NCBI GenBank assembly: GCA_020975725.1
Contig: QXJR01000008.1
Location: 496,001-560,000 of the forward strand
Source of the DNA: Picocystis sp. L7
Lineage: Eukaryota > Chlorophyta > Picocystophyceae > Picocystales > Picocystaceae
Reading direction: 5' to 3'
Length of the DNA: 64,000 bases
Every line of letters starts with the position of its first letter. Positions within the stretch are counted from its first letter, which is position 1. The position numbers and the translations under genes were made by a program. Below are positions 1 through 64,000 of this stretch, piece by piece. The notes below the pieces were generated by a model, which saw only the letters and a program-made list of their open reading frames with translations, ran no database searches and was not told where the DNA came from.

Positions 1-291
1 CTCCTTCGTCGGTGCCCGCAGAGGATCCTAGGGTCCGGACCGGGGAACCTCGTCGGGGATCGGCGTCGGTCGGGAGGGAATCTCGACCGACACTCGTGGA
101 CGTTTTCGACGACGCTGGTCGCTTGTACGCGCGGCTTCCAATCGAAAGGAATCGACTTGGGCGTCGAAACCGAAGCCATCCGGTGGATGGAAACGCACTG
201 TCCACTCGTGCATCGCGTCGAAAGGGTGGAAGATCGATCGAGGTGAAGCGAAGGCAGGAGCGAAGCCGCTTCCAGCATCGCCCACCCCGCC
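1..291. other. Left edge, upstream of the sterol reductase gene
   Basis: I support no gene here. Open frames on both strands have no recognisable domain and look like chance frames in GC-balanced DNA. The stretch holds two CGAAAGG boxes (near 156 and 215) like the motif seen upstream of several other genes in this window, so it is probably promoter and 5' UTR of the gene starting at 292. Confidence 0.5.
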
Positions 292-1737
292 ATGAAGGCG
301 CGACGAGGAAGGAAGGACGATGGCAGCACGGAACTTCCGTCCGCGGAAAACGGTAAGGAAGAGGTTCTCACCATGAAACTGAAAGCTCAAAGGAGCTGGA
401 CGGACGTATCCAAGCCAACCAACGCTGGACCATGGGGACTCGAAGGATGCCTCGCTGGAGCCTTGTACGATGTCGGGGTGATCCTGATCATGGTCATGAC
501 TCCAATCATTAGCTTTCTGATCTGGTACACCATCTTTCACCAAGATGGTTCGGTGGGAAACTTGTGCGGGCTTCTGCGAAGGAAAGGCGGGGTCGACATG
601 ATTTGGAAAGCGTGCCCTTCCCCACTCAACGGGAAAGCATGGCAGATCATCGCTACCTTCTCCCTCCTACAGGTGTTCTTTCAAGTGTTTCTGCCCGGCA
701 AAACAGTTGAAGGCCCCGTCACTCCGAAAGGGAACATACCCAAATATGTGGATAATGGATTCTTGAGCTACGTTCTCACCAACGCACTCCTGCTCTCTAC
801 GTGGAAGCTCGGCGTGTTCTGTCCTTCCTCTGTGTACGACCTGATGGGTGAAATCATTGCAGCGCTGTGTTTGGGCGGTTTTGCCCTCTGCATTCTGTTG
901 AACTTGAAAGGAAGATACATGCCTTCAAGCAGTGACCATGGGAGCACAGGCAGTTTCATTTTGGATTTCTACTGGGGGTTGGAGTTGTATCCACGCCTTG
1001 GAGCCCTGGACATCAAGCAGTTTACCAACTGCAGGTTTGGAATGATGAGCTGGGAAGTCCTCATCTTGTGCTATGCCATCAAGCAGTACGAATTTTATGG
1101 CTTCCTCAGCGATTCAATGATTGTGAGCACAACGTTGATGACAATATACAACACGAAATTCTTTCTGTGGGAATCTGGATATTGGAGGTCCATGGACATT
1201 ATGCACGATCGTGCAGGGTATTACCTTTGCTGGGGGTGTATAACCTGGATACCTGCATTCTACACGTCTCCTGTGATGTACTTGGTTCATCATCCGGTGC
1301 ATCTTGGTGGATACCTTGCATCCTTGTACCTCCTGCTTGGCTGCATATGCATTTTTGTGAACTTCCAAGCAGATATGCAACGTCACAATTTCCGTGCCAC
1401 GCATGGGCAGACCAAGATTTGGGGTCGCACGCCCAGGAAAATTGTGGCTTCCTACAAGACAGAGGACGGGGAAAGGAAGAGGACGTTGCTATTGGCTTCA
1501 GGTTGGTGGGGCGTTGCTCGTCACTTTCACTACGTCCCTGAGGTCTTGGGTGCATTTTTTTGGTCTGCACCGGCGTTGTGGACCCACTTGACTCCTTATT
1601 TGTACGTATTGTACTTGGCTTTGGTTTTGTTGGATCGTGCTCATCGTGACGACCGCCGTTGCTCTTCCAAGTATGGCAAGCATTGGGGGCAGTACTGTCG
1701 TTTGGTGCCATGGAAGATGTTGCCAGGGGTGTGGTGA
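292..1737 (+). CDS. DWF5: 7-dehydrocholesterol (sterol delta-7) reductase, DWF5/DHCR7 type
   Basis: An ERG4/ERG24-family sterol reductase that uses NADPH to reduce the C7-C8 double bond of 5,7-dienol sterols, an endoplasmic reticulum membrane step late in phytosterol synthesis. The 481-residue protein is polytopic. It carries the family signature LLASGWWGVARHFHYVPE near residue 400 and the C-terminal block with CSSKYGKHWGQYC and a final PGVW. The middle part, including ELYPRLGALDIKQFTNCRFG and IKQYEFYG, follows plant DWF5 closely and separates it from C-14 reductases. A second in-frame ATG at 373 would remove a basic N-terminal extension and may be the real start. No introns are needed. The next gene starts about 370 bp downstream on the same strand. 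Confidence 0.93.
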   Translation: MKARRGRKDDGSTELPSAENGKEEVLTMKLKAQRSWTDVSKPTNAGPWGLEGCLAGALYDVGVILIMVMTPIISFLIWYTIFHQDGSVGNLCGLLRRKGGVDMIWKACPSPLNGKAWQIIATFSLLQVFFQVFLPGKTVEGPVTPKGNIPKYVDNGFLSYVLTNALLLSTWKLGVFCPSSVYDLMGEIIAALCLGGFALCILLNLKGRYMPSSSDHGSTGSFILDFYWGLELYPRLGALDIKQFTNCRFGMMSWEVLILCYAIKQYEFYGFLSDSMIVSTTLMTIYNTKFFLWESGYWRSMDIMHDRAGYYLCWGCITWIPAFYTSPVMYLVHHPVHLGGYLASLYLLLGCICIFVNFQADMQRHNFRATHGQTKIWGRTPRKIVASYKTEDGERKRTLLLASGWWGVARHFHYVPEVLGAFFWSAPALWTHLTPYLYVLYLALVLLDRAHRDDRRCSSKYGKHWGQYCRLVPWKMLPGVW

Positions 1738-2106
1738 ACCGCCTGCATCCATGGCAACCGGTGCTCCTCGCGACTTGGGAACGTCTCGAACGCCGACCTT
1801 GGGAAAGTCCGAAGCTATCGATGTAATCATCGATACGTGTTTTGCGTCGTATCGATCCGATTTCCCGTTTCCATCGACATCTCCAGCTTCGGTGGTCTCC
1901 CTCCTCCACGCTCCGTGTCGCCTCCTTCCCGAGTCTGAAGTCTCGAGTCCAGTCTTCGCCGCGGTTCTCTCGGCATCGACCGTCGAGGACCGTGCTGCGG
2001 CATCCCGCGGCGTGGCGCGGAACTCGCGCCATCGCGACACTTCTTCGTGCGCTTCTCAGGCGCGTTTGCACGCTCTGCAGGGCCTTGGTGGACATCTTCC
2101 TGCGCG
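1738..2106. other. Intergenic spacer between sterol reductase and TMEM184-like gene
   Basis: No gene is supported. This is presumably the 3' UTR of the sterol reductase and the promoter and 5' UTR of the following gene. Long frames here on either strand are arginine- and serine-rich and match nothing I recognise. Confidence 0.5.
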
Positions 2107-3366
2107 ATGGGATGGGAGGACTCGACCTCGGTGCTGGTGGTGGGCGGACTGGCGGCAGGATTCGCCATCCTGTTCTCCTTGTGGCACGTCTACCAGCACC
2201 TGATGCACTACACGGAACCGGTGTTCCAAAGATACATCATACGCATCATTTTCACCGTGCCCGTGTACGCAGTGACCTCCCTGTGTTCTCTCCTCGATTC
2301 GGAGAACGCGGTGTACTACACCACCGTGCGGGACGTGTACGAGGCGTGGGTGATCTACAACTTCATGTCCCTCATGCTGGCGTACCTCGGTGGACCAGGG
2401 GAGGTTTTGAGCCATGTCAACGGGAAAGTGATTGAACCGAGCTGGTGGCACGGAACTTGCTGCTTTCCACCGATGCACGTCAATGCAGCATACTTGCGTA
2501 GGTGCAAACAGGGAACAATTCAGTTTGTCTATGTCAAGCCTATCTTGGCAGCGGTCACCATCATTCTGCAAGCCAATGGCAAATTTGGCGAAGGGGAATT
2601 CAATACGGACGAAGGGTATCTTTACATCACCATCATGTACAATATCTGCTATACAGTGGCGTTGTTCGCTCTGCTCATGTTCTATTTAGCCACCAGAGAG
2701 ATGCTTGAACCGCACAAACCTCTCTTGAAGTTCATCATCGTCAAGACCATCATCTTTCTCACGTACTGGCAAGGCTTCCTTTTCCAAATTCTGTACAGCA
2801 GTGGAGCCATCAGTTCTGTCAACGAGGCGGTGGTGCTCCAGAATTTTATTATTTGTCTCCAAATGGCTGTGGCGGCACCCGTTATGCTGTATGCCTTTCC
2901 TTTCGAGGAGTACAAGTCGGGGCTTGCTGGATCAAAGGTGATGCATAGGCTTGGACATGCCGTGAGCATTACAGATGTCGTCAATGACACTGTGCACCAG
3001 TTTGCGCCTACTTATCACAACTATGTCCTGCACAGTGATGGCACGACATCGCAGCCTAGGCCGGTTCAGAACTCAAAAGGGATGCTTGGGGATAAGATGG
3101 AGAGCAAGGCGAATCTGTTGAGTAGTATGCAAACAAGCGAAGTCCATGATGAAGATGCGGTAGGAATCCAGATGGTTGATAGCAGACAGTACCAGGAGGG
3201 GCGTCATGGGTACGTAGGAAGGCAGCAGCATTGGGCAAGGCAGGAATACCCAGTAGCTGGTGGTCCAGCAGGTATTGGTCCCCCAGGATACGAAGATGTC
3301 CAGCTTTCCGAACATCAAGATCAGCCCCATGAAGAGCACAACTCTACTCAAGATGGATCAAGATGA
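2107..3366 (+). CDS. TMEM184 / LAZ1-like seven-pass membrane protein (DUF300, OSTalpha family)
   Basis: A member of the DUF300/TMEM184 family, which includes plant LAZ1 proteins and is related to the alpha subunit of organic solute transporters. Plant members act at the vacuole membrane and in brassinosteroid and cell-death control; the activity of this one is not established. The 419-residue product has about seven hydrophobic spans. Family landmarks include the YIIRIIFTVPVYA segment, the conserved YEAWVIYNF, and KFIIVKTIIFLTYWQG. The C-terminal third is hydrophilic, rich in Gln, His and Ser, and probably disordered. I chose the ATG at 2107; the open frame runs further up but only with non-ATG starts. 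No intron is required. It converges with the DASS transporter gene, whose stop lies about 285 bp away. Confidence 0.88.
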   Translation: MGWEDSTSVLVVGGLAAGFAILFSLWHVYQHLMHYTEPVFQRYIIRIIFTVPVYAVTSLCSLLDSENAVYYTTVRDVYEAWVIYNFMSLMLAYLGGPGEVLSHVNGKVIEPSWWHGTCCFPPMHVNAAYLRRCKQGTIQFVYVKPILAAVTIILQANGKFGEGEFNTDEGYLYITIMYNICYTVALFALLMFYLATREMLEPHKPLLKFIIVKTIIFLTYWQGFLFQILYSSGAISSVNEAVVLQNFIICLQMAVAAPVMLYAFPFEEYKSGLAGSKVMHRLGHAVSITDVVNDTVHQFAPTYHNYVLHSDGTTSQPRPVQNSKGMLGDKMESKANLLSSMQTSEVHDEDAVGIQMVDSRQYQEGRHGYVGRQQHWARQEYPVAGGPAGIGPPGYEDVQLSEHQDQPHEEHNSTQDGSR

Positions 3367-3651
3367 GTTTGGCCCGCAAAGCTCGATTGGGCCTTGATTG
3401 CATTTGCTTTGCGTTGGCATGGATGGGCGGGTCATACTGCTAGTCTGCACATCAATCCATATGGGATGCAAATGCCAGTTTACTGGCCACCAAGCACACA
3501 TTACCAGCACGGACGTTTGTCATTCACACCATTTAGTTCTACTGGATTTTGGTCAAGCTCGGTGGCATTGCATTGCAGCGAGGTACTGCAGTTGCCATTT
3601 TAAATTTATTTATGAGGATTGTAGTCCCGAATTTGCCTGCAACAAAGCCTG

Positions 3652-5486
3652 CTAAAAATCGAAAGCCCATCTCCCAAGGGTAAGCGTGAACACTGATATC
3701 CACCAAATCCCAATGCAATTGATGAAGAATCCATACTTGACCATCTCCTTCACGTGAAGAAGACCGGTGCCGTAAGCAACTGCATTCGGTGGAGTTGAAT
3801 TGGGGAACATGAATGACAGTGAACAAGCAAATGTTCCTGGAATCAAGAGCAGAAGGCTTGGGAGATCCGATGCATCAGCTAAGGCGGCCAGAATGGGAAT
3901 GAATATCGTAGAAGCTGCAGGCCCCCGCACATAGAACACAAACAGTCAGAACAGTTGAAAAAGCGCCATGCAAAACTGCCATTTGCGTTCGCATACGTAC
4001 TTGCCACATTGCTTGTGAACTCTGTGACGGTGCTGACGAATAGCGAGACAATTGCAGGAATGAGAAAGGTTGGCATGCCTTCGAGGATGGAAAGTTTGGT
4101 GCTAAGCCAAGCAAAGAGGCCCGACTCGATGATTCCCTGGCTGAGTGCGAATCCTCCTCCCATCAACAGAATGATGTCCCAAGGCACGCTCTTGCAGTCC
4201 TCCCATGCAAGGATCTTCTCTGGGCCCATGAATTCCTGCATGGGCAAGACAAAGAGGAGGATACTTGCAAGCACACTCACGGCTCCATCCCCAACGGTCT
4301 TTTCCCGGAATAAGGAACCCCACCCATGAAGTGACGGCTGCCTGGTTACCCAGAGGACCACCATGCCTGCAAACACTACCATGACAAATATATGTGCTCG
4401 TGTTAGTTTCCCCAGCGATGTTCTCTCCTTCTGGAGCACGTCGGTACTGAGTATCGACCCCTCGAGGCCACGGCAGAACACGACACAGAAAAAGAACCAA
4501 ACTGATGCTCCAAAAACTATAGAAAAGGGAAGACCGAACATCATCCACGATGCAAAGTTAACGCTCCCCTGAGATTTGTCCCCGTGTTGCTCCCAGTACC
4601 CAGCCAGAACAAGATTCGGGCCAGTGCCAACTAAGCTGGAAAGCCCGCCAATGGTAGAGCCATATGCAACACAAAGAATGACTCCCTTCGCAAATTTCTG
4701 TAGCCCTTTTCTGGATGTGCCGTTACAAGAGTTCTTCGATCCATCCTGCTCATGCATGTCCAGTTCAAGGGACATCATCCTATGCGGTGTGTGATCCTGT
4801 GCATGGTGTTCTTGGCATGTGTCTTGCAGATGTCCCTCTGTTTGTCCCCCCCCTTGAGTGCTTGTTTGAACATTGTGCCCTCCACTTTGATCGAGAATCT
4901 GTTCAAGCGTGGTTACGGCGAGAGGGACCATGAGTATGCTTGTGGCCGTGTTGGATATCCACATGCTCACAAAACCAGTGATTCCCAGCATCCCAAGCAT
5001 CATGTACTTCGGTCGTGTGCCTGTAAATAGAAGAACAGAAATAGCCAACCTCCTATGCAGATTCATCTTTTCCACCGCAGCTGCAACGATGAAGGATCCT
5101 AGAAACAACATTTGTGTGTCGTTCATGTACGCCTTGGCCACTTCCTGGGAGCTCAACACCCCCAGCAAAGGCATCATCACCACGGGCAGCAGCGCCGTGA
5201 CGGGCAGCGGCAATGTCTCGCTGGCCCACCATATCGCCATCCATATCAAAAGACCAAGCATGGAAGCAGCACGCGAATCTTCGGCGTCCAAGGAGATGGC
5301 ACCGCTCGCGAAGAGTAATCCCAAGGTCGGTCCTAGCACCAACGTCGTCGTCCAGATCCACGCTTTGACGTCCGTTCGGTCCATTTCCGTTCTCTCTTCT
5401 TCTATCCGTCTCTCCTCCTCTCCACCGAATTCGAGCAGTTGCTGCACCTCTTCAGCTTCGTTTGCGAAGCCATTCTCGTCGTCCAT
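3652..5486 (-). CDS. DASS-family (SLC13-like) sodium/anion symporter, two exons
   Basis: A divalent anion:sodium symporter of the SLC13/DASS family, which moves dicarboxylates, citrate, sulfate or phosphate across membranes. Coding runs on the minus strand as 5486 to 4001, then 3914 to 3652, giving 582 residues. The intron (4000 to 3915) has GTACGT and CTGCAG ends. Splicing restores the second family signature SNVATSTIFIPILAALA, which confirms the exon join. The first signature, SMWISNTATSILMVP, lies near residue 185. Multiple hydrophobic spans are present, and a His/Gln-rich hydrophilic loop of roughly 70 residues separates the two halves. An acidic cytosolic N-terminus of about 40 residues precedes the first span. 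Substrate cannot be told from sequence. A second, clearly plastid-type DASS protein lies at the right end of the window. Confidence 0.9.
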
Positions 5487-5676
5487 GACCTTCTCCTGCT
5501 GGTCGGATCGATCTGAACCAATCCCTTCCCGAAGTGGATGGGGTCGTTCCCGCCAGCTGGGTTGTGACCTTCACAAATAATGGCGATCGGATCGCTTCAG
5601 AACCTGAGGACACAGGGTAAAGGGATGGATCGTGTCTATGGACAGCAAGAAAGGAGTCTTTTATTGCCTGTGTGGT

Positions 5677-5711
5677 TGGATGGATGGATGGATGGATGGA
5701 TGGATGGATGG
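5677..5711. repeat. (TGGA)n tetranucleotide microsatellite
   Basis: About eight perfect tandem copies of TGGA/GGAT end in a G-run. They lie between the start of the DASS gene and the 3' end of the J-domain gene. This is a plain simple repeat likely to vary in length between strains. Confidence 0.95.
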
Positions 5712-5723
5712 GGGGTGGATGCT

Positions 5724-7094
5724 TCAGACCCGTGCATCGGCCTGTCGGATCTGGTTGAGGAGTTTGAAGATCTCCTCACTCTCCACCTGCTTCTCCAAGG
5801 GAATGTGAGAACCCCGACAGCGATCCGGATGATAGCGGAGCATCGCCTTTTTCATGGCCACGTCGATTTGCTTCTTCGTCGGACAGTGGCCACCCTCAAC
5901 AGACACGCCCACTGCACGAAGGAGTAAATGGGCAGTGACATGCGGCCGACGCAGACCATCCAGTTTTTTGCTTACCCTCTCTCGCATCTTTTCCCGCGTG
6001 GCATCCTGCATGGCCTGTTCCTGCTGCTGAGTTCGCAAGTTCTCCACTCGTTCCCTTGCCCTGTCTTGGACCCCTTGTACCTTATCACTTCCATTCTGTG
6101 GTTGAGGCATATTGCTGTGCTGTTGTGTGTTTTGCCCTGATGAACGGTGTGGTGTGGCCTGAGCATGTGCTCTACGTGCCGTGTGGGGTGCAGATCCACC
6201 TTCCCATGGACGCCTGAATCCAGGTGACTCCTTTGCTTCCGCACTCGATTCCGACCGTTGGGTCGTGGAAGGTCCAGCACGATGGAATTCATCTCCACTT
6301 TTGGAAGATTGTGCTCTCCAGGAGTACCAGTTGGCATAACTCTTACTGGATCCTGTACCACTCCTTCCGTGCGGTCTCGGCGCGTCAGGACCTGTACCTC
6401 TGCTTCTACTCCTTTCTTTCTTTCTCTTCGACGGAACGTAATCCCTGTTCTGTGCCATCTTCCTGCGCCAGAATCCCGCCACGGTATTCCATCTCTCGTC
6501 GTAGTCTGCGTTCGTTTCCTGTTCCCTTCGGGCCTGTGCGTGTGCTTGTTCTGAGTGCTGCGCCGCTCTCCTCCGTCGCAGATCCGCCAATCGCTTTAGA
6601 TAATCATGCAGCTTGACGGTCTCGAAGCCTTGCCAGAACCACGATCCCCATCCGTTGGCGTGGTTGGCTCGTGCTGAACCATCCTGGTTCCCAGTTCGGC
6701 TGTGTTGACCTCTTCCTTCGTTTCCTCGGTCCGTCTTCCGCCTCTTCGACCTGGCTTCTTCCCACTCGTGTGTCTCCCCTTCGACCACACTGTCTGAATC
6801 GCTCCCGTCTGCACGACCTGAGCTCCTTTCGCTCGATCCTGCAGGCGAAGCACCGGCGCCAGGCGAGCTCGTCCGCTCCCTCTCCGTCCGGACGCGGTTC
6901 CATTCGCGCCGCAAGGCTTCCTGATCGCCGCACAGGATCTCGAACTCGTCCTCTCCCGTCCCCTGGGATGCGGCCGCGGCCGCGGACATCGCACAAGCGC
7001 CGAAAAGACGCGCACGAGCCGCGGACGACGGATCCGCGCGATGCCGCTCGCCGACCTTCAATGGTTTCGTTTTCGATCGAAAGGGGGATCCCAT
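5724..7094 (-). CDS. J-domain protein with C-terminal J domain
   Basis: A probable Hsp70 co-chaperone or J-domain-derived protein. The first 350 residues are low-complexity, basic and rich in Arg, Ser, Gln and Gly, with many RR and RS-like stretches and no recognised domain. The last 80 residues form a J-type helical domain with the diagnostic motif MLRYHPDRC followed by EIFKLLNQIRQA. The HPD tripeptide that stimulates Hsp70 ATPase is intact. Plants have a family of J proteins with the domain at the C-terminus in this manner. ATG is possible at 7094 or, more conservatively, at 6989 (MSAAAAASQG). A TTTCGATCGAAA palindrome lies just upstream on the coding strand. The specific role is unknown. 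Confidence 0.75.
   Translation of the reverse strand: MGSPFRSKTKPLKVGERHRADPSSAARARLFGACAMSAAAAASQGTGEDEFEILCGDQEALRREWNRVRTERERTSSPGAGASPAGSSERSSGRADGSDSDSVVEGETHEWEEARSKRRKTDRGNEGRGQHSRTGNQDGSARANHANGWGSWFWQGFETVKLHDYLKRLADLRRRRAAQHSEQAHAQARREQETNADYDERWNTVAGFWRRKMAQNRDYVPSKRKKERSRSRGTGPDAPRPHGRSGTGSSKSYANWYSWRAQSSKSGDEFHRAGPSTTQRSESSAEAKESPGFRRPWEGGSAPHTARRAHAQATPHRSSGQNTQQHSNMPQPQNGSDKVQGVQDRARERVENLRTQQQEQAMQDATREKMRERVSKKLDGLRRPHVTAHLLLRAVGVSVEGGHCPTKKQIDVAMKKAMLRYHPDRCRGSHIPLEKQVESEEIFKLLNQIRQADARV
7065..7086 (-). promoter_or_regulatory. TTTCGATCGAAA palindrome upstream of the J-protein gene
   Basis: CCTTTCGATCGAAAACG on the coding strand lies within about 100 bp of the more conservative J-protein start codon. 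It belongs to the CTTTCGA / TCGAAAGG motif group also seen near 23318, 44150, 50781 and 56140. A promoter role is inferred from recurrence only. Confidence 0.35.
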
Positions 7095-9373
7095 ACATCT
7101 GAAAGGACAATCTCTGGGACTGCCCTTTCAAGGAGTCCGGTCTGATGCGGATGGAAAGAACCGGTTGTGGGACGTGGAGAGGCAATCAAGAGTCGAAAAG
7201 CACCCTTCAGAGGCAAGTACCTTGGAAAGTTCTCCATGAATCCCGTCCAAGGGCCCCTCAAACGGCCACGAAGATGGCGTAGAAAAACCCATGCTCGGCC
7301 GCTTACATCAACGTCGCATAGAAAAGTGGGTAGGCTGCAAAAATTCCATCCTTCAAACGCGCTATCCTTAAAAAGCGGTAGAGAGAACCCATTGATAAAT
7401 GGCGATACGCCCGTATGACTTCTGAACGTGTGAAAGTCAATTCCACAGCCATCGGCCATGGTGTCACATCTTCCTGTAGGAACTCTCAGTGTTTCACGTT
7501 GGGAAGTAGCATGAAAGCACTGTACAGGCATGTCGAAAAATGTTTAGGGCAAAGAAGGAACGGTTGTGCGGGTTGTCAAGGAATAAATACTTTGCACGCC
7601 AACAACTCGTATGCAAACGCCTTGGAAACTTCCCAAGAACGTTGGCGGATTTTGTGGCGATAACACCGGCTACTCTTGCGTTTTGCCAATTCTACCCACA
7701 AAGCGTTTCAAGAAAAAACCTCCGAACTTTTTGCCTTCTACGATAAAAAAAAATAGAAGTTCTCTTGCTCCATTAGCAATCCCTTACTTTCCGAAAGATA
7801 GATGGTTTCTACGATGGTATGTATGGTCATCTTCTACCTCATCGACATGGTTTCCATCCTTGCAATGGGGTCTATCGTTGTCTCCTCGTGGCCATTTCCT
7901 CGTTGATGGGATAGTGCAAATTTGGCGAGACATTCTAGCTTCCAACTAGATGTAGTCCTCAAGTGGGCTTTCCCAAATTAAACCAACGTTGAGCAACACT
8001 CGAACGTCTTGTGCATCCCCTCCAACCTTGGTTGACCCTTGGGATGCATCCGTCCTTGACAGTCTTCAACCTTTCGTCCTTTTCTTCCTAGGCCCACCAT
8101 CGAATCTTCCATGACACGATTCGCAGACCACCTCGTCACAAAGGGGCTGTGCTAGTCACCATGAATCGGTTTGCGATCGAGTGTTTTGATCCGGTGTTGG
8201 CAGTAGGATGACGTGGAAAGTCCCAACATCCCGGACGAAAGCGCAAAACTCCTCTGCACGATGTGTGTCTTCGGCCATGTTACGGCCGGATGATCGTGCC
8301 CTAGAACTGGGGCGGGTACGTCAGTACCCGCAGAGGCGTTACTGGGTTGCCCACCCCTGTTCGCTGTACTGACCTTCTGCGGATGGGATCGCCCCATTCG
8401 AAGGGCTGATGTGGCGAGTGCGAGGTCCAACAGTCCGAACCCATCCACAATGGACGGCGAAGATCGATTGGGCGATCTCTCACAACCGTCCGATGAAGGT
8501 GCCAACTGAACGTTGCACCCCGGCCGCGGGTGGCTTGCGTCTGAATCTCCCCCGTCGCCCGAGACCCCCCGGGGGCCACGAAATTTTCCATTCCTCTGCG
8601 AGAGATTCGACGAATTAAGATTGGGACCGGTATTCCATTGCAGAACCGCTCCTGATTCTGCCATGCCCTAAGAGGAGATCGATCTCTGGGGACGCTTTTT
8701 GCCCTCGTTCGACCCTTTGGTTCGAATCCTCCAACCTTTGCCCGGGATGGGTTTCCGAATGATTGGAAGCTTCCCTCGGTCTACACCCGACCGAGCACCG
8801 GTTCTCCACTGGGGGTTGGTTTCCGTTCGGGGGTAGGAGGATCCCAGACGCCACACCCCACAGGTTCTCCTCTGCGGGTTTCGAAAAAGATACCTCGATT
8901 CGGCGTTCGTCCTTCGTTTCGATCTCTCATCGAGAGAATAGCCCGCGGAGGCCTCCCTCCCAACCATTCCAGGACGCGCTCGTTCGCATCTGCCCCCCAT
9001 TCCTTCGGATCCGATATTACCCTAAGCTAAACACACCGTTTATCTACGTGATCTCGAAAAGTCGATATCTCGTGTCGGATCGGACGAGTTCCCTTCGGTC
9101 GGCGCAACTTCGTCTCACAACACGAACGCGCCGCAGACCACTGCACGCACGAATTGCCTCTTGAAACGGAGCCAAGGACGAACGAACCGGTGGGATCACG
9201 AGGAAGTGTGGAAGAAAGACTCGAGGAGTGGAGAAGAAAACGTGTCGGAAGATAGGAAGAGAACGAAGCAACAACCGACGCCAGTGGTTCGCCAACCCAA
9301 CTCGAAGACAAAAACCTTGTCGTAGTAGTGGCGGCGCATCTCGCAACGCGAATTCCACAGAACATCCCAAGCT
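7095..9373. other. ORF-poor 2.3 kb spacer, left part AT-richer
   Basis: I recognise no gene. From about 7200 to 8150 the DNA is AT-richer and its frames are short, broken and low in similarity to anything familiar, resembling decayed mobile DNA. From about 8150 to 9370 it is GC-balanced with purine/pyrimidine-rich runs. The last few hundred bases are probably the promoter and 5' UTR of the CCT gene at 9374. Several GGTTCGA-like strings occur, but none folds into a tRNA T-arm. Confidence 0.4.
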
Positions 9374-10225
9374 ATGAGGCAAACATGCCAATACTGTGGA
9401 GGGGAAGCGAACGAACCGGACTCTACCTCGGAAGGACGGCAGCTCTGTGCGAATTGTGAGCTGCACTTGCACTCACGGACCGAGCTCTCGGGATATGGAA
9501 AGCTCGTGCGTGACGATGAAATCGGGCTGGGAGATACGCTCAGTGGATCGATGGATAGCCATTTCACCGTTCATCTTCACGACTCCCCTATTCAAATGCC
9601 AGAGCATGAACTAGACTTGATGGGGTACAAGGACCTCACTGCGTTCCTGAACATTGGGGAGAAGAATGTGCCTTTAGGGAGCCAGAGTTCAGGAGATAGC
9701 GCTAACAGAGACAAGCAAGAAATGTTCACCTTCGAGAAACTGACAAGCCCATCCGTCACGGATGAAAGCGCTGAAAGTTACGGTGCTGAGCTGGAATTCG
9801 AGGACGTGGAACTAGAGCGTAATCGCATGAAGAGCCCCCTGCTAAAACTTGACTACATTGGGGTCCTCAAAGCATGGTGTGGGAGGGATTTTATGATTAG
9901 GGGCGATGTTGCTGAGAAAGCAACAGTGAACACGAAAGGTACTCCAAGTGTAAAGCCAGATGGCGTGGCCATGGCTGTGGTGACCCAAAAGTGCCCGTAC
10001 GGGAGTGTCACTGAAACCTTGCCATCGGCAGACTCCACTTGTTCTAAGGAAGATGCAGAGAAGAACCGCCTAAGTTGTGTGGAAAGGTATAAGGAAAAGC
10101 GCAAGAAGCGCCTCTATTCCAAGACGATCCGCTACGAGATGAGGAAGATCAACGCGGAAAAACGCCCACGCATCAAAGGGAGGTTTGTCAAAAGAAACGA
10201 GTTTGGGTCAGGGCGTGATTTGTAG
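9374..10225 (+). CDS. CCT-domain protein with degenerate B-box (CONSTANS-like)
   Basis: A likely transcription regulator of the CONSTANS/CCT group, green-lineage factors of photoperiod, light and circadian responses. The 283-residue protein ends with a good CCT domain (about residues 235-275), containing [20 protein letters not shown] and then [15 protein letters not shown]. The CCT basic half serves nuclear import and DNA binding with NF-Y. At the N-terminus, residues 5-34 match the B-box in overall spacing (CX2C, 16 residues, CX2C, then His). The middle zinc ligands of a canonical B-box are replaced by Asn, Ser and Glu, so at most one of two zinc sites remains. The middle is acidic and unstructured. 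No intron is needed. ATG at 9374 directly precedes the B-box remnant. Confidence 0.87.
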
Positions 10226-12742
10226 AATCATGAACATTGCTACTGGGTCTTGTAGGACAAGGCTAATATCGGTGCCGGTAGCCAAGCTGGCTATCTGTGC
10301 AGAGTGTTTTTTTATTCTTGTGCTTGTTTGGCAGGATCGACATTGCCGGTACGAAGAGGTGCTTTCTAACGGTTTTTGGCATCTGTGTCTATCTTTGCGG
10401 TGACGAATTATCCGCAAAGAAAGCTCAACCTTTTCTGATCGCCGTAGGCCTGCTTCCAGTCATGGGCCTAACATCTCCATTCGATTTCCAGGCGCACTAG
10501 AGCTGTAATTTGAAAGTTGGATTTGAGACACTTTCATGCCCAACGAAAACCTTCTAAACTCCTCGTAACAAGTGCTCGTGGTGTGCTGTTTATCTGTCCA
10601 AAGTCCAAAAGGCCTTTCTTTCAGCACTATGCAGCACTGCCGCCTCTAGTGTCCTTGAACGGCAAGGGTTTTGTGCCTACTTCGTCCTTACCTCTAAGTA
10701 AAAGCTTTCAGTTGGACCTTGCAGGTGAACAAAAGTGGTAGCTCCAATTCCCCTTCAGAGCTCCCTTGCTGTTCTGTATGGAGTCCTTGCCCATCGTCAC
10801 TGGGCAACATCAATGTAATGGTTCGCTTCGTTTTTTGCTGCTTCAGGCTCCCCGGTGGCTTGGGCCAGAACCCAGGTGGACACTGTATGGAAGTTTTCGA
10901 ACAGAGTGCAAGAAACATTTTTGAAGGCGAAGGTATTTCGCCTGTAGCAGTTTCAGATACCAATTCCCGAACAAGTTTCCTTGATAGGACGTGTGCGTTT
11001 GCCTCCAGCATTCTGCGATATTCAGTGCAAGCCCCTGAGTATCTCAACTGGACCATTAACTTAGGCCTGGAAAATGTGTTCCCAAACACAAGCACTACAT
11101 CCTGTTGCATAGCATGGTTCGGGTAGTCGGTTAGATTGAAGAAATGCGATCCTGTCCAAATTCATAGCACAGCGTGGTACAGGCGGCGCACCTTCGCATG
11201 GCAACCGAAGCTTTCTTCGTTCAGGCACTCCATGATGAACCCGAGATCCTTCAAGAACTGAGGCATTCAACAGTTAGCATCCACCTCGGATCGGTAGGTG
11301 TTGTGGGGCCTGATGGTTGCGCCACTCACCTTGGACCGTTTCCTGCTCTTTGGTGTTTTCCTCCTACGCCTTACTTCGTTCCGTTCGCCTTCCATGTTGT
11401 CTTCCTGGATACATTGGTCAGATCATTTTCGTGCGTACATTCCTTTGGCATCCCCTGATCCAGAGACGTATTGCTTCCTTCTTTTGGCCAGCCTGTCGTA
11501 CCTGTCGCTGTTCCTCTTGGAGTTCGTCTACGGGCCTGCAGGAGACGTCAGCCAACTTTCTCCATCCTGTCCATCTTGTCTTTCCTCCACTTCACGCTCC
11601 TTTCCACGCCCTCACCTGGGACAGAGGCCGAAGGCGAATGCGCAGAACTTGATGATTTCCCGCGCCACATGTGCAGCCACAGGACCGTTCATTTCCTTTT
11701 CCGATCATTCGATTGGATCGATCTCTCCTTCTATGGTGGATCCGTCCCGGTCGAGGCTGTCGATTGAACCCAGGAACCCTCGTTCTGTCGGTGGACGTCC
11801 TCCCCTTCCTGGGACGAACCCGGAACCAAGGGATGGTCATGAATGTGGTGGCGGTTGAAATGCTGCACATCGTCCACTTGCAATGGCCAAACCATCTGGT
11901 GCGAATTCGCCCCGTGCTCCTGGCCTATGAGGATGGAAAGGGATTCCCGAAGACTTGTGGAAAAGGATCGTGGAAGGAGCTGCCGATCGAGAGAAGGTAT
12001 CCTCCACAACAGCTTGTACACGATGGTGGAACAGAGAGTGGGGATAGGGCTTCGAATGGAAGACAAATCCATGACGGATAATGCACGTAGAAAGGCTTCG
12101 GAGGACGAAAAAGAGGCCATGCGAGCGTGTGGACGGGAACACATCGGCCGTTGTCCCGGAACGGTGCCAATGGATGCAAAGCATCGGTTCCACTTTGTTG
12201 GAGTGGATCACAATCGAATCGTACGTGGTGATCTTGCCACTTGCGAGACTCCAAAACCACCACACCTCGATGGCGGAAGTGTATTTGTGAGGCTGCTATG
12301 CTTCAAGGTCCGTAGGCGTCCCCGCCGAAGGAGATCGGGTTTGTAGAGTTGCACCACTGGAACGACGTTGGATTCTCAGCATCCACATCGGCTTTTTCTC
12401 CATCCATTCGCATGGATCAGCAGCATTGCCTGTTTTCCAGCACATCGTTTGTTTGGACTCGAAACCGCCGGCAAGTTGGTGGAAGATCCTTCGTTAGAAT
12501 GCCCTCGACCATCCTCGTCGGTTTATGTCGTTCTGTACGCCATTCTCACAGGCGTCATTCTACGTATTGCCGTCCCGTGCCCTGATGCCGCAGAACATCC
12601 CACCTACGTCTCCCACCCGAGTCCTGGCATCCATTGGGACTGCCTCCGAGATAGAACCGACCAGGCTCGGGTTCGACCCCGGATCCCTCGGGGTGGGAAC
12701 GGGGATCCAATCCCAAAGCGATCCCAACGTGATCCAGAAAAG
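10226..12742. other. Unresolved 2.5 kb; possible multi-exon gene on the plus strand
   Basis: No single frame here is convincing. Between about 11170 and 12600 the plus strand has several stretches of 40-100 codons in changing frames. One has hydrophobic blocks (around 11470-11540, translating as CFLLLASLSYLSLFLLEFVY), and plausible GT and AG splice ends lie between them. This could be a multi-exon membrane protein. I could not assemble it or match a family, so I do not call a gene. The part from 10226 to about 11140 looks like 3' UTR and spacer. Confidence 0.35.
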
Positions 12743-14035
12743 ATGGCGAACTCGACGGTGATGGCGACTACCGCGATGGCGGCGCAGAAGCCGCGAGGAA
12801 ACGTGCGCGCGCGCGCCGGTTCGGCCCGCTACGTGACGTCCGCATCCACGCGAAAACGCAGGGCGGGAAAAGTGAACTTCCCCTTCGTGCGCATCGCGGG
12901 ACAGGAAGACCTGAAACTTGCCTTGATCCTTTCCCTGGTGGATCCACGAATCGGCGGCGTGCTGATCATGGGCGAACGAGGAACAGGAAAATCGACGGCT
13001 GTACGTGCACTTGTTGATCTTCTACCGGATATTCAGGCTGTCAAAGGCGATCCCTTCAACTCCTCCGCAGAGGACCCAGAGTACATGAGTCCTTATGTGA
13101 AGGAGGCCCTGCAGAAAGGGGAGAGCGTGGAAACACAAGAGATTGGAATTCCAATGGTGGAGCTGCCTCTGGGGGCCACAGAAGATCGCATCTGCGGGAC
13201 CATTGATATAGAAAAGGCACTTACGCAAGGAATCAAGGCTTACGAACCAGGGCTACTTGCCAAAGCCAACCGAGGGATACTCTACGTGGATGAGGTCAAT
13301 TTGTTGGACGACAGCCTTGTTGATGTGGTCCTGGATTCTGCAGCATCTGGTGTCAACACTGTTGAACGTGAAGGGGTTTCCATTGTGCACCCGGCCAAAT
13401 TTATTTTGATTGGCAGTGGAAATCCTTCGGAAGGCGAACTTCGTCCACAGCTGCTAGATCGCTTTGGGACGAGTGCCACCATCTCGACGCTCATGGATGA
13501 TGGCCTGCGTGTGCAGATGGTAAAGGACAGGATGGCATTTGAGAAGGACCCGGAGGGATTCTGTCAGGAGCATGCTGCCGAAACCGAGGCGGTTCGCAAC
13601 CGTATCATGGAGGCGGCGAATAGGTTGCCTCAGGTGAAAATAGCAAGGGAGCTCTCTGTAAAGATTGCAGAGGTATGTGCAATGGTGGATATTGATGGGT
13701 TACGTGGTGATATCGTGGTGAATCGTGCTGCCAAAGCATATGTGGCCCTTGAGGGGCGTGATGAAGTCACTGCAGAGGACATCCAGAGGATTGTTGGGTT
13801 ATGCCTGAACCACAGAATGAGGAAAGACCCAATGGATCCCATTGACAATGGTGTGAAGGTAGAGATAGCTTTCCAGCGCGTCTTCTTCCCTGGTGCTGCT
13901 GAAGCAGCCGCGGAAGCCAAGAGAAAGGAAGAGGAGGAGAAGAAAGCGGCCGAAGCCAGTGAAGATTCCGGCACTGAACGGAAGGGATTAAAAGCAGGGG
14001 CATGGGATCCAAAGTCCATACTTGGTGGAAGATGA
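12743..14035 (+). CDS. CHLI: Magnesium chelatase subunit I, plastid
   Basis: The AAA+ ATPase subunit of magnesium-protoporphyrin IX chelatase, the first committed enzyme of chlorophyll synthesis, working with subunits D and H in the plastid. The 430-residue product has a basic, Ala/Arg/Ser-rich N-terminus of about 45 residues like a plastid transit peptide. Family landmarks follow in order: [14 protein letters not shown], Walker [10 protein letters not shown] (about residue 77), the ChlI-specific insert with [13 protein letters not shown], Walker [12 protein letters not shown], and [20 protein letters not shown]. The C-terminus is an acidic/Lys-rich extension and ends with [10 protein letters not shown]. 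The open frame extends further up, but I chose ATG 12743 because the transit peptide begins there. No introns. It is strong evidence for a photosynthetic host. Confidence 0.96.
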
Positions 14036-14718
14036 GGGTTGTGTGCCAGAAGTGAGTCAACGTGCTCACACATCAGTTGCACCATTGGTACTCTGTGATT
14101 ACGAGCTGGTGTAGCTGCACCAAGTAGTGGGTGCCTTGATGACGTTTGCAAGTTGACTTGGAGGGTGATGGTAGGGTGCTGCTTTGTATTTGGCCCATCT
14201 TACTTTGCTGGGAGGAGATCCTTGCCTAGAAGAGGACGCCCAGGTGGAAGCGCTGGCAGGATCACCGGCCATCCAGCGCCAACACACAGATTTCTCTCAT
14301 GTTTTTCGCCGTTTGTTTGCTGCCATGACCACTGCACTAGCAGAGTCCTTCCAATGTGCGGGTGATCCGGAGGTGTGTCGCATTGAAGGGGGGCTTTGGA
14401 TGGTGCCCCATGGGCGGCACAGCCCCAGCTTCATGCTTTGGCCATTGAACTCCCTACGCTCCGGGAATTGGAGCGCATGGATGCAATCCACGAAGCAATC
14501 GAAGGCTTTGCAACGTGGTTAGCAACAGTTTGCATCGTGATATTGAAATAGTTGAAGCAATTTTGCACCCTACCCTTCCGTTCCTATCCCACTCCGTGCA
14601 AAGGCATCCCCATGTGCTCCGACATTACTCTGCAGTATGGGGCATGAGTTGCCCGGCGGACAGACCCTCTCCAACCTAAACATCTGCACAGAACCCGGCC
14701 GAGGCGTGCGACTTCCAC
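14036..14718. other. Spacer downstream of CHLI with a weak small ORF
   Basis: This is the 3' region of CHLI and flank of the Fanzor relic. One plus-strand frame (14184-14522, 112 codons, non-ATG start) is more protein-like than its surroundings, with FRRLFAAMTTALAESFQCAG, but I recognise no family. It may be an exon fragment or chance. I see no RNA gene. Confidence 0.35.
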
Positions 14719-16107
14719 GTGCATCATGCATGGTTGCGTGGAAAAAAAAAGGCGATGGTCGTAGTCATCAAGAAACACAAGAAGGCTAATGGCCGTCACT
14801 TACTTTCAACGAGCGTGTTGCTCGCTCACCTAAGGAAGATGAATGCCGACGTCTTCGATTTTGACCAAGCAAAGACTTCTCACCTATTGTACCATTTATG
14901 GAATGAGAAGCAACGCTAGAATGTGCAACCTCGATGCAACTTACGTGAGGACTTCATCTACTACGACATCAAGCGTTCGCCTTGAGGACTGCCTTCTACA
15001 CATGCTATACACGATGAAAGTCATCGAGACACGAGATGTGAGTGCGATCAACACGTGCTTGCTACGCAATGGCACAATTCCCGAGCGCTTTTGCATCGAC
15101 ATTGTCTCAACGGTTAACCTCTGCTCCATTTCGGAGATGGGCAAGCGCAACGACCACACAACCCAATGTACTTTAGTCAAGCACTAAGCACAAACTTGTG
15201 GCTTCATCTTCAAGACCGAGATAAAGTTCTTCCACATGGGGTGTGACACGCACCCGTATACTTTCGACCACCATATCAAGATGGACGTCATGGATTGCAA
15301 CGTCCTCTTGAAGCGGAAGTTCGTGATGGGCAAGTGGGTCAAGGAACCCGAGGCCAAGAAGGATAGGGGAGACTTGCATCGACGTAGTGATAGACTGCAA
15401 AGCGTTAAGATAAAACGCGTTATCACCCTCGGCCCCACCATGGGCCACATGCTGTACTGTGTGCACAATGACGAGTAGGGTCATACATAGTTCAGCTATA
15501 CCAAGGACACGCGCCGCAAAGAGACAAAGGCGAAAGAGTACCGTGACTATGTGAAGGGTCGAATGTAGGAGGTAGTAGACAACAAATGCGTGGTGGATTG
15601 GGAAGCCGAGTTGAGTACCTACAACAATAGCATGGTTGACTTCGCTACGTTCAAGGCTTGAATCCAAAAATTGACCGATCTTAAGGCACAACTAGCACCT
15701 TTCTATAACGAGTACCTCATTCGCAAGTTGAACTTGGGAATCTACATGCGGTACCCAAACAAGGAGCCCCGTTTGCCAACAAAGTTGAAGAAGGTGTTCG
15801 ATGGGCCCATGAAGACCGCCGTCACCATCGACGACTTCGAGCAGTCCAAGCACAACCAATAATAGGAGCCCATCTAGGGGAGGTTTTGAAAACATTTTTA
15901 CTCAAGGTTGGGTGCAGCAGGTTTCAAGTGGACGGGTTTCGCATTACCCGAACGTGCAACGCTTGTGGTGGAGAATGCAAGATGCTTCGTGAGTGTGATA
16001 TCCCCGACCCGTTTTGCAACAATAAAACCCAGAGATGTGGACTCTTCAAGTGTAATCCCTCTTCCAGGTTGCGGAACAGGGATATGAATCCTGTCTCGAA
16101 CTTCTAG
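14719..16107 (+). pseudogene. Fanzor (eukaryotic TnpB-like RNA-guided nuclease) relic
   Basis: A decayed copy of a Fanzor protein, the eukaryotic relative of transposon-encoded TnpB. Fragments in order on the plus strand match the family: a segment with RNGTIPERFCIDIVSTVNL (about 15070), a beta-strand block with YTFDHHIKMDVMDCNVLLKR (about 15255-15315), and the RuvC-I neighbourhood ITLGPTMGHMLYCVHNDE, followed by FSYTKDTRRKETKAKEYRD. Next come LAPFYNEYLIRKLNLGIYMR and the RuvC-II region TAVTIDDFEQSKH. The last is a zinc-finger/RuvC-III end with TCNACGGECKM, CGLFKCNPSS and RNRDMNP (15886-16107). Several stop codons and at least two frame changes interrupt it, so it is not functional. I see no clear terminal inverted repeats or guide-RNA scaffold. 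The family assignment rests on the order and spacing of these motifs. Confidence 0.72.
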
Positions 16108-16500
16108 ATGGTGGCTTTGGGTGCAATCCCAGGCGAGAAGCGCCCGTGCTTCCTTTCACGATCAATTGTTTCCATTGAGGGTTGTTCCAATCCAATCCAT
16201 GGTGCTACGTCGGCGAACCACACAATCAAGATATACATGGGTACGAAAAGACCGAGTGCAATGTCTTCAAAACGCTCAATCCGGCGTTTTACGTGCCGAA
16301 CGGTGTAGACTTCACCCATTTGTTTTCAAATCGTGGTGATGGATTCTTCTAGGTGGATTCAGGTATCGAGGGTCCACGTGGCACACCTCAGCCATCTGCT
16401 TTCAACCATGAGAAGATCAGCTTCTCTTGCTCCGACACGTAGATTGGCTTGATCCACGTGAAATTCGAGGCCAGCACTCGAACCATACTCGTAGGCATCG
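16108..16500. other. Spacer between the Fanzor relic and OGDH E1
   Basis: No gene is recognised. A polypyrimidine-poor stretch ends in candidate splice acceptors (CTCGTAG near 16495 and GGCAG near 16505) just before homology to E1 begins. The first E1 exon seen may therefore start here, and an upstream exon may lie elsewhere. I could not find E1 N-terminal sequence in this spacer or left of the Fanzor relic up to CHLI. Confidence 0.4.
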
Positions 16501-16523
16501 GCAGGGGGCTCGAAGGAGCGGCA

Positions 16524-19262
16524 ATGCGACGGCACGTCAAGTCGCTGGAGGAGCTGGGACGCCGCCTGGCGCACACTACAGCATGGGAGGTGTCGCATAT
16601 ACGGCAAAGGAAGCACAGGGAGTGGTTGGAACGTGCCGAGGTAGGCTTGGAAACGTTAGATGTCGAAACCAGGCGTCGGAACTTGGTCCATTTGCTGCGT
16701 GCATCCATGCTTGAACGCTTCCTGGGCGAGAAATTCCCATCGTCCAAGCGATTCGGGATCGAAGGAGAAGAGAGTCTCATTCCAGGAATGGCCGCACTTG
16801 TGCAGGAGCTGCGCCTGCACGGCGTGGAATGTCTTGGCATGGGCATGGCTCATCGAGGGAGGTTGAATGTTATGCATAGCCTCCTGGGCAAGCAGTTGGG
16901 AAGCATTTGCCTGGAAATGAATGGAGAACAAAGTGACTTCCATGTTGGGGACGTCAAGTACCATTTGGGGCAGTCAGGAGAGTACGCTACTGTGAAGCTT
17001 CAGTTGCTTCCCAATCCATCGCATTTGGAAGCGGTAAGCCCGGTGGTGCTGGGATGGGTGCGAGCAAAGCAAACTCGTAACGGGGTGCGCAGCCAAGAGG
17101 CTGCGCGAAGGTATGCTGCAATTGTCCTGCACGGGGATGCCGCCTTTTGCGGCCTGGGAATGACTCAAGAAGTGCTACAAATGTCCAGTTTGGAGGGATA
17201 CAGCGTAGGAGGCACGATCCACATTGTCATCAACAACCAGATTGGTTTCACAACAAGGGCAGAATCAGGTAGATCCACACTCTACGCAACTGATGTTGCA
17301 AGAGGCTTCGACATTCCTGTTGTACACGTGGATGCCGATGATGTTGATGCAGTGACGCAAGCCATGAAGATGGCCGCAGATTGGCGCTGCACGTGGGGTA
17401 GAGATGTTGTGGTGGACCTCGTCGGCTATCGACGGCATGGGCACAACGAGCAAGATGATCCCACAATCACACTACCACTGCTCTACAAAGATATCAAGCA
17501 GCGTCCTTCTGCACTCACGCTTTACTCAGAGAAACTGGTAAATGAGGGGGTGGTGACCGAAAAAGAAATTGACGAGGAGAAGAGGAAGGTGCAAGAAGGA
17601 TACGAGCACGAATTTAGCAGCGCACGAGAACACACTGTGGATACCATGCAGTTTATATTGGACCAGTGGAGCTTCGATACAGACTCGAGTCCGTTTCAGG
17701 ACCGGGGGATGAGGGAAACCACAGGTGCTCCATTGGAGGAACTGAAAATCATCGGAGAAAGGATCTCTGCCATCAAAATGGACTTCAATTATCACCCACA
17801 CATTCTTGAGCTGAATAAGAAGAGATTTGACATGATTGCTTCCTCAGACAAGCGGGTGGATTGGGCAATGGCAGAAGCCTTGGCATTTGGTTCCATACTT
17901 GCAACGAAAGCCTCTAGATCACATCGGTACAACATACGATTGTCCGGACAGGATTCAGAAAGAGGCACCTTCAACCAGAGACACATGGTATTGAACGATC
18001 AAGAAACTGGGCATCCTTTGGTTCCTCTAAATCACATTTTCAAGGATCAGGGTCAGCTTGAGATTTGGAACAGCCCGCTCTCCGAGGCCGGGGTGCTTGG
18101 TTTCGAGTATGGTTTCTCAATGGGCAATGACCACACCCTGGTCGTGTGGGAGGCTCAATTCGGAGATTTTGCAAACAATGCCCAGGCCATCATTGACTGC
18201 TTTGTTGCTTCTGCCGAGGAGAAGTGGGGAGAGCAGTCCAAGCTTGTACTTCTACTCCCTCATGGGTACGATGGGCAAGGTCCAGACCACAGTTCAGCGA
18301 GATTAGAGCGATTTCTGCAGCTTTGTAACTCGGACCCAGACAGGCTTCCTGGAGAGACTACCAAGCACCAGCGACAAATACATGCCTTGTTCAACTCAAT
18401 GGACACTAAAAAGCGTGGCTTGCTTTACCCAAATGATCTGCGTCGCCACACCCAAGAGCTTGCAGGAGTCCAATTCAACGCCTTGAGAGATCTACTGCTG
18501 GATGTGAGCACAAGGTCAGAGGCTGAAAATGGCCTGGACTTCAACAAGTTTGAACGCTTGATGGTGCAATTTATCCGAAGAAACTCTGAAAAGGATGCCA
18601 GCATGTTTGTGGTAAATGCGTCGACCCCAGCAAACTACTTTCATGCTTTACGCAGGCAGCTGTTCCGGCCATTTAAGAAACCACTTGTGGTGATGTCACC
18701 AAAGTGGCTCCTGCACCACCGACCCTGTACCAGCGCTTTTGAGGATTTTGGCCCCGACTCAAGGTTCACACGAGTGATTGATGATGGTCAAGAAAGGGAC
18801 AATACTAGACACCGATCCCACCATCCGGTGACGGGCTTGCCGTTTTTGCTATCGGAGGACCAGATACAGCGGGTTATTCTTTGTAGTGGGCAGATATACT
18901 ACCACCTGAGTCGCTACAGGAGGAGCAAGAGGATACGTGATACGGTCTTGGTGCGTTTGGAGCAGATTGCACCCTTTCCCCACGACAAGCTCACAAGTGT
19001 GATTTCTCGATACTACAACGCTGAGGTTTTCTGGGTGCAGGAAGAGCCCAAGAACATGGGTGGTTGGCCCTATGTGAAGCCACGTTTAGAAGTGGCCTTG
19101 TCCCTGTTGTGTGCCAAGCAAGGCCGTAGTCCTGCTCGGCAGGTGACGTTTGTTGGACGTCCGCCCTCAGCCAGCACTGCCACTGCATCCATGCGCTTGC
19201 ACTTGGCCGACACCCAGGTTCTCATTGAGAAAGCTTTTGCCCAGGGCTTGGTCGATCCTTGA
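16524..19262 (+). CDS. 2-oxoglutarate dehydrogenase E1 component, 5' end incomplete
   Basis: The thiamine-diphosphate-dependent E1 of the mitochondrial 2-oxoglutarate dehydrogenase complex, which decarboxylates 2-oxoglutarate in the citric acid cycle. The visible coding starts at about the point where the normal protein is already some 200 residues in. It runs through MAHRGRLN, LPNPSHLEAVSPVV, HGDAAFCGLG, NNQIGFTT, GYRRHGHNEQDDP, LSGQDSERGTFNQRH, GYDGQGPDHSS and the C-terminal EEPKNMGGWPYVKPRL. Active-site motifs are intact. The open frame extends to 16449, but the first ATG is at 16524. Missing parts are the mitochondrial presequence and the N-terminal domain; an unseen upstream exon or real truncation are both possible. 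An insert of about 80 residues (about residues 610-690) with degenerate EF-hand-like loops interrupts the family fold. DHTKD1-type E1 is a less likely alternative. Confidence 0.88.
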   Translation: MRRHVKSLEELGRRLAHTTAWEVSHIRQRKHREWLERAEVGLETLDVETRRRNLVHLLRASMLERFLGEKFPSSKRFGIEGEESLIPGMAALVQELRLHGVECLGMGMAHRGRLNVMHSLLGKQLGSICLEMNGEQSDFHVGDVKYHLGQSGEYATVKLQLLPNPSHLEAVSPVVLGWVRAKQTRNGVRSQEAARRYAAIVLHGDAAFCGLGMTQEVLQMSSLEGYSVGGTIHIVINNQIGFTTRAESGRSTLYATDVARGFDIPVVHVDADDVDAVTQAMKMAADWRCTWGRDVVVDLVGYRRHGHNEQDDPTITLPLLYKDIKQRPSALTLYSEKLVNEGVVTEKEIDEEKRKVQEGYEHEFSSAREHTVDTMQFILDQWSFDTDSSPFQDRGMRETTGAPLEELKIIGERISAIKMDFNYHPHILELNKKRFDMIASSDKRVDWAMAEALAFGSILATKASRSHRYNIRLSGQDSERGTFNQRHMVLNDQETGHPLVPLNHIFKDQGQLEIWNSPLSEAGVLGFEYGFSMGNDHTLVVWEAQFGDFANNAQAIIDCFVASAEEKWGEQSKLVLLLPHGYDGQGPDHSSARLERFLQLCNSDPDRLPGETTKHQRQIHALFNSMDTKKRGLLYPNDLRRHTQELAGVQFNALRDLLLDVSTRSEAENGLDFNKFERLMVQFIRRNSEKDASMFVVNASTPANYFHALRRQLFRPFKKPLVVMSPKWLLHHRPCTSAFEDFGPDSRFTRVIDDGQERDNTRHRSHHPVTGLPFLLSEDQIQRVILCSGQIYYHLSRYRRSKRIRDTVLVRLEQIAPFPHDKLTSVISRYYNAEVFWVQEEPKNMGGWPYVKPRLEVALSLLCAKQGRSPARQVTFVGRPPSASTATASMRLHLADTQVLIEKAFAQGLVDP

Positions 19263-19292
19263 GACCTTCTGCTCTTGCCAATAGGATCCACC

Positions 19293-20396
19293 ATGACGAA
19301 TGCCGTCGTCTTGTGGCTGCACGGATTGGGCGACACGGGTGCAGGTGCGTTGGCGTCTCGAGCGCTCTCCCTCCTGTACACGATTGTGCACGGATCCGCG
19401 ACCACACGTGGAGCTTCTCCACCACAAAAGGGAAGGTCGGAAGGTGGTCGCACTGGGTGCAATGCGGTAGAAAGGCTGACTTGTGCGTCGACCATCGATG
19501 GCGCGCTGTTCCACGCCTCGTAGGATGGAGCTTCCTCAGACAGCGCACGAGGCACGCTCTGCCGAATGTCGAATGGAAGTTTCCCACAGCACCACAGCAG
19601 CCTGTCACCTGTAATGGTGGATGCACGATGACTTCCTGGTTCGACATTGCAAGCCTACCTATTCGTCCTGTAGGTTTCGGAAAATCGTCGCGTGAATGGT
19701 GGGAGAGGTGGTGGCATGCTGACACCAAGGATTTGTGGACGTGTCTTGTTGCAGGAAATCCACGGCGACGAAGCCGATTACACGCTGGCTGTACGAAGGA
19801 TTCACAAAATGGTGGAACAGCTGGAAGAGACGTATCCAAGCGAACGAATACTGGTGGGAGGTTTCTCGCAAGGAGGTATGTGTGCACCTCAAGTCCAAGG
19901 TGCGACTGCGTCTGTTTTTGGAACTTGTTTATTCTGACTAATAATCACCTTCTCTGCCTGAAAACCGAAAGCTGCACTTGCCTTGGGGAGCGTCTTGCAG
20001 TACCCTCGTCGCCTTGCTGGAGCCATCTTGTTGAGTGGATGGTCGGTTTTCCAAGGCGAGTCCTTTGCAGCACAAATCCACGAGAGTAACAAGGAGGTGC
20101 GTGTCCATTCTATGCTCGTAATCACTGCGTGGTTCAGTAGCTGACAGATCCTTGCCTCGTCCCAGACACCATTGTGGATTGGTCACGGTGTATCGGACCA
20201 GATGGTACCATTCTCTTGTGCATTAAGTCTGCGTGACATGTTGGATGACGCAGGCATGTTCCACTTGTTGCATGAATATGTGGGCATGTCCCATACCTCC
20301 TCGGAGGAGGAAGAGTCCGACCTGCTCCACTTCCTCCAAAACCTGTTCTCTGCTCCCGGTTCGGTTTCCAACCTGCAAGGATGTGCGGCAACATAA
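19293..20396 (+). CDS. Acyl-protein thioesterase / lysophospholipase (APT1 family), five exons
   Basis: An alpha/beta-hydrolase that removes palmitoyl groups from protein cysteines and can act on lysophospholipids in the cytosol. Exons are 19293-19344, 19524-19669, 19755-19875, 19972-20096 and 20166-20396. All four introns have GT-AG ends and keep the frame, giving 224 residues, normal for the family. Landmarks are LWLHGLGDTGAGW at the start, PSWFDI-type MTSWFDIASLP, the nucleophile elbow GFSQGAALAL (serine near residue 105, split by intron 3), the acid in VSDQMVPF and the histidine in VGMSHTSS. The first ATG (19293) lies only 30 bp after the OGDH E1 stop, so the two genes are packed head to tail. 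The intron count is high for this window. Confidence 0.92.
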
Positions 20397-21662
20397 GGTT
20401 GGAAACCAACGGCACCTTGATCTGATGGGCTCGGGTTCTTATTGGCCTCTCTGAAGAATACTTCCACGAGCTCAGTGTTTTGTCTGAGCTATTTGCAAAG
20501 TTGTGATGCTGTTGCAAGCGATTTCTTTCATTTTTCCCAAGCTAAGGCACGATCCTTCAAACTATTGCAATACAGTTTTTGCTCTCGTGCTACAGGTGGT
20601 CCTGTATGTCTTCCTAAATCATCGAATGGGAGTTTTCAGCGCAAAGCTCTCAAGTCCTTTAGGGTTTACTGCCCCTCGTTGGAACTCCCCCAACAATGCT
20701 CACTCCCCTGGATACTTGAATCTTGGTTTGGTCTTTGGGATTGGGTGGTCTAGTTTCCTCATGGCTAACTGATACATGGGGGGTTCACTAGAAGCTCCCA
20801 ACTTGGATTGCATGGTGGCACATGTGTTCGAGCAAAGTTTACCATTGCTTTGGTTCGATGCGCCGAATCTCAATCCATCCGGTGATACAAATTCCACGAT
20901 TGATGACACCTGTTTTTGACATGTAGTTGTATGCTTTCAAGAATGCTCGGTCTGATGCACGTCTGTGGTAATATACCAAGGCGCCATTTCCCTTTTTCGC
21001 CGTGAGGAAGGTCCGTTAAAAGGGAGCGCATTTAATTCTGATCCCACTACGTCGAGAGGGTTCAATGCGACGAGTCATAAAACAATCCCGTGCGTATTTT
21101 TCAGAATTGGATCTGTTGGCCGAGCGAATCGTTGTATGGTTGTGGATCCCATTCGATCAAGTCAAGAGAAGAGCACATGGCATTTGGTACAACATCTCCG
21201 TGGTCATCTTCGTGCACCAATGGTGATGCTATTGTGTGCATGCGTAGACTTTCGAACATCTTGCACATCATGCTACAATTTACCTTTCGCCAAGAGTATG
21301 GCCGCTTTCTGGGTATCCCATGGTTCGGTTTGCTGCGAGCAACGCACCATACTCATGCACGTGTTGGTATATTTTCGCTGTTTTTTTCGTCCTTGATAGG
21401 TCTCGCATGATCCACGTGATGATCCATTCCTTCTTCCTCACCTCTTTCACGATCTCTGTCGATGCCCAATCTCCTTGAACACGTCCATGGTACCCATCCA
21501 TGGCCATGCCCACTCCCCATCCATGGAGCATGGTTTCCCTTCCCCCCACCTCGTTCGTGTCCCTTGGACCCTTCCTTGGATCGGGGGAAGGGCTTCGTGT
21601 CCCCTCCCCCCCTCCCTGGACCCCACACAGATCCCAGACCGGGTGAGCCGGACAGAGCTGGA
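20397..21662. other. 1.2 kb spacer without recognised gene
   Basis: Short frames on both strands show no domain. The left part holds the 3' UTR of the thioesterase, and the middle is AT-richer. From about 21440 it becomes C-rich (CCCCTCCCCCC runs) leading into the GA tract before the bZIP gene. I see no RNA gene. Confidence 0.45.
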
Positions 21663-21890
21663 CCGAGAGGGATTGAGAGGCAGAGGCAGAGGCAGAGGCA
21701 GAGGCAGAGGCAGAGGCAGAGGGAGAGGGAGAGGCAGGGGGAGAGAGGCAGGGGGAGAGAGGGAGAGAGGCACAGAGAGGGAGAGGCAGGGGGAGAGTCA
21801 GAGAGGGAGAGGGAGAGGGAGAGAGGCACAGAGACAGGGAGAGGGAGATTGGGAGAGGGAGAGGGAGAGAGGCAGAGGGAGGAGAGACGT
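21663..21890. repeat. Polypurine GAGGCA / GAGGGA simple-repeat tract
   Basis: About 225 bp of almost pure purine on the plus strand, built from GAGGCA hexamers followed by imperfect GAGGGAGAGG units. It ends only about 15 bp before the bZIP start codon, so it is probably transcribed as 5' UTR. On the minus strand it translates to a Ser/Leu/Pro-rich open frame that is an artefact. Such mirror-symmetric purine tracts can form triplex (H) DNA. Confidence 0.9.
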
Positions 21891-21901
21891 GTGGGATCGC
21901 G

Positions 21902-22983
21902 ATGTCGCCGTCGGAGGCGCTGATCGAAGGAGACATGCTGCTGGACGAGCTGCTGGTGGGCCTGAACGGATGGCACGAGACGGCAGACGGGTGTGCCTGC
22001 TGCGCACACGAGGCACACGGGTGCTGCGGAGCCAGCGGACAGGAAGGAGACAACCAAGAAGGGTGCGCTGCAGCGTGTCCTGGCGACGGCAGAGGAGAAC
22101 TGCACGAAGCACCGAGGCATCTCCCGCCCGTCTCCCTCGCGCCAGACGAAGACAGCTACGCGGGAGGGTCCAGAGACGACGTGGAACCCGAATGGCGGGA
22201 GTTCTGCAAACACACCCACGAGATCCTCTCCAACGAAGGGAAACAAGTGCCGAGTACGTCCCCGCAGGAGCGCAAGAACGCCACAGGCAACAAAAACGTC
22301 GAAACGAACAAGCGGCTTCTCCAGGCGAGGCGAGTGAAGAAAACACGCGTAAATCTCGGGACTGACCTCTCCACGCGGCGTCGTTCTCGCGCGCAGAGTG
22401 CTCCCACTTCCACGTCCGAGTGCACCGGTCGGCCATCGAGAAGCGACAGACACGGAAGGCTCCGGCACCGTCCAAGAGTGCCCAGACGAATTCTGCGACG
22501 GAAGTGCAAGAAGACAGCCAAGGGATCCCCGCGGAAAGGAAGAGGAACCGGGAGGCGGTGCGGAACTACCGTGCGAGGAAGAAAGCCTATTTGTCGGGTC
22601 TGGAAGAGGAAGTGGAACGGTTGCGGGAAGAGAACCAGGGGTTGCGGTACCAATTGCGGGCGAAGGAGTCCGTAGAAGCAGAGTACAATCATCTGAAGGC
22701 GTTGGTGGCCAATGTGACGGGTCTGTTGAGTAGCTGCATGGAAGGTTCCCAGCAGCACCCATCGGGATACCTCCAGAACAACTCAAGCTTACCTTCCGCA
22801 CAGGACGTGTTCCGTCTTCCCATGACGACGATGCACTTGCCAGGTTGTGAGTTCGGCAAGTCGGGAGAACCGCAGCGCTTCCCATCTTGTCCTGGCGGCC
22901 ACTGTCCCACCAACATCGGACAGCAGGCACCTGCTTGTCCCAGTGGCACGGACACCCAGCGTGGTTCTTTCTCTCAGCTCTAG
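21902..22983 (+). CDS. bZIP transcription factor, two exons
   Basis: A DNA-binding basic leucine zipper protein. The proposed exons are 21902-22348 and 22399-22983 with a 50-bp GTAAAT...AG intron, giving 343 residues. A nearby alternative donor/acceptor pair is possible, so the junction is moderate. The basic region (second exon) reads RKRNREAVRNYRARKKAYL, with the N-x7-R spacing of bZIP factors. Heptad leucines follow in LEEEVERLREENQGLRYQL. The first 149 residues are acidic and contain several Cys clusters (CACCAHEAHGCCG), which could be redox-sensitive. The tail is Ser/Pro-rich and disordered. Target genes are unknown. Confidence 0.82.
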
Positions 22984-23881
22984 GCAAGGTTGTGCACTTG
23001 CCATCCCTCTTGTGTCCTTGGTATCAATTTTCTTTTTGTTTGTGTGTGTGTTGGTTTGCTCTCCCTGGAACGGGGGAGGATGGGATCGAAGCCTGATCCC
23101 CACCCCCCACTCTTTTCCCCCTCGGCGATGGGAACCCCCCTGTCTGTACCCACCCTATCCGGGGATCCTTTTTCCCCATCCTCGCTGCGTCTCCCCATCT
23201 CCACCAATGGGCGTCCTTCATCCTGGGTGCTTCGGATCGCTTCCTCTCCTTCGGGTCTGTTTCCCTTCTCTTGGGGGATCCCACCGGATCGTTTCGGTCC
23301 CGATTGGAAGGGAGTTTCCCTTTCGAACCCGATCCGAAAGGGTGCGCCGCCGCAGCTCATTTGGGTGTCGAAAACGAGCAGATCCGACGCACAACAGGCG
23401 ATGCTGGCCGACCGCAGCACGGCCATTTCGCAGGCGCAGGAACCGAAGCAGGTGCGTGGGAAGAAGCAGGAAGGCACGAAGGAGACGTGGCGGAAAGAAA
23501 AGGGAAGGGAAACCGAGGTGGGAACACGTGGGAGACGACAGACGCCGTCGTTGTCGGAAAGGAAGGAAAACCAAGGCGTGGAAACGTGGCCGTGGCGACA
23601 CCTGGACACAAGCGCGAAGGAAATGGACGAGAAAGGCGTGCCAGTCCAAGGAACGTGGAAGGAATGAAAATTCTGGTCGAGGGGGGAATGTCGAGACGTG
23701 CTGGCCCATCGACGGCGGTGGGGAACCAAGCGACACGAGGAGCACGAGTGTGTGAATGACGGCAGGCACTGACGACAAGACGACGAAACGCATCCTGTGC
23801 TGCCAAACGCATACCCATCCGACGAAATAATCCGAATGACGCAAGCAGGAAAAGGATCGAGAAGAAGTTTCGCAGAGACCA
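22984..23881. other. Promoter / 5' UTR region of LARP1
   Basis: About 900 bp without a supported gene. Open frames on both strands here are basic, low-complexity translations (Arg/Gly/Lys or Ser/Pro/Phe) and look like composition artefacts. It contains the inverted CCCTTTCGAAC...CCGAAAGGG element at 23318-23342. The purine-rich part nearest LARP1 may be a long 5' UTR. Confidence 0.4.
23318..23342. promoter_or_regulatory. Inverted CCCTTTCGAA / CCGAAAGGG element
   Basis: CCCTTTCGAAC and CCGAAAGGG face each other with a short spacer about 550 bp upstream of the LARP1 start. It has the same arrangement as elements near 44150, 50781 and 56141. A promoter function is inferred. Confidence 0.35.
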
Positions 23882-26059
23882 ATGACGTCGGCCTGGGCGC
23901 AAGTGGTGAAGAAATCGGCCAGCGGAGACGCTTCCGCACGGACCGACGGAACGGGAAAGGAATCCAAGGCAGCTGGAACACCGACCAACGCACCTTTACC
24001 TTCGTACGCGCGTGGTCCAATCGCAGCTGACGTAGCCGAGGGGGCGGCGCAAGGAGGGACTGAATCACCGATCGAGGTGGCCGAGACAACGTCCACTTCG
24101 GATGCGACGGCACAGCCCGAAAAAGAAGCGCCGAGCGTACCCAGGCCGCCCACGAAACCAGCATGGCAATCTGTCCCACCACCCACGCAGGTGCAAAGTA
24201 CGCCCGTCATGGCTGAACCTCAAGTGTGGCCGACGCTTGGCGATGCCAAACACGTGAAAACCAAGCCTGAACACATACCACCCTCTGATCCAAGGGAAGA
24301 CAGTGGTATGGGAACGAGTGGTACTGGAGCTCGCGGTCGAGGCGGTGGCCGAGGTGCGCGCGGGGGAGGACGCCGTCTCGAGGGAGAACTAGACCCTTTG
24401 GGTAGGCACGCTGGTGGTAGGCGTGGTAAAGGGAGGGGCAGCTCTAGCTTCAATGGCCGTGGTGGACGCGGCGGCCGTCCGGGACGTGTTGGATATTATG
24501 GCAGCGGTAGGGGAGGCCCAGCAGGAGCTGGGCAAGTTCCCGCTGGTGGGCCTCCATTCATGTACTACCCCAAGCAAGGGATGGTTTATGGTGGACCACC
24601 AGCTCCTATGCCACAAGCACCCCTGCCTCGTGCACAGCTGATGGCTGCAGTGGCAAGACAGATTGAATATTATTTCTGCGTGGATAATTTGATAAAGGAC
24701 ATCTTTCTGCGAAGCAAAATGGACAGCAGTGGTTGGATACCCCTTTCTGTCATTGCCAGCTTTAATCGAGTTATGATGCTCAGCTCTGATACTGACCTGA
24801 TTGCAGAAGCACTGAAGGACTCAAGTATCATTGAACTTTCTCCTGGTTCAGATATGCTACGCAAAAGAGGGGATTGGAGTAGTTGGATCCTCCCAACTGC
24901 AGTAGCATCTACTTCTCCATCGAACACGAGTGTTTCTGCAGACGTGGACCCCAGCACAATGCCGCAAGCCAGTGAAAATTCAGGGATGAAAGGGAGAGAC
25001 AACAAAAAAGTGGATGACATGTTTTCGTTCGATGAGGAGCTGGAGGAGAATGGAGGAGGAAGGACTGATATGGACAACGAGGAGGAAGACATCAGAGAGA
25101 CCGATCTCGCAAAGCTCATCCTAGTTACGCCAAGCAAGAACGAGGGAAAAGCTGTGCAAAGCAGGATGTCTGACGACCTTGCGAGTGCCATTAACGATGG
25201 TCTTCTGTTCTATGAGAGTGCTCTTCGAGGCCACCCCAAGCCTTCAGAATCCACCCATGAGGAGGAGCACTCTGACAGGCGACGTCATGCAGACAGGAGC
25301 CGTGCGCTTCATGGAGGCCTCGAGAAAGGTAGATTTTTTGCATCATCAGCTCCTCGGAAGAGCTGCATGGAAGGCTTAACTGCACCACCGTCTGCTGGCG
25401 ACAGTTTTGGATGGGTCATGGGCACCACTCCCACTGAATCGAATGGTTTTGGGGAAGGGGGTGCTCGTTCTCTAGGTGCTTCTCCGCGATCTAGGCAGTC
25501 TCAAATGGCAGCAACAGCTCATTCTCCTGCAAAGACATTCGCAGCATTTCAGCATCCATCTCATGCACTTTTGGAAGAGAACGGTTTCACCCAGGTCAGT
25601 TACAGTAAATTCTACAAGCGCTGCCTGAAAGACCGTATGGAGAAGGGGATTGGGAACAGTGAAGAGATGAACACCTTGTTTCGCTTTTGGAGTTACTTCT
25701 TGCGCAGTCATTTCAGCGCGAAAATGTATGAGGACTTCAAGAGGCTTGCATTGGAGGATGCGAAGGCAGACTACCACTATGGCACCGAGTGCCTCTTTCG
25801 TTTTTATTCGTACGGGCTTGAAATGAAATTCAGACAGCAACTGTACACTGATTTTGAAGAGCTGACTTTAAATGAGTATAGTGCTGGGCGGCTTTATGGG
25901 TTGGAAAAGTTCTGGGCCTTTCACTACTATCGAAGGGATGGGGTGCACATTGACATCCATCCACAGCTGAAAGAGCTGTTAGAGACAAAGTTCACGTGCT
26001 TGGAAGACTTCAAGAGGGTCAAGGACGAGAGATTAGGTTCGCAACAAGGGACCAGATGA
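23882..26059 (+). CDS. LARP1: La-related protein 1 (LARP1)
   Basis: An RNA-binding protein that in animals and plants controls translation and stability of mRNAs with 5' terminal oligopyrimidine tracts downstream of TOR, and in plants heat-induced mRNA decay. The 725-residue protein begins with a disordered region, followed by an RGG/GRG-rich segment (about residues 135-225). A La motif (about 240-330) has [20 protein letters not shown] and [13 protein letters not shown]. After an acidic linker, the C-terminal DM15 region (about 555-700) shows the family repeats, for example [15 protein letters not shown] and [17 protein letters not shown]15 binds the cap and the first nucleotides of TOP mRNAs. 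La motif plus DM15 is diagnostic of LARP1. No introns are needed. Confidence 0.93.
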
Positions 26060-26645
26060 ACTTTGTACCACGTAATGCCAGTGGTTTGCTTAGGGTTGGC
26101 ATGCAAAAGTAGGTGCATGCTTGATTATTGTGTAGTTTGGCTCGTAAGTTCGTGCTAGCTTGCTTTTGCAAGTGCTTGCATGGACTGGAGCGGTGTTCGA
26201 GGCACCGTCCTTCTGCCTTTCTCTTTGCTTTCATCAGAAAGGGAGGGGGCAGCGAGGCTGAATGGCGTGGATGGGTGAGTCATACGACTCTTGTGCAATG
26301 CTGTTCGGCTTGGACCCTGGTGTGGGTTCCGGCCTTTAGGACCCTTTCTCCCTTGCAAGGTATCATCAACTGGCCATCCGTTACTTGCTCTTGTCATCTT
26401 GAGCATCACGATCGTTTGGGTGTGCATGGCTTGGTCGATGTTTCCCTTAATATACAGCCCAGCGGCTTATTACATGTCTTCTCTATCAATCTTTCTATTT
26501 GTTTCCAGCAAAATTGCTCCGGTCACATCCACAGGTGATGTTTCGCCGCGGTTTATCCATCTCCGAGGAATCGAGGACGTGTGGGTTGTTATCGTCGCAG
26601 TGCATCGGACCACGTCCAACACGTGGTTCGCAACGGTGTTTGGCG
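26060..26645. other. Spacer between LARP1 and TatB-like gene
   Basis: This is 3' UTR of LARP1 and promoter of the following gene. Short frames have no recognised domain. I see no RNA gene or repeat. Confidence 0.45.
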
Positions 26646-27548
26646 ATGCCTTTCTTCGGCGTGGGATACCTGCAGCTGGCACTGCTGATGGGTGCAGGCG
26701 CAGCCATGCTCGGTGAGTGCTTCAGGAAGGCAACGAAGGAGCGCGCGCGACGAATCCAGGACGGATTCGGCTGACAAGGAGGCGAGGACGCAGGTCCGAA
26801 GGAACTCCCACGTGTCGCAAGGAACGCAGGTGTGCTCACAGGAAGAGCAGTTGGACTGCTCGTGGCCGTCAAACAGCAGGCCAGCAAGTTCGCCGAAGAA
26901 GCGCAGCTTGAAGAAGTGGGTGCAACGAACGCGACGCGAACGGGACCGACGTCGTCCGGAGAAGAAACCGACGAAAGGAACGAAGCGCTGAACGTGCAAC
27001 GAAAACCCGCCGCAGCTGCAAAAAGAACTGCAGGAGACCACGAAGCAAATCCAAAGCATACGGAGCGAAATCCGATCCGGATGGAGCGTCCATTCCAGCA
27101 GGTGAGCGAAGGAAGGACGACGAACGGCCAGGCGAGGACCTCGGCTGACCGCGTGATCGCAAATACGTGAAGCGCGTTGAGCCAACAGCTGTCCAAAGTG
27201 GAGCAGGAACACGAGCCGAGACAGGAAACGTCCCATCAGCCTTCCTCAACGTCACATCCGAGTGATGGACATGAAAAACTTGCACCGTCCCTGCGAAAGG
27301 AGACGAACAGCACACCCACCAAGCAAGCAATCTCTGAAGGACGCCTCAACATCTCTGCCAAGGATGCTGGATACCAAACACACACGGATAGAATGCCGAG
27401 CGGTGCAGACATTGTGTTAGAAGCACTATTAGAAGAAAAGGTCAACAACGACGTGCAGAAGGCCCTTCAGAGGATACAAAGGCAGCAACCGCTAGATGCA
27501 CATCACTTGGAGGAACTCAGCCATAAGCCTTCCTCGAAACATGAGTAA
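26646..27548 (+). CDS. Mitochondrial TatB-like (Sec-independent translocase) protein, four exons
   Basis: A nuclear-encoded relative of TatA/TatB, matching the plant mitochondrial TatB-like family that works with mitochondrial TatC. Exons are 26646-26712, 26794-26915, 27016-27101 and 27182-27548, all with GT-AG introns and consistent phase, giving 213 residues. Exon 1 encodes PFFGVGYLQLALLMGAGAA, the Tat transmembrane helix. Exon 2 gives the hinge LGPKELPRVARNAG and an amphipathic helix. Exon 3 gives LQKELQETTKQIQSIRSEIR, matching the plant proteins. The end of exon 4 carries SGADIVLEALLEEKVNND, a C-terminal motif of the same family. The match only appears after splicing, which supports the model. 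No long presequence is seen; upstream residues may be missing. Its neighbour is ATP11, also mitochondrial. Confidence 0.83.
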
Positions 27549-27733
27549 ATCAAAACTCCCATCCTCGCTTCCAACGATCCGATCCACCTGCGGATTCCGC
27601 TCTGCTGAAGATTTCCCTCTCATTGCACGAGTCGCATCGGCTACTGGGCCGTTGCAAGTCCGATGCCGTCCATTCTCCACGGGCCATATCCAGCCCTCTC
27701 TCTTTCAAAACTTGTTGGGTCTGCAGCGGACAT

Positions 27734-28351
27734 TCATTTCCAGAATCCAAGCTCCACGAGCAAGTCTTTAAATTGGAAAGATGCAGGGTTGTGATTGAAT
27801 TTCCTCACAAACACCTCGTATTTTCTGGGATCGAGGTAGAAGTCGTACGTGTGTTTGAGGAGCGCTTTCGCCTCGAAGATGTTCACATCTGACTTTTGCA
27901 ACACGTCTCCGCGTACGAGCACGATCCCTTTGTCCGCCGCGAGCTCCGTGTAATGTGTGATGGCGAGGTGGGCTTTCGAGGAGGTGGTATGGGTCCGGTA
28001 TTCCTCGAGCGTGGTGAACAGAACTCGAGGCAGTTGCACTTGGAGCACCACGGTGAGGTATCCTTCGGGCTTGGCCAGCGGCAGGACGAACAGCGGCGCT
28101 TCCTTGGCCCTTTCCACGAACTTTCCATAGCTCTTCGCGTCGATATGGGTTCCCACTCGTCCACGTTCTTCTTCTTTCGCGTGTTGAGCAGCCCAGATCC
28201 TCGCGACTCCTCTGGCGTCGTGTCGCGCCAGCAATCCCATTTTCACCACGTCTTCCAGCTTTTCTGGCGAGGACAGCGTCTGCATGGCCCTTCCCACGTC
28301 CCTCATTCCCCTTCGCCTCGCTGTCCTCGAGATCCACGTGGCCATCGCCAT
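27734..28351 (-). CDS. ATPAF1: ATP synthase F1 assembly factor ATP11/ATPAF1
   Basis: A mitochondrial chaperone of the ATP11 family that holds unassembled F1 beta subunits during ATP synthase assembly. The 205-residue product from ATG 28351 starts with an Arg/Ala-rich amphipathic stretch (MAMATWISRTARRRG) that fits a mitochondrial presequence. Family landmarks are PLFVLPLAKPEGYLTVVLQV, LFTTLEEYRTH, HYTELAADKGIVLVRGD and the terminal FVRKFNHNPASFQF. The open frame extends to 28540 without an ATG. It is somewhat short for the family. It converges with the TatB-like gene, with about 185 bp between the two stops. Confidence 0.88.
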   Translation of the reverse strand: MAMATWISRTARRRGMRDVGRAMQTLSSPEKLEDVVKMGLLARHDARGVARIWAAQHAKEEERGRVGTHIDAKSYGKFVERAKEAPLFVLPLAKPEGYLTVVLQVQLPRVLFTTLEEYRTHTTSSKAHLAITHYTELAADKGIVLVRGDVLQKSDVNIFEAKALLKHTYDFYLDPRKYEVFVRKFNHNPASFQFKDLLVELGFWK

Positions 28352-29573
28352 CTCTCTCTTCTCCACCTGCGTCGATGCGCTCTGCCCAGCCCAGGCCTTC
28401 GCCTCAGGAGAGAAGAAACTCTCTCCAGGGAAAGCCGATGCACCCACGACAGGGACGGACACGTGAGCGGTGATGAAGCCGTGGAGATGGCGATTGGGAA
28501 CCGCCCAAAAGGACGAAACGGGTGGATGGACCGACAGCACGAATCAGAGAGTCATAAAGCACCGTGTTGGCGAGAGAGCGACGAGAGAACAGGCCATAGA
28601 GGTATGGATGGAGAAGAGCCAAGGGTGCGAGAGGATGAGATGGACAAAGCATTGTGTTGGGGATAGAGACGTGTGCCGTAGCCCTAACGGTATCTCACGG
28701 CATAGCTCGCTCGGCTTACCGAACGTTTCGATGTCTACGGTATCATCCGATCTTCGTTTCTAATCGAATGAACAACGTTTTTAAGTCCGACGAAAATTCC
28801 GGTCCGACGTTGACTTTCCTTGTACATTCCACGGTGCTTTGAATTGATGCCCTTACTATCTCACATGCTCAATGTCACAAGGAGCGTAGGCAAGTCAACT
28901 CGCCCAGTGTATCTTGTCCTACTCTTATTTTCAACGTTATTCCGAGTGTTGGTGCCATAGAAAAATGTCATTCAGAGCTTGAATCAGTGGTGGGAATCGC
29001 AAAATACTTCCTGAATAGTATTGCCGAAACTCGGATAGGACTAAGGGAAGACTCCTCCCAACACTTCAAGCGGTGGAGGAAACCCATTTCTTCTAGTACA
29101 CCTAGCTTTTTGCCATAAGAGACGAGCTTCATCACCGTGGGGGCGTACATGTTGCAACCCTCCAAGTTTGCGAATCGGCCTCCAACCGTTGCAAGTTGAA
29201 TGACCCTCGGAACTTACTCGTGGGACAAGAGGCAAACACGCACCATTGAACACTCCATGATTAGCATCAACATGATGGAACCCTCACACGAGTATCTCGT
29301 CTTTCGCATGGCATGTTTCAACTCGGGCGACCGCACGTGATCCCACCACCTCACGTGTGTGGGACGACAACCTAATCTCGCAAGAACTCCCCCACCCTCA
29401 CGGCATCTTGCGATACCCACACCGTAGCAGTATCGTATCGTAGTGACAGTACGATGTCTCTGCGGTACACCTTTCCAGCTGGGGAGAGATGGATGAAGTG
29501 TTCAGATCAGGAGGATACGAATGGTTGGATTTGGAGAGTGGGACCGTAGGTCGTCTCGGAGAAGGAGTGCAGC
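28352..29573. other. 1.2 kb spacer, central part AT-richer and decayed
   Basis: This separates the divergently transcribed ATP11 and CPBP genes. From about 28700 to 29450 the DNA is AT-richer, with only short broken frames, similar in texture to other relic stretches in the window. No domain is recognised. The last 100 bp is GC-rich promoter/UTR. Confidence 0.4.
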
Positions 29574-30329
29574 ATGGTCGCACCTCGTGCTGCGCTTCCT
29601 GCTGCGACACGCGATGCCGTGCTGAAGTCCTGCGGTGCCACCAGCGGGCTCATGCTGCTGGCAGGATCTTTGGGCCGAGGACAAGCTTGGCCCAGCTTCG
29701 CCGACGGCGCAGAAACTGCAGTCCTGCACCTCGGCGTCGCCGTGGGAACAGCTGCATCCGTCACTGCGGCAAGGAGCTTGCTTCTGCGACACAATCGATC
29801 CTTCCGAGACGCCACAGATCGATCCAACGCTCAAGTGCTGCCGTCCGTGGCGCAGAATCCATGGGAAGTCGCCTTCGTGTGCGTGGCACCGGCCGCAGGC
29901 GAAGAGATGCTCTTCCGAAACGCGCTCGTGCCGGCCATTGCCTGGGACTGGAGAGGCGTGGCCATTGCAGGAGCCGTGTTTGGAGCCTTGCACCTGACAG
30001 GAGGAAGGAATGCGACCTTCGCGGCATGGGCTACCGTCGTGGGCTGCGCCTATGGAGCTGCACTGCTGGCCACCGGAGACGGGAACGTGCCAATCGTCGC
30101 ACACGCGATCGCCAACGCAGCTTCTGCGTGGATGTGGATCAAAGACCATCCGGAAGATGTGCTGAACAATCCTCGAGGGAAAGTTGCGCACGAAAAGATG
30201 CAGGAAGGTGACGTCGATGAAAACGATGGAGGCTTTGGGGACCAGGAACAAACAGCGAAAGATCCCAAGCTCGACCCAGTGCCAGATTCGCGCGGATTCC
30301 AAACGAAAAAGAACAAACGTTCCAAATAG
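29574..30329 (+). CDS. CPBP-family intramembrane metalloprotease (CAAX/Abi-like)
   Basis: An integral membrane protein of the CPBP family, which includes CAAX prenyl endopeptidase Rce1 and plant plastid relatives. The 251-residue protein has the three diagnostic motifs in order: EE with a following Arg in GEEMLFRNAL (about residue 110), FGALHL with the conserved His (about 137), and the third motif HAIANAASAW (about 182). These would bind zinc or form the glutamate/histidine active site. An Ala-rich N-terminus could be a plastid or mitochondrial targeting peptide. The last 50 residues are hydrophilic and charged. The substrate is unknown. It converges with the receptor-like gene at 30507. Confidence 0.85.
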   Translation: MVAPRAALPAATRDAVLKSCGATSGLMLLAGSLGRGQAWPSFADGAETAVLHLGVAVGTAASVTAARSLLLRHNRSFRDATDRSNAQVLPSVAQNPWEVAFVCVAPAAGEEMLFRNALVPAIAWDWRGVAIAGAVFGALHLTGGRNATFAAWATVVGCAYGAALLATGDGNVPIVAHAIANAASAWMWIKDHPEDVLNNPRGKVAHEKMQEGDVDENDGGFGDQEQTAKDPKLDPVPDSRGFQTKKNKRSK

Positions 30330-30506
30330 AATGAGAATTGCGTTCACAGAATGTCGACTCATCTTGCCGAGAAGGGAAGAAATGAGGAAAAGAAAGAGAA
30401 CAACAATGCTGTGAGTGCACCGTGTACAGTAGCCTTCAAGTCCGGGGGCAGGACATGCATCCTGGTTTGAAAGCCACGCTCAGAAAAGCATACCCAAAGA
30501 TTGCCA

Positions 30507-32903
30507 CTAATAAGAGTCAGGGTGGTCAGATGGGAAATGAGACGCATTGCCTGCTCGAATCGCTGGCAAGCGCCGAGAGTTGACAAAGGAATCCTGCGAT
30601 CCTCTCTCCATCTCAATGAAGGAGCTGGCCTTAACCACTGCACTCTGCTTGCCTTTGCGACCCCACATCACGTAAAAGACAACACCAAGTATGGCAACTC
30701 CAACCACAGAAGCAAGGACTATTCCAAAAATGTCCGCACCAGATAGACTCGAGCTGGAACCATTGCTTTCTGTGTCCAGTTCCTGAAGGGAGGCATCAGA
30801 ACTGCTCCCTGGTGTGGACGGCGGAACCTCTACTGGAGGATTGCTCGAGATGGGAATCTCTTGTGGCGGGGAGAGAGATGTGTCAGGAGGAGGAAGGTTT
30901 TGCGAGGACTGCATTTCTCCAGTCAACATGTCCACATCTGTGCTGACTGCGTTCGTACGCAAGGCCAATGCAGCATCCGTGGCTGCATTGAAGGCATCTG
31001 GTGTGCCTGGCCTTGAGCATCCAAGATGACAACTAGCCAATGAAACTGCACCCTCGGAAATCCCAATGGTCTTGAGACCCCTTGAGAACCCCCCACTTCT
31101 AGCAGTTGCAGCTGATGCACTGATCGGCCCAGCGATATCAAGCTTGGCACTGGTCACGACGTTGCTAGAACCTCGTGCGTCACCGCCACGAAACAAGCTC
31201 ACGAAGACGTCATCTCCCGCACCAATGACTAAGACACCCTGCTGCGAAGCTCTGACTAAGTAGGCTTCACCCTCCCCTTCCGTGTTCGAACCACCATCGA
31301 AAAGCATGTCAATACCCTCTACAAAAGCCTCAAAGCGTGTATTCTGTGAACCATGAATGGAGCTTGTGTTGAACAGTTCAATCTGACAGTTTTGACAGGT
31401 GTTCATGCACCCGGACCAAAACCCGTTGACGTACTTGTTCACCTGAACGTCTGCCATGTATCCCATAATTCCAATTGCAGGGGATTCTTCCAGATGGTTG
31501 GCTAGCTTGCATCCATAGACACCTGCTAAGAACCCTGCTTGATCTTCTCGAAACACAATGGACTCAAGATTGTTCACTAGCTCTGAAGATGCAGCATTCA
31601 CCTCCGTAAACAAGGTATTGGGATGCTGCTTTGCAAGTACTGAACCAATGGAATAGCTTTGTTGTCCCATGAGGTACACATGATGTTTGCTTTCAGATCC
31701 TTGAAGTTCTTCACCGACCATTTGAATAGTCTCCGATGAAGAGCGGGAAGCTTTGAAGTTGAACATGCAGCCCTCCATATCCTGGCATTGATTTATGAGT
31801 GATTGAAGCGCGTTTTTCGGGGTTGTCCCCTCAAACAGTGGCTCTTCTCCAGTGAAATAGAAATCGATGCGGTACTCAGGTTGCGGCTGTTCAGTCCTCT
31901 CGCAACGTCCAAACGATGAACTGCTCAGTAGTGGAACACAAGTCAGCCCCTCCTCGCATAGCGTGTCTAACGAGGCAAGGAGGCATGGATTTCCTTCGGC
32001 AACTACATGAGGACTTGGAGTAGGAGATTCCGGCAATCCTGCTTCCGTCGGCTCAGAGCAGGTTCCAAAGACTACATTTCCTCCTTGATTGTTCCCTTCT
32101 AGTGCAAAGTTGTCTGTGCATTCATAGGGGGGCTGGCACGACAAGTCTTGCGAATCTAGTGTACAAATAGATCCGATAACTCCTTCGTTGATGATTGTGT
32201 CTTCGTCTGACTCACATATGCCTATGGTATCACTGAGTGTTGTTGCCATGCAAATGAGGCCAAACTCGCACTTCACTTCATCAGATGCAAGCGAACACAT
32301 TTCCCCTGCACCAGACACACGCTCGTCCGGCCCTCCTTCCTCGTATTCTTCACCTGTATTTTGTGTGCATATGCCCACCATGGAGCCAGGGCTGTTGGGA
32401 ATACAGGTGAGGGTAGCTTCACAATCCACTTCTGTGCTCTGAAGTGTACACAGCTCTCCCAGCCCTGCAATGACCCCACCCGGGGTCGAAATTTCGTCTC
32501 CGTCTTCTTCTGTCGAAACCTCGTCTTCAGCACAAACTCCAATGCTTTGCGAGCTTTGATTGGGTATACAGGACAGACCTATTTCGCAGGCGACTTCCGA
32601 GGACTGGATCGTACACATCTCGCCCAGACCGGCGATGTTCAAAGGAGTTTCGCTCGCGCTTGTTCCGTCGTTTGTGTCCTCCTCTTCTCCGGTTGAAATT
32701 TGGCTTTCGTTCTCTCCTGGTACGTTGCATGTGCCGAAGACCGAGTCGTTCGAATCCGACGTGCATCGCAGTCCGTGCACGCAGGGAAGCTCGGCGTTTT
32801 GGAGCGTGCAGATGCCTCCCACTTCCGCCATTTGTGCATGGGTCCAAACCGTCAAGTTCGCGACCGCCATCCAGAGCCATATCAGGACTCTTTTGCTCGC
32901 CAT
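30507..32903 (-). CDS. Type I surface protein with six Cys repeats and a Bmp/PnrA-like binding domain
   Basis: A 798-residue receptor-like protein. From ATG 32903 a signal peptide (VLIWLWMAVANLTVWTHAQ) is followed by six repeats (about residues 28-334). Each has the pattern G-x2-C-x8-C-x5-C-x11+-C, for example GELCTLQSTEVDCEATLTC. Acidic linkers separate them. Residues about 343-650 resemble the periplasmic-binding fold of the bacterial Bmp/PnrA nucleoside-binding lipoproteins, with FREDQAGFLAGVYG, IGIMGYM, VNKYVNGFWSGC and VLVIGAGDDVF. A Pro/Ser-rich stalk, one transmembrane helix (about 725-748, IFGIVLASVVGVAILGVVFY) and a short basic tail complete it. I infer an extracellular ligand-binding role. 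The order of parts is not one I know. Confidence 0.72.
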   Translation of the reverse strand: MASKRVLIWLWMAVANLTVWTHAQMAEVGGICTLQNAELPCVHGLRCTSDSNDSVFGTCNVPGENESQISTGEEEDTNDGTSASETPLNIAGLGEMCTIQSSEVACEIGLSCIPNQSSQSIGVCAEDEVSTEEDGDEISTPGGVIAGLGELCTLQSTEVDCEATLTCIPNSPGSMVGICTQNTGEEYEEGGPDERVSGAGEMCSLASDEVKCEFGLICMATTLSDTIGICESDEDTIINEGVIGSICTLDSQDLSCQPPYECTDNFALEGNNQGGNVVFGTCSEPTEAGLPESPTPSPHVVAEGNPCLLASLDTLCEEGLTCVPLLSSSSFGRCERTEQPQPEYRIDFYFTGEEPLFEGTTPKNALQSLINQCQDMEGCMFNFKASRSSSETIQMVGEELQGSESKHHVYLMGQQSYSIGSVLAKQHPNTLFTEVNAASSELVNNLESIVFREDQAGFLAGVYGCKLANHLEESPAIGIMGYMADVQVNKYVNGFWSGCMNTCQNCQIELFNTSSIHGSQNTRFEAFVEGIDMLFDGGSNTEGEGEAYLVRASQQGVLVIGAGDDVFVSLFRGGDARGSSNVVTSAKLDIAGPISASAATARSGGFSRGLKTIGISEGAVSLASCHLGCSRPGTPDAFNAATDAALALRTNAVSTDVDMLTGEMQSSQNLPPPDTSLSPPQEIPISSNPPVEVPPSTPGSSSDASLQELDTESNGSSSSLSGADIFGIVLASVVGVAILGVVFYVMWGRKGKQSAVVKASSFIEMERGSQDSFVNSRRLPAIRAGNASHFPSDHPDSY

Positions 32904-33173
32904 AGCTGCCGTTGTGTGTGCGCCGACGCTTCGTCCGACGCGACGCGAATCGACCATGTACGTCCATCGGCTCGATCCCAGGTCCCCTTCTGCACCATGA
33001 ACCGACGAGGCAAGGGGTTGCACTCAGGATCCTCTGCGCGCTTGGTCCTAGGGCTTTCCCTCGGGGTTCGCCCTACGATTTCTGGGAGAGTATGAATCTG
33101 ATCCGACCTCTCCAGTTGGCACTGTCTCGCCCGTGTGGTGGTTGTGAGAGGGTTCAAGAATTCCTATCGAATA

Positions 33174-33288
33174 TGCGTGAGGTACGGGGATCGATACCCC
33201 GCGACTCCAACCCTTCCCCATCGTTCGTAGAACATCGATGGGGATGAAAAGGGGGTCGTAGCTCAAATGGTAGAGCGCGCGCTTCGCA
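33174..33288 (+). tRNA. Permuted tRNA-Ala (anticodon CGC), 3' half upstream of 5' half
   Basis: The 3' half is 33174-33209 and the 5' half 33252-33288, separated by a 42-bp intervening sequence. Joined in tRNA order they give acceptor GGGGTCG / CGACTCC with all seven pairs, including the alanine identity pair G3:U70, and A73. The D arm is GCTC AAATGGTA GAGC. The anticodon stem CGCGC / GCGTG surrounds loop TTCGCAT. The T arm is CGGGG ATCGATA CCCCG. CCA is not encoded. The flanks form a bulge-helix-bulge: TTCG (33283-33286) pairs with CGAA (33168-33171), with 3-nt bulges CAC and TAT, and AAAGGAA (33290-33296) faces TTCCTAT (33161-33167). Cutting inside each bulge yields exactly nucleotides 37 and 38. 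Position 54 is A instead of T. Known permuted tRNAs mature through a circular intermediate. Confidence 0.9.
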
Positions 33289-33343
33289 CAAAGGAACGGA
33301 CACGCGCACCGCGGATTGTCACCTCGCCAGGGCGAGCGACCAC

Positions 33344-33348
33344 TTTTT
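33344..33348 (+). terminator. Candidate Pol III terminator (TTTTT)
   Basis: A run of five T lies 55 nt after the tRNA 5' half, preceded by a small CTCGC-CAGG-GCGAG hairpin. It is the first T-run of this length downstream and would end transcription of the permuted precursor. Confidence 0.5.
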
Positions 33349-34548
33349 CGACAGTTTTGTGGCATTGGAGACGAGAGGGTGTTCGGGACCCGCTTCCCGA
33401 CGAAATCGCGGGACACCACGATAGTCCCAAAGAGAGGCCGACGGGTGATGGTCGTCACATAGCATATGGCCCTGGATTGTTTTGCTCCCTTCATCTTGGA
33501 TTTGGAGGCGACTAAAAAAATAAGGTCTACGAAGTCTTGTCCGACATAATACAAAGTTATAAATCGATGTCAATCTAGCCCATCGGGCGCACATATTGGC
33601 CAAACTGTACACGTTTTGGGAATGCAATCCCTTGCTCTTGAGCTCCGCCTACGCGGAGGAATGTGCCTTGGAGGACGTCGAGGCGCTTGGGAGGCGGCTC
33701 GTCCTTCGAGGTCAAGATTAACTTCGTTAAACAGTGTGGATGGGGGAAATTAAGTACTTTTCCCAACCGGAGGTCACCCATCCATTGGAGGTTTCCAATG
33801 GGTGAGGACCCAACAGGGGGTTGGGTCCTAGCAACACGTTTTAAGGCTTTAACTTGTACCAAATTTGCCATGCGCCTTGGAAAGGCGTGTTTCCTTGGTC
33901 GTAAACAATTGTTACAGTGGATGGACCAATTTTCTAAAAGGGTTGTCTTCCAAGAAGGTGCTACCCACAATTTCACAAAAACGCTTGTATGGACCTTCCC
34001 ATTATGGCATGGGACTTTTGTTAAAGAACCCCATGGGAGCTTGGGAGCTTGGCAATCTAGAATTGATAAATATATTTTTTGAACGGGCAGACCTTCCACA
34101 AACCGAATATCAAGGATTTGTCCAAACTTCGAGGAGAAGAGGAGGTTAGGGCCCACGCCCAACCTTGCAACGTCTTGCTTGTATTACAATAAAAAGAGCT
34201 TGTCCTTTCTATTGCGGCTTATTACATTCTTGCGTTGTCATCAAGGAATGGTGCTTGTACCATTGCATTGCCATCATGTGCTTTGGAAAAGGGAGATGCC
34301 TAAATGTCGCGCCGTGCTTGGATGTTTGAAACTGGTTGCTCGATTTGGGCGAGCACGTTCATTTGCCTACCATCACTCCGTCTTAAGTATCCAAGCCTTT
34401 CTCCGCCTCCTCCATCTTTCTTCTAGGATCTCGGACCTATCCGCCTTGTGTTCCTCGCCACGTAACCTTTCACGGTTTGGGCCTCGGTTGGTTCGTGTTC
34501 TTGCAATCCCTCCGTCGGTAGTAGACAAACCTTCGTCCTAAACCCTCC
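33349..34548. other. 1.2 kb AT-richer stretch left of the retrotransposon
   Basis: No gene is recognised. Overlapping open frames of 195 codons (minus, 33575-34162) and 139 codons (plus, 33663-34082) face each other, and neither resembles a known family. The texture matches other decayed stretches here. It is the left flank of the LTR element insertion. Confidence 0.4.
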
Positions 34549-34552
34549 CACC

Positions 34553-35208
34553 TGTTACAAAGCGTCCGTGATGGACGTTGGACACACGGTTTGCTCCTGG
34601 AAACTTCGACCCCTCACGAAATGGAGGCGGTTTCTTCTTCTTTGGGGTGGCGCACTTCTCGTTGGCGAGAGCGGCGTCCGTCCCCTTCTTGGCTCGGTGG
34701 TGCCTCCTCCGGCACTTGGAGAGACTTGGAGCGCTGCTTCTCCGGCGCGGAAAGTGCTGATGGCTCGCGAAAATCCGTGGGAGAGGCGCCGTGGACGTCG
34801 TGGGGTCAAGCAAGTTCTCATCCACTACATGCTAGGGAGGTCCTCTTAAGAGCCTCCCCTTGAAGGTTGAGGGGTTCGTACGTAGCCCCCTCAACTGAAT
34901 TGCGGCGGCTGATGGTCACGTGTTGCTTACGTCATCCATCGGACGGCCAAGATTCAGTTCCTAAGCCGACCGAATCTTCCACACAACATCTCCACCCTTC
35001 GTACCCCCTTCTCGAATCTTCGAGGGGATTTGGCCCGGGGGTCGGTCGGTCTGAGTCCGGTTCGCTCGGACTATTCCGTCCGACTAACCCGGGGATTAGT
35101 CCGGGGCTCACTCGATTGACCGGCCGATTGTCGGGGTCCTGCCCCCCACTGCTCCTGGAACTCTAGGGGCATGGCTTCATAGGAGAGCCAGGCCTACCCG
35201 GCGTAACA
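34553..35208 (-). repeat. Left LTR (3' LTR of the element)
   Basis: 656 bp, TG...CA ends within a TGTTAC/GTAACA inverted repeat, same as 40729-41384 as far as I can read. Open frames inside it are identical in the two copies and are not genes. Confidence 0.95.
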
Positions 35209-35235
35209 CTCTCCTGGCTCCCGGCATTCAGCCAA

Positions 35236-38200
35236 TCAAAGCTGAAAGTCGTAGATGGCTGCCACTGGATCATACACCATGCTCCTTACTTTCTGCTCTG
35301 TGTAATGCTCTACCTTTCCATCTGTCCATAACACTTCAAACAACCCATTAAGGACGTTGGTCACCAATCCTTGGTAGTATGCAGATTTGTGGTTGCCCAA
35401 ATGGAAAAGTTCTTGCACCACACAGCCAATGAGGTTGGTGGGCACAGCAACAATAGGTCGTCGTCTAGTCTGGTACGGTAGCTTCGCTTGCGTCCAAGTA
35501 TTGATCATGATTGGGTCAGGTGACTGTAGGTAAACTGTCCTCTTGTGCGTCTTGACTGCGTCATAATTCGAGGGGCTGATGCCCTTTTCAGGGATACAGC
35601 CATTGTTCTCCTCGAGAGGTAGGAATTCTTCCAGCAGGGTAGAGGACTCATCCACCCAGAAATAGCGTTGCGACGCGTCAGCCAAGTTGCTTTCAATCCA
35701 GTAACGTACGGGGCGTGCAGGAAACACTGAGTAATCCCGTAACAAGTATCGTCGAATACGATAGGTAGTTGATTCACTTTGCATGGCTGCAGTATCAGGC
35801 AAGGGTGCCGTTGCGGGCTGCCGATGTTCATCCATTGGGAAAAGAGTGAGATCTGAATCCACCAAATGTTCCAACCTGTTGGCGTGGATACGATCTGAAA
35901 AGGCGGAGCCCGGTGGTAGTTCCAGTTGATATGCACCATTCTTCAGCACCTTCTTGATGAGATAAGGACCTACAAAGTAAGGGTCCAATTTGTGCTTATC
36001 GGTGGGCCCCTTGAGCCCATACTGCACCTTCACCTTGTCTCCAACAGCAAACACCTTCTTAGGTCTGTGCGCTGTTGCTGCCGCAACATTCTGCGAAGCC
36101 TTCACCAAGTTTTCCTGTACAACCCGATAGACTGCGCGATGTTGCTCCAGCAGGTCTGTTACTCTTTTATCGAAGGTTGTTACTGTCAGGTGATCAGCAG
36201 GTCCATCCTTTGTGGGCAACTGGAGGTGCCACGGTAGCCTTGATTGACAGCCAAAGAGCAATTCAAAAGGGGAATGTTTGGTTGCATCATGCACAGAATC
36301 ATTGTAAGCATGTGCTGCTGCCTGTAAATACTGATCCCATTGATGTTTGTTCTCGCACGTCGTCCGTAACGTCTGCAGCAGGGTGCGATGTTGCCGTTCT
36401 GCGCCACCCTGAGACTGTGAATGGTACGGCGTTCCGGTTACGTGGCGGACACCCAGCGCGGCACAGAATGCTCGAAATAACGCTCGATAAGCCGGTCCGT
36501 TATCTGTGTGAATATGCACAGGTGTATGGAACCGGTAGACGAGGCTGTCCATAAGACACTGAGCTTGTCTATGAGCACTCCAGGTAGAGTGGATAGGTAT
36601 ATAGATGGCGTATTTAGTAAACCTGTCCACCACTGTCAGTACTGCATTATGACCCAGGGCTGTAAGGGGTAAGTTCTCCACCATATCTAGTACCACCGTG
36701 TGAAAAGGGTAAGGGTGGAACTTCATTTCTGGACAGAGCGGTGTGTGTCGTAACCGGTTACCTGGTTTCTGAAGCTGACAGGCAGGACAGCGAGCGACAA
36801 AGTGCTCGATGTGCGATCGAATACCAGTCCAGGTGAAATGTCGCTTGGCGTCAGCGAGTGTACGGGCTGACCCAAAGTGTCGATGATCGTGCACCATGTG
36901 TAGCAGTTCCTGTCGTAGAGCGTTATCTGCTGGTACCACCAGTGCTGGTTGAGCATTGGCCGATTGCTCGAACAGCAAACCATCGCGCACTGTCGTGCCT
37001 TCCGGCGGTGCGCGCAGTAATTTCTTGTACTCTGGATCTGTTTCAGCGGCGACGCGAATCCTGTCCAGTATGGGAGGCAACCGACCCGTAAGACCTGTGC
37101 GCAACGATTGCGTAGATTGTTGACTTGTAATAGACGCGATTGACCCGCACACAGTCCCAGCAGGACTGCGGCCGGCTAGCAGTCGAAGCGTCCGTGTGTT
37201 GTTTAGCCATCGGTGTAACATGTGTGCAATCCAACCCATGGGGAAGGCGTTGCCGCACATGCGTTGCCGGCTGGTTTCGCTGACGTTGAGCGCTGCAGTG
37301 TCACCAACCTGCATACCGACGAGTCTTTCCCGCTCGCTGATGGTCAACGGGCGTAGGGTCCCATCTTGACTGTGCACCCAGGTGGAACGCGAACGGTCAC
37401 TGTGCGATCGTTCACTGGCCATCAGAGTGGGGCACTTCAAGCGGGGTCGGTTCAATGCGTCCGTAGGTACCTTCGATCCTTCATCTAGGCAATCCTGCCA
37501 GGTCATAGGTATTGTCCCCATTTCTCCAGGATCCTGTTTAAGCGGAGGTAATGATGTCCAGCACAGCCGGACTCGAGCTTGCGCACAGTACTTTGAGAGA
37601 TCTTCGCAGGTGGGTTCTCCAAACCAGTGTGCAATCTTGTCCAGGTGGGTTTTCAAGTGCGGGGCAAACGGCGTACATTCCAATATGTAGTCTGGCGACC
37701 GCAACCGCTTGTGTATCTTTGACACTGCTGTGAACAGTTCACGTTCGTCGTAAAGGCCCAGCGGTGGCTTTGACGGGTCGGTGTTCGCCCGCGAAAATGG
37801 TTGGCAGGGCACCCCAGCAATCAGCAGGTGGACTTGGGGGAGCTTTCGTCGATGCGCCAATTCAGTCACATCGTTTCCATACCGAAAGATGTCCTTGCGC
37901 ATAAAGAGCCCAGGGCGTGCTAAGCGAACCTGGTGGAACACGCGTGCAATTACGCTGCGGCAGTCTTCATTTTGTTCCACTGCTATGTAATCCAAGGTAA
38001 TATTGGTCGATTCTGGTATTACGCATTCCAGCGCACGCAGCGTTGTTCCCATACCTGCACATAAGTCCAAGATGCAATATGTGTCCGTATCGTTCACCTT
38101 AGCTGAGTGCCTGGAAAGGTAATCGGGTCCAACGTTCTCTGTGCCTGGCCTGTACTCCACCTTGAACGGGGCGAAGTACGCCAACTTTTCGATCCATCGC

Positions 38201-39207
38201 ATTTCGCGCGGAGATAGCTGCTCAGTAGCTTTTGTTCCAATAAACTGACTGGCCTTGTTGTCAGTGATGACCGTGAACTGCTGGCCAAACAGGAGGTGCC
38301 TCCAATGCTGCAGTGCATATAATATTGCACATGTCTCCTTCTCAGCAGGATGGTAATTCTGTTGGGCAGCATTGAATTTCTTTGACCAGAACTCAACCGG
38401 ATGCCAACCTCCCTGTTGATCCTGCTGCATCAAAGCTGCTCCCATCCCCACATCGGAAGCGTCGGTCTCGACCCGTATGGGCCTGTCTTCATCAAATAGA
38501 GCCAATACCGGGGCTGTGGTCAAGGCTTTGATGAGCTCATGGTATGCCTTCTCCTGTGGCTCTTTCCAATATGAAGCGAAGCCGTGCTTCAGAGCAGCTT
38601 GATTCAATTCTGTCAAGGGAGCTGCCCGTTCCGGAGGTAGTTCTGTGCGGGGCTCGAATAAATGCTTGTACTGTTTGTTCACAAGGTCGTCCAGCCGCTG
38701 TCGGTGAGCGTCATCAAGAGGCCATTCATCGCTGACCTGACTATGCATGCTGCTGAAGTCTGAATCTTCACTGAGTAGTTCGGGCGTTGTATCTACCGGC
38801 TGAATCATTAGAAGCAGGCAGCCTGGATCCTTCACCGCTTTACGTGCCTCACTTCGGGGCACAATCAGGTCCAGTTTTCTTGAAGATATAAACTGGTGGT
38901 CCCCATAGACAGTAAACTTTGTACCATTGCTACTTCGTAGTACCATGCGATGATTCTGCCAGTCCAGTGCTGTCAAGTGCTTGTGGCAGAAGGTTGCTCC
39001 CAGAATGCAGTCAAAGGTCTCCAGAGGAGCAACTCCGAAGTCGATGCAGGCCTGGAACCCATCGATCGAGAATTGCGCTTTAATTACTGGGGCAGTGTGG
39101 ACCTGCTGGCCCACAGCCACGCTATAATTAAAGGCCGCTGATGTATACTGCCAGGACAGTCCCTTAGGGTCAGCTTGCTGCAGCTCTTTGAAGAGGCGTT
39201 CGCTCAT
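35236..39207 (-). CDS. Retrotransposon pol frame with RNase H, C5-DNA methyltransferase and integrase
   Basis: A long frame of the LTR element. Parts in order: a retroviral-type protease-like region (about residues 30-120), RNase H (about 240-370, with VETDASDVGMGAAL and TDNKASQF), and a C5 DNA methyltransferase (about 378-670). The last has the SAM motif LDLCAGMGTTLRAL, the catalytic PCQ motif in AGVPCQPFSRAN, and the final motif MCGNAFPMGW. Integrase follows (about 765-1000) with its HHCC finger and the D, D and E residues in VVLDMVENL, HTDNGPA and GGAERQHR, then an integrase C-terminal tail. A methyltransferase between RNase H and integrase is not part of a standard gypsy element; captured methyltransferases are known in some algal and dinoflagellate retroelements. 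This frame is one part of a broken element. Confidence 0.85.
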   Translation of the reverse strand: MSERLFKELQQADPKGLSWQYTSAAFNYSVAVGQQVHTAPVIKAQFSIDGFQACIDFGVAPLETFDCILGATFCHKHLTALDWQNHRMVLRSSNGTKFTVYGDHQFISSRKLDLIVPRSEARKAVKDPGCLLLMIQPVDTTPELLSEDSDFSSMHSQVSDEWPLDDAHRQRLDDLVNKQYKHLFEPRTELPPERAAPLTELNQAALKHGFASYWKEPQEKAYHELIKALTTAPVLALFDEDRPIRVETDASDVGMGAALMQQDQQGGWHPVEFWSKKFNAAQQNYHPAEKETCAILYALQHWRHLLFGQQFTVITDNKASQFIGTKATEQLSPREMRWIEKLAYFAPFKVEYRPGTENVGPDYLSRHSAKVNDTDTYCILDLCAGMGTTLRALECVIPESTNITLDYIAVEQNEDCRSVIARVFHQVRLARPGLFMRKDIFRYGNDVTELAHRRKLPQVHLLIAGVPCQPFSRANTDPSKPPLGLYDERELFTAVSKIHKRLRSPDYILECTPFAPHLKTHLDKIAHWFGEPTCEDLSKYCAQARVRLCWTSLPPLKQDPGEMGTIPMTWQDCLDEGSKVPTDALNRPRLKCPTLMASERSHSDRSRSTWVHSQDGTLRPLTISERERLVGMQVGDTAALNVSETSRQRMCGNAFPMGWIAHMLHRWLNNTRTLRLLAGRSPAGTVCGSIASITSQQSTQSLRTGLTGRLPPILDRIRVAAETDPEYKKLLRAPPEGTTVRDGLLFEQSANAQPALVVPADNALRQELLHMVHDHRHFGSARTLADAKRHFTWTGIRSHIEHFVARCPACQLQKPGNRLRHTPLCPEMKFHPYPFHTVVLDMVENLPLTALGHNAVLTVVDRFTKYAIYIPIHSTWSAHRQAQCLMDSLVYRFHTPVHIHTDNGPAYRALFRAFCAALGVRHVTGTPYHSQSQGGAERQHRTLLQTLRTTCENKHQWDQYLQAAAHAYNDSVHDATKHSPFELLFGCQSRLPWHLQLPTKDGPADHLTVTTFDKRVTDLLEQHRAVYRVVQENLVKASQNVAAATAHRPKKVFAVGDKVKVQYGLKGPTDKHKLDPYFVGPYLIKKVLKNGAYQLELPPGSAFSDRIHANRLEHLVDSDLTLFPMDEHRQPATAPLPDTAAMQSESTTYRIRRYLLRDYSVFPARPVRYWIESNLADASQRYFWVDESSTLLEEFLPLEENNGCIPEKGISPSNYDAVKTHKRTVYLQSPDPIMINTWTQAKLPYQTRRRPIVAVPTNLIGCVVQELFHLGNHKSAYYQGLVTNVLNGLFEVLWTDGKVEHYTEQKVRSMVYDPVAAIYDFQL

Positions 39208-39422
39208 GAAGCAGTAACTTGCTAAGGTGTCCAGGTAAGCTTGTGTTCTGATTTTATGTGGCTTCTTTCCAAAGTAAGTCTCGGCAGCCAGGAATTCATG
39301 TCTAGGCCTCTCATTGGTAAGTGAGTGCAGGCAGACTACATTCCTATCTTTGGTAACCGGGGTGGCTGCAGGTTTCGCTCCCGGCTCCGTCCCGGTAACC
39401 GTAGTTACCGGACGGAGGGTAT

Positions 39423-40685
39423 TCAGTTTTTTGGGGCACCCATTACGGATGCCATTTTGCAGGCTGCCTGATCATGTCCGTAACGGCGACAGCGTAGGCA
39501 CAGCGCGTTCGCCAGGCAGAGATCCTTTTCTTCTTGAGTAAGTTTTGCACCTAGGGGCTTGTTGGCCAGCCTAGTCTGCACCTTCACGATCGAACTCTGC
39601 TGTTCTTCATCCAATTCATCGAAGCGCTTTCGCTGTCGCTTGGCTGGCCCATTCACCCTTGAGTTACCTGGATGCGATGACGGTAACGCTGCCGCTGTGG
39701 CTATGCTGGATCGATTTGGAAAGCCATGCATGGTACCGGTGTTACGGACTCCTTTGCTCTGCAATTTCCAGTTGTCCGCTGGCTGTCTTGAGTCTTTCCT
39801 TGCTGATTCATGTACTTCCCGTTCCAGTTTAAAGATAATGGCAGCAAGGTTTCCAGGCTCCATGTCAGGAGCTTTGTCCACATCAATTAGATGATCCAGG
39901 TGCTTGTATAAAGCTCTTTGCAAGTAGCCTGGGAGGCCATGTTGCAAACGGGCCGAGATGTCATGTTCCGTGAGAGTCCGGCACACAGGTGAGGAGCTTG
40001 CATTAACTACAAAGCTCAGTTGCACCAACCTGTTGAGGAACTGCAGCACATTTTCTGTCCGCTTCATACGGGCGGTGTGGAACTCCCGCCAAGCCTCCGG
40101 TCCTGGGTCTTGATTTTGGAAGGTTTTACGGAGGTAACCATACAAGTCTTCGACGGAGTTAAGGGCTGCCGGGTCTCTCATAATGAGGTTTTGAACCATG
40201 GATTTTGCCGTACCGCCGAGTGCTTGATTAATGGCTAACACAAGTTGTTCCATCGGGCGGTTAAAGGCATATGCTTGGCACCAACAAAGGACATCCCTAT
40301 ACCAATATGTAAGGGCATAGGGGTTGTCCTCAAGTTCCGTACCGGTAAACTTGTCCGGTTTCTCGAGGGACACCTTTGAGATATTCTTGGAATCTTGTAA
40401 AGCCATGCCATAGAGGCTGATGAGATGAGGTAAACCTTCTTGCTCTGATGGTGTGACTTCTTGTAGGCTCGGCTCCTTTGGCTCCGCGAGGTGTACACCC
40501 TCAGGGCCGTCTTCAACCACCATCTCTTCTTCTTCCTCACTTTCTTCAACTTTGTGAGCTTGGAGCTTCTCAATGAGTTGCTGGAGCTCAGCAATCTTCG
40601 TCTCAAGGGAGGACCTCTCCTCCCGTTCTTGTTCGAGTTCCCTACGAAGCGTGCTCATGCGGGTTGCATGGTCGCTCTCCTCCAT
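39423..40685 (-). CDS. Retrotransposon gag frame with zinc knuckle
   Basis: A 420-codon frame at the 5' end of the element. It starts with a coiled-coil region (about residues 8-50). A retrotransposon gag-type core follows (about 125-280, with YALTYWYRDVLCWCQAYAF), then a basic linker and a CCHC zinc knuckle near the end (CLRCRRYGHDQAAC). Gag would form the particle and bind element RNA. It belongs to the LTR element described as a fossil. Confidence 0.8.
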   Translation of the reverse strand: MEESDHATRMSTLRRELEQEREERSSLETKIAELQQLIEKLQAHKVEESEEEEEMVVEDGPEGVHLAEPKEPSLQEVTPSEQEGLPHLISLYGMALQDSKNISKVSLEKPDKFTGTELEDNPYALTYWYRDVLCWCQAYAFNRPMEQLVLAINQALGGTAKSMVQNLIMRDPAALNSVEDLYGYLRKTFQNQDPGPEAWREFHTARMKRTENVLQFLNRLVQLSFVVNASSSPVCRTLTEHDISARLQHGLPGYLQRALYKHLDHLIDVDKAPDMEPGNLAAIIFKLEREVHESARKDSRQPADNWKLQSKGVRNTGTMHGFPNRSSIATAAALPSSHPGNSRVNGPAKRQRKRFDELDEEQQSSIVKVQTRLANKPLGAKLTQEEKDLCLANALCLRCRRYGHDQAACKMASVMGAPKN

Positions 40686-40728
40686 AGTTCGGCGAGTAGA
40701 AGTTTTTCAAAAGCTCAAGCTTCGACAG

Positions 40729-41384
40729 TGTTACAAAGCGTCCGTGATGGACGTTGGACACACGGTTTGCTCCTGGAAACTTCGACCCCTCACGAAATGG
40801 AGGCGGTTTCTTCTTCTTTGGGGTGGCGCACTTCTCGTTGGCGAGAGCGGCGTCCGTCCCCTTCTTGGCTCGGTGGTGCCTCCTCCGGCACTTGGAGAGA
40901 CTTGGAGCGCTGCTTCTCCGGCGCGGAAAGTGCTGATGGCTCGCGAAAATCCGTGGGAGAGGCGCCGTGGACGTCGTGGGGTCAAGCAAGTTCTCATCCA
41001 CTACATGCTAGGGAGGTCCTCTTAAGAGCCTCCCCTTGAAGGTTGAGGGGTTCGTACGTAGCCCCCTCAACTGAATTGCGGCGGCTGATGGTCACGTGTT
41101 GCTTACGTCATCCATCGGACGGCCAAGATTCAGTTCCTAAGCCGACCGAATCTTCCACACAACATCTCCACCCTTCGTACCCCCTTCTCGAATCTTCGAG
41201 GGGATTTGGCCCGGGGGTCGGTCGGTCTGAGTCCGGTTCGCTCGGACTATTCCGTCCGACTAACCCGGGGATTAGTCCGGGGCTCACTCGATTGACCGGC
41301 CGATTGTCGGGGTCCTGCCCCCCACTGCTCCTGGAACTCTAGGGGCATGGCTTCATAGGAGAGCCAGGCCTACCCGGCGTAACA
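40729..41384 (-). repeat. Right LTR (5' LTR of the element)
   Basis: 656 bp, the same sequence as the left copy by reading. It would contain the element promoter for minus-strand transcription. CACC at 41385-41388 repeats the 4 bp before the left LTR. Confidence 0.95.
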
Positions 41385-41388
41385 CACC

Positions 41389-41987
41389 CCTCGCCACTAA
41401 GGAGGGGTGGCCGTTATCACAAGAGCGGGCTCGGTCATGTTTGCGCACGTATGTCTCGTTTATCCCCACTTCGTTCGTATGGAATGGATGATTTCATGGA
41501 AGAAATATTGAGACTCGGACTAGCGCTTGTGCGTGCCCAAGGTTTGTGCGGTTGGGAATCAAGGCGCGGGTCGGAAGTGGGGTATGGAACACGGTGCGGG
41601 GGAGATGAGACAACATGCTTCCCCATCACTTGTACAAATTCGTGACCGCTCCGCTTTGCTAGGTTTCCATCGCTCTGCCGCGCTGTTTCCGACCAGTAGC
41701 GATCCGATGGTTGGTGGACAGGTCGTCCAACCCACCCTACGTCGGCCCTAGACCGTCGTGCACGTGCTGCTCGCTTGTCTTCCGGGTCGTGAGAAGAAAC
41801 TCCCTCGGGAAAGGGGGTGCTCGCCCCTCTGGATCCATCCACACCAGTGAGTTGATGGGGCTGTGTGTGTGGGGGGGGAAGGGGCGTGGTCTCAACACGA
41901 AAAAGACAACGGGACCGGACGAGGACCAACTCGTGCGAGCGCAACAGACGGCATCACGAAGCACGCGAGGGGGCGTGCAAGGGTGGA
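41389..41987. other. Right flank of the retrotransposon and promoter of the BAH gene
   Basis: No gene is supported. A short inverted repeat (CACCCCT...AGGGGTG) lies at 41385-41409, directly at the insertion point. A G-run (about 41870) precedes the BAH gene. Frames here have no recognised domain. Confidence 0.4.
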
Positions 41988-43598
41988 ATGGATGCAACTG
42001 AGGAGGATCGAGCGTGGACCCCGGAAGATCTGCGACGAGGAGACTTCGTGCTCCTGTACAACGGGCTCGCCGACGGACAAGTAAACGTCGGGAAGGTGGC
42101 CTACGTCGGAAAAGAGCACTTCCTTGGCCGTGTCGAAGACGTCAAATGGGACGATGACATGAACCCAGACAAGTCTAAAGTCAGGATACGCTGGATGTAC
42201 CGGCCACATGATATAGCACCCGAACTGCTGCCAACCAATGTAGATATGGCAGATAATGAACTCCTCTTTTCAAATCATGTGGATACCAACCCTGTGTCCA
42301 CGGTGATCGGGAAGTGTCACGTGTGCCCATACAAGCAAGTCAAAGAAAGATATGAGACAGTCAAAGCATTGTACTTCTGGAGGCTTTCCTTCGACGCAAA
42401 ACGTGGCACTGTAAAGGTGGACAGGGACGCCCTTGGCTACGATGGAAAGGAATTCCAGTGGGCGACCCGATCACCAAAAGCCAAAGGCAGGAAAGCAACC
42501 CCTCGTAAAAGAAAGAGGGTCAGAAAGGAGAGTGGAAAGGGTTTGCAGGAAAGTGTACCAGCGGGAAGGAATGAGAGCCGGCCCATCGAGATCTCTCCAC
42601 CGTCGGAAGCTGGAGGCTCCAGGATAGACAATGACCGTCCCGACCAGCACATGGCTACATCAGAAAAACAGGAGGAAACGTGTGTTGATCTTCCCACCCT
42701 TGCTGAAGAGCATCCCTCTGTAAAGTCTGGAGGGAGAGTTTCGGCAAGGGCAGAGAAGAGGACGGAGGAAGATGAACATGAACAAGCAGATTCTCTGAGA
42801 GTTTCGACAAAGAAAGCAGGTCCGGAACCTGGGGATGCAGGGAGTCCCGTCAAAAGAAGAAAATCAAAGAGGATAGATCAACCACCACTTAGTGTCTCTG
42901 ATGTTCCCGTAGGGTCGGGCTTAGACATCTTAACCGAAGCGGCTGCCCGTGAAGAGGACTCAGAGAAAGAGCGTGAGTTGGAGTTTTCAGAATGGCCAAG
43001 TTCGTCTGTTCAACCGCAAGGCGTTGTACTTGGTGTCTCAGATCTGACAAAATTTGCCATGGCCCCCGTTCACCAACACCGGCCAGTCTTATCTGATGGA
43101 AAGTCTAGCTATGAAGATCAAGGGCTTGCAGTGCGGCTGCTTGAGAAGCTTCCTTCTCTATGGTTGCAAGGGCTCATTGATTCCAACAGCATGTCCAAGC
43201 TCAAAATGCTAGTACAGCATTGCCCACAACAGCTCAGACCAGTCTTTCATGTGTTGAGCTTGCAGGGATATAAGGATCTGCCTGATTCTTATTTTGCTTC
43301 TGTTCTTCTTGGTTGCTTGCAGAAAGCCGCCGCGGATGCCACGAAAGTAGCCACACTACCCGTGGGTTGCGCGAGAGATAAGGCGCACCCATCACCAAGT
43401 CCTCTGCAGTTGGAAGCAACTTGGGGTGATAAGTTTTTAGTTTCTGCTTGGATTGGTGGCTCCATGTACCGCGGGACGCTACAGCTTACTCAGCCAGGCA
43501 TGGGTGCTAGCCTAGTGTCACCACCGTCAGCGATTCAAGACCCCAGGACTCTACTTCCCATTCCAGACATAAATGCCCCACCACCCGGGGCGTTCTAA
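41988..43598 (+). CDS. BAH-domain chromatin protein
   Basis: A nuclear protein with a bromo-adjacent homology domain, a module that reads histone or nucleosome marks. From ATG 41988 it has 536 residues. The BAH domain covers about residues 10-150, with GDFVLLYNG, RIRWMYRPHDI, DNELLFSNHVDTNP and a Cys-containing end GKCHVCPYKQVKERY. Then follows a long Lys/Arg/Glu/Ser-rich disordered region with several nuclear-localisation-like stretches (PRKRKRVRKE). A more hydrophobic C-terminal block (about 375-440, VRLLEKLPSLWLQGLIDS) may be a small helical domain. Plant relatives combine BAH with PHD or TFIIS domains; I see neither here, so the exact orthologue is uncertain. It is immediately next to the retrotransposon carrying a DNA methyltransferase, probably by chance. 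Confidence 0.8.
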   Translation: MDATEEDRAWTPEDLRRGDFVLLYNGLADGQVNVGKVAYVGKEHFLGRVEDVKWDDDMNPDKSKVRIRWMYRPHDIAPELLPTNVDMADNELLFSNHVDTNPVSTVIGKCHVCPYKQVKERYETVKALYFWRLSFDAKRGTVKVDRDALGYDGKEFQWATRSPKAKGRKATPRKRKRVRKESGKGLQESVPAGRNESRPIEISPPSEAGGSRIDNDRPDQHMATSEKQEETCVDLPTLAEEHPSVKSGGRVSARAEKRTEEDEHEQADSLRVSTKKAGPEPGDAGSPVKRRKSKRIDQPPLSVSDVPVGSGLDILTEAAAREEDSEKERELEFSEWPSSSVQPQGVVLGVSDLTKFAMAPVHQHRPVLSDGKSSYEDQGLAVRLLEKLPSLWLQGLIDSNSMSKLKMLVQHCPQQLRPVFHVLSLQGYKDLPDSYFASVLLGCLQKAAADATKVATLPVGCARDKAHPSPSPLQLEATWGDKFLVSAWIGGSMYRGTLQLTQPGMGASLVSPPSAIQDPRTLLPIPDINAPPPGAF

Positions 43599-44257
43599 GT
43601 GTACTCGCACTTGTCGGACCCTTCTACGTTTGCTCTTTATCCAGCTTGTTACCAGTATGGTCAGGTCGAATCTTGGATCGAGAGAACTTGCGTTTGCATC
43701 ACCCGCCACTTTACATATGTAATAGCTGCTGTTGCCCTGCTGTAGGGCACTTGTTCGACCTGCACATCACCGCATTTCTCTGTTGGCCTTCCTTGTGGGA
43801 TGCAGGATCAAGTAGGGTCCGAACGCACCACGCTTCGAGCCGTTGCCCCGATCCGCTCCTCCGTTCCTGGTTTGGGGCGATGTCCGAGCCACGGTCGCCC
43901 CATTCGGACCGTCCGAGGGGGGGTCGTCTGGGATGCCCCCGTCCTTTTCGCCCCTTACGACCTCGGCTGTGGGGTCTTCGCCCCACCCCATCGGAACGTG
44001 GAAAGATCTAGAATCTCTCCCCCCCCCGAAAGGATCGAGCACCACGCCCCCCCTCCCCCGTGTCGATACGGTACGGCTCGCGGCCCGACCGTTTCGACCC
44101 CGTCCGCCCCTACCCGTACCCGTACGTTTCCTTTCGCCTTCGGGCGCCTCCCCTTTCGAAAGGGGCTCGGCCTCGGGTTCGAAAGGGAACTGGCTCGGGT
44201 TCGAAAGGGAAAGCGAAAGGAAACCTCGTCCAGACGCGACGTGTCGGCGGCGCAGCC
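43599..44257. other. Promoter region of KRI1
   Basis: 660 bp without a gene. The right half is C-rich and holds the TTTCGAAA motif cluster. The left part is the 3' UTR of the BAH gene. Confidence 0.45.
44150..44218. promoter_or_regulatory. TTTCGAAA motif cluster upstream of KRI1
   Basis: A perfect 16-bp palindrome CCCCTTTCGAAAGGGG (44150-44165) is followed by two direct copies of CTCGGGTTCGAAAGGGAA at about 44173 and 44194. The cluster ends 40 bp before the KRI1 start codon. It is the strongest instance of the motif shared by several promoters in this window. Function is inferred. Confidence 0.5.
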
Positions 44258-46039
44258 ATGGCGCACGTCGCACCGTCCAAGCAGTCGCTCCTGGACGACG
44301 AGGAGGGCGAAGAGGAGCTCGAAACGGCGGAACTCAAGGTGAACGAAGATTTCGCCAAGAGGTTCGAACACAACAAGCGAAGGGAGGAGCTCCACCGCCT
44401 CCAGGAGAAGTATGGAAAAGGGGCCAAGCTGGACGTTGGTCCAGAGGAAAACGACAGCGAGGACGAAGAAGAGGAGAACGAGGACGGATTTGCGCCGCAA
44501 AAGACAGAAGAGCAGTTCCTGGAGACACTCGTGCGCATCAAAAGACGGGATCCGGCCATCTATGACACCCAGCAGAAGCTGTATTCCGACGTCGACACGG
44601 AAGAAGAAGAAGAAGAGTACCGGCGAGTGCGAGGAGAAAAGAAGGAAAAACCCGTGTACATCAAGGATGTTATGGCGCAGCAAATCTTAGATCACGCCCA
44701 GGGGAAAGGACATGATTCCGAACAACTGGATGCACCACCCATCAAGACTTACCAACAGGAACAGGACGAGGCTCGCGCAGCCTTCCTCAATGCAGCCCAA
44801 GAACTGGACAGCGAAGAGGAGGGAGAAGCGTTCGGAGGGGGATTGCTAAAAAAGAAGAAGAAAACAGCGGACGAGATGAAAAGAGATGCGCAGGAGGACG
44901 CCGCGTATGCTGCGGAGCAGGCAGAGAAAGAAAAGCTGGCCAGACAACAAAACATCCTGGACGAATACTTTGGCAAGGAAGAAGAACTGGACGAGAATGC
45001 GAGGTTCTTGAAGTCTTACATTCTCAACAGGGGGTGGATCGATCGCGACGAAGATTACAGGAAAGAAATGGAAGATCTCAGTGAAGATGAAGAAAATGTG
45101 GACAAAGCAGAAGAGTTCGAATACAACTTCCAGCATCGATATGAAGAAGAGGGTGCAGAGCGCATCATCAGCCACCCAAGAATTATAGAAGATAGCGTCA
45201 GGAAAGATGAAAGCTCTAGGAAGCGAAAACGCAAGGAACGGGAAGAGAGGAAGAAAGCTGAAATGCAAGTGCAGTACGAAGAGATCAAGAGGCTGAAAAA
45301 CTTGAAGAAGATGGAGATGCAGGAGAAGCTGCAAAAAATTCGGGAAATTGCTGGATATAAAGGGAAAGCGCTGGACAAAATGAAGCACAGGGTGCTAGAA
45401 GAGGACTTTGACCCCGAACGCCATGATCATAACATGCAAGAAATTTTTGATGACGAATACTACGAAGATGAGGATGACGAGAATGCTTTGACAAAGCCAG
45501 AATTCGGAGACATGGAGGACGAGCTACAGGGAATGGCAAAGATTACAGAGCAGTCAAGCAAAAAGTCAAAAAAGAAGGGCAAGAGAGATGCTGGTTGTGC
45601 AAAGAGGGAAGAAATGGATGAAGACGATATGGAGCAAAACAAAGTCGAGGCACAGAAAGCACTGGACGAATATTATAAACTTGATGCAGAGGACCATATC
45701 AATGGAATGCGGACAAGGTTTAAGTATAGGACAGTGGAACCCTCTTACTACGGACTTGATCCTCTGGATATTCTCGCAAGGGAAGACAAGGAGTTGAACC
45801 AGATTGTTTCGATAAAGAAACTTGCTCCCTATCGAGAAGACAGCGAATCGAGTCGGAAGTACAAGAAAGTTATGTGGAGGATGGAGAAGGAAGAGGCACA
45901 AAGACACAGGGAGCAACACTCGAAATCAGCAGGCAAGTCATCCAAGAAAGAGTCCGGGAAGAGCAGTAGCGAGGGAAGAGGGGATCGATTGGCCTCCTAC
46001 GAGGTCCCAATGGTAACCAAAACGAAGAAGGAAAAATGA
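44258..46039 (+). CDS. KRI1: KRI1-like ribosome biogenesis protein
   Basis: A nucleolar factor needed for 18S rRNA processing and small-subunit assembly, partner of KRR1 in yeast. The 593-residue protein is very acidic and basic by turns, with Glu/Asp and Lys runs and long predicted coiled coils. Family landmarks are VNEDFAKRFEHNKRREELHR near the start and RDPAIYDTQQKLYSD. The central Kri1 block has FLKSYILNRGWIDRD and HRYEEEGAERIISHPR. The C-terminal Kri1 domain has RFKYRTVEPSYYGLDPLDIL and LNQIVSIKKLAPYRE. ATG 44258 directly follows the motif cluster. No intron. Its stop lies 17 bp from that of the convergent NTRC gene, so the two 3' UTRs must overlap. Confidence 0.93.
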   Translation: MAHVAPSKQSLLDDEEGEEELETAELKVNEDFAKRFEHNKRREELHRLQEKYGKGAKLDVGPEENDSEDEEEENEDGFAPQKTEEQFLETLVRIKRRDPAIYDTQQKLYSDVDTEEEEEEYRRVRGEKKEKPVYIKDVMAQQILDHAQGKGHDSEQLDAPPIKTYQQEQDEARAAFLNAAQELDSEEEGEAFGGGLLKKKKKTADEMKRDAQEDAAYAAEQAEKEKLARQQNILDEYFGKEEELDENARFLKSYILNRGWIDRDEDYRKEMEDLSEDEENVDKAEEFEYNFQHRYEEEGAERIISHPRIIEDSVRKDESSRKRKRKEREERKKAEMQVQYEEIKRLKNLKKMEMQEKLQKIREIAGYKGKALDKMKHRVLEEDFDPERHDHNMQEIFDDEYYEDEDDENALTKPEFGDMEDELQGMAKITEQSSKKSKKKGKRDAGCAKREEMDEDDMEQNKVEAQKALDEYYKLDAEDHINGMRTRFKYRTVEPSYYGLDPLDILAREDKELNQIVSIKKLAPYREDSESSRKYKKVMWRMEKEEAQRHREQHSKSAGKSSKKESGKSSSEGRGDRLASYEVPMVTKTKKEK

Positions 46040-46056
46040 ATAACCCATCGTTAGAA

Positions 46057-47523
46057 CTATGCGTTTGTTTCAATGGCCTTGCGATAGTCGCTCTTCATTT
46101 TCACACCATTAATAACTTGCACCCTTTTTTTATTTTTAAAGAACTGCACACACGGGGTTCCCATTACCCCCGCTGCCTCTGCTATTTCTGGGTCCTCATC
46201 CACGTTGATTTCCACAAACTTGATCTGCTCCCCGTATTCATCAACAATCTTATTTAGAATTGGTTTCAGAGATCGACAGGGCCCGCAACTAGGAGAGGTA
46301 TACAGTACAGAGATGAGCTTGTCACTCTCGTGGTACAATTTCCTCAGAGCATATTGCCCTCTGAAACGCACGGCATTGCTATCAAATTCCTCCTTTGTGG
46401 TGCTGTGAGTGTCTGTCGCAACATTCTTTGGCTTCTCTTTGTACTTGTGCACAAACTCCTGCACCAAGTCCTTCCCAGTCAAGTAGCGTTCACAAGCAAT
46501 CGCTGCTTGGCACCCGGTGCCAGCAGCTGTGACTGCTTGCCTCCATTCTGTGTCGTGCAGATCTCCAGCACTGAAGACACCTTCCACTGAAGTCTGCGGG
46601 CCTCCATCTTTCACCAGCACATACCCCTTGGAATCTGTCTCCACTTGATCTGCAAAAATCCCACTGTTGGGTTTATGCCCAATTCCATAAAACAGACCCC
46701 TGACCTCTAGATCCCTCTTCTCATTGGTTTTAGAATCAAACAAATGTAGACCTGCCATTCGGCCTTTCTCGTCTGCATAAGCATCCTCTACCTGGGTGTT
46801 GAAATGGACAGTGACATTGTTGTTCTCCAACACCCGGTTTTGCATGGCCTTACTGGCACGCATTTTCTCTCCCCGCACGAGGAGATGCACATGTTTGCCA
46901 TACTTTGTCAGGTAGATTGCCTCCTCGGTCGCAGTGTCCCCGCCACCCACAACAGCTAGTTCTTGTCCTTTGAATAGCGGGCTTGCACCATCGCAGATGG
47001 CACAGGCACTGATACCTCGGCTCCAGAAAGTGTGCTCGTTGGGAATGTTCAGCCTCATGGCAGTAGCTCCTGTGGCGAGGATGACTGCGTTTGCCTTCAC
47101 CTCGCGCTCTGAGCTGCGGATGGTGAAGGGTCTCTGCGTCAAGTCGACATATTCGACGTCTTCTGTGTGCAGTTCCGATCCCCAGCGTTCGGCTTGCTGG
47201 CGCATGCGGTCCATCAGGTCCGGTCCAGTGATACCTTCTGGGAAGCCGGGGAAATTCTCGACTTCCGTCGTGGTCATCAGCTGTCCGCCACGAACCCCTC
47301 CGGCTTGGTAGCCCTCAAACACGAGCGGTTTGAGGTTCGCACGTGCGGCGTAGATCGCAGCCGTGTATCCTGCCGGTCCACTGCCGATGATCACCACGTT
47401 CTCCACCGAGGTGGTCGCGTCTGGGCTCGCCACGGCCGCACGCATGCCGTGTGGGTTCCTCCTGGATTCCGATCGGATGTGGCGCACGCCCATCGGACGC
47501 GCCATCGCCATGCGAGCCGGCAT
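46057..47523 (-). CDS. NTRC: NADPH-dependent thioredoxin reductase C (NTRC), plastid
   Basis: A plastid fusion of NADPH thioredoxin reductase and thioredoxin that reduces 2-Cys peroxiredoxin and regulates chlorophyll and starch synthesis. From ATG 47523 it has 488 residues, starting with an Arg/Met-rich stretch typical of a transit peptide. The reductase part has the FAD motif [17 protein letters not shown], the redox centre [10 protein letters not shown], the NADPH motif [12 protein letters not shown] and VFSAGDLHD. The C-terminal thioredoxin (last 110 residues) has [15 protein letters not shown] and the cis-proline segment MGTPCVQFF. Both redox pairs are intact. NTRC is known from cyanobacteria and photosynthetic eukaryotes. 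With CHLI in the same window, a known NTRC-regulated step is present. Confidence 0.96.
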
Positions 47524-48037
47524 CTTCGCAGACGTGCTTCGCTCCGATGCAAGTGTGAAATGCACCTGTCTGTCGCTCTCGATACGTCCAGTATCCCCTG
47601 GGATGGACCCAAACAGACCCGGAGGACGACCGGTCTAGTCCCAGGGACGTCTCCCGATGGAACCCGAGGACGGCCCGGTCGGATCGACGCGACGAAACGG
47701 GAGAGGAAAAAACGTGATGCGCAGAGGATCGTGGGGAACGGACAAAGCCTGACCGAAGGATGGACCTCTTCCTCCGCGGGGTTCGGAAATGTGGGACGGG
47801 CGACTTCCGTACGGCCGTACCCCCATCCGAAGATCTCGATCTCCCCGATCGCAATCATGGATCCACGCATCGGTTGGGCCGAGAATAAGGTATCGATGGG
47901 CCGTATCCGGGGCGGATGTGTACGTCAAGAAATGGATGGTCCAGGATGCTCCTGGGAGGGCACTCGAGGCCAACGTTGTGAAATCGTTGTGAACACCCTA
48001 TCCAGTGACGGTTCGGTGACGTCGGACACAGGAAGGA
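47524..48037. other. Bidirectional promoter region, NTRC / INSIG-like
   Basis: About 510 bp between two divergent start codons. It has no recognised gene; frames on both strands are Arg-rich artefacts. It probably holds both promoters and 5' UTRs. Confidence 0.5.
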
Positions 48038-48796
48038 ATGGCCGCCATCGTAAAGGCGACCAAGCCGGCCACGAGGCAGCAACCCGTGCGCGTAAGAAGC
48101 AAGAGAGAAAAGAGGGGACACAGGCAGTGCGTCAAGGTGAGCGCGAAGGCCAAGAACCCGCACGAAAATGGACAAGAAGGCAGCCGGAGCGCGGTGCCAA
48201 AGCTGCTGCTTGCTGGTGCCATTGTCGGACCCCTTCTAGACTGCATACACACCAACGTAGGACTGCTGGAATACGACCTCGCTCCGCTTCGTATCGGTGC
48301 ACTCAAATCCTCAGCAACAGTCCCTGCCCTCCTCGCATCATACTATGCAGTCCTGGGAACGTTGCATCTGCAAGCACCACGTTTATTCAGAAAATTGGAT
48401 ACTTCTCATGCAAAACCTTCGGATGCAGCCACAGTCGTTGGGTCGCTACTCACCCTTGCTTCCATGCTCGAAGTCAGCTCGCTTCTTTTCGTCAACAATG
48501 CAGGCCTTTATAGTACATACACCGTGCTGAGCTTCTTGTGCTTGGCCAACTGGTACACCTTTGATCGACGCTCATGGACGCTTGTGCTAGGATTTCTCGT
48601 TGCTGTTTTTGCCCCGATCTCTGAGGTTGTTCTCATGAAAATGTTTGGGGTCTGGCACTACCCACGGGGCGATATATTCATCGCTGGAGAACCGTTCCCT
48701 TCTTGGGTGTTCTTCTGTTATTTCTTCTACACTCCATTCGTCACACATCTTTCAAGCTATGTCGCAGGTCAGGAGGTCCGCAAGAAATCCAAGTGA
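48038..48796 (+). CDS. INSIG-like six-pass membrane protein
   Basis: A 252-residue protein with a basic N-terminus (about 45 residues, possibly a transit peptide) and about six hydrophobic spans. The pattern resembles the INSIG domain. It begins with IVGPLLDCIHTNVGLLEY, has a central FLCLANWYTFDRRSW (human INSIG has WWTFDRS), then a span, then FGVWHYPRGDIF and the terminal PSWVFFCYFFYTPFVTHLSS. Animal INSIGs retain SCAP and promote HMG-CoA reductase breakdown in response to sterols. A plant or algal relative need not share that role. I infer the family from these motif positions only. Divergent from NTRC; its stop is about 100 bp from the convergent ubiquitin protease. Confidence 0.6.
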   Translation: MAAIVKATKPATRQQPVRVRSKREKRGHRQCVKVSAKAKNPHENGQEGSRSAVPKLLLAGAIVGPLLDCIHTNVGLLEYDLAPLRIGALKSSATVPALLASYYAVLGTLHLQAPRLFRKLDTSHAKPSDAATVVGSLLTLASMLEVSSLLFVNNAGLYSTYTVLSFLCLANWYTFDRRSWTLVLGFLVAVFAPISEVVLMKMFGVWHYPRGDIFIAGEPFPSWVFFCYFFYTPFVTHLSSYVAGQEVRKKSK

Positions 48797-48899
48797 AGGC
48801 GTGTCATCCCTCCAATGCCCAAGGATCGTTTCGATATTGGCAAGCTAGTCTACACTCCCAGTGCGCAAACATGGAGCCAGCGTCGTGTCACGCTGCAGA

Positions 48900-50741
48900 T
48901 CAACTCTCGAGCTTTTGCCGCTTCGCTACTGGCGAGGATTGCGCATCATCCAGAAAGTCTGCTGTATCTTGTAGGGATCTGCTTACGCCTCTTTTGATGT
49001 AGATGATCATGTATGCTTCAGCTTCTACAACGTCGGCCTTGGTGCACTCCTTCACGCGCGAGTCGTTGAAGAGGTACCATAAGTTTTTCACGCTGTTGAA
49101 GCAAAAACATTCATAGTGTCCCGTTCCGAAGGAATGACCCTTGTGTGTGATTAATGCGACCATATCGTACTGCCAAAACTCACTTCCAATGGATGAAGTG
49201 CAGTAAGGTTGCATGCAGAGACCAGATAGCGGGGGCTCAACGTGTCTGGTGATCTTTTCTTGTTTGACAGCAGTCCAAATGAGACGCTGAACATGGAAGC
49301 AAAGTACTTCAGGCAGCTTGGATATTCGCACTTGCCTGGTGGCACCTAGCCTTCCACAACCTTCACAGCAATAATCCGGGAGGTCCGTTTCCCTTGCAAA
49401 ATATTGCAGGCACGATTCTAATCTCATTTTCTGCCCCTCCATTCTTCTCCTTTCTCCCCTCACCCCGTTCTGCTCCTCTTGGGGAAAGTCCAGAGATATT
49501 TCAGTAAAGGGTTCTTCCCGTGTGGAGACACGCCCACAATGTACACAAGTCACTACCGTCTCTGTGGCACCACAGAATGTCTCTTGCAGTAACCCGCTAG
49601 ATCCAGTTTGCATCCTGCATCCAGTCTTGTTGAACACATGCCCAGATGTGTTACTCTTGAAATCATCAACCGGAACGCCAGCTCGCATGGTTTCTTGATT
49701 GATTCTCTCCACCAAGAAGAGAAAGAACTCGTGGGCATCATGCTGTCGGAACCCTTTGAATGCCGGCAGCACATTCCAGATAGCTGCAATGAGAGATGTG
49801 GGCGACACCAGCACCCATTTCCCAGACCAAAGGTCCTTCAGAAGGTTTCTAACTTCCAATGACAGCAGCACCTCGTCTGCAGCACCATTACTTTCATGGC
49901 ATAGGTCTTCTTTAGCCTGGCTTCTAAGCCTCATGCTGGTGGTGGAGAAGTTGGGTCTTGTGCCTGGAACATCTTCCATTCTGTTAGATTCTCTTTCCAT
50001 CAGTTTCTCCTTCCACCTACCGTCCCGGTGCAGCTCCAGCAGGTACTGGCGGAAGGGCACCGTGTTGGACAAGGCCTGCACTACGGCGTTGGCCCAGCAT
50101 GTGTTTCCTAGGTTCCGGAGTCCCGTGCGTCCTGGAACGAGTTTGTACACTCCTGAAGTGCTTCTGGCATCGTTTTTCTTGGCAGGCGGTGTTTCAGGCG
50201 TGAGGAAAGCGAGTGTCGGTGGAGCTTGGCTTGCTTGGTGTGCGGCAGCGTCTCTCCAAGCACGAAGGGCCCTGAGTCGCAGTGAACCTTTCCGGAATGC
50301 TTCTGCTGTATCTTTTTTGTCTTCCATCCTCCACTTGCTCGCAGCATCCCTTCCCATCGAAGTGGCCACGCCACCTTCGCTGGTGCGAGAGGTGGCGCCG
50401 CTTCGCGTTCGAGCGACTCGCGGGTGCAGATGCTCCACGTCGTCCAGGACGCTGCGTAGCAGCTTCAGATCACCGTGCCTGGTGTCGTTGGACACAGTGG
50501 CATCGCAAAGCCGGCAAATCGCACGTCTTGCGCCGGAGAGCTCCATCGACAGCGGATGCCGACGCCTGGCGTGGTGCATTTCCGCGTGCATCGGGCATCC
50601 TGCGTGTCCACAGGCGAGGCAGAGCACCACCTCTCCACTCTGTCCACATGTCTGGCATTGCCAACGCGAAGGATGGGCCAGGACACGTGCGCATCGATCC
50701 GCACGGATGCCGGACACGTGCGGACACACCGCTGTGTCCAT
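48900..50741 (-). CDS. ZnF-UBP ubiquitin-specific protease (USP3/USP44-like)
   Basis: A deubiquitinating cysteine protease. From ATG 50741 it has 613 residues. Residues 4-95 form a ZnF-UBP domain with Cys/His pattern in WQCQTCGQSGEVVLCLACG and CPMHAEMHHARRRHPLS; this domain binds the free ubiquitin C-terminus. The catalytic USP domain (about 203-595) has the Cys box RNLGNTCWANAVVQAL (Cys215, Trp where most have Tyr or Phe), the QHDAHEFFLFLVERI block, a zinc-ribbon pair (CVHCGRVST and YCCEGCGRLG), and the His box GHSFGTGHYECFC with WYLFNDSRV. Animal relatives act on ubiquitinated histones H2A/H2B. An upstream open frame lacks domain content, so I use the ATG just before the zinc finger. Confidence 0.9.
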   Translation of the reverse strand: MDTAVCPHVSGIRADRCARVLAHPSRWQCQTCGQSGEVVLCLACGHAGCPMHAEMHHARRRHPLSMELSGARRAICRLCDATVSNDTRHGDLKLLRSVLDDVEHLHPRVARTRSGATSRTSEGGVATSMGRDAASKWRMEDKKDTAEAFRKGSLRLRALRAWRDAAAHQASQAPPTLAFLTPETPPAKKNDARSTSGVYKLVPGRTGLRNLGNTCWANAVVQALSNTVPFRQYLLELHRDGRWKEKLMERESNRMEDVPGTRPNFSTTSMRLRSQAKEDLCHESNGAADEVLLSLEVRNLLKDLWSGKWVLVSPTSLIAAIWNVLPAFKGFRQHDAHEFFLFLVERINQETMRAGVPVDDFKSNTSGHVFNKTGCRMQTGSSGLLQETFCGATETVVTCVHCGRVSTREEPFTEISLDFPQEEQNGVRGERRRMEGQKMRLESCLQYFARETDLPDYCCEGCGRLGATRQVRISKLPEVLCFHVQRLIWTAVKQEKITRHVEPPLSGLCMQPYCTSSIGSEFWQYDMVALITHKGHSFGTGHYECFCFNSVKNLWYLFNDSRVKECTKADVVEAEAYMIIYIKRGVSRSLQDTADFLDDAQSSPVAKRQKLES

Positions 50742-50780
50742 GGCCTCCGTCGTACGTCGTCCTTCGATCCTCGGTTCGTT

Positions 50781-50804
50781 CCCTTTCGACCCAGGTTTGA
50801 AAGG
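50781..50804 (-). promoter_or_regulatory. CCCTTTCGACCC / GTTTGAAAGG element upstream of the USP gene
   Basis: An imperfect inverted copy of the TTTCGAAAGG motif, 40-65 bp upstream of the USP start codon. It is part of the recurrent promoter motif group. Function is inferred. Confidence 0.4.
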
Positions 50805-52581
50805 AACACGTACGTCCAATCGAACCGAATGAGACGGTGGGAACCCGGAGGTCGAACCGAAGAGGGGGGCGTCCGAACCCGTCCAACCTCGTGGCGATGA
50901 GAGGCAACGTGGGATCGAGAACCAGCACGTGGATCTCCAAGGAAAACACGTCGAAGAGTAGACGGGAGGGGAGAGACACGCGTCGAAGCATGGTTTAACA
51001 AGAAGCGCGAACAGTGGATCGAAGGGTTCGTGTTCGGACTTTCGAAGGAAACGGTCAAGCAAGAATTGCACGAACGGAAGGAGCGGTTCCTAAACAACTT
51101 GCACGCGAGAATATCCAAGATATCTCGTAGGGCGCATGCCGTGAAATGCCCATAGAAGAAACCGAGGGTGGATCCGGGGACAAAGACGAGGTATGGAGGC
51201 GACAAGTTGGCTTCACGGTCAACGAAAACATGAACACAATCGACATAAGGCGGAAGACAAATATTGGCACCCACAAGGATTGTTGAAAAAGGTAGGAATG
51301 TGGGCTTGAGGTGCTTGTTGCCATACCGTCTTTCATCCACTCCCGCCCGTGTGAATGTACGTTGTGGTTGACCACTTTTTGTGGAATCACGGGTTGCAAT
51401 GGTTGCACATCCTATAGTGTCGCTTGGCAAACAAGAAGTTGGTAGGAAAATGACCCCTCAAAGCATTGGTTCGCTTTCGTAGGATTTGACGTCGAAATGT
51501 ATGCACCTACCAACATTTCAAGCCGTTACCATGTTGCTCTCTCGAACGAATGGCAAATGCTTCATTGGACAACGAAAATACATCTGCCTTCTAGACGACG
51601 TACTCTTTTTGTAAAAAAGGGTCGGTTGACTCCTTGTGATGAAGTCCTCATATTTATCATAGCGAGCCTTGTACTGTAAGATTTACACTTGAAGGGATCC
51701 ATGGTAGTGTACGCGGTCACTTTCGATAGCAAATTCCCTTTGCGAGTCTCCTTCACAAAATGGCGCACGTTTTTCATCCTTCCCAACTCACAACGGAGAA
51801 CGATGAACAACTTGCATGGAGGCCTCCGATACCGGTCGACTCAATTATGGGAAGGATTTGGATGGAGTCGACTTGTTTGTTGACCAAAAAGTCTAGCTCT
51901 AGTGCCATTTCTCTTCGCTCTAGCATGAAGCCTTCAATAGGGGCTTCGAACAAGATTCTTGGGTGACAAGCCGCTGCACGAGCAGATTGTCACTCGTGGT
52001 ACGGATCTACAAAGCAACATCCCGTGGTACGTGTGCCGTTGCCTTGCATAGGATCTTTGTGGCCGTGTTCTTTCCCAAGCCCTTCTTGTCCCGCGCGCCT
52101 TCTTTGTTGGCTCTCCTTGTTGGTCCACATTTTCGCCACCCACATTCCTCACCGTCTTGCGTCATCCATGGCTCCAGTCCTTTGCCAACCCCTCGGCTAG
52201 AAGGCATAGGAAATCTCGCCCACCACGAACGAAAAAACACCAACACAGACTTGAAACGGGATGGTTGCTCCTACCGGCCTTGTGCCGGGGATCCGACCCC
52301 CTTCGAACCTCACCCGAGGCGTGCTCTTAGGGATGGATTTGAGGGGGGGTATTTTGCCCGTCCCTTGGTGGTGTCTTCGACAGAACCGACGTTCGTGTGG
52401 CATCCGACGACGTCGGACGCGAAACTTGGAGCTCGAAATCGGACACAAGGACGACTTCAGCACGGCTTTTTCGGCTGTGGAAGCACGTTCGAGACGCACC
52501 AGCACCTCGGGGAAGGCGGCGGTGGGAGGGAGGGTGCAAGAGGCGCACGAAGCGACGCCTCGAAACGGGCGGACGGGAAGG
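50805..52581. other. 1.8 kb spacer between USP and KEA genes, largely decayed DNA
   Basis: From about 51080 to 51960 the DNA is AT-richer with short broken frames and no domain I recognise; it resembles other relic stretches in this window. From about 52000 on it is GC-balanced and is promoter or 5' UTR of the KEA gene. The KEA frame is open from 52261 and could start there. Confidence 0.4.
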
Positions 52582-54504
52582 ATGTTGGTCTGGTTGCGCG
52601 TCTTGTTCTTGAGCTTGTTGGTCGTGGCGATGGGAGTTGGTGCCATGCAAGCTACCGTGGGCAGCAACGTACAACCACGGGGTGGTAGGGAGTTGCAAGA
52701 GAACAACAACCAAACCTGGGGAATGGGAGACCATCCCAACGACGGGATGGAAGAAACCACAACGAACAGGGCCGATCCGGACGATCTTCGTGAAGGATCG
52801 CTGGCGCAGAAGATAGACAAATCGCTGCAGCAGGAGTTCCAGAAGGATGAGAAAGGATTGCAAGAAGCCAAGCACAACATCAGCCAAAGCGTCGCCAAGA
52901 ACGAGGCGGTCCTAGAGACCGTAGCAAGGGTGACAAACAAACACACGGAAGAAGAGGAAGATGAGGAGGATATGGACGATGAAGACGAGGAGGACACGGC
53001 AGAAACGCACGAAAGAACCAAGAGGATCACATCAGGAGACGAAGAAGTTGCAAGATTAGTTGATTCGCATGACAATGAGTTCGTCATTTCCAATCCGAAC
53101 AAGGAGTCGTCCATACAGCTGCAATTGGACCTGGTACTTCTTAAGGATTTAACTACGCTTGTGGTGATGGCTTTCTTAGGAGGGACCCTATCAAGCATGG
53201 TTGGGCAACCGCCGATGGTGGGATATCTCGTGGCAGGAAGCTTGTGCGGGCCAGGTGGGTTCGGGATCATACAAGAACTGGTGCAAGTGGAGACGATCGC
53301 ACAACTGGGGATCATGTTCTTGCTGTTTACATTGGGTTTGGAGTTTAAATTTGACAAGGTCAAGAATGTTTGGCCTGTGGCGCTGATTGGTGGCACCATT
53401 CAGATCGTTCTCTTCATGATAATTGCTGCCACAGTCTCGATGGCGATGGGGTATCCCTACAAATACGGAGCTTTCATCGGTGCACTTGTGTCAATGTCGA
53501 GTACTACAGTAGTAACAAAGTGTCTAGAAGGAAGGGGAGAGGCAGGAAGTGGCGGACTCTATGGTGGACCACTAAGCACGCATGTGCAGATTATACTTGG
53601 AACTCTCATCCTCCAGGACTGCTCTGTGGGTCTACTCTTCGCTATCCTACCCACTCTGGCTGGCACAGGTGGGGCAATCACAGGTTTCTCATCCGCCATA
53701 TATGTGGCCCTGCGTCTTTGCCTGTTCTTGGCCGTATCTGTTCTACTTTCGAGGTTCGTCATGCCCACTTTTCTCAAGTTTATCTTGATCCATACCAAGG
53801 CACCGATGGAGCTTTATCGGTTAGCAGCTGTGGCACTTTGTCTGGCAATCTCCTGGTCAAGCGAACAGAGTGGGCTGTCGCTGGAATTTGGGGCATTTGT
53901 TGGGGGAGTAGTATTGGCAGCAAGTGAACCCAGGGAGCATATCACCATGGAACAAACTGATCAGATCTCTGCTCTTTTTGTATCACTCTTTGTGACGTCC
54001 ATCGGTCTGATCATGTCTCCTTATTTCTTATGGAACCATGCATTCTTGCTTCTGTTTACATTGTTGGGTGTTGTGATCACGAAGACGTTGTTGACTGCAT
54101 TGGTGGTCCGTGCGTTCCGATATAATATGCAAACATCCCTGCTGGTTGGAGTGGCCCTTTCCAACATTGGGGAGTTTGCTTTTGTTCTACTGAGCAAAGG
54201 CCGGGGCCTCGGTCTCGTGAGGAGGCAAGTTTACTTCTTATTCCTAGGTGTGACAGCATTCTCTTTGATGTTTTCACCACTGATGTTTAAGCTTTTTCCC
54301 ATCCCACAAAAGCCGGGCAGCGATGTGGAAAAAGGGAGCCCAGATAGCTGGAATAGAAGGCGAGATTCTACTGGTGGCCTAGAGAGGACATCTAGTGACG
54401 AGTCCTTGAGCCTAGAAAATGATGTTCTGCACCTCTTTGAGCGTAAGAAACCGAATGTAGGGGAATACACGAACCCTCATGTGCGACGCTTGCCTACAAC
54501 ATGA
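52582..54504 (+). CDS. K+ efflux antiporter, KEA4/5/6-like (CPA2 family)
   Basis: A potassium/proton antiporter of the CPA2 family. The 640-residue product starts with a signal peptide (MLVWLRVLFLSLLVVAMGVG), then a hydrophilic acidic luminal region of about 160 residues with a Glu/Asp run, as in plant KEA4-6 of the Golgi, TGN and prevacuolar compartments. About 12 transmembrane spans follow. Landmarks are GQPPMVGYLVAGSLCGPGG, VETIAQLGIMFLLFTLGLEF, SMSSTTVVTKCLEGRG, LILQDCSVGLLFAILP with the conserved QD pair, and LSNIGEFAFVLLSKGRGLG. No C-terminal KTN/TrkA nucleotide-binding domain is present, again like KEA4-6. ATG 52261 is an alternative, but the signal peptide favours 52582. A likely AATAAA signal lies at about 54566. 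Confidence 0.92.
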   Translation: MLVWLRVLFLSLLVVAMGVGAMQATVGSNVQPRGGRELQENNNQTWGMGDHPNDGMEETTTNRADPDDLREGSLAQKIDKSLQQEFQKDEKGLQEAKHNISQSVAKNEAVLETVARVTNKHTEEEEDEEDMDDEDEEDTAETHERTKRITSGDEEVARLVDSHDNEFVISNPNKESSIQLQLDLVLLKDLTTLVVMAFLGGTLSSMVGQPPMVGYLVAGSLCGPGGFGIIQELVQVETIAQLGIMFLLFTLGLEFKFDKVKNVWPVALIGGTIQIVLFMIIAATVSMAMGYPYKYGAFIGALVSMSSTTVVTKCLEGRGEAGSGGLYGGPLSTHVQIILGTLILQDCSVGLLFAILPTLAGTGGAITGFSSAIYVALRLCLFLAVSVLLSRFVMPTFLKFILIHTKAPMELYRLAAVALCLAISWSSEQSGLSLEFGAFVGGVVLAASEPREHITMEQTDQISALFVSLFVTSIGLIMSPYFLWNHAFLLLFTLLGVVITKTLLTALVVRAFRYNMQTSLLVGVALSNIGEFAFVLLSKGRGLGLVRRQVYFLFLGVTAFSLMFSPLMFKLFPIPQKPGSDVEKGSPDSWNRRRDSTGGLERTSSDESLSLENDVLHLFERKKPNVGEYTNPHVRRLPTT

Positions 54505-56324
54505 TCTAGTGCAGATGAAAATATCATGTGCTAGCACCTCTGTTCGCTTGATTGCTTCTCTTATGAATAAACACGGGCACTAGGCCCTGCTTGCCTGGCA
54601 TGTTGGCACCTGTGTCCCTTTATCGCAAAATATGTGGTATAGCGGTCCACAATGACACTACCTGCTGATTGTATGAGCAACCCTTCAACCACTACGAAGT
54701 AAGACGGGGATGGTGAAGCACACAAGCTCCATTGCATCAATGCTTCACTTGATTTTGTCGATGGAAATGATTGGTGAACTCAGGTTGAAGTGCCGGTTCC
54801 TCCACTAGTGCACAAGGACTCTGTTGATTGAAGTGAGCATCGATATCCAAAACCAACCTTGCGCTTGGGAATATCATTGCGTGAAAGAAGAAGCACTTCG
54901 AATGCACCGAGGTCGGAGTGTGAGATTAGAGCAAACGCAAGGAAGAATTATCTGATTTTGTTGCATGTTAGTTTTGTAATGGATTCCTTGCTCTATCGTA
55001 GCTATCACTCTTTGATCTCCTCGTGCAAAGTCATAGATTATTTAGTTCATGTAAAGCGATTGAAATTCGGACACATGTATGTTAGTCTTTTTGCACGGCC
55101 AGATTTCTAAGTTTTCACTCGATCACTTTAGAAAGAAAGGCGGATGTGTGTCATGCATGCGCCTTTTTTGGCACAGTTGTGTTGAATGTGTTGTTGCCTA
55201 CTTGCGACACCGTGCTAGATACAAATGCGCCTAAGGCAACCATAGAAAATAACTAGGTTTACAACCAACACCTCCTCGTCATGGTATGCACATCGGTGCT
55301 TGCAAGGGGGGTGCGGATGGGATTTTGCGAAATTATGCACCTACGCCACGCAAAATCGCTCGATCAATTCTTCAAGACCAAAGCAAGCAAAATTGCTTCC
55401 GTGTTGTCAATCTTTTAGTCCGACATGTAGGTAAAATCTTTCGTAATGTTACATTTGCGATCATTGTATTAATTCAAAAGTTCTTTGCATGCGAATTGAA
55501 CAATAGGAAGAATAAGACTGCGAGCGAGTTTCTCAAGAGGGTGCAAACCCAAGGCCTTGTATTCGGCAAAAATTCTAAGAGTGCTCTCGGCCATGCTCCG
55601 TTTCGCTCGTCGAGAAGTATATGTTGCTTTGGCCCAACTATTTTGTAGTTTGCTGCACATATCTAACTCGGACCAACCAACCTTACACGAGCAACTTGGA
55701 TGCGAAAACAAGACATCTTCGCCACGTTCTTCGCCAATAGCAATTTGAAGCCTTCTCTAGGTTGCAATGGACTTTCCTGTCGCTATGGTGGGTACTACGG
55801 CGATCATTTGTGTACGGACGTTGGATGTTGGAGGAACTCGTGGCTTGGCCCCATCCAAGGTGGGAGCACATCTTCCATTCTTTTAGGCCCGAGTTTCGTT
55901 GCCTCCCCCCTTTTTCATTCGACTATGTATGCATGGAAGGTCTGTTTTCTGTTCGAACACCTCTCTGTCGTTGTCTTCCATCGCATTTCCATAGGATGAT
56001 GGTGTCTACATTGGCAACGTCCAGGACTACGGGACGGGATCCGATGAATACCTTTTTACGTCACTTTCGATCCATCTGAGCCCCAGATGCTTTTCGTTGG
56101 ACCTTCCAGCCGTGCTTCTTCCGAACCGACCGCGGGTGCCCCCTTTCGAACCCGGTTCGATCTCGGTTCGAAAGAGAGCCACAGAAGGGTCGAACCAGAC
56201 ATTCTGGGGTTGGAAAGGGAGGCGAAAGGAGAGTCGAAGGACTGCGCGAGACCGACGTACCGTCGACGGCGGGTGTCTGTGCTTGCAGGCTTTTGCAGGC
56301 GCTTGGAAGCCTCGAGGTGGGAGG
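54505..56324. other. 1.8 kb spacer, mostly AT-rich decayed DNA
   Basis: After the KEA 3' UTR (about 54505-54600) an AT-rich stretch to about 56000 has short frames, several stops in every frame and no domain I know. It is one of the clearest relic stretches. From 56080 on it becomes GC-rich and carries the TTTCGAA motif pair before the F-box gene. Confidence 0.4.
56140..56175. promoter_or_regulatory. CCCTTTCGAACC...GGTTCGAAAG element upstream of the F-box gene
   Basis: CCCTTTCGAACC and CGGTTCGAAAG face each other with about 12 bp between, 150-185 bp upstream of the F-box start codon. The arrangement matches 23318 and 50781. Function is inferred. Confidence 0.45.
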
Positions 56325-57518
56325 ATGGGTACTGTGGCAAGCCGTTTTACCAGCCAGACGTGGGAAGACGAGGTGGAGACGCCTCACGAAGGTAAACAAG
56401 GAGGACGAAGGAAGCGAAACCGTGCTCTAGACGAGAGGGAGCACCCGGGTAAACGGTGGCGATGCGACGAAGACACGTCCGAGGAAGCATGCCTAGCAAC
56501 CGACATAGTCGACCACGAGACCTTTCTCAAGAATGAAGAAGAAAAAGGAAAAAAGAAGCTGGAAGAGCTCCTGAAAAGGAAATGGTGCAAGTGGGCCCCC
56601 CTTGTACAGACGATCGAAAAGCGCAAATACAACCGGAGCGTTTGCTTCTCGGTCGAACTGCTGGTGTGCGTCTTTCGACACCTGCCCTATCGAGATAGAT
56701 TGCGTTGCATGGAAGTGTGCCAAATATGGAACGAAGCAGGCAACGACCCCACCTTCAGGAGAAGAGTAAAGGCTGATCAGAGCATCCAGGAGGCGCTGGA
56801 TGCAGCTGGTGCAGGGGATACACTGCTGATAGAACCATCGTTCTACGAGGAACAGCTGAGCATAAGAAGGCCTGTAAAGCTTGTGGGGCTGCCCTGCCCT
56901 TCGTGCTGGGGTTCGGAGCGCCTAGCTACGGTCGTGCAGAGTCCGGACTTTGAAACGATCGATTGCAGAGCGAGGTGCTGCATTGAACGGATGATATTAA
57001 GGAGCACATCAGTTCAGGAGGGCAAAAGTTTGATTTCGTTTGGCCGCGGTTGTGAGTACTTGAAACTTGAGCACTGTGAGATCAGTGGTCTCTCAGGTAT
57101 TCTTCTGCCGGTGTCCACTGTGCACCGCAAGCTTTGCCTTAAGAACACAAAGATCCACAGTACGGATTGTGACACAGCAATATGCATTGAAGGGGGTAGC
57201 TGTTTGATTCAGGGGTGCACAGTGACAGGGAATTCTGGCACTGGTATAACGGTGGGTCCTTATGGGTTTGCACTGGTGAAGAACTGCGACGTAAGTTTCA
57301 ATCATGTGGGCCTTTCCCTGAGTGGGTCTGGACAGGTCAAGCATAATATCGTTTGGGGGAACCGGTACAAAAGCTTTGACTATGATCCTGATCACAGCTG
57401 TGAGCTGTACAAGAACCAGATCCGGTCGCTCAGGAAGCGTTTTACCGTCCCCGCAGTGCACGAGAGTGAAGACAGCTCGGAGCAAGACGCCCATGGCTTT
57501 GTCACAGATTCCGACTGA
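56325..57518 (+). CDS. F-box protein with right-handed beta-helix repeats
   Basis: A likely substrate receptor of an SCF ubiquitin ligase. From ATG 56325 it has 397 residues. A basic/acidic N-terminal part is followed by an F-box (about residues 105-150) with FSVELLVCVFRHLPYRDRLR and VCQIWNEAGNDP. The rest is a parallel beta-helix of the pectate-lyase-like fold, with repeats such as CCIERMILRS, LKLEHCEISGLSGI, CLIQGCTVTGNSGTGITVG and ALVKNCDVSFNHVGLSLS. F-box plus beta-helix is the arrangement of FBXO10/FBXO11-type proteins, though shorter here. It ends in an acidic tail. The upstream frame to 56097 also contains an ATG, but lies over the promoter motif. No introns. Confidence 0.83.
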   Translation: MGTVASRFTSQTWEDEVETPHEGKQGGRRKRNRALDEREHPGKRWRCDEDTSEEACLATDIVDHETFLKNEEEKGKKKLEELLKRKWCKWAPLVQTIEKRKYNRSVCFSVELLVCVFRHLPYRDRLRCMEVCQIWNEAGNDPTFRRRVKADQSIQEALDAAGAGDTLLIEPSFYEEQLSIRRPVKLVGLPCPSCWGSERLATVVQSPDFETIDCRARCCIERMILRSTSVQEGKSLISFGRGCEYLKLEHCEISGLSGILLPVSTVHRKLCLKNTKIHSTDCDTAICIEGGSCLIQGCTVTGNSGTGITVGPYGFALVKNCDVSFNHVGLSLSGSGQVKHNIVWGNRYKSFDYDPDHSCELYKNQIRSLRKRFTVPAVHESEDSSEQDAHGFVTDSD

Positions 57519-57987
57519 GAGTGCATGGGTTCGCGACCTTTTGGACTGCGAGGAATCCCTTTATGAATAACGGGTTCGACGTTTGTGGACCCACTTTCCT
57601 CACCCACCCCTTTTCTACCCAAGAAACCCCTACCTCGGGATTTTCCTGCGATCCATCTGCACCCTCCACCTCCATCGGTGCTGTTCACGTGATTCCTGTC
57701 CTCCCTCTCCCCTCGGGTCCCTCACCCACGTCTGTCTTTCCACGTGTCGTTCCCGCCCCAGATTTTTCCCGGGAAACCGGCCCGCCCCGCCCATCGATAC
57801 CTGTCCCCTAGATCTCGATCCAATCCATCGAGACGTCTTGTCAGATCTCGATGGGACCGACGGGCCAGGGTAGGGGGGGGGAGTCGGTCCGACGTGGGTG
57901 TACAATTCGACACAACAGTCTTCGGCGGCGCATTCCACCGCTTGCGACACGCCTGGTGAACCTGCTGGTGCGTGCAGAAGCTCAGGG
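57519..57987. other. Spacer between F-box and TSSC4-like genes
   Basis: No gene. TGAATAA-type polyadenylation signal near 57563 for the F-box gene; the rest is C-rich, then a G-run near 57875. Minus-strand open frames are Ser/Pro-rich artefacts. Confidence 0.5.
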
Positions 57988-58854
57988 ATGGAGGTGGACG
58001 GGAGCACGGCAAGACACGGGTGCTTCGCAAGGCGTGTGGAGAGCACGTTCGGCAGCCTGATGGCGCAGATGGGACACGTCGATGGCGTGCCACGGATCGG
58101 CGCCTGGACGGTCAACGCAGCACCGCCAGCGGCAAGGCCCGGAAAAGACGCTCCTGCGCCAGAGAGCGACGAAGAAGAATGGGAAGACACACTGGGGGAA
58201 GAAGACGCTGGATCGGACGCCGAAGTGGCCGCCTTGCGACGTGCCATGGGAAGCTGCCGACAGCTGGACGTCGAGGACGAGTACGACGAACAAGATGCCA
58301 TGGCCACAGGCAACACCCAGCGAGATGAAGGCGGCTTGAGAAGGATGGTCGTGGACGATTCGCACGTGGAATGTGGCATCTGGGAAAACACAAGGGCGAG
58401 TTCCGAGGACTTGGTCGACGTGTCGGAAGACGAAACCACGTGTCTCGGGAAGAAAGTCCGCTTCTCCGACAAGGTGGAGGTGAGGGAGTACACTCCGCTA
58501 ACCTGGGAAGACGAACTGGGACTTTGGGGAGGAGAGAACAGCGGGGACGTGGTCCCGGACCACGTGTCGAACCCACAAAAGTATGCCCACTACTTCGTGG
58601 ATTGGTCGGAAGACGCCGAAGACGAAGCGCAAGAACAAGCGGAAGCTTTCCTCTCGTTGAGGAGGACCGTTCTGAAGATCAAATCCTTGGGCGACGAGGC
58701 TGGAGCAGCATGCGTTACCGTCAAGGACGGGCCTGTCTTCAACACCAAGGTGCTGCCAACAAAGCGTCCCGTAGGGGACGAGCCTGCGGAGGCACCCAAG
58801 CGCTCGAAAGCGTCTTCAACTTCTGTTCGTCTTTGCATCGAAGACGAAATTTGA
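57988..58854 (+). CDS. TSSC4-like protein (putative U5 snRNP assembly factor)
   Basis: A 288-residue acidic protein. Two short blocks fit the TSSC4 family, which in animals chaperones U5 snRNP and tri-snRNP assembly. Near the start is FARRVESTFGSLMAQ (family: Ser/Phe-rich motif near the N-terminus), and later VVPDHVSNPQKYAHYFVDWS (family: PDYV-x-PEKWTKY-like). Between them is KKVRFSDKVEVREY, which contains an RVxF-type protein phosphatase 1 docking site. Most of the rest is disordered and Glu/Asp-rich. I chose ATG 57988, since the frame above it has only non-ATG starts. The assignment is tentative; a PP1 regulator is the alternative. AATAAA follows the stop by 5 bp. Confidence 0.5.
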   Translation: MEVDGSTARHGCFARRVESTFGSLMAQMGHVDGVPRIGAWTVNAAPPAARPGKDAPAPESDEEEWEDTLGEEDAGSDAEVAALRRAMGSCRQLDVEDEYDEQDAMATGNTQRDEGGLRRMVVDDSHVECGIWENTRASSEDLVDVSEDETTCLGKKVRFSDKVEVREYTPLTWEDELGLWGGENSGDVVPDHVSNPQKYAHYFVDWSEDAEDEAQEQAEAFLSLRRTVLKIKSLGDEAGAACVTVKDGPVFNTKVLPTKRPVGDEPAEAPKRSKASSTSVRLCIEDEI

Positions 58855-58944
58855 AGAGGAATAAAAAAACGTTCAGGGGGAACCAGATAGAAACTGCCAG
58901 TGCAGGTTGCAGTTGCAGGTGTTTGTGCGCCTGATTGTGTGTAT

Positions 58945-59880
58945 TTAACTGAACAAGGTGAGATCCAAAGCGTGGAACACGCAGGAGCGGACTGGTACGT
59001 CTGCCTCGTTGAAAGCCCAACACCAACGCTGCCACTCGGATGACCCGAACTCGCCGAAGCAATTCGCGAAGGTGGAGGGAAACGCAAGGAGACACACCCA
59101 TCCGAACTGTTCGTACGACGGTTTGTCCTGCGAGTGTCTGTCCAACCTTGCCTTTTTGTAAGTTGCCAAGCTCTGAACCATTGCATCGCGACCCTTGTCT
59201 GAGTGGAGATCCTTCACTTCCACAGCGACCGTGAGAGTGTGGGCCAGCTGCAAGCACCGACTTAAAAAGGCATCCAGCGTCGGCACCATGGCCATGGATT
59301 GCTCTCCCAGCTTCATGGATTGGACTTCTTCCAGCGTGAGGTCACGAATCCGCGCACGCGACCATGGTATACCACGACCTTCCACTGCACGGATCACGTC
59401 TCGATTGGTTTCCCTAGGTGGGAACCCACGTTTCAGACCACCTCCTACGTCGTGATAGAGCACAAGGGCGCCGTCCTTGGTCTCTTGCACGTCCACTTCG
59501 ACGTAGCAGGGTGCATCCCACACCTGCCGACGCTCCCGGAACCGTTCCAACGCTTCGATGGTGTTTTCCACCACTCTTCCTTGGTATCCTTCTGCACCTG
59601 CACGGTGTCCTGGATTGTCCTGAAGTTGTCCCACCACCTTGCTTCCCACCCACGCGTACAACGTCGCACAGATGAGAGCGAGCGTTCGCCACCAACCCCA
59701 GACGATTCCGACGGCGAGCCCAGCCGCGGCCCACGCCCACCATCCCCACGCAGCTCTCGTCCTCCACGCCGGCAACGTGCGCAGGGCCAAACAAGAGGAC
59801 GCCAGCACGTGAAGCAGGAACAGCACGGTCCGAAGGGGATAGAACCGACGTGCTTTTCGGATCCACGTGGCGATCTCCAT
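58945..59880 (-). CDS. Glycerophosphodiester phosphodiesterase-like membrane protein
   Basis: A GDPD-family protein; such enzymes hydrolyse glycerophosphodiesters to glycerol-3-phosphate and an alcohol. From ATG 59880 it has 311 residues with two N-terminal hydrophobic spans (about residues 12-35 and 45-80). The GDPD core has the first catalytic motif in HRAGAEGYQGRVVENTIEA, where His, Arg and the ENT segment are conserved. The metal-binding VEVDVQETKDGALVLYHD has the Glu, Asp and second His. Later barrel motifs with VEVKD are present. The sequence GHRAGAEG is a little unlike the usual HRG. It converges with the TSSC4-like gene, with about 90 bp between stops. Confidence 0.85.
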   Translation of the reverse strand: MEIATWIRKARRFYPLRTVLFLLHVLASSCLALRTLPAWRTRAAWGWWAWAAAGLAVGIVWGWWRTLALICATLYAWVGSKVVGQLQDNPGHRAGAEGYQGRVVENTIEALERFRERRQVWDAPCYVEVDVQETKDGALVLYHDVGGGLKRGFPPRETNRDVIRAVEGRGIPWSRARIRDLTLEEVQSMKLGEQSMAMVPTLDAFLSRCLQLAHTLTVAVEVKDLHSDKGRDAMVQSLATYKKARLDRHSQDKPSYEQFGWVCLLAFPSTFANCFGEFGSSEWQRWCWAFNEADVPVRSCVFHALDLTLFS

Positions 59881-60718
59881 CGCGTCCTGGATCCCCCTTC
59901 GCCTCGTGATTCTGGTTTGGGAGTGGGCGGCCGCAGGTGCTCGAACCCGAGCGTTGCTGCTTTTCCAGCTTCGAACAAGCGGATGTGCTGGCGCGCTTCG
60001 TCTCGTTGGCTGCTGGAGCGGTGGTGGCGAAGGTGGCGGTGGTGACGTCTTGGGGTCTTCGATGCACTCGTACACCACGTGTCGGAACGGATGCACGGAT
60101 AGGTGCGGTGGACGTCAATCGGCACGAGGCTTTGCGTCGGTCCTTTCCCAGCGTTCAGTACGCTTCCGGTGTCCTTGCATCCTTCCAATCCTGTCGTTTC
60201 GTTCGTCTGGAACGGTGCTGGTTCGCCATGAATTGGACACAGGTACGTTCCCGACACAACGATTGGGTGCCGCGTCGGTGTTCTCAGGAAGGATGGATCC
60301 ACGCGTTGGGACAATTGGGTTGCACACCCTTCCACCACTTGGTCGACGTCTCGCCCGTGTCGTCCGATCCGATAAGATGCGCAGGCATCGCGCACGTGTC
60401 CAAGGTTGGGGTCTTCCCCCCACCTTGGACAGAAGAAACTCCCTGGTCTGCCCCATCCCTCGGTGTCCCTGACTCTCCCCCCCCAACCCAACCACCTTCC
60501 GAGAGGGATCGAGAGGGAGGGACCACCGGCTGAGAGGGATCGAGAGGGAGGGACCACCGGCTGAGAGGGATCGAGAGGGAGGGACCACCGGCTGAGAGGG
60601 ATCGAGGGGGAGAGATGGGTGAGAGGGATCGAGAGGGGGAGAGATGGGTGAGAGGGAGGGAGGGAGAGGGAGCACAGGGAGGACAGCGAGTGGTGGAGAA
60701 AGCCGGAGAGACGAGTGC
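59881..60718. other. Divergent promoter region, GDPD / Gemin7-like, with tandem repeat
   Basis: About 840 bp between divergent starts. The GDPD frame stays open to 60096 but without ATG. The right part contains the 31-bp tandem repeat and a polypurine tract. A 433-codon minus-strand frame across this region (59445-60746) is a Ser/Pro/Leu-rich artefact. Confidence 0.45.
60501..60670. repeat. 31-bp tandem repeat followed by polypurine tract
   Basis: Three exact 31-bp units starting at 60501, 60532 and 60563 (GAGAGGGATCGAGAGGGAGG then GACCACCGGCT), a partial fourth, then GGGGGAGAGATGGGTGA units and GAGGGAGG. It ends about 50 bp before the Gemin7-like start codon, so it is probably in the 5' UTR or core promoter. 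Confidence 0.92.
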
Positions 60719-60994
60719 ATGCCGATCTCCGATGCGGACGGCGCAAATGAGCGTGCGAGCACGCAGCAGCGGGAACGCATGCTGCGCCTCTGGAAGTGGA
60801 TGGGGGACGGAAAGGAAGCCGACATACACATGTTCTCGGACGTACGCGTGCGCGCCAAGGTCCTCTCTGTCGACGCCTCGAGACAGGAGATGCTCGTGGA
60901 AAAGCTCGAAACGCCGATGGGAACCGTGCCGAACGCCATCCTACGTGGCTCCGACCTCGTCTCTGTATGCGTACAAGGATCCCCCGTCGGGTAG
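60719..60994 (+). CDS. Gemin7-like SMN-complex protein
   Basis: A 91-residue protein with an Sm-like fold signature of Gemin7, a component of the SMN complex that loads Sm rings on spliceosomal snRNAs. The match covers ERMLRLWKWMGDGKEADIHM, VRVRAKVLSVDASRQEMLVE, and especially the end, KLETPMGTVPNAILRGSDLV. Human Gemin7 has a similar QTPIG...ALLR-SD pattern. The length is slightly below the animal protein. ATG 60719 follows a purine-rich repeat. The EamA transporter gene begins 77 bp after the stop on the same strand, and its frame is open right through this gene. Confidence is limited by the short length. Confidence 0.65.
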   Translation: MPISDADGANERASTQQRERMLRLWKWMGDGKEADIHMFSDVRVRAKVLSVDASRQEMLVEKLETPMGTVPNAILRGSDLVSVCVQGSPVG

Positions 60995-61070
60995 GAAGGT
61001 TTCAAGAAACACAAGAGCACTCAAGAGTGATGGTGCGTCCGTGGATGGCGAGGAACGCCCTTCCTTCCGC

Positions 61071-62015
61071 ATGGCACAGGTGGCGTTATGGAGTGTTCCA
61101 CTGCTCTGGGCGTCGTACAACATAGTGGTGAGACAACTCTTCGACCTTGAAGATGCGCCTCATCCTGCCACGCTCACGTTCTATCGATCCGTCATCGCTG
61201 CGGGGGCCTTTGCCGCTGCAGTGGGCTTCGGAGGAAGTGCAAACACTCCGTTGAAGCCTTCTCGATGGCGCATGTTGAGCTGGGCTTCCTTTGAGCTGGG
61301 ACTCTGGAACTTCCTAGGGACAGCTTTCCAAGTGGTCGGACTCGAATGCACTACGGCCACGCGCGGAGGATTCCTGCTGGCTACCTGTAATGTCCTGGTT
61401 CCCCTTTTCGCAGCCTTGAGCGGACAGACGGTGAACCCTTTTGTGTGGCTCAGTTGTGGCATGGCAGCTCTTGGAGCTGCAGTGCTGTCGATGGACCATG
61501 CGGGAGGAGATGTACCTCCCGAGGTGGCCGAGAAATTGATTGTAGGTGACCTTGCCGTGCTCGCCTCGTCCGTTTTCTTCGCTGTGGCCACTATCCGATT
61601 GGAAAAACACGCACGTGAGAATCCCAATTTCTTGCTTGTGGCCGGAAAGACCATTTCTATGGTGATTTTTGCACTTTTTTGGGTGCTAGCAGATGGAGAA
61701 TCGTGGCGCCATCCGATCGAAAGCATCGCTGGTCCTGCCATGAAGTGGGAAGGGAACCTGGTTATCTGGGCCATGATCGCCTACTCGGCAGTTGGACCTG
61801 GAGGTTTTGCTGCTTGGATGCAAACGGTAGGCCAGAGGCAAATATCAGCATCGCAGGCACAAGCTGTATATGCAATGACACCCGTTTTCTCGGCTGCCAT
61901 GGCTCCCCTACTGTTGAGTGACAATGCAGAGAGATTGGGATTTTATGGGTACATCGGAGGAGGGCTCCTTGTTGTGGCTGGCCTGGTTGTAGGACTAAAT
62001 GGGGATCCTGAATGA
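61071..62015 (+). CDS. EamA-domain (DMT superfamily) transporter
   Basis: A drug/metabolite transporter superfamily protein with two EamA domains and about ten membrane spans in 314 residues. Domain 1 starts VPLLWASYNIVVRQLF and contains FYRSVIAAGAF and LGLWNFLGTAFQVVGL. The family stretch TTATRGGFLLATCNVLVPLF follows. Domain 2 includes LAVLASSVFFAVATIRLEK and the conserved end ASQAQAVYAMTPVFSAAMAP. Related plant and algal proteins sit in the plastid envelope. The frame is open upstream to 60615 across the Gemin7-like gene; that reading is Ser/Arg-rich and might encode a transit peptide, but I prefer ATG 61071. The substrate is unknown. Confidence 0.85.
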   Translation: MAQVALWSVPLLWASYNIVVRQLFDLEDAPHPATLTFYRSVIAAGAFAAAVGFGGSANTPLKPSRWRMLSWASFELGLWNFLGTAFQVVGLECTTATRGGFLLATCNVLVPLFAALSGQTVNPFVWLSCGMAALGAAVLSMDHAGGDVPPEVAEKLIVGDLAVLASSVFFAVATIRLEKHARENPNFLLVAGKTISMVIFALFWVLADGESWRHPIESIAGPAMKWEGNLVIWAMIAYSAVGPGGFAAWMQTVGQRQISASQAQAVYAMTPVFSAAMAPLLLSDNAERLGFYGYIGGGLLVVAGLVVGLNGDPE

Positions 62016-62241
62016 GGTAGGCCGCGTACATCTCAAGAAATTTTTACCTGTCGCGCGGTTCAGGTGTAGAGACTAGTTTTGTTGTGTAGCATGTCCATCA
62101 GTTTTTCGCTACAACGGTGGAAAAATATTTCCAAATTGCAATGTAGATTAAGCCGAATTCATTACAATCCAATCCATATCACTTCCTCCACCAGCTTCCC
62201 ACGAGGAGGCCTGTCCATCTCCCCAAAATCGTTCTCCTGGT

Positions 62242-63974
62242 TTACAACAGCCCAATCACTTTCCACCAGACTGGCCCTGCCCCAAGCCACACAACGAGGT
62301 AAAAGATTGACATGACAAATCCCATCTGGTACCACTTGGGAAGAGGCACATATCCTGCACCAAAGTAGGGAGGGGCCGAACCAATTCCATAGTTGGTTGT
62401 GCAGCCCATCAGATTGGACATGTACCCAAGGACTAGGGCAGCGAGCATCGGGGGGGCACCGCAAGCCACTGCGACGGACAAGAATGCAGTGTACATTGCT
62501 CCGATATGAGCAGCCCCTGAAGCAAACAAGTAGTGAGAGTAAAAATAGAGAAGGATCACAATCAAGAAGGCTGGCTGCCAAGCAAGTCCTAGACCTCCCA
62601 CCACGTTCACGACGGCACTAGAGAAAGCTGGGATGACGCCGAGCTTGTTCAGGTATGCCGCCATTGCAATCAGGGCTGCAAACCAGGTCAAGGTGTCCCA
62701 GGCAGCACTTTCCTGGAGGCACTCCTTCCAGCTTATAACTCCTGTTACCAATAGGATGGTAAGTCCCACCAAGGCTGCTCCTATCGAACCGATCCCTACC
62801 GCACTGCCAAAGATCCACAGGCCTACAGTAATGGAGAGAGCTACTGCCATTACCTTCTCATCCAGCGACATGGGTCCAAGTTTTGCGAGCTCCTCCTTCG
62901 CCAATTTCGGCGCTTCCGGGGACTCCTTAATCTCTGGCGGATAAAGTGCATACAAAACCAATGGCACACCAATCAGTGAGATGATTCCTGGCACAATAGC
63001 ACCCAGTGCCCACTGTCCCCAGCTGATCGTCTGGCCGATGGCTGTGGTAGCCAGATTGACTGCCAATGGATTCGCTGCCATGGCAGTAATGAACATTGCC
63101 GAAGTCACACACGAGGTCTGAAAGCAAGTAAGCATCAAGTAAGATCCCAACTTCCTCTCTGTACCGTTGTTGGGGTCCGAACCACACGACACCGACAGAG
63201 CCTTTGTGAGAGGAAGAAAAATGCCACCAGAGCGGGCAGCCAGGGATGGAATGGCTGGTGCCAAGAGTGCCTCTGCAAAGACAAGCGAATATGTCAAGCC
63301 CAGAGTGGTCTTTCCAAAAAGGGACACGATGAAGTAGGCTATACGGTTTCCAAGGCCAGTTTTGATGAACCCTCGAGCCAAGAAGAAGGCGAGCGCAATC
63401 AACCACGGGATCTCACTTGCAAAAGCGCTGAAAGCCGCAGCAAAAGTGAGGGTTTTCGTGTTGATTGCCACGCCGAGGCCAATCATTGCCACAGCTCCGA
63501 GAGGCACAGGGGTGGTGATGATCCCCACTGCGTGTTTGGACGTCCACACCGCGTCAGCGTCGCACTCCAGTGACCGCTGGATGAAGCATCACGCCCGTCG
63601 AAGTCGCACTTCGTCTTACCAATCGTTCCGAGGAATATGGCGAGCAGGTGCCAGGCTTGTTTCGTGATGCCGGCTGGAGGCGGGATGACCCACACGACCG
63701 CGGCTGTGAGCACGCACGCGGCGAGCTTCTTGAGGTCGGCACCTTTCCAGGTGGAAGGAGGCGTTGCAGAAGCGGCCGACACGGCAGGCGTGGAAGCCGA
63801 GGCCTTCACCTCGGGTTTGCGTGCTTTGAACGAAGTCGTACGCGTCCGGAAGCCTGCATGGGCGTTCCTTTCGTCGAGTTTGGCGCGCGTCGCGACCGGT
63901 CTCTTGGCGAACCCTGCAGGTCGCGATGTCCTTCCTGCGGCCGTCGCGACGCGTCCCGGCCGCGTTCGCGGCAT
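62242..63974 (-). CDS. DiT1: Plastid 2-oxoglutarate/malate translocator (DiT1/OMT1), two exons
   Basis: The inner-envelope antiporter of the plastid that imports 2-oxoglutarate for ammonia assimilation in exchange for malate; a DASS-family member. Coding runs from 63974 to 63620 and 63527 to 62242, with a 92-bp GTAAGA...CAG intron, giving 546 residues. Splicing rebuilds the conserved LGTIVGIITTPVPLGAVAMI across the junction. The first 75 residues are Arg/Ala/Ser/Thr-rich, as in a transit peptide. Family landmarks are SEIPWLIALAFFLARGFIKT, LVFAEALLAPAIPSLAARSG, LMLTCFQTSCVTSAMFITAM, AWDTLTWFAALIAMAAYLNK and YFYSHYLFASGAAHIGAM. The end has LPKWYQMGF and WWKVIGLL. It nearly fills the right edge of the window. 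Confidence 0.95.
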
Positions 63975-64000
63975 GGCGAGGGTCGACGGAAAGCTCGCCA

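Follow-up and report, generated by a model that had tools for sequence, protein, structure and literature searches.

A circularly permuted tRNA-Ala(CGC) gene and five further permuted tRNA genes in the genome of a green alga, most likely a picocystophyte

Positions 33161–33296 of the window (the whole stretch of DNA analysed here, 64,000 nt, corresponding to contig C6:496001–560000 of an assembly of 20,525,659 bases in 30 contigs) very probably constitute a functional, nuclear, circularly permuted tRNA-Ala(CGC) gene of type II, i.e., with its junction between tRNA positions 37 and 38, as judged from its sequence and from comparison with five further genes of the same type in this assembly.

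Anatomy of the permuted tRNA-Ala(CGC) locus

The presence of a permuted tRNA-Ala(CGC) gene in the window was confirmed, and the coordinates of the original prediction proved exact. Both halves are located on the forward strand in swapped order: the 3′ half (33174–33209, tRNA positions 38–73), comprising the T arm and discriminator A73, lies upstream of the 5′ half (33252–33288, positions 1–37), comprising the D arm and the CGC anticodon. The B box region (in the T arm) thus precedes the A box region (in the D arm), as had been anticipated. The acceptor ends are separated by a linker of 42 nt on the same strand (33210–33251), which contains a 9-bp hairpin and lacks a run of four T. CCA is not encoded at the locus; A73 is followed by ACC.

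Joined at 37/38, the halves form a tRNA of 73 nt with the full cloverleaf that had been foreseen, in which all 21 stem pairs are standard (seven in the acceptor stem including G3:U70, four in the D stem, and five each in the anticodon and T stems). ARAGORN called the reordered 73-mer, supplied with CCA and random flanks, as tRNA-Ala(cgc) and made no tRNA call at the unrearranged locus; Rfam searches at the gathering threshold likewise yielded no match in the window. The covariance model R1, trained on 14 ordinary nuclear tRNAs of this genome with their halves swapped plus two permuted Ala genes, found the locus at 68 bits (E 1.8e-18 in 81 kb), with the gene itself among the 16 training rows. 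Since both permuted Ala genes belong to the training set, they match R1 by construction. In a first alignment (A1, 22 rows) the anticodon stem was misplaced in rows with a short variable loop, and six rows were dropped to give A2 with 16 rows. Departures from the eukaryotic tRNA consensus in the Ala genes are A at position 54 and A at position 48; the ordinary tRNA-Ala(TGC) gene of this genome has identical letters there.

About 2 kb from the permuted gene, we observed a retrotransposon-like frame of 1323 aa on the reverse strand (window 35239–39207) with reverse-transcriptase RNase H, integrase zinc-binding and integrase core domains. Between the RNase H and integrase parts it matches a C-5 cytosine DNA methylase (E 3.4e-8), and the encoded retrotransposon-like protein seems to carry part of such an enzyme. 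The next frame (39426–40685) has a gag-like match under the curated cut-off.

The most likely placement of the host, judged by a single protein, is among the picocystophytes (class Picocystophyceae), as a species other than Picocystis salinarum: plastid NdhB on contig C30 is 81% identical to that of P. salinarum and 50% identical to that of the next named alga, Nephroselmis pyriformis, and 100% identical proteins occur in contigs of two sources. An initial assignment to the Chloropicophyceae was abandoned in view of these NdhB matches. C30 is organelle-like (61.6 kb, 36% GC in the 40 kb read), with psbA, atpA, tufA, chlL and ndh frames recognized by eye. Contig C29 is organelle-like as well (97 kb, 66% GC in the 38 kb read) and has mitochondrial reading frames. 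Its tRNA genes reappear at constant offsets of 37,159 and 80,888 bases, in direct as well as inverted order; this would fit a circle of about 81 kb with large repeats whose sequence was continued beyond its starting point.

Five further permuted tRNA genes and the ordinary tRNA gene set

The assembly contains at least six permuted tRNA genes, located on six contigs and all with the junction at 37/38. In addition to Ala(CGC), these are Ala(AGC) (C26:393891–393991, reverse strand, linker 28 nt), identified by DNA search with the window's permuted stretch; Pro(AGG) (C24:806384–806528, reverse strand, linker 73 nt), matching R1 at 28.1 bits, or 39.0 bits without filters; Ser(CGA) (C10:633383–633508, reverse strand, linker 44 nt; R1 23.2 bits); Ser(AGA) (C1:1333142–1333306, reverse strand, linker 83 nt; R1 14.1 bits), identified by DNA search with Ser(CGA) and Pro(AGG) as the query; and Arg(TCT) (C4:241300–241405, forward strand, linker 33 nt), detected by a script that looks for cloverleaves in permuted order. 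All six have the 3′ half first, linkers between 28 and 83 nt and acceptor stems that match within each gene. ARAGORN called every one of them after reordering and none in raw form.

R1 and the script were run on neighbourhoods of places matching B-box words. The word GGTTCRAWTCC occurred at 144 places (12 for the control), from 100 of which, after excluding eight known tRNAs and the one place in the window, 91 neighbourhoods were taken; GGTTCGAGYCC occurred at 61 places (control 26), 41 of them nuclear, from which 38 neighbourhoods were taken and three known tRNAs excluded. The number of six is a lower bound because part of the B-box places was covered and the 37/38 type alone was sought. Written after the first five genes had been identified, the script returned 16 rows from 361 kb of partly overlapping loci, which represent the six genes and one false positive: it recovered the earlier five and added Arg(TCT), with scores of 20–21 for the six and 21 for Ala(CGC). 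Twenty shuffles in 40-base blocks gave five hits with scores of 17–18 and none of 19 or above. The false positive on the organelle contig C29 (score 19, three of four bulge-helix-bulge pairs, three rows) is a tandem Ser-Ala pair. We also rejected a 37.7-bit R1 match by the ordinary Ala(TGC) gene, which combines its true 5′ half with chance upstream letters. Exact-pattern scans for permuted Ala genes in collections of viral contigs and of genome contigs returned no hits. Common ancestry of the permuted genes was not convincing from their flanks: among 15 pairs compared in three parts, six comparisons reached p < 0.05 uncorrected (best p 0.013).

In the permuted Ala(AGC) gene, the linker ends in CGACTC, which nearly repeats the 3′ strand of the acceptor stem, CGACTCC, and could therefore compete for the 5′ acceptor strand. 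The acceptor stem of this gene was absent from all six of its minimum-energy folds.

Ordinary genes for the same tRNAs were sought in the assembly by DNA search. With mature Ala(CGC) as the query (E ≤ 10), neither an ordinary Ala(CGC) nor an ordinary Ala(AGC) was listed; the five pieces found belong to three places, namely the two permuted Ala genes and the ordinary tRNA-Ala(TGC) on C8, which matched in one piece with 88% identity. The combined Ser(CGA) and Pro(AGG) query listed no ordinary Ser(CGA), Ser(AGA) or Pro(AGG), and no ordinary Arg(TCT) was listed in its search either. For Ala(AGC) and Ser(AGA), this coverage comes only from the nearly identical Ala(CGC) and Ser(CGA) used as queries. 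Such searches detect close copies only, as the Ser query missed an ordinary Ser(TGA) on C22 that was seen by ARAGORN. An RF00005 search of the assembly listed at least 63 matches from 710 candidates (lowest 56 bits), 22 of them on C1–C28, and the 22 genes examined among the matches listed include no Ala(CGC). In 20 mechanically picked reading frames of the window, two of them retrotransposon-like, GCU and GCC together account for 47% and GCG for 18% of the Ala codons. Eukaryotic tRNA-Ala(AGC), modified to IGC, decodes GCU and GCC.

Several observations on other tRNA-like places were made along the way. ARAGORN called a tRNA-Sec(TCA) in C6:605530–606050 (positions 190–276 of this locus) and intron-bearing genes for Met(CAT) (18 nt, L134), Leu(CAA) (126 nt, L096) and, doubtfully, His(GTG) (29 nt, L118); by eye, the Met(CAT) gene has an initiator-like T loop. 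The word GGTTCRANNCC occurred at 1190 places genome-wide and its reversed pattern at 337; tRNA genes would not account for so many occurrences. Many overlapping GGTTCGAACCC palindromes were among the places listed, and six copies with a spacing of 88 bases are located at C1:1355911–1356361.

The bulge-helix-bulge at the junction and alternative explanations

In the window gene, the leader and trailer can be paired with each other and with the anticodon arm to give a bulge-helix-bulge (BHB), all parts of which are on the forward strand. An outer helix is formed by the leader strand 33161–33167 and the trailer strand 33290–33296, with six of seven positions paired and one A.A mismatch. The central helix of 4 bp pairs the leader strand CGAA (33168–33171) with TTCG (33283–33286), i.e., tRNA positions 32–35. 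It is flanked by the 3-nt bulge TAT (33172–33174), where cleavage by the Sen endonuclease is predicted at 33173/33174, the 5′ end of the 3′ half, and by a second bulge, CAC (33287–33289), consisting of positions 36 and 37 and the first trailer base, with a predicted cut at 33288/33289. A BHB with two 3-nt bulges had been proposed. The TAT bulge and the central helix hold, whereas the second bulge comprises 3 nt by a generous count alone, if the lone A-U pair (33167/33290) beside the A.A mismatch is accepted; the fold programme placed a 2x5 internal loop there instead. A relaxed hBH form is given for green algae in a review of permuted tRNA genes (PMC3978253).

Minimum-energy folding recovered the permuted cloverleaf together with the BHB in three stretches of the window gene. 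The fold of 33157–33297 reached −52.8 kcal/mol (z −3.3), and none of 200 shuffles was as low. In six stretches with symmetric flanks, the BHB was absent from all minimum-energy folds of the window gene and the anticodon stem was lost as well; for this reason, folding energy is by itself insufficient to prove the BHB. Over the six genes with six flank lengths each, the full central helix appeared in 8 of 36 minimum-energy folds.

The comparison of the six genes supports the BHB. Leader bases −6 to −3 pair with tRNA positions 32–35 at all four positions in each of them, leaving, at identical spacing, a 3-nt bulge to which position 38 belongs. Shifting the leader by 1 to 5 places (−3 to +5) gave 48 comparisons, not one of which reached four pairs. 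The leader tracks the anticodon, having G opposite C, U opposite A and A opposite U at position 34. We aligned the six junctions without gaps (A3) and scored the pairs of the anticodon stem and the BHB helix. All 54 cells are paired, including 24 of 24 in the BHB helix, and seven of the nine pairs show two-sided changes. The covariation score was 0.963 vs a shuffled mean of 0.257, and none of 500 shuffles was as high; two cruder measures, the count of changed pairs and the count of pair types, were matched by 7 and 15 of 500 shuffles, respectively. Slid versions of the structure were paired at 18.5–38.9%, a drop that arises partly because the structure was derived from those very sequences. 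The six genes do not amount to six independent tests, as the two Ala genes are related to each other and so are the two Ser genes. The BHB was not a criterion in finding the other five genes, and the script used it in the 361-kb run for ties in register only. The outer helix is good in the window gene alone and weak or interrupted in the other five.

These results bear on how the locus should be read. The tandem-duplication-and-loss model (PMC3978253) predicts the observed order of halves also for a relic, i.e., a pseudogene left from a tandem pair of intron-bearing tRNA-Ala genes after loss of expression. We consider this improbable: every stem pair of the reordered tRNA is standard, a covarying BHB helix has been kept in six genes, and no ordinary Ala(CGC) or Ala(AGC) gene was listed, yet the codons that such tRNAs would read make up much of the Ala codon usage given above. 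Because five more genes share the junction and the covarying BHB helix, a functional Ala(CGC) gene, as originally proposed, is far likelier than a relic.

Still less probable is a split tRNA, with the halves transcribed apart and trans-spliced as in some archaea. Separate halves joined by a BHB, as well as a linker that folds by itself, would suit such an arrangement, but the halves lie on one strand, the short linkers are free of runs of four T in all six genes, and the 3′-then-5′ order is the same in all of them, while split genes presumably need no fixed order. The analysis rests on an assembly rather than on reads, which leaves room for an assembly artefact or a chance juxtaposition of two half-genes. 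Such an origin is very remote, considering that six loci on six contigs share the same anatomy with acceptor stems matching within each, and that shuffled sequence yielded no script hit scoring 19 or higher.

Maturation, transcription and origin of the permuted genes

A pathway for permuted tRNAs via a circular intermediate has been reviewed (PMC3978253), and the transcription, circle formation and maturation of the gene described here are inferred by analogy with the published work on Cyanidioschyzon and prasinophytes. A single RNA comprising leader, 3′ half, linker, 5′ half and trailer would be transcribed, and the leader and trailer ends would fold with the anticodon arm into the BHB. The Sen2/Sen34 endonuclease would then cut after position 37 and before position 38, and RtcB or another ligase would join 37 to 38, resulting in a circular RNA whose acceptor ends are connected through the 42-nt linker. 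This linker would be excised by RNase P and tRNase Z, CCA would be added, and the mature tRNA-Ala(CGC) would decode GCG. As the tRNA halves are stored in swapped order, the cell presumably must circularise and recut each transcript. Genes for Sen34 (L058), Sen2 (L059) and RtcB (L154) are present in the genome according to matches to PDB chains. The RNA ligase family RNA_lig_T4_1 (PF09511) had no match in the genome, and the control genomes gave no match either.

A candidate RNA polymerase III terminator, TTTTT, is located 56 nt past the 5′ half of Ala(CGC) on the forward strand (33344–33348), and TTTT follows at 33355–33358. In all six permuted genes the first run of at least four T begins 29–67 nt past the 5′ half, and such a run is absent from all six linkers. 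A T run is weak evidence for a terminator, because 15 of 20 ordinary tRNA genes also have one within 60 nt. Upstream, no TATA-like word was found within 60 nt of Ala(CGC), nor in the same interval of four other permuted genes; the remaining one has TTTAA at −42. Ordinary tRNA genes lacked an upstream TATA-like word in 16 of 20 cases, with a word list slightly different from that of the permuted-gene scan. The A+T content upstream was 35–50% for permuted and 32–65% for ordinary tRNA genes. For the permuted genes of green algae, an ambiguous AT-rich upstream region has been described, and the order of B box before A box has been called unsuitable for TFIIIC (PMC3978253). We found a match to the B-block TFIIIC domain (PF04182, 46.8 bits) in an open frame of 1662 aa. 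PF04182 also matched in 8 of 14 prokaryote controls, four of them above the cut-off, so this TFIIIC candidate is a lead only. Should TFIIIC be present, genes with the B box before the A box and mostly without TATA would imply either that TFIIIC tolerates the reversed order or that another promoter is used.

Regarding the known systems, the original prediction named Cyanidioschyzon, prasinophytes and an archaeon but omitted Auxenochlorella (PMC12633428) and the chlorarachniophyte nucleomorphs (PMC4494063). Table 1 of the review (PMC3978253) comprises 34 permuted genes. Those of Ostreococcus and Micromonas (Maruyama 2010, as cited there), which most likely belong to a class other than that of the present host, resemble ours in being nuclear, with a 37/38 junction and a relaxed BHB; their linkers measure 11–64 bp vs 28–83 nt here. 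Of the isoacceptors permuted in the present genome, all four Ostreococcus and Micromonas species share permuted Ser(CGA), M. pusilla also Ser(AGA), and O. tauri also Arg(TCT) (PMC3978253). In the green-derived chlorarachniophyte nucleomorphs, Ser(AGA) and Ser(CGA) are permuted at 37/38 as well, but the linkers of Bigelowiella natans measure 5 bp (PMC4494063, PMC3978253). The trebouxiophyte Auxenochlorella UTEX 250-A also has permuted tRNAs in a green algal nucleus, and there, too, an ordinary tRNA finder gave an incomplete set (PMC12633428, PMC12636532).

Cyanidioschyzon merolae (Soma 2007, as cited in PMC3978253), in which the circle and aminoacylation were demonstrated, shares with our genes the upstream 3′ half, the BHB at the junction, a downstream T run and the lack of an encoded CCA. 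It differs in having four junction types, whereas all six genes here are of the 37/38 type to which our script was limited; in the TATA-like elements upstream of most of its permuted genes, absent in five of six here; and in that its TFC1 and TFC3 homologues were not identified, while we have a B-block TFIIIC candidate (PMC3978253). In the archaeon Thermofilum pendens the halves are swapped in the same way, but the junction is at 59/60 and CCA is encoded (PMC3978253).

The only permuted Ala gene in Table 1 of the review is Ala(TGC) of C. merolae, at 59/60; the green algae of this table have no permuted Ala, in contrast to the two found here, and Pro is not listed at all (PMC3978253). A permuted Ala gene in a green alga and a permuted Pro gene are therefore new relative to this 2014 table. 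Their novelty is provisional, because it was assessed from openly licensed papers, and the Auxenochlorella isotypes and junctions are given in a supplementary figure. In the same literature, we found no paper on permuted tRNAs in Picocystis, nor, among the titles listed, one concerning its class. The occurrence of permuted Ser(AGA) and Ser(CGA) also in Micromonas and in chlorarachniophyte nucleomorphs hints at old inheritance. We put forward as a tentative idea, which in its entirety we consider rather doubtful, that permuted tRNAs, above all these two, may be an old shared trait of chlorophytes and not the product of repeated late accidents, and that they may be transcribed with TFIIIC present despite the order of B box before A box and mostly without TATA.

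Our results enlarge the range of a rare gene architecture by what seems to be a further class of green algae. They also illustrate that ordinary tRNA annotation overlooks such genes, ARAGORN having missed all six. Because a single genome provides six or more permuted genes sharing one junction type, the BHB can be judged by comparison and not by folding alone. Comparison of the Ser genes among classes could tell whether they were inherited from long ago or arose repeatedly, and the genome is suited to asking how RNA polymerase III starts on reversed promoter boxes.
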